Source: Gammaproteobacteria bacterium
GTDB lineage: Bacteria > Pseudomonadota > Gammaproteobacteria > JAADHQ01
Assembly (NCBI GenBank): GCA_011052215.1
Contig: DRJK01000009.1
Coordinates: 1-32,341 of the forward strand
Reading direction: 5' to 3'
Length of the DNA stretch: 32,341 nt
Shown: in pieces, positions 1 to 32,341 of the stretch
How the letters are laid out: every line of letters begins with the position of its first letter
How positions within the stretch are numbered: the first letter of the stretch is position 1
The notes under the pieces: model-generated
The model's input: the letters and a program-made list of their open reading frames with translations, nothing else
Databases searched by the model: none
What the model was told of the DNA's origin: nothing
Program-made: the position numbers and the translations under genes

Positions 1-7
1 ATTTACC

Positions 8-520
8 TTGAGTGTTTTTTCAGTCGACAAGCTCATTTCCGAGGCGAGAAAAATAGCTGCAGAATATCGGCGCGCCACCGGAAAAAACCTTGGTGGTATC
101 AGCGGTGAGATAGCAGAGAATGATGCGGCCCGCCTGCTTAACCTTGAGTTGTGCAGTGATCAAACCGGTGGATACAATGCCATAGGCAAGGGGCAACGTG
201 ACGGCAGGAAAATACAGATCAAGGGCCGGGCAATATTTAACGAAGCCAAAGCCGGCCAGCGCATTGGTCAGCTGAAAACCAGTCAGGAATGGGATAGCGT
301 TGTACTGGTGCTGATGGATGAAAATTTTGAACCGACAGAAATATTCGAGGCAGAGCGGATTAACATCATGGCTGCACTCGAAGAGGCGGGTAGCAGTAAA
401 AGAACAAAGCGTGGCGCCATGTCGGTATCCAGGTTCAAGCATATCGCACGACTCGTCTGGTCCGCTGAAAAAGGCGAGATTGATGAAGACGAAACATGGG
501 ATAACCAGGGGAACGTCTAG
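8..520 (+). CDS. Conserved hypothetical protein, possibly PD-(D/E)XK nuclease-like; may start upstream of the window
   Basis: 170-aa ORF from a TTG. Motif series GEIAENDAARLLNLEL...DGRKIQIKGR resembles the E/D-xK arrangement of restriction-endonuclease-like folds (motif inspection only). Confidence 0.6.
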   Translation: MSVFSVDKLISEARKIAAEYRRATGKNLGGISGEIAENDAARLLNLELCSDQTGGYNAIGKGQRDGRKIQIKGRAIFNEAKAGQRIGQLKTSQEWDSVVLVLMDENFEPTEIFEAERINIMAALEEAGSSKRTKRGAMSVSRFKHIARLVWSAEKGEIDEDETWDNQGNV

Positions 521-550
521 GTTGTTGCTGATTTATTTCGCAAAATATCA

Positions 551-764
551 CTGCCCCGTTAACTTACGAAGTGAGCATAAATGTGAGGACATGGAACCGG
601 CATAGCCAAATCAAGACACGCAAAAGATGCCATCCATGGCCGCTCGGCTGCCGCATCCCTGCGGCAGACGGTCTTTATTTGGCTATGCCGGTTCCATGTC
701 AGGAATGCGTTGTTTAGCTCAAAATGGTCTTGCGGTTTATGTTTCGACTATACTTGTTATAGGT
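551..764 (+). repeat. Dispersed long-hairpin element, copy 1 (core inverted relative to copies 2 and 3)
   Basis: Arms 588-617 and 671-700 are complementary at 29/30 positions; loop 618-670 is 53 nt. The flanks (ccgttaact...aatgtgaggacatgg and catgtc...cttgcggtttatgtttcgactatacttgttatagg) match copies 2 and 3. Confidence 0.9.
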
Positions 765-818
765 TTCCGGGACATCAGTGGCAACATATGTAATGTAATT
801 CAATAAGCCTTTATATAT

Positions 819-2729
819 ATGTTTCAGTCTACAGAAGTTCTCGGCCCATCCGGCCCATTTGAAAAAAAGCTGGAGCATTTCTTACCCCGGGAGCAACAGC
901 TGGAAATGGCCAGGGCTGTCCAGAATGCATTGTCCAGTGAATCCACTCTGGTTGTCGAGGCCGGAACAGGCACAGGAAAAACGTTTGCCTACCTGGTTCC
1001 TGCCCTGATGAGTGGTCAGAAGGTCATCGTCTCGACCGGAACAAAAAACCTGCAGGATCAGCTTTTTCATCGTGATATTCCCAAGGTATGTGAAGTCCTT
1101 GACTTACCTGCCCGGGTAGCCTTGCTTAAGGGGCGATCAAACTATCTGTGCAAGTACCGTCTTGATAAGGTGATGATGGAAGGACGTGTTCGATCCCGAA
1201 CGCAGATATCGCATGTACAGAAAATACGTCAATGGTCTGGCCGTACAGATTCAGGAGATATAGCCGAAGTTAAAGGGGTGCCAGAGGATTCGCCGGTATG
1301 GTCAATGGTCACTTCGAATGTTGATAATTGTCTGGGTTCCGAGTGCCCGTCTTATAATGGATGTTTTGTTATGGAGTCACGCCGAAAGGCCCAGGAAGCC
1401 GATCTTCTGGTCATCAATCATCATTTATTGTTTGCCGATATGTCGCTGAAGGAAGGGGGATACGGGGATTTACTACCCGGAGCAAACGCCTTTATACTGG
1501 ACGAGGCACACACATTACCCGATGTGGCAACACAGTTTTTTGGATTATCCCTGAGCGGTCGCCAGTTACACGAATTATGCAAGGATACCCGTATCGAGCA
1601 TCTTGCAGCTGCCGGGGACATGTCTGATTTATCCGAGGCCTGTGACCACCTGGAAAAGGCGGTTAATGATTTCAGGTTATCTCTCGGCGAAAAGCCTGGC
1701 AGGGTTGCGTGGCGAAATATAAAAAATAAAAACACCATAAGCCATGCACTTGATGAATTACAGGTGACCCTCGGCAGGTTATGTGAATGGCTGGAGCATG
1801 CCGCGGTGAGAAGTAAGGGGCTGGAAAGCTGCTGGAGAAGAAACCAGGAGTTTGTTTCCAAAATTGATACTGTCACACAGAAGGAAGATGATAATTTCAT
1901 CCAATGGGTTGATGTACACAGACGTTCATTTGTTTTTCATCTTACCCCCCTTGATATTTCATCCAGTTTTCAGACACAGATGCTGGCTTATCCCTGCGCC
2001 TGGGTGTTTACTTCGGCAACCCTGGCGATTAATAATGACTTCGCACATTTTACAGACAGACTGGGAATAGAGGAATGTAAAACCCTGCAACTCGACAGTC
2101 CGTTTGACTACGCCGACAATGCGATGCTGGTTGCACCAGAACAAATGCCGGATCCAAATAGTGATCAGTATACAGAGACAGTCATTGAATATGCCATACC
2201 GCTGATAGAGGCCTGCAAAGGGCGAACCTTTCTGTTGTTTACAAGCCACAGGGCCTTGAGACAGGCCGAAAAATTACTGGACGGGCGGCTGGATTATCCC
2301 GTGTATGTGCAGGGTGATACACCCCGTGACCTGCTGCTGGAGTCGTTCAGGGATGACGGCAATGCGGTTTTACTGGGAACCAGCAGTTTCTGGGAGGGTG
2401 TCGATGTCAGGGGTTCGGCACTATCACTGGTCATAATTGACAAACTGCCCTTTGCGTCACCGGGCGATCCTGTTTTACAGGCTCGAATTGAGCTGATAAA
2501 GAAAAATGGGCGAAATGCCTTTTTTGATTTCCAGCTACCCAATGCAGTTATTGTACTCAAGCAGGGTGTCGGTCGTTTAATACGGGATGTCTCTGACAAG
2601 GGTGTTATGGTGATATGTGATCCAAGACTGGTCAGTAAATCCTATGGCAAGGTCTTTTTAAAGAGTTTGCCGCCGATGAAGCGGGTGGTCGATACCAGCA
2701 AGGTAAAGGAATTTCTGGAGCAACTTTGA
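819..2729 (+). CDS. yoaA: YoaA/DinG-family ATP-dependent helicase
   Basis: 636 aa. Walker A VEAGTGTGKTFAYLVPAL, DEAH box (LDEAH), Fe-S-type cysteines (YLCKYR...NCLGSECPSYNGC), C-terminal QGVGRLIR. Next to tsaB as in E. coli. Confidence 0.93.
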   Translation: MFQSTEVLGPSGPFEKKLEHFLPREQQLEMARAVQNALSSESTLVVEAGTGTGKTFAYLVPALMSGQKVIVSTGTKNLQDQLFHRDIPKVCEVLDLPARVALLKGRSNYLCKYRLDKVMMEGRVRSRTQISHVQKIRQWSGRTDSGDIAEVKGVPEDSPVWSMVTSNVDNCLGSECPSYNGCFVMESRRKAQEADLLVINHHLLFADMSLKEGGYGDLLPGANAFILDEAHTLPDVATQFFGLSLSGRQLHELCKDTRIEHLAAAGDMSDLSEACDHLEKAVNDFRLSLGEKPGRVAWRNIKNKNTISHALDELQVTLGRLCEWLEHAAVRSKGLESCWRRNQEFVSKIDTVTQKEDDNFIQWVDVHRRSFVFHLTPLDISSSFQTQMLAYPCAWVFTSATLAINNDFAHFTDRLGIEECKTLQLDSPFDYADNAMLVAPEQMPDPNSDQYTETVIEYAIPLIEACKGRTFLLFTSHRALRQAEKLLDGRLDYPVYVQGDTPRDLLLESFRDDGNAVLLGTSSFWEGVDVRGSALSLVIIDKLPFASPGDPVLQARIELIKKNGRNAFFDFQLPNAVIVLKQGVGRLIRDVSDKGVMVICDPRLVSKSYGKVFLKSLPPMKRVVDTSKVKEFLEQL

Positions 2730-2733
2730 TTCA

Positions 2734-3435
2734 ATGAAACTGATAGCAATAGACACATCAACGGAAGCCTGTTCAGCGGCAATACTGGATGGCGAGACGG
2801 TGCTGGAGCGATTTGAGATCGCCCGGCAAAGCCATACAGAGCTGATTTTGCCAATGATTGATTCCCTGTTGAAAGAATCCGGTTATGCCATACAACAATT
2901 CGATGCCATTGCCTTTGGTCGTGGGCCGGGAAGCTTTACCGGGATTCGAATTGGAACAGGTGTTGTACAGGGTTTAGCACTGGGGGCAGGGTTAGCTGTT
3001 GCTCCTGTTTCCAGTCTGGCCGCAATCGCACAGGGTGTATTTCGCTGTGAGGGCAGGAAAAATGTACTGGCAGCGATCGATGCCAGAATGAAGGAAATAT
3101 ACTGGGGTTGTTACCAGTTGAATGATCAAGGCATGATGGAATCCGTTCAGGATGAATGTGTTGCCAAGGCGGATTCCCTGTCCGTCCCCGTTGGAAGCAG
3201 CAAATGGTTTGGGGCCGGCACAGCATGGTCAGCGTATGAGCAGGAATTATTGGCGCTCTTCGGAGAAACAGTATCAGGCCATGATGGCTGTTGTTTGCCA
3301 CATGCACGCGATATCGCTGTATTGGCGGCAGAGCAGGTGAAAAGAAATGAACTGGTTTCGGTTGAAAATGTAGAGCCGGTTTACCTGAGGAACGAAGTCG
3401 CCTGGAAGAAGATCAGGTCACAGCTGCCCGGTTGA
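2734..3435 (+). CDS. tsaB: tRNA threonylcarbamoyladenosine biosynthesis protein TsaB
   Basis: MKLIAIDTSTEACSAAI...FGRGPGSFTGIRIG is characteristic of TsaB/YeaZ. Confidence 0.95.
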   Translation: MKLIAIDTSTEACSAAILDGETVLERFEIARQSHTELILPMIDSLLKESGYAIQQFDAIAFGRGPGSFTGIRIGTGVVQGLALGAGLAVAPVSSLAAIAQGVFRCEGRKNVLAAIDARMKEIYWGCYQLNDQGMMESVQDECVAKADSLSVPVGSSKWFGAGTAWSAYEQELLALFGETVSGHDGCCLPHARDIAVLAAEQVKRNELVSVENVEPVYLRNEVAWKKIRSQLPG

Positions 3436-3610
3436 CTTTATGAAGCATATATCAATGTGAGGATATGGAATCGGTAAGCCTGATCAAGACCGTCTGCCGC
3501 ACGGATGGCATGTTTTGCGTGTCTTGGTCAGGCTTACCGGTTTCATGTCCGGGCTGCGGGTTAGCCCGAAACGCACTTGCCGCTTACATTTCAACTACAT
3601 TCGTCATGGG
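3427..3610 (+). repeat. Dispersed long-hairpin element, copy 2 (short loop)
   Basis: Arms 3461-3490 and 3521-3550: 26 Watson-Crick pairs plus 4 G-U pairs read on the + strand. The 30-nt loop is a shortened version of the copy 3 loop. Overlaps the tsaB stop. Confidence 0.9.
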
Positions 3611-3641
3611 ATAACGGCACAGCAGTGAGATCAGGTGATTT

Positions 3642-5601
<1,960 letters not shown>

Positions 5602-5687
5602 ATTTATTACCTGTTAAAAATAGTAGATAGCCGAATCCCCGTGGAAATTGTAAGCCAGATAAGACTTTAAAACCAGTCTCATCGATT

Positions 5688-6884
5688 TTAAAGTGATACA
5701 ATGAAGGCCTTGATTCTGTAGGCCGCCTCGATGCATTCATCTAAATCTGCAACCAGGGCAATTCTTACCCTGTTTTCACCCGGGTTCACCCCGTGTGCAT
5801 TCCTGGAAAGAAAAGTACCAGGCAATACAGTTACATTCTGCCGGTTAAAAAGCCGGCGTGAAAATTCAGTGTCGGAGATGGGTGTTTTGATCCAGAGATA
5901 GAACCCTGCCGGTGGCAACTCCAGCGAAATAACGGGCGATAATATTTTTGCTACAGCCTTGAATTTTTCACGGTATAGCCGCCTGTTTTTGACGACATGC
6001 GACTCATCTTTCCAGGCCTGCAAACTTGCCATCTGGGTTGGCAGGGGCATGGCGCATCCATGGTAGGTGCGAAAAAGCAGGAACTGTCTAATTATAGCGG
6101 CATCTCCCGCTACAAAGCCGGAGCGCAAACCGGGTGCATTCGAGCGTTTTGACAAACTGTGAAAGACGATGCATCTTGAATAATCTGTCCGGCCCATTGC
6201 CGCTGCGGCCCCCAGTAAACCCGGAGGAGGACTTTTTTCATCAGAGTACAATTCTGAATAGCATTCATCAGAGGCAATAACAAAATCATGTTTGTCGGCA
6301 AGACCAATCAGGTTTTGAAGGGCAGGCGTGTCGATCACGGCACCCGTCGGGTTCCCGGGCGAGCAGATATACAATAACTGGCATTGTTGCCATATTTCAT
6401 CGGGTACCTGACTGAAATCAGGCAAGTAACCGGTTTCCCTGGTGGCATTGATAAACCATATTGTGGCGCCTGACAGGGTGGCGGCACCTTCATAGATCTG
6501 ATAAAAGGGGTTAGGCATCAGAACCAGCGGGTCTTTTTTTCTGTCAATGAGGCACTGGGCAAATGCGAATAATGCCTCGCGTGTACCATTTACCGGTATG
6601 ATATTTTTATTAAGATCCAGTGATTTTTCAGGCAGATTGAAACGATTGCATAGCCATTCGGTTATGGCGGCCCTCAGTTCATCTGTTCCACGGGTTAGCG
6701 GGTAATTTGTCAGGCTGCCGATATTTTTTGTAAATTCACTACTGATAAAGTCGGGTGTGGAATGTTTTGGTTCACCAATTGATAACGCAATATGTTTCAA
6801 GTCATGCGGTGGTTGACAGCTTGCCTTTAGTTGCGCCAGCTTTTCAAACGGGTAGGGTTGCAGTTTTTCCAGGTCGGGATTCAT
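5688..6884 (-). CDS. dapC: N-succinyldiaminopimelate aminotransferase (class I/II PLP aminotransferase)
   Basis: 398 aa; aminotransferase fold with SPGNPTGAV and the PLP lysine region FHSLSKRSNAPGLRSGFVAGD; next to dapD/dapE. Confidence 0.9.
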   Translation of the reverse strand: MNPDLEKLQPYPFEKLAQLKASCQPPHDLKHIALSIGEPKHSTPDFISSEFTKNIGSLTNYPLTRGTDELRAAITEWLCNRFNLPEKSLDLNKNIIPVNGTREALFAFAQCLIDRKKDPLVLMPNPFYQIYEGAATLSGATIWFINATRETGYLPDFSQVPDEIWQQCQLLYICSPGNPTGAVIDTPALQNLIGLADKHDFVIASDECYSELYSDEKSPPPGLLGAAAAMGRTDYSRCIVFHSLSKRSNAPGLRSGFVAGDAAIIRQFLLFRTYHGCAMPLPTQMASLQAWKDESHVVKNRRLYREKFKAVAKILSPVISLELPPAGFYLWIKTPISDTEFSRRLFNRQNVTVLPGTFLSRNAHGVNPGENRVRIALVADLDECIEAAYRIKAFIVSL

Positions 6885-6963
6885 TGTATTGTCAGGCTTG
6901 CTTTATATATTAAAACTTTTACTGCATTATACCGGATATTCTCTCCAATGAGCACTCATATAG

Positions 6964-7848
6964 ATGACTGAAAAGCATTATTCCTATCTCTTTCCTGATC
7001 TATGCCTGTTGTTTGCGGCTACATTGTGGGGGATTTTCTGGTATCCATTGCGCCTGTTCGAGTCGGCAGGTATGCCGGCTATATGGGTCACACTGGCGGC
7101 ATTCAGTACTGCATTTGTTGTCGGGCTGATAGCCACATACAAACAGAGACGGCAGTATCTTGTTCACCCGTTAAAGCTGGTATTGATTGCATTGACAACG
7201 GGCTGGAGCAATGCGGCTTTCCTGGTGGCCGTCGTTGATGGCAATGCCATCAGGGTTATCCTGCTTTTTTATCTGTCACCCATATGGACGGTGATAATGG
7301 GTTATTTTATCCTCAAGGAAAAAATTTCCTTGCAGGCGATGGTGGTTTTTGTATTGGCCTTTCTGGGTGCAGTGGTGATGTTATGGGACCCTGATGCAGG
7401 ATTTCCCTGGCCACAGGGGTTGCCGGACTGGCTGGCCTTGTCGGCCGGGTTTACATTTGCATGGAGCAACGTGTTGATACGGTCTATTCAGGACATCAAC
7501 ATATCCATTAAAACAACTGCAAGCTGGTCAGGTGGCATCATAATCGCAGGGTTGTGGATTTTACTCACCGGTGGGCAACTACCGGAAATACCGGTACTCA
7601 CCTGGTACTATAGTATGATGCTGGGCTTCTTCGGGATTGTATTCATGACCATGGCCGTTCAGTATGGCGTTACACACATGCCGGTTTATCGTTCTGCTAT
7701 TATCCTGATATTTGAAATACTGGTAACGACTGTAACCGTGTACTGGTGGGCCGGAGAAAACATGACAATGATAGAATGGATTGGTGGCGGCATGGTGGCG
7801 ATCAGCGCATGGCTGATCGCGCGGACGGGTGTTGACAGTGAAGGTTAA
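6964..7848 (+). CDS. EamA/DMT-family transporter
   Basis: 294 aa, about 10 hydrophobic segments, typical drug/metabolite transporter pattern. Confidence 0.88.
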   Translation: MTEKHYSYLFPDLCLLFAATLWGIFWYPLRLFESAGMPAIWVTLAAFSTAFVVGLIATYKQRRQYLVHPLKLVLIALTTGWSNAAFLVAVVDGNAIRVILLFYLSPIWTVIMGYFILKEKISLQAMVVFVLAFLGAVVMLWDPDAGFPWPQGLPDWLALSAGFTFAWSNVLIRSIQDINISIKTTASWSGGIIIAGLWILLTGGQLPEIPVLTWYYSMMLGFFGIVFMTMAVQYGVTHMPVYRSAIILIFEILVTTVTVYWWAGENMTMIEWIGGGMVAISAWLIARTGVDSEG

Positions 7849-7960
7849 CATCCATATTTAAATGGCTTATCCATGTAGATACTTGCATTATGATGATCAT
7901 ACATGGTTTGCCAGCCAATATATCTGGCCGGGGGTCAGACTGGGTCAAGAGTTTCCTGAC

Positions 7961-10609
7961 TCAGGTATCCAGTAATTCAAGCAATGTATCCCTGAGTGCA
8001 TTAAACTGTTGCTCATCAAGAGGGCGGTTGTTCTTGTCGGTAATATAGAAAAAATCTTCAATACGCATTCCAATGGTGGCAATTTTTGCATTTTGCAAAT
8101 CAATTTCACATCGTTTGAATGCCTCACCAATTCTCGAGAGTAATCCGGGTCTGTCTGCAGTGGTCACTTCAAGAATGGTTCGGGAGTTATTTTTATCCAG
8201 CGTGTAGCTGATCCTGGTATTGACTTCAAAGTGCTTATGTAGCCTTGGTATCATTCGATTAACATTGTAGTCAACCGCGTTTTCTGTACTTAAGGTGTGC
8301 TTGAGGGCTTCCTTTATTTCATTCAGTCGTGATGGATCCTTGATGCTCTTGCCATCATTTTCAAGCACCAGATAGGTATCCAGTGTGTAATTACTTCGTG
8401 TACTTAATATTCGCGCATCAACGACATTAAGGTAACTTTTTTCCAATGTTGCAGTTGTTGCCGCAAATTGGTGGGCCTTTAAAGGCCCATAGATAAAAAT
8501 TGCGGTGCTTCCACGGTTATTATCATAGCGCACACAAATCATCGGAAAGGAATTTTCTTTCATTGTTGATATCGATGTAATGTGCCAGGCAATTTCTTCA
8601 GCCGAGTACTGGATGAAATAGTCCGGGCCGAAATCCGACCAGATATGATCAATTTGCTCACGGTTTAATGCCGATGCATTCAATAACCCGTAAACATCTG
8701 CCTTTTTACTGGCAATAATTGTTTGATGACTTGTGTATTCGTCACTGCTCATGCGCAGTGCCTTATTGGTTGCATGGTATAGTTCTTTTAGCAGTGAATC
8801 TTTCCATGAATTCCATAATGCAGGATTTGTGGCACGAATGTCGGCGACTGTCAGCAGATAAATATAATCGAGGTGCGTACTGTCTCCCACTTTATTGGCA
8901 AATTCCCTTATGACTTCAGGGTCACTGATATCTTTTTGTTGTGCCGTCATGGACATGAGCAGATGATTTCTTACCAGCCAGGCCACCAGGTTCGTGTCAT
9001 ATTGCCCGAGGCCATGATCGATGCAAAACTGACGTGTATCTGTTTCGCCAAGTTTGGAATGATCTCCTCCACGGCCTTTTGCGATGTCATGATAGAGTCC
9101 GGCAATATAAAGTAATTCAGGCTTGGCAATATTCGAGATTATTTCACTGCATAACCTGAACTCATTTCGAAATTCAGGCACGGTAAAACGGCGCAGGTTC
9201 CTGACTACAAAAAGGATGTGTTCGTCAACGGTATAGATATGAAACAGATCGTATTGCATACGACCGGTAATGTTTTCAAAAGCGGGCAAATATGCCGCGA
9301 GAATACCATATCGGTTCATTCTTCTAAGTTCGTGGGTTATACCTGTCGGTTGTTTTAATATTTCAAGAAAAACACTTCGCGTGCGCAAATCATTTCTTGC
9401 TTTATCATCCATGAGTCCCCGGTTTGACCGAATCAGCCTGATGGTAGAGGCGCGCACGCCTTTTATTTTCGGGTCAAGCTGTAATAGTAAAAATATTTCA
9501 AGCAGTGCATATGGAAAATACCTGAAAATATTGGGATGTACTACCTCAATAAAGCCACGCGTAAGCTGGAACCTGCGGTTTATTGCCTTCGGTGTGACCG
9601 GGTCGGCAGAGTATAAAATTTCTTCCTGAAAATTTTGCAACAACATTTCATTAAGCCGATCCAGTTCCATGACTGTCCGGTAATATTGTTGCATGAATTG
9701 TTCGACGGCCAGGTTCTGCTTATTGTCTTTATAGCCAAAATCATGAGCTAATGTTTTCTGGTAGTCAAACAACAACCTGTCTTCACGTCTTCTTGCATGA
9801 ATATGGAGTGCAAAGCGGATCTTCCACAGAAACCGCTGGCCCTCCAGAAGAAAATGAAATTCATCTTCACTCAGGAAATCATGTTTAACCAGTTCGTGCA
9901 GGTCCCTGGTGTTAAAGTGACGTATTGCTACCCAGCCAATCATCTGGATGTCGCGAAGTCCTCCGGGGCCTTCCTTGATGTTGGGCTCAAGTTTGTTTGC
10001 TGTATCACCATATCTCAGGTGTCTGTTCTGTTGTTCATTCCATTTCGCTTCAAAAAATTCATCACTCGGCCATAAATGATCTGTTGATACTTTTTCCTGC
10101 ATCTCCTCAAACAGTTCTTCTGATCCAGTCAGAAATCTTGATTCGATCAGATTAGTGATGACAGTGACATCTTTCTTTGACTCCCTGACACAATCTTCAA
10201 CGGTACGTACGCTTTGCCCAACCTCCATGCCAATATCCCACAGCATGGTTAAAAACGATTCAATGTTACCTTCACTGGATTCAAGCACTTCCTTACTGAA
10301 AAGTAATAATAAATCCACGTCAGAACCCGGGTGAAGTTCACCACGGCCATATCCACCTACAGCAATCAGTGCAGATTGTGTGGATTTACTAAAGAATTGG
10401 CGCCATGCGCGTTTCAGCAACTCGTCAATTAATAGCGCGCTTTCATGTACGAGTAAATCAATGTCATCGTTTTCTTCAAAGCGTCGTTGCAGGCTTTGTT
10501 TGCCCTTGCTCAGGGCTTCCCGAAATATTTTTGCAGGGTTTTGTGCAGAGGCGATTGCAGCATCAAAATGCGGGGCATCAAAAACGATACTTTTGCTGAG
10601 GTCTCTCAT
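7961..10609 (-). CDS. glnD: [Protein-PII] uridylyltransferase / uridylyl-removing enzyme
   Basis: Nucleotidyltransferase motif GGYGRGELHPGSDVDLLLL, HD domain GLYHDIAKGRGGDHSKLG, C-terminal ACT repeats. Start set at MRDLSKSIVF (10609) because the longer ORF overlaps map. Confidence 0.95.
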   Translation of the reverse strand: MRDLSKSIVFDAPHFDAAIASAQNPAKIFREALSKGKQSLQRRFEENDDIDLLVHESALLIDELLKRAWRQFFSKSTQSALIAVGGYGRGELHPGSDVDLLLLFSKEVLESSEGNIESFLTMLWDIGMEVGQSVRTVEDCVRESKKDVTVITNLIESRFLTGSEELFEEMQEKVSTDHLWPSDEFFEAKWNEQQNRHLRYGDTANKLEPNIKEGPGGLRDIQMIGWVAIRHFNTRDLHELVKHDFLSEDEFHFLLEGQRFLWKIRFALHIHARRREDRLLFDYQKTLAHDFGYKDNKQNLAVEQFMQQYYRTVMELDRLNEMLLQNFQEEILYSADPVTPKAINRRFQLTRGFIEVVHPNIFRYFPYALLEIFLLLQLDPKIKGVRASTIRLIRSNRGLMDDKARNDLRTRSVFLEILKQPTGITHELRRMNRYGILAAYLPAFENITGRMQYDLFHIYTVDEHILFVVRNLRRFTVPEFRNEFRLCSEIISNIAKPELLYIAGLYHDIAKGRGGDHSKLGETDTRQFCIDHGLGQYDTNLVAWLVRNHLLMSMTAQQKDISDPEVIREFANKVGDSTHLDYIYLLTVADIRATNPALWNSWKDSLLKELYHATNKALRMSSDEYTSHQTIIASKKADVYGLLNASALNREQIDHIWSDFGPDYFIQYSAEEIAWHITSISTMKENSFPMICVRYDNNRGSTAIFIYGPLKAHQFAATTATLEKSYLNVVDARILSTRSNYTLDTYLVLENDGKSIKDPSRLNEIKEALKHTLSTENAVDYNVNRMIPRLHKHFEVNTRISYTLDKNNSRTILEVTTADRPGLLSRIGEAFKRCEIDLQNAKIATIGMRIEDFFYITDKNNRPLDEQQFNALRDTLLELLDT

Positions 10610-10622
10610 CTGGAAAATGTAG

Positions 10623-11405
10623 TTAACCGGCGGGCAGGATTGGTTCTTCATCAGAACGTAATGTAAGGACTTCAAAGCCGCTTTCGGTAACCAGAATGGT
10701 ATGTTCCCATTGAGCGGAATTTTTATGATCCTTGGTGACAACTGTCCATTCATCACCCAGTAATTTGATATTTCTTTTGCCGAGGTTAATCATCGGTTCA
10801 ATGGTGAAGGTCATGCCGGCAACCAGCTTTTCACCGGTCCCTGGCGTTCCATAGTGAACGACCTGTGGATCCTCATGAAAATTAACCCCGATTCCATGTC
10901 CACAGTATTCCCTCACAACGGAATAGTTTTTTGATTCCACATATTTCTGGATGGTGCTACCAATATCACCCAGATGAATGCCGGCTTTTATGATGGATAT
11001 AGCCCTTCTCAGGCCCTCATAGGTGGCCTCGACCAGGCGTTTGTCATGTGGGGAGGGTGTCCCCACGTAGAACATTTTGCTGGTATCGCCGTGATACCCG
11101 TCCTTGATAACAGTAATATCAATATTAATAATATCGCCATTTTTCAGCTTTTTCTTGCCAGGTATTCCATGGCAAACCTGGTGGTTCACAGACGTACAGA
11201 TTGATTTGGGGAAGCCCTTGTAATTAAGGGGTGCCGGGATGGCCTGTTGCTTGTTTACAATGTATTCATAGCAGATTTCATCTAAAAAACCGGTTGTAAT
11301 ACCTTGTTTAACATGGGGTTTTATCATTTCCAGTACTTCAGCCGCCAAGTGGCCTGCGACGCGCATCTTTTCAATTTCTTCATCTGTCTTGATACTGATT
11401 GCCAT
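10623..11405 (-). CDS. map: Type I methionine aminopeptidase
   Basis: 260 aa; VNHQVCHGIPG, NIDITVIKDGYHGDTSKMF, GHGIGVNFHEDPQV, TIEPM. Confidence 0.96.
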   Translation of the reverse strand: MAISIKTDEEIEKMRVAGHLAAEVLEMIKPHVKQGITTGFLDEICYEYIVNKQQAIPAPLNYKGFPKSICTSVNHQVCHGIPGKKKLKNGDIINIDITVIKDGYHGDTSKMFYVGTPSPHDKRLVEATYEGLRRAISIIKAGIHLGDIGSTIQKYVESKNYSVVREYCGHGIGVNFHEDPQVVHYGTPGTGEKLVAGMTFTIEPMINLGKRNIKLLGDEWTVVTKDHKNSAQWEHTILVTESGFEVLTLRSDEEPILPAG

Positions 11406-11488
11406 TGTGTAACCCTGAAATAATGAAAGTTAACCCCTTGATTCTGTGATTGGTATTCTACATCAATACCTTGAATAATGGTGAGTCA

Positions 11489-11517
11489 TTGTTGTAAGCG
11501 CCGGAATATGGTATAAA
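11489..11517 (+). promoter_or_regulatory. Probable rpsB sigma70 promoter with extended -10 and GC-rich discriminator
   Basis: TTGTTG (11489-11494), 17-nt spacer, TATAAA (11512-11517) preceded by TATGG and followed by GCGCGCGC. Resembles the described conserved rpsB promoter of gammaproteobacteria. Confidence 0.6.
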
Positions 11518-11635
11518 GCGCGCGCTAATTTAGCAAATTCACACATGTGCCGGAACGTACTGTAGGGTGCCTGTTAATATCAGGTTGCGGTATGGGGTAC
11601 ATGGAGGCCTAACCCTTACAAACTGGAGTTTTACC

Positions 11636-12661
11636 ATGGCAAAAGTAACAATGCGCCAGATGCTTGAAGCAGGCGTGCATTTTGGTCACCAGACCCGTTA
11701 TTGGAACCCGAAAATGGCACCATTCATTTTCGGGGAAAGAAGCAAGATTCATATCATCAATCTTGAAAAAACCCTTCCTCTTTATAATGAAGCGACTAAT
11801 TTTATAAGCAGTCTTGCTGCGAAACGTGGCAAGATCATGTTTGTTGCCACCAAACGTTCTGCCCGCAATGCGATAGCTGAAGAGGCGGAGCGTGCAGGCA
11901 TGCCTTTCGTTAACCATCGATGGCTGGGTGGAATGCTGACCAATTTCAAAACAGTCAAACAGTCGATAAAAAGACTGAAAGACCTGGAATCAATGGATGC
12001 TACCGGTGGGTTTGAACGTTTGAACAAGAAAGAAGCCCTGATGCGTACCCGTGAAATGGAGAAACTCAATAAAAGCCTGGGTGGTATCAAGGACATGAAG
12101 GGGCTGCCAGACGCACTTTTTATTATCGACGTGGACCATGAAAAAATCGCAGTGCAGGAAGCAGTAAAGCTGAATATACCCATCATTGCTGTCGTTGATA
12201 GTAACAGTGCACCCGATTCGATTGATTATATTATCCCGGGTAATGATGATTCCATCCGCGCCATTCAACTTTATACACATGGCATTGCCGAGGCTATTCT
12301 GGAAGGCAAGGCAACTGCTTCACAGGTTTCAGATAGTAAAGATGATTTCATTGAAATGGATGAAGAAGGCAAATCAAAAAAACCTGCCAGGAAGGCCCCC
12401 GCCAAGAAAGTCGCGGTAAAGAAAAAAGCCGCACCAAAAGTAGCAGAGAAAAAAGCGGATGCTGAAGAATCGGATACTGAAAAAGAAGTAAATGTGGCCG
12501 AAGAGGGTGATGAAGCCAGGAAGCCTGCCGTAAAGAAAGTAGCAACCAAAAAGACCGCAGTAAAAAAGACCACGACAAAAAAAACGGCGACCAGGAAGGC
12601 TGCTGTCAAGAAAGCAACCACCAAAAAGTCAACTGCAAAAAAAGTCAAGACCGAAGAGTAA
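11636..12661 (+). CDS. rpsB: 30S ribosomal protein S2 with lysine/alanine-rich C-terminal extension
   Basis: Starts [33 protein letters not shown] after a CTGGAG Shine-Dalgarno. The supplied ORF start at 11567 is too far upstream. Confidence 0.95.
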
Positions 12662-12731
12662 CCTGATGCATTGTGGCTTTATTGTTTATTGAATCGGTTG
12701 CTTGAACAGATATTTATAGAGGAAATTAATT

Positions 12732-13607
12732 ATGGCTATTACAGCGGCACTGGTTAAGGAATTACGTGAGCGTACCGGTGCAGGTATGATGGAATGCAAA
12801 AAGGCGTTGGTAGAAACCGATGGTGATATTGATAGTGCGATAGAAGCAATGCGCAAGTCAGGTCTTGCAAAGGCCGATAAAAAGTCAGGTCGCGTGGCAG
12901 CAGAAGGCATAATCAGTATTCATGTGTCTGACGACAAGAAGCTCGCGTTAATGGTGGAAATCAACAGTGAAACTGATTTCGTAGTCAAGGGTGATGATTT
13001 TAAGGGATTTGTTACCACAGTTATGAATTGTGCAGTACAGGAAAACCCGGATGATATCGAAGGACTGTTATCTGCAAAAACCGACAGCGGTGATACGGTG
13101 CAAGAGACATGCAAAGCGCTGGTGGCCAGGATTGGTGAAAAAGTACAGGTGCGCCGGTTTGCCAGGATTGCCGGGGAAAATGAGGTGACAACCTATTTGC
13201 ATGGTTCGCGTATCGGTGTTCTGGTTGAGCTCAAGGGTGGGGATAAAAGTCTGGGTAAGGATCTTGCTATGCATATAGCAGCCAGTCGACCTGTCTGTGT
13301 CAAGGCAGAGGATGTGCCGGCCGGAGTACTGGACAAGGAAAAAGAAATTTTCTCTGCGCAAGCCCGGGAAAGTGGTAAGCCTGATAATATTATTGAAAAG
13401 ATGGTAGAAGGCCGTCTCCGTAAATATTTATCTGAAATTACCTTGCTGGGACAGCCTTTCGTGAAAGCCCCGGATATGACAATTGAAAAACTGCTGACAG
13501 GAAAAGGTGCCGAGGTTATCAGTTTTATACGCATGGAAGTAGGTGAAGGCATAGAGAAAAAGACTGAAAACTTTGCTGATGAAGTAATGGCGCAAGTTAA
13601 AGGCTAA
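12732..13607 (+). CDS. tsf: Elongation factor Ts
   Basis: [44 protein letters not shown]... Confidence 0.97.
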
Positions 13608-13616
13608 CGACCTTTT

Positions 13617-13662
13617 CCGGATGTTATCCGGGCATTCTGATGTTTCATCGTGATGAAATGCC
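13617..13662 (+). other. Tandem hairpins in the tsf-pyrH intergenic region
   Basis: CCGGAT-gtt-ATCCGG (13617-13631), then a second potential stem, GGCATT (13631-13636) with AATGCC (13657-13662), containing TTTCAT-cgtg-ATGAAA. No clear T-run. Confidence 0.45.
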
Positions 13663-13688
13663 AGCGCCCACTGTCATAGTTCTGATAA

Positions 13689-14435
<747 letters not shown>

Positions 14436-14438
14436 GTC

Positions 14439-14996
14439 ATGATAGAAGATATTAAAAAAGATGCTTCCATCCGAATGGGCAAAAGTGTGGAATCCTTTAA
14501 TAATGAACTGGCCAAGATACGCACAGGAAGGGCGCATGTCAGCCTTCTGGATCAGGTCACGGTCGATTATTATGGAAGTATGGTTCCTATAAGTCAGGTT
14601 GGAAATGTGATTGCCGAGGATGCGCGCACCATACTGGTAACACCCTGGGAAAAAGATATGGTCAAGGCCGTTGAAAAGGCCATCATGACATCAGATCTCG
14701 GACTTAATCCTGCTACAGCGGGGGTTGCTATTCGTGTTCCTATGCCACCACTAACAGAAGAGCGAAGGCGTGAGCTTGTCAAGGTCGTCAAGCATGAGGC
14801 AGAGAATGCCAAGGTTGCTGTGCGAAATATCCGCAGGGATGCCAACGGCGACTTAAAAGACCTGCTTAAGGAAAAAGAGATTTCTGAAGATGACGAAAGG
14901 AAGGGTCAGGATGGAATTCAGAAACTGACAGACAAGCACATTGTGGATATAGATAAACTTCTGGCAGTCAAGGAAGCAGAGTTAATGGAAATTTGA
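14439..14996 (+). CDS. frr: Ribosome recycling factor
   Basis: 185 aa; [25 protein letters not shown]...[20 protein letters not shown]. Confidence 0.97.
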
Positions 14997-15087
14997 TCCA
15001 GTGATATTTGTTTTTTATTAATGATAAAAAATATTTTCATAAGTCTTTTAATTTTTGAATTTTATCGTATTCCGGAAGGAATGTCTG

Positions 15088-15822
15088 ATGAGTGATTTGC
15101 CAAGTCATGTTGCCATTATTATGGATGGAAATGGTCGATGGGCAAAAAAGCGTTTTCTTCCAAGGAACTTCGGACACAAGGCCGGGGTCAAGACAACCCG
15201 GAATATCATCGAGGCCTGTTCAGACCTTGGTATCAAGGCACTAACCCTGTTTGCATTCAGTAGCGAAAACTGGAACCGCCCCAAAAAAGAGGTTGGCCTG
15301 CTGATGGAACTCTTTTTTACATCCATGCAGGCTCAAGTTAAAGGACTGCATGAAAGTAATGTTCGAATGCAGTTTATCGGTGATGTGTCCAGTTTTTCCG
15401 AAAAATTACAGCAACAGATTGCCAGGTCAGTAGCGTTAACCAAAGACAATATCGGTCTGGAACTTCGTATAGCAGTTAATTATGGTGGTAGATGGGATAT
15501 TACCAATGCGGTACGCAGCATTGCCCGCCAGGTAACCGCTGGTGAGATTGATCAGGAAGATATCAGCGACGAACTGGTATCCCGGATGGTATCACTATCT
15601 GATTTACCTGCCCCCGATCTGTTCATACGAACAGGTGGTGAACAGCGAATCAGTAATTTTTTACTTTGGCAGCTGGCTTATACAGAACTTTATTTTTCAG
15701 ATACCTTGTGGCCTGACTTTGATGAATCTGAACTGGAGCTGGCCTTCAAGGCCTTCTCATCCCGGCAGCGGCGCTTTGGCTGTACTGGTGAGCAGGTGGA
15801 AGGAACAAAGGAAGATGCTTAA
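15088..15822 (+). CDS. uppS: Undecaprenyl diphosphate synthase
   Basis: HVAIIMDGNGRWAKKR, FSSENWNRP, FIRTGGEQRISNFLLWQLAYTELYF. Start moved to MSDLPSH (15088). Confidence 0.96.
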   Translation: MSDLPSHVAIIMDGNGRWAKKRFLPRNFGHKAGVKTTRNIIEACSDLGIKALTLFAFSSENWNRPKKEVGLLMELFFTSMQAQVKGLHESNVRMQFIGDVSSFSEKLQQQIARSVALTKDNIGLELRIAVNYGGRWDITNAVRSIARQVTAGEIDQEDISDELVSRMVSLSDLPAPDLFIRTGGEQRISNFLLWQLAYTELYFSDTLWPDFDESELELAFKAFSSRQRRFGCTGEQVEGTKEDA

Positions 15823-16639
15823 GCAAAGGCTGTTAACGGCCTTTATTCTGGTTCCTCTTGTGGTTGGCGGGATATTGTATCTACCTGAAATGGCCATTGC
15901 TGTTATCTTTGGGGTGTTACTGTTACAGGGTGCGTGGGAGTGGTCCCGGCTAACGGGCCTCGAACAATTTTTTCCTCGAATTATTTATGTTATAGCAATA
16001 GCATTCACGTTCCTGTATTTATGGCCAGGTACAGACGACAGATTATTAATGCTGTCCAATGGTTATCTTGCATTGGCATGGTGGCTGGGCGCTTTTTTTT
16101 GGATATTTATACCCGGACTATTTAAAAAAAAATCGGTAATAAATATGAGTATCAAGCTTGCTTGTGGTGCGCTTGTACTGGTCCCTGCCTGGTATGCCCT
16201 GGTTAGTATTCATTCAATAACTGGAAATGGGCCGTTATGGTTGCTTTATGCCATTGTATTGGTCTGGATCGCTGACAGTGGTGCCTACTTTGCCGGTAAG
16301 CAGTGGGGTCGTCACAAGCTTGCACCGAATGTCAGCCCCGGAAAAACATGGGAGGGTGTACTCGGTGCTTTTATTCTGGTTGCTGTTTATTGTGCTTTAG
16401 TTACGGCCTGGTTGCCGGCCAAACCCGGCAGACTTTCCGCTTTGATGATAATCAGTCTGGCACTGGTTCCAGTATCTGTAATCGGTGATTTGCTTGAAAG
16501 TCTGATGAAAAGACAGGCCGGGGTCAAGGATAGTGGCAATCTGTTACCGGGCCATGGTGGCGTGCTTGACAGAATTGATGGCCTGGTGGCGGTTCTTCCA
16601 CTGTTTATGTGGTCTGCAATACAGGTAGAACTGTTTTGA
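15815..16639 (+). CDS. cdsA: Phosphatidate cytidylyltransferase
   Basis: [19 protein letters not shown] start overlapping uppS; C-terminal signature [37 protein letters not shown]. Confidence 0.95.
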
Positions 16640-17817
16640 TTGGTATTACAATATTAGGCGCAACCGGTAGCATTGGTGTCAGCACGCTTGATGTAATCTC
16701 CCGTAATCGGCAACGATACCGTGTTGTTGCCTTGACGGCAAACCGGGATGCGGAGCGTCTGTTCGAGCAATGTATGGTGTTCAGGCCTGATTTTGCAGTA
16801 CTGATTGATGAAAATTCGGCAAAAAGATTTTCAGAATTAGTTAAGGATTCCGATCTCAAGACCCGGCTGTTAACAGGCCCCGAAAGTCTCGAGGAAGTTG
16901 CGTCACTCGATGAAGTGGATTATGTGATGGCGGCTATCGTCGGAGCAGCGGGATTATTGTCAGTGCTTGCAGCAGCACGTTCCGGCAAAAGAATATTGCT
17001 TGCTAACAAGGAAGCACTGGTTATGTCAGGAAAGATTTTTCTGGAGGAGGTCAGAAAAAATAATGCAGTACTACTCCCCATCGACAGTGAGCATAATGCT
17101 ATTTTTCAATGTATGCCAGCCAACTTCAGTGATGGACTTGAAAAAACAGGCGTGACTAAAATACTGTTGACTGCATCGGGTGGCCCCTTCAGGGAGACAC
17201 CAATCGACCAGCTCAATGATGTGACTCCGGAACAGGCCTGTGCCCACCCTAACTGGGATATGGGTCGAAAGATTTCGGTAGATTCAGCCACCATGATGAA
17301 CAAGGGTCTGGAAGTGATAGAGGCATGCTGGCTATTTAATACCCATGTCGATATGATTCAGGTTGTATTGCATCCGCAAAGTGTTATCCATTCGATGGTG
17401 CAGTATTCAGATGGATCCGTTCTGGCACAACTGGGTAACCCTGATATGCGCACCCCGATTGCCCATTCGATGGCATGGCCGGAAAGAATGAATTCCGGTG
17501 TTGAACCACTGAATATACTTGAAATTGCCAGACTTGATTTTACCGAGCCTGACTTCAAACGTTTTCCATGCCTGCGACTGGCATACCAGGCGATGACCCG
17601 GGGTGGTACAGCCCCTGCTATACTTAACGCCGCAAATGAGATAGCGGTTGAGTCTTTTTTAGGGGATGAACTTCCGTTTATGAAAATTGCTGAAGTAATA
17701 GATGACACCCTGAATAGTATCGAATCACTTGAATGTGATAGCCTGGAAACCATCCTTGATGCAGACAGACTTGCCAGGGAGAAGGCGCGTCAGCATATTT
17801 TATCTGCAACACACTGA
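16636..17817 (+). CDS. dxr: 1-deoxy-D-xylulose 5-phosphate reductoisomerase (TTG start)
   Basis: (M)[23 protein letters not shown]; in-frame TTG at 16636 overlaps the cdsA TGA as TTGA. Confidence 0.94.
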
Positions 17818-17832
17818 ATGTAAATTATAATC

Positions 17833-19185
17833 ATGCTTGATGTTCTTATATATCCCGTTTCATTCATTGCCGCGCTGGGTATACTTATTACTGTCCATGA
17901 ATTTGGCCATTTCTGGGTGGCGAGAATAATGGGCGTTAAGGTTCTTCGTTTCTCAATCGGTTTTGGCAAGCCTCTTTTACAGCGTACTTCGAAAGTAGAT
18001 GGAACAGAATATGTACTTGCCGCCATTCCCCTTGGCGGCTATGTCAAAATGCTTGACGAGCGTGAGGCCAAAGTGGCAGAAAAAGACAGGCCATTTGCAT
18101 TTAATAACCAGAATGTCTGGAAAAGATTTGCCATTGTTGTAGCTGGCCCGGTTTTTAATTTTATTTTTGCAATCATAGCTTTCTGGCTAATGTACTTGCC
18201 AGGTACGCATGACCTGAAGGCACTTGTTGGTGAAGTCACACCCGGTTCGTATGCCGAACAGGCCGGGTTCAAGCCGGGTGACCAGATACTCAAAATTGAT
18301 GGTGATGAAGCTGTAAGCTGGAGTTCTGTCAGACTGGCATTGCTGGATATTGCCCTCGACAATCGGCAGGCAAAGGTAGTTGTGAAGGACCAATCAGGTG
18401 TTGAACAGTTACGCCGGCTAAGTCTTTCAGGCATTTCAGACCCTGTTGAAATCAAGGATCTGGTCAAGGATATAGGCATTAAACGTTGGCAGCCACCGGC
18501 CGAGTTGGGGGAAGTTATACAAGGTGGGCCGGCAGACAAGGCGGGATTGAGGAAAGGGGACCTGATTCTGAAGGCCGATAATACGGTTATCAATGACTGG
18601 ATTGACTGGTTGAACCTGGTACAGAAAAACCCGGGTCGGTTGATAAAGGTTGTAGTCGACCGGCAAGGTAACAAAGAGACAAAAACGCTGGATATCGGTG
18701 AAATCACCAGAAATGGAAAAATTATCGGTCGTGTCCAGGTGGCATTGCCAAAGAAATACTGGGACAAGCTGGATATAAAAGTAGAATATAGCCTTTTTCA
18801 GGCGCTGAATGCCGGTATCATACGAACCTGGGATATGTCAGTGTTGATGATTCGGGTATTGGGGCGAATAGTCATGGGGGAATCTTCTCTCAAAAATATC
18901 AGTGGCCCGCTGACCATAGCCCAATATGCCGGAAATACAGCCAGTAGTGGCCTTATTCCATTTCTTTACTTCCTGGCCATTGTCAGTATCAGCCTGGGTG
19001 TTCTGAATTTACTACCGATCCCCGTTCTTGATGGAGGCCATCTTTTTTACTATCTGATCGAGATTATTACCGGAAAACAGGTCTCCGAGCAGTTTCAGGC
19101 CGCCGCTCAGCAGTTTGGCATCTTCTTATTAGTAGCATTAATGGGCCTGGCTTTTTATAATGACATCCTGCGATTGTTTGGTTAG
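17833..19185 (+). CDS. rseP: RIP metalloprotease RseP (site-2 protease)
   Basis: HExxH (VHEFGHFWVARI), two PDZ-like segments, LLPIPVLDGGHLFYY. Confidence 0.95.
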   Translation: MLDVLIYPVSFIAALGILITVHEFGHFWVARIMGVKVLRFSIGFGKPLLQRTSKVDGTEYVLAAIPLGGYVKMLDEREAKVAEKDRPFAFNNQNVWKRFAIVVAGPVFNFIFAIIAFWLMYLPGTHDLKALVGEVTPGSYAEQAGFKPGDQILKIDGDEAVSWSSVRLALLDIALDNRQAKVVVKDQSGVEQLRRLSLSGISDPVEIKDLVKDIGIKRWQPPAELGEVIQGGPADKAGLRKGDLILKADNTVINDWIDWLNLVQKNPGRLIKVVVDRQGNKETKTLDIGEITRNGKIIGRVQVALPKKYWDKLDIKVEYSLFQALNAGIIRTWDMSVLMIRVLGRIVMGESSLKNISGPLTIAQYAGNTASSGLIPFLYFLAIVSISLGVLNLLPIPVLDGGHLFYYLIEIITGKQVSEQFQAAAQQFGIFLLVALMGLAFYNDILRLFG

Positions 19186-19245
19186 GCGGGATCGAACGGC
19201 CATTCATTAATAAATATTATAGACACATAAGTAATTATAAAAAAT

Positions 19246-19323
19246 ATGAAAAAATATCAGGAATGTCCACATGTCCAGGCAAAGGATCTGTTTGAGAAAT
19301 CGCGCGATCTGAAGGCGCTGTAA
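19246..19323 (+). CDS. Possible 25-codon leader ORF overlapping the bamA start (TAATG)
   Basis: ATG at 19246 encodes MKKYQECPHVQAKDLFEKSRDLKAL-stop; TAA overlaps the bamA ATG. No strong Shine-Dalgarno. Confidence 0.3.
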   Translation: MKKYQECPHVQAKDLFEKSRDLKAL

Positions 19324-21590
19324 TGAACAGGCTGTCCTCACTTTTTCTGTTATTGGCCATGGTGTGCAATTCTGCCTATGCATTCCAGCCATTCATTATT
19401 AACGATATTCGGGTGGACGGTCTGCAAAGAATTTCAGCCGGAACGGTTTTTTCCTATTTGCCTGTAAAGGTAGGTGAAGAATTCAATTCCAAAAGATCTG
19501 CGCAAGCCATCAAGGCATTATTCAAAACCGGTTTCTTCAAGGATGTTGAATTGGTTCAGGAAGGTAATATTCTTGTCGTCAAGCTTGTTGAGAGGCCCTC
19601 GATATCAAAAATTGACATAAGTGGCAACAAAGATCTCGAAACAGATGAATTGCTTGCAGGGTTAAAAAATATTGGTCTTGCAGAGGGGCGGGTGTTCAAT
19701 CGTTCGCTTCTTGATAAAATTTCACAGGAATTGCGCAGGCAATATTTCAGCAATGGTAAATACGGTGTAAAGATAAAGACATCAGTATCACCACTCGAAA
19801 GAAACAGGGTGGCCGTTTTCCTGAAGATATCCGAGGGAAAGATAGCCAAGATCAGGGAAATAAATATCCTGGGGAACAAGGTTTTCAGCAAGAAGGAACT
19901 GACAAAACTATTGACGTTGAGTACGCCGACAACATTTTCTTTTTATAGCGGTAACGATCAGTATTCCAAACAGAAACTTGCGGCAGACATCGAAACATTA
20001 CGTTCATATTACCTGAACAGGGGTTATCTCAACTTTAAAATTAAATCCACGCAGGTATCAATTTCTGCTGATAAAAAATTTATATATATAACTATCAATA
20101 TAGACGAAGGCAATCAATACAAAATAAAAGAACTGAAGCTTGCCGGTCAGTTGATAGTACCTGATGCCCTGGTCAAGGAATTTACAATAGCACCTGGTCA
20201 GGTGTTCTCACAGAAACGTATTGCCAAAACGATAGAGAAGTTGACCCAACGTCTGGGTGATGAGGGCTACGCCTTTGCCAATATTAATACTGTGCCGAAC
20301 ATCGACAAGAAGACCAAAGAAGTTAGTCTGACTTTTTTTGTTGATCCGGGCAAGCGGGTTTATGTTCGCAGAATAAATATGATCGGTAACATGAAAACAA
20401 GCGATGTTGTTTTGCGCAGGGAAATGCGTCAGATGGAAGGGGGCTGGTTTTCAACTAAAAAAGTTAATCGTTCCAAGGTCAGGCTTGATCGCCTGGGTTA
20501 TTTTGAGTCAGTTAATATAGAAACGCCCGCCGTGCCCGGCTCGCAGGACCAGGTGGATGTCAATTATACGGTCAAGGAAAGGGCTTCCGGCAACCTGCTG
20601 GCCAGCGTCGGCTATTCGCAAACAGGTGGGGTTGTGTTGTCTGGCAGCATCAACCAGGATAACTTCCTGGGTACGGGCAAGAGGATAGGGATCAGTGTCA
20701 ATACCAGCAGCATCAATAAAGGGTTAAGTTTAAGCTATCTAAACCCTTATTATACAATCGATGGTGTGAGTCGCGGTTTCTCCATTTCATCCCGGAAAAC
20801 AGATGCCAGCAGGGCCAATCTGGCATTTTATCTGACAGATACAAACCAGATTTCAACAACTTATGGTATCCCTGTGAATGAGAATGACAGGGTAAGTGCC
20901 TCCCTGACCTTTGACAATACCAAGCTGAAAGCGACACCAACATCATCTAAGGAAGTCATTGATTTTGCAGGTACATTTGATACACTCAAGGTAGGAGTGG
21001 GTTGGTCGCATGACACGCGTAACAAGGCAATATTTGCCACGCGAGGAATAAGTCATAACCTGGCGGCAGAAATAACATTGCCAGGGCTTGATCTGGAATA
21101 CTACAAGATAAGCTATTCACAGAAACGTTATGTCCCGCTAACCGATAAGCTGACGCTTCTCGTGCGTGGGATAGTTGCTTATGGTAACGGATATGGAAAT
21201 ACAACATCGGTACCATTTTATGAGAATTATTTTGCTGGTGGCGTAAGGACGGTACGAGGATACAAGGACTACAGCCTGGGGCCGAAGGATTCCAATGGTC
21301 GGCCTATTGGTGGTGATGTGAAAACAGTTGGTGGAGTGGAGGTTATATTTCCCGTACCTTTTGTAGATGACAGCAGCTCATTCAGGTTAAGTACTTTTTT
21401 TGATGTGGGTAATGTATTTGCCGGTGTTGAAAATTTCGACATTAAGGAATTGAGGGGCTCGCTAGGAGTTTCGGTTCAATGGTTATCTCCTATGGGGCCA
21501 CTGGCTTTTAGTCTGGCCAAGCCAATAAATGATAGACCAAGTGATAACTTACAAGTCTTCCAGTTCTCATTAGGCGGGACTTTTAACTAG
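19323..21590 (+). CDS. bamA: Outer membrane protein assembly factor BamA
   Basis: 755 aa; signal peptide, POTRA repeats, C-terminal beta-barrel (VRGYKDYSLGP, ...FQFSLGGTFN). Confidence 0.96.
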   Translation: MNRLSSLFLLLAMVCNSAYAFQPFIINDIRVDGLQRISAGTVFSYLPVKVGEEFNSKRSAQAIKALFKTGFFKDVELVQEGNILVVKLVERPSISKIDISGNKDLETDELLAGLKNIGLAEGRVFNRSLLDKISQELRRQYFSNGKYGVKIKTSVSPLERNRVAVFLKISEGKIAKIREINILGNKVFSKKELTKLLTLSTPTTFSFYSGNDQYSKQKLAADIETLRSYYLNRGYLNFKIKSTQVSISADKKFIYITINIDEGNQYKIKELKLAGQLIVPDALVKEFTIAPGQVFSQKRIAKTIEKLTQRLGDEGYAFANINTVPNIDKKTKEVSLTFFVDPGKRVYVRRINMIGNMKTSDVVLRREMRQMEGGWFSTKKVNRSKVRLDRLGYFESVNIETPAVPGSQDQVDVNYTVKERASGNLLASVGYSQTGGVVLSGSINQDNFLGTGKRIGISVNTSSINKGLSLSYLNPYYTIDGVSRGFSISSRKTDASRANLAFYLTDTNQISTTYGIPVNENDRVSASLTFDNTKLKATPTSSKEVIDFAGTFDTLKVGVGWSHDTRNKAIFATRGISHNLAAEITLPGLDLEYYKISYSQKRYVPLTDKLTLLVRGIVAYGNGYGNTTSVPFYENYFAGGVRTVRGYKDYSLGPKDSNGRPIGGDVKTVGGVEVIFPVPFVDDSSSFRLSTFFDVGNVFAGVENFDIKELRGSLGVSVQWLSPMGPLAFSLAKPINDRPSDNLQVFQFSLGGTFN

Positions 21591-21608
21591 TATTGAAGAG
21601 TTTGAATT

Positions 21609-22163
21609 ATGATTAGGAAATTATTGATTATTTCAGGTTGTGTAATTGGATCTTTTTTATTGTCGTCTTCTGTGTATGCTCAAGGATCAAAAATGGCTGT
21701 GGTTAATGTAGCCAAGGCACTTGAGGAATCACCGCAGGCCATTGCAGCAAATAAAAGGCTGGAGCTGGAATTTGCCCCAAGGAACAAGGCATTGATTAAC
21801 TTGCGTAAAAAACTTCGCAGATATGAAGATCGTCTTGCTAAACAGGGTATGCAGATGAGTGAGTCACAACTGCGAAAACTGGAACGGAATGTTCGTGATA
21901 CAAAAAGGGAAATTCGACGTGCTCAGGAAGACTACAGGGAAGACCTGAATATCAGGCGGAATGAGGAATTACGAAAACTCCAGAAACGTGTAAAACGCGC
22001 CATCATTAGAGTTGCATCGAAAAATAACTACGACATAGTCGTGGGTGAAGGTGTGCTGTATTCTTCAAAAAAGGTTGATATAACCGATGAAATTCTGAAG
22101 GCACTGTCAGACGAACTAAAAAATGTAAAGTCTGCAAGTCCAAAGGCACCAGCCATAAAATAA
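21609..22163 (+). CDS. skp: OmpH/Skp family periplasmic chaperone
   Basis: 184 aa, signal peptide, charged coiled-coil, position between bamA and lpxD. Confidence 0.9.
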   Translation: MIRKLLIISGCVIGSFLLSSSVYAQGSKMAVVNVAKALEESPQAIAANKRLELEFAPRNKALINLRKKLRRYEDRLAKQGMQMSESQLRKLERNVRDTKREIRRAQEDYREDLNIRRNEELRKLQKRVKRAIIRVASKNNYDIVVGEGVLYSSKKVDITDEILKALSDELKNVKSASPKAPAIK

Positions 22164-22177
22164 ATGGGTAGCAACAG

Positions 22178-23194
22178 TTGGAATATAGTTTGCAAGAACT
22201 CGCCATCGCAGTTGGCGGCAAGTTACACGGCAACGCAGATATCCTGATCGACAGTGTGGCGACTATCCAGCATGCTACTTCAAAAAATATTACCTTCCTC
22301 GCAAACAGAAGCTATTGCAAATACTTGAATAAAACCGGTGCGGGTGCTGTGATTCTGCATGAAAAAGATTTGCCCGCATGCCCCGTTGCAGCAATTGTGG
22401 TGAGTAATCCTTATCTGGCATATGCAAAAATAGTGTCAATGCTGAATCCTGATAAGAAGTCAGAAGGGGGAATCCATCCATCGGCCGTAATAGCGGATTC
22501 TGCCGAGATACATCCTGATGCAAGTATTGCAGCCAATAGCGTTATTGGTTCCGGCGTTAAAATAGCAACGGGTTCAAATATTGGCCCGGGTTGTGTTATC
22601 GAAAAAGACGTGGATATTCAGAAGGGCACAAGGCTGGTTGCAAATGTCACGCTTTGTCATGGTGTGCAGATTGGAAGTAATGTCATACTGCACCCGGGCG
22701 TTGTCATTGGCGCAGATGGTTTTGGAATTGCCAATGATCAGGGAGTCTGGCGCAAGGTTCCGCAACTCGGGTCCGTCATCATCGGCGATGATGTCGAAAT
22801 AGGGGCCAATACAACGGTAGACCGTGGGGCACTTGAAGATACCATATTGGGCAAGGGTGTAAAACTGGATAACCAGATTCAGGTTGGTCATAACGTAACA
22901 ATCGGCGATCATACTGCAATAGCAGGGTGTACGGGGATAGCAGGCAGTACCCATATCGGAAAAGATTGCGCAATCGGTGGTGCAGTATCCATTGTCGGAC
23001 ATCTGGTTATTGCCGACAAGGTTCAGATTACAGCTGCCTCCATGGTTACGCAGAATATCGAGGAAGAGGGACTGTATTCATCCGGAACACCATTGCAGAC
23101 CAATAATAAATGGCATCGAAGTTACATACGCTTCCGTCAACTGGATGAAATGTTAAAGAGAATTCGTAAACTGGAAAAACAACAGGACAATTAG
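22178..23194 (+). CDS. lpxD: UDP-3-O-(3-hydroxyacyl)glucosamine N-acyltransferase (TTG start)
   Basis: Hexapeptide repeats; [16 protein letters not shown]...[34 protein letters not shown]. Confidence 0.95.
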
Positions 23195-23211
23195 GTCCGC
23201 AAGGTAAAACT

Positions 23212-23670
23212 ATGTCGTCTGAAAATACCATGGATATACATGAGGTGCTTGAATATCTTCCGCACCGATACCCGTTTTTATTAATTGACCGGGTAATTGA
23301 CTACAAGGAAGGTGAATTTCTCACCGCATACAAGAATATAACTTACAATGAAAATTACTTTACCGGTCATTTCCCGGTACGGCCTGTTATGCCGGGCGTA
23401 TTGATACTGGAGGCACTGGCACAGGCAACGGGAATACTGTCGTTCAAAACCAATAACACAAAACCATCAGACAAATCCTTGTATTACTTTGTCGGAATAG
23501 ACAAGGCACGATTCAAAAGACCTGTAGAGCCTGGTGATCAATTATTTCTGGAAGTTAAATTACTGAAAAGAAAAGGCCCGGTGTGGAAATTTGAAGCAAC
23601 GGCCAGGGTGGGCGGTAATGTTGTGGCATCTGCCGAACTCATGTGTGCAGAGAAGGAAATCGATTCTTGA
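23212..23670 (+). CDS. fabZ: 3-hydroxyacyl-ACP dehydratase FabZ
   Basis: [13 protein letters not shown]...[29 protein letters not shown]. Confidence 0.96.
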
Positions 23671-24437
23671 TACACCCGACTGCCATAGTCGATCCGGGAG
23701 CATATATTGCTGAAGGCGTGGAGGTGGGGCCATACAGTATCATAGGGAATGATGTAGAAATAAAAAAAGGCACCGTTATTGGTCCGCATGTTGTAATCAA
23801 GGGGCCAACAAAGATCGGTGAAGACAATAAAATACTTCAGTTTTCGTCAATAGGTGAAGACCCGCAGGATAAAAAATATGCGGGGGAGTCTACGTTGCTG
23901 GAAATTGGTGAACGTAACCTGATACGCGAAAACTGTACCATAAACCGTGGTACAGTCCAGGGCGGGGGTATCACAAAAATTGGCTCAGATAACTGGATCA
24001 TGGCCTATGTTCATATCGCACATGATTGCATTATTGGTAACAGCACAGTCATCGCAAATGGCACAACCTTCGCGGGGCACGTCACAATTCAGGACTTTGT
24101 TATACTAGGCGGTTTTACACTGGTACACCAGTTTGTGGTTCTGGGTAAAAATTCATTTACTGCCATTAATACTATCGTCCTGAAAGATATTCCGCCATAC
24201 GTCATGGTATCCGGCAGACCTGCCGAACCACATGGTCTGAATACCGAGGGTCTGAAACGAAATGGTTTTGAACCTGAGGTTATCAAGGAAATACAGCAGG
24301 CATACAAAGTGCTGTATAAATCCAATACCTTGTTCAAGGATGCAAAAGCCATGATAAAAGAGATGGCTGAAAATTGTGAACCGCTGAAAGATTTCAGCGA
24401 GTTTCTTGAAAATAGCCAACGTGGTGTAGTCAGATAA
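23667..24437 (+). CDS. lpxA: UDP-N-acetylglucosamine acyltransferase (TTG start)
   Basis: (M)[26 protein letters not shown]; in-frame TTG at 23667 overlaps the fabZ TGA as TTGA. Confidence 0.95.
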
Positions 24438-24447
24438 GAAAATAAAT

Positions 24448-25587
24448 ATGACATGTATCGCACTAGTTGCCGGTGAAGCCTCGGGAGACCTGTTAGGCGC
24501 GTCACTGATCCAGTCACTTAAATCACGATATCCGGATGCAGAATTTATTGGCATAGCCGGCCCGGAAATGATTAAGGCAGGTTGTGAATCACTCTATCCG
24601 ATGGAGTCACTTTCTGTGATGGGCCTTACTGAAGTTGTAAGACATCTTCCGGAATTACTCAAAATCCGTAGGAACCTGTTGCAGAAACTACTTAAGATAA
24701 AACCGGATGTTTTTATAGGCATAGATGCACCTGATTTTAATTTGAAGCTGGAAAAGAAACTGAAACATAAGGGTATAAAAACAGTTCACTATGTAAGCCC
24801 GTCTGTGTGGGCCTGGCGACAGTGGCGGGTAAAGAAGATAGCATCTTCAATCGATCTGATGCTGACCTTGTTTCCTTTTGAAGTTCCTTTTTACGAAAAA
24901 AATAATGTGCATGCCCGCTTTGTCGGCCATCCTCTGGCTGACATGATCCCACTTGAGCCGGACATGATGTCTGCGCGAAAATCGCTGGCTATTGATCAGG
25001 ATAAAAAAGTTCTGGCCATTTTGCCCGGGAGTCGAATGCCTGAGCTTGAAAGACTTTCGAATGTTTTTATCGGTACTGCAACCTTATGTCATCAGCAGAA
25101 TCCCGCACTGGAGTTTATCGTTCCGTTTGCTAACCAGAAAACCATGGATTATTTTCAGGGTGAGCTGGATGAATCAGAACAAAAACTGCCGATAACACTG
25201 GTGCTGGGAAATTCCAGACAGGTTATGCAGGCAAGCGATGCTGTACTGCTGGCGTCTGGTACCGCGGCACTGGAGGCATTGCTACTGAAAAAACCGATGG
25301 TTGTGGCATATAGGCTTTCACCCATCACATACTGGCTACTAAAAACTTTCGGGCTACTGAAGGTATCAAACTATTCACTGCCAAACCTGCTGGCAGGTAA
25401 ACAAATAGTTGAGGAATATATACAGCATGCAGCCATGGCAGGTAATCTTTCCACCGCTATAATGCAGTTAATAACAATGCATGAAGGTACATCTGAACTG
25501 ATGGCAATCTATCACACAATACATAAGTCGATAAAAAAAGACGCAAGCCAGGAAGCAACCAAAGCCATTGCAGAATTAATTGGATAA
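24448..25587 (+). CDS. lpxB: Lipid-A-disaccharide synthase
   Basis: VAGEASGDLLGASLI...GIDAPDFNLKLEKKLK...YVSPSVWAWRQWRVKKI. Confidence 0.96.
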   Translation: MTCIALVAGEASGDLLGASLIQSLKSRYPDAEFIGIAGPEMIKAGCESLYPMESLSVMGLTEVVRHLPELLKIRRNLLQKLLKIKPDVFIGIDAPDFNLKLEKKLKHKGIKTVHYVSPSVWAWRQWRVKKIASSIDLMLTLFPFEVPFYEKNNVHARFVGHPLADMIPLEPDMMSARKSLAIDQDKKVLAILPGSRMPELERLSNVFIGTATLCHQQNPALEFIVPFANQKTMDYFQGELDESEQKLPITLVLGNSRQVMQASDAVLLASGTAALEALLLKKPMVVAYRLSPITYWLLKTFGLLKVSNYSLPNLLAGKQIVEEYIQHAAMAGNLSTAIMQLITMHEGTSELMAIYHTIHKSIKKDASQEATKAIAELIG

Positions 25588-25592
25588 CAAGC

Positions 25593-26186
25593 ATGTATGA
25601 TAAATCGAGAGAGTACCCGTTACTGACCGCCGGTGTTGACGAGGTGGGCAGAGGGCCGCTGGCAGGTCCGGTTGTTGCAGCAGCAGTCATTCTTGACCCT
25701 GAAAAACCCATAGAAGGATTGGCCGATTCAAAAAAGCTGTCCGAAAAAAAACGTGAATATCTGTACCCGCTCATCAGGGAGTGCGCAATCTGCTACTGTG
25801 TAGCAGAGGCCAGTGTCGAAGAGATAGATGAGATCAATATCCTCCAGGCCAGCCTGTTGGCAATGAGGAGGGCGATAGAAGGGCTTGAAATCACACCCGA
25901 ATTTGTTCTGGTTGATGGAAACAAACCACCCGATATACCCATTCCGCTGGAGACAATCATAAAAGGCGATAGCCTGATCGCATCAATCAGTGCTGCGTCG
26001 ATACTGGCCAAGGTAGAACGTGACCGCATGATGGTGGAATACCATAAACAATATCCCGAGTTTTCCTTTCATAAACACAAAGCATACGGTTCCAGACAAC
26101 ATATGGCAGAACTGGCCATGTATGGCCCACTGGCGGTTCACAGGAAAACATTTGCACCGGTAAGAAAATTATTGACAGGAAAATAG
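25593..26186 (+). CDS. rnhB: Ribonuclease HII
   Basis: TAGVDEVGRGPLAGPVVAAAVIL...DSKKLSEKKRE...SILAKVERDRMM. Confidence 0.96.
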   Translation: MYDKSREYPLLTAGVDEVGRGPLAGPVVAAAVILDPEKPIEGLADSKKLSEKKREYLYPLIRECAICYCVAEASVEEIDEINILQASLLAMRRAIEGLEITPEFVLVDGNKPPDIPIPLETIIKGDSLIASISAASILAKVERDRMMVEYHKQYPEFSFHKHKAYGSRQHMAELAMYGPLAVHRKTFAPVRKLLTGK

Positions 26187-26464
26187 TCAGATTGCTTGTA
26201 TGATTTCATCGCAATTCCGTTAACTTTATTAAGCGCATATCAATGTGAGGACATGGAGCCGGTATAGCCAAATAAAGACCGTCTGCCGCAGGGAAGCGGC
26301 AGCCGAGCCGCCATGGATGGCATGTTTTGCGTGTCTTGATTTGGCTATACCGGCTCCATGTCCGGATTATTCAATCTGGCCCAAAACATACTTGCCGCTT
26401 ACGTTTCAACTACATTTGTTACAGGTGAACAGAATTGCGATGAAATCATACAAGCAATCTGACT
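26185..26464. repeat. Perfect 33-bp inverted repeat enclosing hairpin element copy 3
   Basis: agtcagattgcttgtatgatttcatcgcaattc (26185-26217) is the exact reverse complement of 26432-26464. The right arm carries the last codons of the downstream minus-strand gene. Confidence 0.95.
26213..26427 (+). repeat. Dispersed long-hairpin element, copy 3
   Basis: Arms 26249-26279 and 26333-26363 complementary at 30/31 positions; loop 26280-26332 is 53 nt; flanks collinear with copies 1 and 2. Confidence 0.9.
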
Positions 26465-27168
26465 GCCCATAATAATCCGAACAGTATCGGTTGATGCAGA
26501 ATATAGATCAGTAAACTGTGCCGACCGGCAACTTCCAGTAACTGCTTTCCCGGCACGGGCAAATCAGCATTTAATATTCGTTGACCATTGCCAGATGATA
26601 GCAGTGTGTGACCGACCCATATCCCGATCAGCACCACGCCCAACCACGGAAACAGGGGTACATAGTCCTCTGTGGCAGGTTTGTATTGCATAAAACCAAT
26701 CCAGTGAAGCCAGCCTTGATTAAATAGTTCATTCGCAATGGTGTTACCAATAAAAACAGCAGTTATGCCAAATATCAAACTAGCCAATGGATGTCGGCTA
26801 AATGGCAGCGCGATGATACTGGCAACCAGAATGAAATGCAGTATCCCGAAAACAATGGTTCTGCCGGGAAAAATAAAATAGGTGGCAATGGAAATTAATA
26901 AAGATAATGCCAATAAAATAAGCAGGCGTTTGATGATTCTATTACGCGGAACCTTGCCATAAAAGGCCAGAGACTGACTGATACCGACGACTAATAAAAA
27001 TAGTGAAACAATAAAGGTGCGAAAATTCAGCCAGAAAGGATCATGGTAAAAATCGAAGCTGGCAAACCGGTAATAGGTCAGGTCGTAACAGAAATGAAAA
27101 ACAATCATTAATGCAACGGCAAAACCGCGCATTAAATCAACAACATTAGACCGATTACCCTGACTCAT
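26446..27168 (-). CDS. DUF1624 / heparan-alpha-glucosaminide N-acetyltransferase-like integral membrane protein
   Basis: VVDLMRGFAVALMIVFHFCYDLTYY...FPWLGVVLIGIWVGH...GRHSLLIYILHQPILFGLLW matches this acyltransferase-like membrane family. Confidence 0.8.
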   Translation of the reverse strand: MSQGNRSNVVDLMRGFAVALMIVFHFCYDLTYYRFASFDFYHDPFWLNFRTFIVSLFLLVVGISQSLAFYGKVPRNRIIKRLLILLALSLLISIATYFIFPGRTIVFGILHFILVASIIALPFSRHPLASLIFGITAVFIGNTIANELFNQGWLHWIGFMQYKPATEDYVPLFPWLGVVLIGIWVGHTLLSSGNGQRILNADLPVPGKQLLEVAGRHSLLIYILHQPILFGLLWAVRLLV

Positions 27169-27232
27169 TGCAGTTAATCATAACAGATTAAATACAATAT
27201 AATATACTTCACATTAACATCGTGTGCGTCTA

Positions 27233-27436
27233 TTAACCATCGATCAGTTCATGCCTTAAAATTTTCATGCTCATCGGTGCATCTATCGCCAGCTTTACGG
27301 GCGAGTCACCCTTGGCCTTTACCAAAACCCGGATAGGCCCGTTTGAAAAAAGTTCGGCTACCGTCATATCGGGGTGGATAGCCTCATTGGGGTAAATCAG
27401 GATAGATTCACCAGACTTCCTTTCCAGCACCAGCAT
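27233..27436 (-). CDS. csrA: Divergent CsrA-like translational regulator
   Basis: MLVLERKSGESILIY...IRVLVKAKGDSPVKLAIDAPMSMKILRHELIDG aligns to CsrA with an insertion between strands 1 and 2. Confidence 0.75.
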   Translation of the reverse strand: MLVLERKSGESILIYPNEAIHPDMTVAELFSNGPIRVLVKAKGDSPVKLAIDAPMSMKILRHELIDG

Positions 27437-27633
27437 GCAGACTCCTTTCGGGTGAAATTATAACAATAGTCGATGCATTGGATTCTAATCGAAATTAATT
27501 TAAATACAATAGTAGGTATTACTAAATTGTGTTTAGAAATGACAGCGTGGTGCCAGGTGAGAGACCATTACCGGTGTGACGGATAGTGATACCAAAGCAG
27601 TATTTTATAGCCAGAACCACGGCCAATGTCCAG

Positions 27634-27695
27634 TTACCCGTTCCATGTCCTCACATTCATATACGATTCATAATGCTAACGGGGCAGCAGTAAGT
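27634..27695 (-). repeat. Half copy (copy 4) of the long-hairpin element
   Basis: Reverse complement ctgctgccccgttagcattatgaatcgtatatgaatgtgaggacatggaac matches the left flank plus arm start of copies 1 and 3; no second arm found nearby. Confidence 0.75.
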
Positions 27696-27718
27696 CAAAA
27701 CAATTATTTTGGCAGACT

Positions 27719-28489
27719 CTACGGAATGTTGTTTAGTAATATCAGGGCATCACATGGGCTGCCACATCTTTTTTCTATCTTTGGTTCCAGTAATGCCATC
27801 AAAACGGGCCAGTATTTTTCCGGTATTGTTAGTAGTTCCGGTTGTTGGGGATTGGCCGCCATGGCCAGCGCTTCTCTGCCCTGGCCTGTATTGATCCGTT
27901 GTCCACACAGCATTTCATAAAATAAAGAGCCAACCTGGTATAAATCACTCTGAAATGACCAGCGCTTGCCTTGAGCCTGTTCAGGTGAGCAGTAGGTATA
28001 TTTTGAAATCCAGGTAGAGGTTGTCATGTTGGTTCGAAGAGGAAAATCGGAACATCCAAAATCAATCAGAAACACCTTTCCGTTACTGTCCAGAAGGATA
28101 TTGTCGGGCGTAATATCTGAATGAACAAGCCCTGCGTCCTTGAATGATATCAGGAGTATAAGTAATCGCCTTATAATGCCGATAGAACAGAGCTGACTGA
28201 TATGATTGCTTTGTATGAGTTTGTTCAGGTGAGTACCTTCTATATATTCGTAAGCAAAATAGGGTTGTTTTGTTGCCAGGTCAACAAATACAGGGTGAGG
28301 AACATTATGTAAACGCAGTTTTTCCACGATTGATTTTTCCTGCATGAATCTTTTCAGTGCAGCCTGATTATTGATGTACTCCTCTCTAAGTATCTTTACA
28401 ATAGTTAACTTGTCAAACCTGACCTTGTACAGGTTTGCAGTGCTGCCCGAATAAAAACATTTTCCATTTTCCAGAGTGGTCATGTTCAT
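27719..28489 (-). CDS. Serine/threonine protein kinase-like protein
   Basis: VHSDITPDNILLDSNGKVFLIDFG catalytic and metal-binding loops, CSPEQAQG (APE-like), SDLYQVGSLFYEMLCG. ATG at 28489 overlaps the upstream stop (ATGA). Confidence 0.88.
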   Translation of the reverse strand: MNMTTLENGKCFYSGSTANLYKVRFDKLTIVKILREEYINNQAALKRFMQEKSIVEKLRLHNVPHPVFVDLATKQPYFAYEYIEGTHLNKLIQSNHISQLCSIGIIRRLLILLISFKDAGLVHSDITPDNILLDSNGKVFLIDFGCSDFPLRTNMTTSTWISKYTYCSPEQAQGKRWSFQSDLYQVGSLFYEMLCGQRINTGQGREALAMAANPQQPELLTIPEKYWPVLMALLEPKIEKRCGSPCDALILLNNIP

Positions 28490-30477
28490 GGATCCCAGTG
28501 CCTGTGCTTTGTTATTAATACAACCGTGCGACCAGTCCACTTTTTAATAAAAGAGGCTGTCTTTAAAGAAAGTTCAGTGCCACTATAGGGTGAAAATATA
28601 GTGGTGCGTGAGTCTGTGAAATCACGTATAACGACAGTTTCACCATTATCCAGTAGTGCGAGGCAGGGTGTTGCTATAATAAAATTGCCATCATCCGTTG
28701 AGTAGTCAATGGTTTTTATTGAATAGTTGTATTGGTTTGCAATATTGGCAATGGTGGCGAGATCCACATCTGCATCAGTTATTCTGGAAAAATAGGGTAA
28801 TATATTTCTGATGTTAATGTTATTTCCATAATCGCGTAACAGAAAAGTAATTGCAGATATCAGGCTTCCGGTTTCTGATGAGGCCTTGAGCGAAGTATAT
28901 TTATAATGGGTATTAATCAAACCATTTTGAAAATTTATAAAACCGGAGGGCAGGGATTTATCAGTGGCCGTTGTATACATATTCTTCATAAACAGATATT
29001 GAAATAATAACAAAACTACTATTGATATAAAGCTGTAACCGATAGTTTTGAACTGGATAGTCCGCTGCAGATGAGATATTTTATTTACAGTGATCACGAT
29101 TAATATTATCAGCAAGGAGATAACAGATAACATCTTGTACGTTGCCGCGATAGTTTCAAAGTAACGGACATAGAATGTTCTGTAATAATTTGCATGAATA
29201 GTCCTGGTGATAATTCCTTCACTAAACAGAGGGAGTTTTTCAATAATCCGGCCACGTTTATCAATAATGGCCGAGGTTCCTCCATTAGCGGCCCGTAAAA
29301 CAGTTTTTCCCGTTTCTATTGCACGCAGGCGCGCTAGTTGCAAATGTAATAATGGTAGAATAGATGGCCCTGCATAGGCATCATTAGTCATGATAACAAT
29401 AAACCCGGCCCCTGTAGCGGCCAGAGTGACGGCAGGAGCCGGAAAGGCAGACTCAAAGCAGACCAGTGTACCCGGTCTTCCTGGCAGAAAATAATGTGGT
29501 TTCCAGATGATATCCCTGGAGATATCATTCTCAATAAAAGGGATCAGCAATTTTTTACTCCGCCTGCTGAGTATATCGCCATTAGATGACACAGCAAAAA
29601 CGGAACTGTATGAATGTCCGGATGGGTCTATATCCGGGCTGGCGACAAGCATATCAATCTTATACTGATCGGCAAGATTACTGATATTATCATTGTTTCT
29701 GAATTCATATTTTGAAAAATTGACTTCAGGCCAGATGATTATATCGCTCTTGATTTTTTGTCGGGAAACGGCCTTGATGAATTTCAATCTTGTTTTATAA
29801 AGCATTTCAATATTACCATCAGAGGGCATGCCCAGGGTAGTAAGTGGATGTATATTACTTTGAACTATACTAACAGTCACAGGATCACCGGCATTCTCGT
29901 TCGTGGTCGGCACAATAATAAATGTCATTAAAAATATTATAAGTACAGGTGCCACGGTTACCGGTACAAATACATACAGACTGCATTCTTTTACCTTTAT
30001 ATAAGTAATTAAATAAATAACCTGAAATACAATCAGGAGCACAGCAAGCAAATATTGCCCGCCAAACTCAGCGGGCATAAGCAGTATATTCATTGGCATA
30101 AGAACGAGTGAAAGCGTGCTGGGTATATGTATGGAATGTAAAGTGATTTCGATAGCCAGCCATATGCAAGGTGCAACAAACACGGCAAGAATTTTATTGA
30201 TTTTTATAAGGAAGATAACAGATGAAACCAGTAGTGTAATTGAAATTGTTGTGAGTAATATAACCAGCAAGTACACAGTTATGTCATATGTCCAGGTGCC
30301 AAAAAAAATATAGCCTGAGATTATAATGCCCAGTAGCATCCCGCTTACCCAAGTAGCAGAGTTTTTATTATTTATATGATGTATAAAGACAGGCAGTAAA
30401 AAAAAACACCCGACGACGGGCATGCTTATTGGAGGTAAGGCGAATATGAACAGTAAGGCGGAAAGTATGACATGCAT
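28486..30477 (-). CDS. Apolipoprotein N-acyltransferase-like protein fused to a C-terminal degenerate C39 peptidase-like domain
   Basis: 663 aa; N-terminal TM bundle, then nitrilase-type motifs IIWPEVNF, KKLLIPFIE, VCFESAFP, MTNDAYAG...RLRAIETGK. Further TM segment, then about 155 aa (28489-28953) with C39-like layout. Confidence 0.8.
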   Translation of the reverse strand: MHVILSALLFIFALPPISMPVVGCFFLLPVFIHHINNKNSATWVSGMLLGIIISGYIFFGTWTYDITVYLLVILLTTISITLLVSSVIFLIKINKILAVFVAPCIWLAIEITLHSIHIPSTLSLVLMPMNILLMPAEFGGQYLLAVLLIVFQVIYLITYIKVKECSLYVFVPVTVAPVLIIFLMTFIIVPTTNENAGDPVTVSIVQSNIHPLTTLGMPSDGNIEMLYKTRLKFIKAVSRQKIKSDIIIWPEVNFSKYEFRNNDNISNLADQYKIDMLVASPDIDPSGHSYSSVFAVSSNGDILSRRSKKLLIPFIENDISRDIIWKPHYFLPGRPGTLVCFESAFPAPAVTLAATGAGFIVIMTNDAYAGPSILPLLHLQLARLRAIETGKTVLRAANGGTSAIIDKRGRIIEKLPLFSEGIITRTIHANYYRTFYVRYFETIAATYKMLSVISLLIILIVITVNKISHLQRTIQFKTIGYSFISIVVLLLFQYLFMKNMYTTATDKSLPSGFINFQNGLINTHYKYTSLKASSETGSLISAITFLLRDYGNNINIRNILPYFSRITDADVDLATIANIANQYNYSIKTIDYSTDDGNFIIATPCLALLDNGETVVIRDFTDSRTTIFSPYSGTELSLKTASFIKKWTGRTVVLITKHRHWDP

Positions 30478-30678
30478 TCAATTAACTTCCTTGTTAATAT
30501 TAAATCGTGAACCAGCGCACACATTCTAGCAAATTATGAACAACATTCTAACTAAATGTGAAAAATTCAGGAATAATTGTTTACGCAGGATAAATATTTT
30601 GTTATATATGACATGACGTGAGAACGGAACATAATCAGGATGCTCACATCTACAACACACGGAATATAGGAGAGTGAA

Positions 30679-30957
30679 ATGGCACATCTAAGAAGTAAAA
30701 AATCTGTAGGAAAAATCCGACAACGTGGTCAGGGAATGTCTGAATACTTAATCATCGTAGCACTGATAGCCGTCGCGGCCATTGGTGTAGTAGGTTTTAT
30801 GGGCGATACCGTAAGTAATCAGATGGCCAGTATGGCGATGGAAATTTCCGGCCAGAATGGCGGTACAGCAACAACAACAGCCCAGACTCAAGCCACAGCT
30901 GCAGAAACAAATGCAAATGTAGCCAAGAAAATGGGTAACTTCGCGACCGCAAACTAA
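30679..30957 (+). CDS. Flp/TadE-type (type IVb) pilin-like protein
   Basis: RQRGQG/MSEYLIIVALIAVAAIGVVGFMG: prepilin-peptidase-like G followed by a hydrophobic helix with Glu near the start; Ala/Thr/Gln-rich tail; AGGAGAG Shine-Dalgarno. Confidence 0.85.
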   Translation: MAHLRSKKSVGKIRQRGQGMSEYLIIVALIAVAAIGVVGFMGDTVSNQMASMAMEISGQNGGTATTTAQTQATAAETNANVAKKMGNFATAN

Positions 30958-30974
30958 ATCGTCTGTTTGATTGG

Positions 30975-31015
30975 TGTATAACCACTGATCTACCTTCTGG
31001 ATCAGTGGTTACACA
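30975..31015 (+). other. Strong stem-loop between pilin and TadG-like gene
   Basis: TGTATAACCACTGATC (30975-30990) and GATCAGTGGTTACACA (31000-31015): 15/16 pairs, 9-nt loop; no downstream T-run. Confidence 0.85.
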
Positions 31016-31053
31016 AACTCTTGCTATTACGTAAGCTAGGGATGGGTTGCGCG

Positions 31054-32259
31054 ATGAAAAAAGTTAGCTTCTTTAATCTGGAATACCAAAAGGGACAGGC
31101 ATTGATCCTGGGGGTTTTTCTGGTATTGGCCACCGCAATGGCTGCCGTTCTGATGTACAACAATGGTCAAACAACATCCGAGAAGACACGACTGGTCAAT
31201 GCGGCCGATGCTGCGGCCTATAGTGGTGCTGTATTTTTCGCCAGAAACCTTAATTTTCTTGCCTATACCAACAGGGCGATGATAGCCAATCATGTGGCGA
31301 TAGGCCATTTTGTCAGCTATGTATCCTGGCTCAGGTATGTCAAGAAATCGATAGCGAAACTCAATAACTATACGCGCTTCGTACCCTATATAGGTCCTGC
31401 GGTCGCCTATGCAAACAAGGTCATGGGTTGGGTGAAAAAGGGGACCGAGAAGGCGGCTCCTTTTATTGTGGAGGGGGCAGATGGGTTGAATTTTGTTCTT
31501 CATAAAGCCCAGAACAAAGGTCAATTTACCATGAATGGGGTCATGTCCGTATCGAGCTTCCTGAAGGTCAAAATCATGGACAAGGTTGCAAAAACCTATG
31601 ATCCAACGATTCGTATTAATTACAAAAAGGACGTCAATACAACCGGGGGTAAAATAGCCGCGGTACAGGTCATGACGGATATCGCAAAGGTCTTACGATA
31701 TGTTAAACGGTATACCGCTAATAATGACAAAGGCCGTTTAAAGTCAATGGTTGAAGACAGCTATGACATCTCGGCGCCGTGGATCAGGGGTAATCGCGGT
31801 TGGGGCGTCAACCTGGTGGTAGTCAAGCTCAACAAATACGGCAGTACACAACATACGATGACGGGTAAAAAAACCGACTGGAAGGCCAACGACAAACTTG
31901 TTTATCGTTGGTGGACACTCAAAGGGTGGAAAAGCAGTACCGTCGCAACTGGCAAGGCGTCAGCACGTGAATTTTCCAGGAATTATAAGGGTGTACCGGG
32001 TTATTACGATCTAAGGAAGCCAGGTAAGGATGCAGATCAGATACTGAACATATCGGCACTGGCCACCATGCCGGTTTCGACCACAAGATTCATGCAACTA
32101 ATGGGCATGAAGCCCGGAGCACAACGGCTGGCGGCGTTATCTCGTGCCGAGATATTCCATGAAAGACCGGAAAAAGGCTTTGCCAGGCTGGGTAAAGGTG
32201 AATATGCAAACCTGTATAACCCGTTCTGGCAAGTCAGGCTGACAAAAAACCAGATATGA
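31054..32259 (+). CDS. TadG/Tad-domain-like pilus assembly protein
   Basis: KGQALILGVFLVLATAMAAVLMYNNGQTTSEKTRLVNAADAAAYSGA is a Tad-like N-terminal helix; the rest is family-specific. Start chosen at MKKVSFF. Confidence 0.7.
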   Translation: MKKVSFFNLEYQKGQALILGVFLVLATAMAAVLMYNNGQTTSEKTRLVNAADAAAYSGAVFFARNLNFLAYTNRAMIANHVAIGHFVSYVSWLRYVKKSIAKLNNYTRFVPYIGPAVAYANKVMGWVKKGTEKAAPFIVEGADGLNFVLHKAQNKGQFTMNGVMSVSSFLKVKIMDKVAKTYDPTIRINYKKDVNTTGGKIAAVQVMTDIAKVLRYVKRYTANNDKGRLKSMVEDSYDISAPWIRGNRGWGVNLVVVKLNKYGSTQHTMTGKKTDWKANDKLVYRWWTLKGWKSSTVATGKASAREFSRNYKGVPGYYDLRKPGKDADQILNISALATMPVSTTRFMQLMGMKPGAQRLAALSRAEIFHERPEKGFARLGKGEYANLYNPFWQVRLTKNQI

Positions 32260-32341
32260 TGAATATAGCTTACAAACAGATTGTGTATTACTCAATGCTA
32301 TTTACTTTGAGCATACCAGCCATAACCCAGGGTAAGACCTG
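32256..32341 (+). CDS. 5' end of a further ORF, truncated by the window edge, signal-peptide-like
   Basis: ATGA overlap with the preceding stop; MMNIAYKQIVYYSMLFTLSIPAITQGKT..., hydrophobic N-terminus. Confidence 0.55.
   Translation, partial: MMNIAYKQIVYYSMLFTLSIPAITQGKT

Follow-up and report, generated by a model that had tools for sequence, protein, structure and literature searches.

A MITE with IS4-like ends that probably carries a TwoAYGGAY-like, predicted CsrA-binding RNA module in a gammaproteobacterial genome

Results

The mobile element at the end of tsaB

The window (the whole 32,341-nucleotide stretch of DNA analyzed here) is contig C9 of a draft genome of 2.61 Mb in 183 contigs. 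The hairpin at positions 3461-3550 is the center of a MITE at 3419-3627 (copy 2) that is flanked by an exact 9-bp target duplication, and two further copies and a truncated one lie in the same window. The relevant features are as follows:

549..780 (+): MITE copy 1, whose core (588-700) is inverted relative to the terminal repeats, GGA strand -; imperfect target-site duplication 540-548/781-789 (8/9)
2734..3435 (+): tsaB, whose last codons and stop (SQLPG*) come from the MITE end (comparison with the empty site)
3410..3418: left 9-bp target-site duplication of copy 2, AGATCAGGT (from the sequence)
3419..3627 (+): MITE copy 2, 209 bp, CACAGCTGCCCGGTTGAC ... GGATAACGGCACAGCAGTG (TIR match and boundaries)
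3461..3490 (+): left arm of the core hairpin of copy 2 (pairing and fold)
3491..3520 (+): shortened loop of copy 2, CGTCTGCCGCACGGATGGCATGTTTTGCGT, with a single GGA remaining (from the sequence; core 90 nt versus 113-115 nt)
3521..3550 (+): right arm of the core hairpin of copy 2 (pairing and fold)
3628..3636: right 9-bp target-site duplication of copy 2, AGATCAGGT (from the sequence)
26207..26442 (+): MITE copy 3, core 26249-26363, GGA strand +, full-length loop with both inner hairpins (pairing and alignment)
27236..27436 (-): CsrA-family gene, 67 aa (PF02599), the second of two csrA genes; outside the element
27634..27691 (-): truncated MITE consisting of the left terminal repeat, left flank and start of the left arm (sequence match)

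The truncated MITE end lies about 200 bp upstream of the start of the CsrA-family gene. An ordinary leader element, t44 RNA (RF00127), is present at 11525-11613 (+), and it was the only Rfam match at the gathering threshold in the window.

Copy 2 was inserted at the stop codon of tsaB: its flanks, when joined, read AAG ATC AGG TGA (KKIR, stop), and the filled site encodes KKIRSQLPG, stop. In the same-genus genomes G002 and G003 tsaB faces a dapE-like gene and the element is absent. The copy number of about 180 was estimated from a left-arm plus flank pattern (at most three mismatches), which had 86 + 96 = 182 matches in the genome and none with the reversed control; the copies were then read as sequence stretches around each one. 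They are typically 209-236 bp long with no transposase inside, the usual length in the alignment being 233-236 bp, and the 76 extracted copies that have both ends share the termini CACTGCTGTCCCGTTAAC (left) and GTTAACGGGACAGCAGTG (right). Of 75 such copies, 27 lie between exact direct repeats of at least 9 bp, compared with 11 of 5625 in a mismatched-locus control, and the identity of the element as a MITE is near certain.

Only one DDE_Tnp_1 transposase gene was found in the genome, a 346-aa remnant of the IS4 family whose start is missing. Its TIR, CACTAGCGTCCGGTTAACTT, resembles that of the MITE, CACTGCTGTCCCGTTAACTT, and 16 of 20 end bases are common to the MITE and this one, truncated remnant. 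Because of this resemblance we consider the MITE to be, probably, a non-autonomous element of the IS4 type.

Around copy 3 there is an inverted repeat of 40 bp and 95% identity (26185-26224 / 26425-26464) that extends about 22 bp past the MITE ends, and no direct target duplication was seen for this copy. The repeat may have arisen either by insertion into a palindromic terminator or by outward arm conversion. Head-to-tail MITE arrays with a unit of about 210 bp, in which neighbors share their ends, were observed at L031 (G000:C77:1-557) and L022 (G000:C54).

The core hairpin and its full-length form

Read on the + strand, the stem of copy 2 has 30 bp, of which 26 are Watson-Crick pairs; the other four are G-U, at 3464-3547 (T.G), 3468-3543 (G.T), 3471-3540 (T.G) and 3484-3527 (T.G), and all of these are A-C on the - strand. 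Recomputation of the pairs thus returned exactly the four positions named in the original prediction, and its comparison of the three copies was also accurate: copies 1 and 3 differ in stem sequence yet pair (AaCCGGc / AgCCGGt), their AAA/TTT segment is TGA/TCA in copy 2, and an extra T-A pair is absent from copy 2. The + strand fold has a free energy of -59.5 kcal/mol (z = -10.8 versus shuffles). None of the four G-U pairs is private to copy 2, since all are present in other copies; those at 3468-3543 and 3471-3540 are the commonest family state (59 and 47 of 87 other copies), and those at 3464-3547 and 3484-3527 are also seen in 7 and 3 other copies, respectively.

The full-length core is 113-115 nt long, with two arms of 30-31 nt and a 53-nt loop that contains two inner hairpins, GCAsGGATGC and CCATGGATGG. 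Both GGAs are present in 79 of 87 full-length cores of this genome and are 23 nt apart in 79 of these 79. The core of copy 2 derives from this form by a 23-nt deletion, which joined the two GGATG repeats present in the full-length loop and removed one GGA hairpin. Cores of 90 nt are also present at L070 and L077, where the deletions lie between GGATG-like repeats as in copy 2 and are perhaps independent of it.

The loop of copy 1 is inverted with respect to copies 2 and 3, and copy 1 is one of 9-10 copies, among about 90, whose core is inverted with respect to the terminal repeats. These inversions are separate events, because the inverted copies are scattered over several subfamilies, and their breakpoints differ, because G-U polarity turns with the core in L041, L078 and L087 and does not in L045.

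Relatives in other Gammaproteobacteria

Of 369 genomes sampled from the class, 8 contain the loop pattern CGAGCNNNCATGGATGN(8,9)GCGTGTCT (controls gave zero), and the pattern also occurs in at least 96 stretches from named genomes that include Marinobacter, Microbulbifer, Saccharophagus, Natronospirillum, Rheinheimera, Shewanella, Cellvibrio, Halieaceae and others; viral contigs searched with the core pattern had no match. These relatives have a near-constant two-hairpin center inside long stems of differing, paired sequence. The 111 loci examined, which include a few from this genome and G002, comprise 31 with the same IS4-type terminal repeats, 68 with none that were recognized, and 5 (plus 7 in part) with another type. 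At L179, L183 and L200 (CAMDWI MAG) the same core lies between a different pair of terminal repeats, of the ACTGTTCCGAAATT type; the MAGs of these loci carry the label Klebsiella pneumoniae, which seems doubtful.

Hairpin 1 has a GGA in 83 of 87 loci though its stem covaries, and outside this genome the two GGAs are 23-24 nt apart in 77 of 83 loci; the GGA of hairpin 2 was built into the cross-species search pattern, so its presence there reflects the search. By crude ORF calling, 20 of the cross-species loci are co-oriented with their neighboring genes, 18 convergent, 12 anti-oriented and 2 divergent; most appear to lie 3' of genes, and divergent regions appear to be avoided. The MITE copies of this genome have a random gene context (17 co-oriented, 19 convergent, 13 anti-oriented and 16 divergent), which does not bear out the predicted transcript co-oriented with the upstream gene.

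Covariation and strand polarity of the stem

Long-stem pairs were counted on arms anchored at the core, because MAFFT put gaps in the wrong places within the free left arm (alignments A1 and A2), and all mismatch types were scored alike (symmetric trimming). In 49 distinct stems (60% identity cut) 86% of positions pair between the arms of the same locus versus 29% when arms are swapped between loci, and all four Watson-Crick pair types occur at each stem position from 5 to 26 across species; the proposed covariation is therefore present. RNAalifold analysis of 29 loci found two-sided changes in 16 of 26 consensus pairs, both inner hairpins included. On the GGA strand the ratio of G-U to A-C is 48:7 in 48 distinct stems with symmetric trimming (p = 1.3e-8), 36:7 in the first 22 columns, 66:9 untrimmed, and 40:5 in loci without a recognized MITE TIR. 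Because DNA-level conversion has no strand preference, these ratios point to selection on RNA read from the GGA strand, and such strand-specific, RNA-level selection on the core family is very likely from the sequence comparisons.

Does the same hold for the copies in this genome? Their 87 cores have 167 G-U, 33 A-C and 55 other non-Watson-Crick cells, most of the G-U cells being two family-wide pairs. Private changes from Watson-Crick pairs went to G-U in 9 cases and to A-C in 7, the mutation spectra are strand-symmetric (11:10 in the stem and 7:9 in the loop), and parsimony on a rough tree gave 49:29 G-U:A-C events, a weak bias. The polarity among these copies thus appears to be mainly inheritance, and the predicted G-U excess holds across species and not among private mutations here. 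The GGA bases are not visibly more conserved than the remaining loop bases, and single MITE copies look neutral after insertion. Accordingly, the original prediction of an RNA-level structure stands for the core family, and is unproven for the copy at 3461-3550, whose individual function is doubtful; its picture of a plain transcript hairpin had the RNA structure of the core right and missed the transposon and the two GGA hairpins.

The GGA loops as candidate CsrA sites

In the full-length copies the GGAs lie in hairpin loops, in an A-N-GGA context and with a paired spacing, all of which are features of CsrA-type sites. The loop words of the inner hairpins, ACGGA, AGGGA and ATGGA, are listed as primary CsrA sites (PMC4066749), and binding of CsrA/RsmA by the two loops is a likely prediction. 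Two csrA genes are present in this genome; the gene is expected in Gammaproteobacteria and nearly all genomes examined have it, so its presence discriminates little.

In the Rfam comparisons, TwoAYGGAY (RF01731) matched two G309 relatives at 38.6-39.0 bits and did not reach the cut-off of 43, and its profile had no match at all to the window copy. Sub-threshold core matches to Ysr224 (RF02770) were observed in L092, L093, L098, L099, L104, L105 and L109. The tag and stem rules of the CGTC/GTAG REP families (PMC3733652) do not fit the element.

Discussion

The above observations are best explained, and we think probably explained, by a MITE with IS4-like ends that carries a TwoAYGGAY-like, predicted CsrA-binding RNA module as cargo. 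The module would be a long stem, free in sequence but kept paired, that encloses two short GGA-loop hairpins 23 nt apart. Its GGA strand would be transcribed (usually, in other species, from a neighboring gene's 3' end), and the two loops may bind one CsrA/RsmA dimer, either as a decoy or as a local 3'-UTR site, with the long stem protecting and presenting them. An IS4-type transposase would have copied the module around this genome, after which most single copies, including that at 3461-3550, would decay with no detectable constraint.

Could the core be an intergenic RNA hairpin unrelated to CsrA, such as a terminator, a stabilizer of mRNA 3' ends or an RNase III site? The position of the cross-species relatives 3' of genes (38 of 52 have a co-oriented upstream gene and only 2 are divergent) and the great stability of the stem are in keeping with this. 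However, the window copy has no intrinsic-terminator U-tract after its stem (the sequence past 3550 is GGGCTGCGGGTT), and GGA loops at a fixed 23-nt spacing inside a freely varying stem are left unexplained, so that we regard it as somewhat unlikely. A palindrome maintained purely at the DNA level, in which template switching or gene conversion keeps the arms alike, would fit the private mutations without polarity, the inverted cores of several subfamilies and the 25 two-sided Watson-Crick to Watson-Crick changes on the tree of this genome's copies, 16 of them on terminal branches. Perfect arms are also more common in inverted copies (3 of 9 versus 5 of 78 others, p = 0.03), an excess that fits template switching and is suggestive only. 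DNA-level arm-to-arm exchange does occur, because many two-sided changes are on short terminal branches and cores are inverted, and it is a possible main force among the MITE copies of this genome. Yet conversion produces perfect pairs and is blind to strand, so it cannot yield the cross-species excess of G-U over A-C, and it gives no account of the covariation in both small inner hairpins around the GGA loops; as an explanation of the core family a DNA palindrome is largely refuted, and we judge it unlikely.

If the hairpin instead served the transposon, for example through single-strand folding or transposase binding, its confinement to the MITE in every core copy examined in this genome would follow, but the core has no recognized terminal repeats at most loci in other species (above), and L059 and L067 (151 bp) have perfect target-site duplications with most of the core gone. 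IS4-type transposition acts on element ends, which also counts against this role, and it is very improbable. Least credible is a mutational origin of the strand polarity, as an artefact of transcription that would produce C to T and A to G changes on the coding strand: this too predicts G-U over A-C, but the private mutations of this genome's copies are unbiased in both stem and loop, and the roughly 7:1 cross-species ratio seems to exceed what known biases would give.

A CsrA-type RNA carried by a MITE appears to be new; in the open-access literature searched, no paper linking CsrA sites to bacterial MITEs was found, and no description of TwoAYGGAY as transposon cargo was present. The module, a close relative of TwoAYGGAY that is widespread in Gammaproteobacteria, clearly under strand-specific RNA selection and mostly 3' of genes, has been captured by one kind of MITE at least, perhaps by two, and one of these kinds has multiplied it to about 180 copies. 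We hold it possible, though not probable, that these two-site units act jointly as a CsrA sponge and also put CsrA sites in the 3' ends of neighboring mRNAs. If true, MITE transposition would rewire the Csr regulon, spreading CsrA/RsmA docking RNAs through bacterial genomes. The system offers a direct test of whether mobile elements disperse the binding sites of a global RNA-binding regulator, and it also shows a way to distinguish G-U polarity that was inherited from selection acting on single copies.

Comparison with known systems

Like IS4-family insertion sequences, the MITE has 9-bp duplications and the TIR pattern CACTnnnGTCCnGTTAACTT, which it shares with the IS4 remnant; unlike them it has no transposase, and no intact or active IS4-type partner was found in the genome. 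It resembles the ERIC, YPAL and NEMIS/Correia MITEs in its size class (100-250 bp), TIRs, intergenic position, high copy number and stable transcript hairpin, but here the hairpin is a nested, independent RNA module that is found elsewhere without TIRs, and the terminal repeats are not the hairpin arms. The Yersinia sRNA Ysr224 matches the same core in the seven loci above (22-38 bits, cut-off 70), but in 7 of 7 on the strand opposite to the GGA loops, and G-U polarity argues for the GGA strand as the functional one.

With the decoy RNAs CsrB/CsrC/RsmX/Y/Z the module has in common GGA loops that match CsrA/RsmA sites and are paired at a spacing a dimer could bridge; it differs in having two predicted sites per unit rather than many, and in being dispersed over the genome rather than encoded by one regulated gene. 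The CsrA SELEX consensus RUACARGGAUGU also has its GGA in a loop (PMC7652899), but the SELEX hairpins mostly have weak stems and hairpin 1 here has a strong one (median 7 bp). The hcnA ligand of RsmE, GGGCUUCACGGAUGAAGCCC, has CACGGAUG in a stem-loop in common with the commoner form of hairpin 1 (PMC13287468).

A close relative of the core is TwoAYGGAY, a candidate RNA that has been without known function since 2010. Gardner and Eldai proposed it to be CsrA-binding (PMC4333381). Its scores for the best relatives and the window copy (above) set the core apart, but both occur in Gammaproteobacteria and have two AYGGAY-loop hairpins within a long, poorly conserved outer stem (present in the full-length copies and the cross-species loci; copy 2 has lost one of the two), a conserved AG between the hairpins and, in some loci, tandem G-A mismatches in the stem. 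Judged by these shared sequence features the core probably works like TwoAYGGAY and as a two-site CsrA ligand, though it scores below Rfam membership.

Follow-up and report, generated by a model that had tools for sequence, protein, structure and literature searches.

We identified, in the 32,341-nucleotide stretch of DNA analysed here (the window), a gene that joins an Lnt-type N-acyltransferase module to an extra transmembrane (TM) helix and a C39-like domain, and that lies in a Tad-pilus locus. All 13 fusion genes compared are located in or beside tad genes, in several families and with differing gene orders. Our analysis suggests that the Tad pilus of some bacteria has a lipid-attaching enzyme of its own. 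In the mechanism we propose, this Lnt paralogue would act as an N-acyltransferase for the pilus, and its C39-like domain, without catalysis of its own, would serve for docking, either by capturing the substrate or by holding the enzyme at the Tad machine. We regard this reading, in which the fusion is an Lnt-type N-acyltransferase dedicated to Tad and docks through a C39-like domain that is non-catalytic and probably periplasmic, as about evenly poised between right and wrong. The initial annotation of this DNA, which had suggested that the fusion could couple lipidation to the binding of a substrate, missed the main clue, the Tad-pilus locus.

The fusion gene (28486-30477, minus strand) is an uninterrupted reading frame with an ATG start, encoding 663 aa. 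Pfam matches CN_hydrolase at residues 217-433 (2e-20) and Peptidase_C39 at residues 533-654 (1.1e-7; 32.2 bits, where the cut-off is 22), and the protein passes the NCBIfam lnt cut-off (TIGR00546; 158.5 vs 132.9 bits); among the part of the homologues for which this cut-off was checked, the G234 fusion scores below it. Neither Pfam nor AlphaFold gave any ABC module in the frame. The AlphaFold model of the whole protein, with 11 homologues as input, has a mean pLDDT of 84 and a pTM of 0.86, and that of the last 160 residues a pLDDT of 82 and a pTM of 0.77; in Foldseek the whole model aligns with crystal and cryo-EM structures of Lnt over about 500 columns (TMt at most 0.77). Five segments follow one another along the protein, all encoded on the minus strand: an N-terminal, LNT_N-like multi-TM part (residues 1-195; 29893-30477), recognised by hydropathy and AF2 helices, where 6 of 10 family members match LNT_N; a predicted periplasmic nitrilase domain (residues 196-432; 29182-29892), which carries the CN_hydrolase match and resembles Lnt structures 5vrg, 5xhq and 5n6h in Foldseek; TM8 (residues 440-465; 29083-29160), seen in the AF2 model and the Foldseek alignment and also present in canonical Lnt; the extra TM9 of the AF2 model (residues 476-505; 28963-29052); and the C39-like domain (residues 533-656; 28510-28881), predicted to be periplasmic and lacking the Cys/His/Asp triad, as delimited by Pfam, AlphaFold, Foldseek and alignment. 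An Lnt-like enzyme fused to a C39-like domain is what the initial annotation had described, and the Pfam, NCBIfam, AlphaFold and Foldseek results agree with it.

Lnt has eight TM helices and a periplasmic nitrilase domain (PMC8689077). In 12 of the 13 homologues, the loop between TM8 and TM9 contains three to six Lys/Arg and at most one acidic residue. Under the positive-inside rule such a loop is probably cytoplasmic, which would place the C39-like domain in the periplasm; the extra helix would thus set it on the same, periplasmic, side as the nitrilase domain.

The active site was compared in an alignment of the 13 fusions with 33 canonical Lnts, using the E. coli residue numbering of PMC7943197 and PMC8689077. 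The protein encoded in the window has all four residues: the catalytic Glu251 (29725-29727), Lys308 (29554-29556; the first K of KKLLIPF) and Cys340 (29458-29460), together with Glu316 (29530-29532), all on the minus strand and equivalent to E267, K335, C387 and E343 of E. coli Lnt, respectively. The first three are the plausible E/K/C residues that had been read earlier from the motifs WPEV, KKLLIPF and VCFES. Other positions differ from the canonical enzyme. The tryptophan of the 'DAW' motif, present in 33/33 canonical Lnts, is Y or F in 13/13 fusions, and the Thiodiazotropha fusions have CSD in place of CYE beside the catalytic Cys. In the G069 fusion (L012/L045) the catalytic Lys is replaced by Gln.

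These substitutions feed the main rival to a Tad-dedicated acyltransferase, which we consider fairly unlikely, namely that the Lnt module no longer performs acyl transfer and that the protein has a structural role in the Tad machine or helps to assemble it, much as GspAB does in type II secretion. The Gln of G069, the CSD of Thiodiazotropha, the DAY or DAF of every fusion and the long branches of these proteins all fit such a pseudo-enzyme, as does a weak Foldseek match (E 8e-3) of the C39-like domain to 4g54, a periplasmic domain of EpsAB; this type II secretion protein acts in secretin assembly (PMC6532946), and the match to 4g54 is suggestive only. Against it stands the retention of Glu, Cys and the E343 equivalent in 13/13 fusions and of Lys in 12/13, within a nitrilase part that is the most conserved region of the fusions (about 35% mean identity vs 20-28% elsewhere). 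The changes in G069 and Thiodiazotropha also count against the Tad-dedicated reading, as do G276 and G258, two genomes whose related tad locus has no fusion gene close by.

Divergent from the fusion gene in the window is a Flp-type pilin gene (KIRQRGQGMSEYLIIVALIAVAAIGV; 30679-30957, plus strand), with a Flp_Fap match of E=5.5e-4, under the Pfam cut-off, and with orthologues in tad loci. It is followed by a gene for a TadG-like protein (31021-32259, plus strand; Tad domain 1.5e-7), after which the contig (C9) ends. Contig C35 of the same genome (L088) carries genes for P230, CpaB, RcpA, FHA-TadA, TadB, TadC, DUF192, an FHA-TPR protein and the lipoprotein TadD, and synteny with G001 and G003 suggests that C9 and C35 are neighbours. 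The Thiodiazotropha loci read tadB-tadC-DUF192-tadD-fusion-flp-tadG, with the fusion between tadD and flp. Neither the prepilin peptidase TadV nor TadZ was seen within the locus stretches covered. In a reverse test, the related TadG type was searched across 369 gammaproteobacteria: the fusion lies beside tad genes in 12 of the closest 14 carriers (all except G276 and G258) and in 0/8 of the loci with a more distant TadG that were examined. The fusion therefore tracks one Tad subtype.

Other features of these loci deserve mention in their own right. In most of them, tadC is followed by a gene for a DUF192 (COG1430) protein (L088:6915-7280, L060:3650-4054). P230 (L088:423-1106, L037:5454-6146, L086:254-973) is a conserved secreted protein without a convincing Pfam match, and in G234 its gene is divergent from the fusion gene. 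At the locus end, a TadE-like minor-pilin N-terminus is fused to PT-HINT in G003 (L039:13310-15499) and to the Rhs-type DUF6531 in Ca. Thiodiazotropha (L060:14566-15669); these combinations of TadE-like and polymorphic-toxin parts suggest a pilus-tethered or Tad-delivered interbacterial toxin.

The substrate of a Tad-dedicated acyltransferase would be part of the Tad machine itself, and our leading candidate is TadD, the pilotin of the RcpA secretin, since it is the sole recognisable lipoprotein that recurs in these loci. Its lipobox is found in the window genome, G001, G003, G057 and both Thiodiazotropha loci, and no other lipobox protein is recurrent there; in some carriers tadD cannot be seen, several contigs being cut short. 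In P. aeruginosa, TadD is a lipoprotein pilotin required for formation of the RcpA secretin (PMC10499894). Nonetheless, TadD should already be acylated in these cells by canonical Lnt, which leaves no obvious need for a second enzyme.

A private paralogue beside canonical Lnt would suit a non-standard substrate. AatD, a homologue of Lnt that serves the Aat secretion system alone, N-palmitoylates an N-terminal glycine with the same four residues (PMC7943197). By analogy, the target of the fusion might not be a Cys lipoprotein but the N-terminus of a protein that has no lipobox and is exported by the Tad system or along with it; examples would be a locus protein cleaved by signal peptidase I, such as P230 or P296, or a minor pilin-like protein. 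We judge this reading unlikely. We are equally doubtful of its wider form, in which the fusion acts on a non-canonical N-terminus of a Tad component or Tad-secreted protein and the C39-like domain is the periplasmic receptor. P230 and P296, both with signal peptides, are indeed conserved in the locus. However, the predicted mature N-termini of P230 (ED.., EG.., GEL.., ADP..) show no conserved Gly, for which reason we prefer TadD as the substrate, with low confidence. Until they are extracted, pilins keep their N-termini at the cytoplasmic face of the inner membrane, which would put these N-termini out of reach of a periplasmic active site.

At least 13 gammaproteobacterial genomes carry the fusion, which answers the initial annotation's call to look for it elsewhere, and it is tad-linked in them. 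The carriers are the window genome, three more of the same genus, G057, G086, G209, G069, G234, G149, G355, G260 (a contig-cut copy) and two Candidatus Thiodiazotropha genomes; they are uncultured genomes or symbionts, many of them fragmented. A pattern scan of 84,980 genomes, limited by its pattern and missing the type found in G149 and G355, returned 8 loci, and the title of each record was either Gammaproteobacteria or Ca. Thiodiazotropha. When 399 Pseudomonadota were scanned with a C-terminal profile, the matches beyond the window's own sat in transporter-length frames, and the single match of fusion-like length (660 aa) proved to be an RTX exporter. No relatives of the fusion were found in the viral contigs scanned, plasmids gave only ordinary Lnt-like matches covering about half of the query, and the fusion protein had no match in PADLOC (phage defence).

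The window genome also has a separate canonical lnt (503 aa) on contig C36, beside frames which we take, reading by eye, to be ybeX/corC and ybeY. The gene in the window is consequently not a canonical lnt with a C-terminal extension, a case that the initial annotation had named as one of two grounds for doubt, together with the advice to search near ybeX. Canonical copies are present in most other fusion genomes; none was found in the G069 assembly, which is 95% complete but in 500 contigs. In a tree of the Lnt part, the 13 fusions form one side of a 100/100 branch that separates them from the 33 canonical Lnts of this sample, and several long fusion branches make the inner branching order unsure. 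It is very improbable that the fusion is an ordinary second lnt placed near tad genes by accident: NCBIfam labels 11/11 of the members scanned as plain lnt, but linkage to tad in 13/13 cases, several families and varied gene orders, together with the separate clade, speaks otherwise, and the linkage counts already disfavour this explanation.

A C39 fold is recognisable in every fusion member, by profile or by alignment. With Foldseek, the C-terminal domain of the window protein matched AMS/PCAT 6mpz, the Vibrio C39-like 3b79, HlyB (7sgr and 3zua) and PCAT1 with E-values of 3e-6 to 4e-5 and TM of 0.60-0.68; a PDB search with the domain as a single sequence (one residue of the query was wrong) gave no match, whereas profile and fold searches did. 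AlphaFold and Foldseek, the check suggested at the outset for this C-terminus, therefore returned a C39 fold, and the other ground for doubt falls away. Counting back from the conserved 'R-x-x-G' locates the catalytic Cys position of C39 at Ser538 (28864-28866, minus strand), which is S, A, T, K or P among the homologues and Cys in 0/13. The His and Asp positions are occupied by Glu613 and Ser629 in the window protein, with His kept in 1/13 homologues and Asp in 2/13. From these losses we conclude that the C39-like domain is non-catalytic. A missing Cys and a His position without His had been reported before: Glu613 bears out the latter, and the loss of the Cys stands, although its site had been misplaced, S538 lying two residues after the T of the 'ETG' to which it was assigned. 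A likeness to the C39-like domains (CLDs) of HlyB-type transporters, also proposed earlier, is seen both in Foldseek (7sgr/3zua) and in the best non-fusion matches of the domain, which are mostly Cys-less CLDs of type I exporters (E as low as 1e-15); Cys-bearing C39 domains match less well (1e-6 to 1e-8). In the domain tree, the fusion domains stand apart from Cys-less CLDs as well as from Cys-bearing C39 (support 90/95), which is weak evidence for so short a domain. That the domain is still a protease for Tad prepilins or leaders has next to no chance of being right: its fold matches the leader-bound C39 peptidase 6mpz, but the absence of Cys from every member and the rarity of His and Asp led us to reject an active C39 protease, and the predicted side of the membrane is wrong for leader cleavage.

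A Ser/Thr protein kinase-like frame with HSD and DFG motifs (27719-28540, minus strand; Pkinase 2.3e-23) follows the fusion gene. Its likely start is an ATG inside the frame (28489-28487) that shares the sequence ATGA with the fusion stop, which suggests that the two genes may be translationally coupled. A Pkinase-family frame stands directly after the fusion in 11 of the 13 loci. The kinase is missing from both Thiodiazotropha loci, which do have the fusion, and in G013 (L134:12077-12934) a kinase gene of the same family is divergent from flp in a tad locus without the Lnt-C39L gene; the two are therefore locus partners, not an obligate pair. Matches of the kinase in PADLOC were rejected as signs of phage defence since they reflect the general kinase fold. 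At its N-terminus the motor ATPase TadA has an FHA domain, and an FHA-TPR protein is encoded nearby (L037:8467-10167 and 12247-13881; L088:3472-5160 and 7293-8780). FHA domains bind phosphothreonine. With the kinase gene, the FHA domains on TadA and on the TPR protein make a phospho-switch on the pilus motor possible, and Tad assembly might thus also be phospho-regulated.

If the Tad-dedicated reading is true, Lnt-type enzymes would have been recruited repeatedly as private lipidation factors of single envelope machines, with AatD as the known case, and the C39-like domain that type I exporters use for recognition would be movable to the outer side of the membrane. Should the substrate instead be a non-canonical N-terminus, the fusion would join Lnt and AatD as a third kind of N-acyltransferase in the Lnt family, and lipidation would be a built-in step of the type IVc pilus. 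Whether a pilus machine lipidates its own pilotin or cargo becomes a testable question. The automatic annotation 'apolipoprotein N-acyltransferase' hides both the C39-like fusion and the Tad link. In the open-licence literature we found no paper tying Lnt to Tad or to C39, in line with the earlier impression that no Lnt-C39-like fusion had been described.

How do these proteins and loci compare with known systems? The common parts of a Tad/Flp (type IVc) locus are Flp, TadG, TadE, CpaB/RcpC, RcpA, TadA, TadB, TadC and TadD; the loci described here add FHA-TadA, the FHA-TPR protein, DUF192, the Ser/Thr kinase and the Lnt-C39L gene. Canonical Lnt (TIGR00546; E. coli 5n6h/5vrg) has the same TM and nitrilase architecture and the E267/K335/C387 and E343 equivalents, whereas the fusions form a separate clade with Y/F for the W of 'DAW', an additional TM helix and the C39-like domain, and are linked to tad rather than to ybeX. 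The peptidase C39 domains of PCAT/ComA/AMS transporters (6mpz, 4ry2, 3k8u) have the fold in common with the fusion domain (TM 0.60-0.68), which lacks their catalytic Cys/His/Asp and ABC transporter. The CLDs of RTX type I exporters (HlyB 3zua/7sgr, 3b79) likewise have a C39 fold without the catalytic Cys. In HlyB the C39-like domain is cytoplasmic. CLDs of type I exporters are N-terminal, cytoplasmic and borne by an ABC exporter, while the fusion domain is C-terminal, predicted to be periplasmic and borne by an acyltransferase. AatD (PMC7943197, PMC7478709), which we liken to the fusion by description, not by sequence, has an ABC/T1SS-like partner and no reported C39 domain where the fusion has tad genes, and its N-terminal Gly substrate has no evident counterpart at the fusion loci, P230 lacking a conserved mature Gly. 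Like the fusion, however, AatD belongs to one envelope system, exists beside a canonical Lnt and has the same four residues, and with all 13 fusions linked to tad it appears, by analogy, to be the closest precedent of a system-dedicated Lnt homologue.
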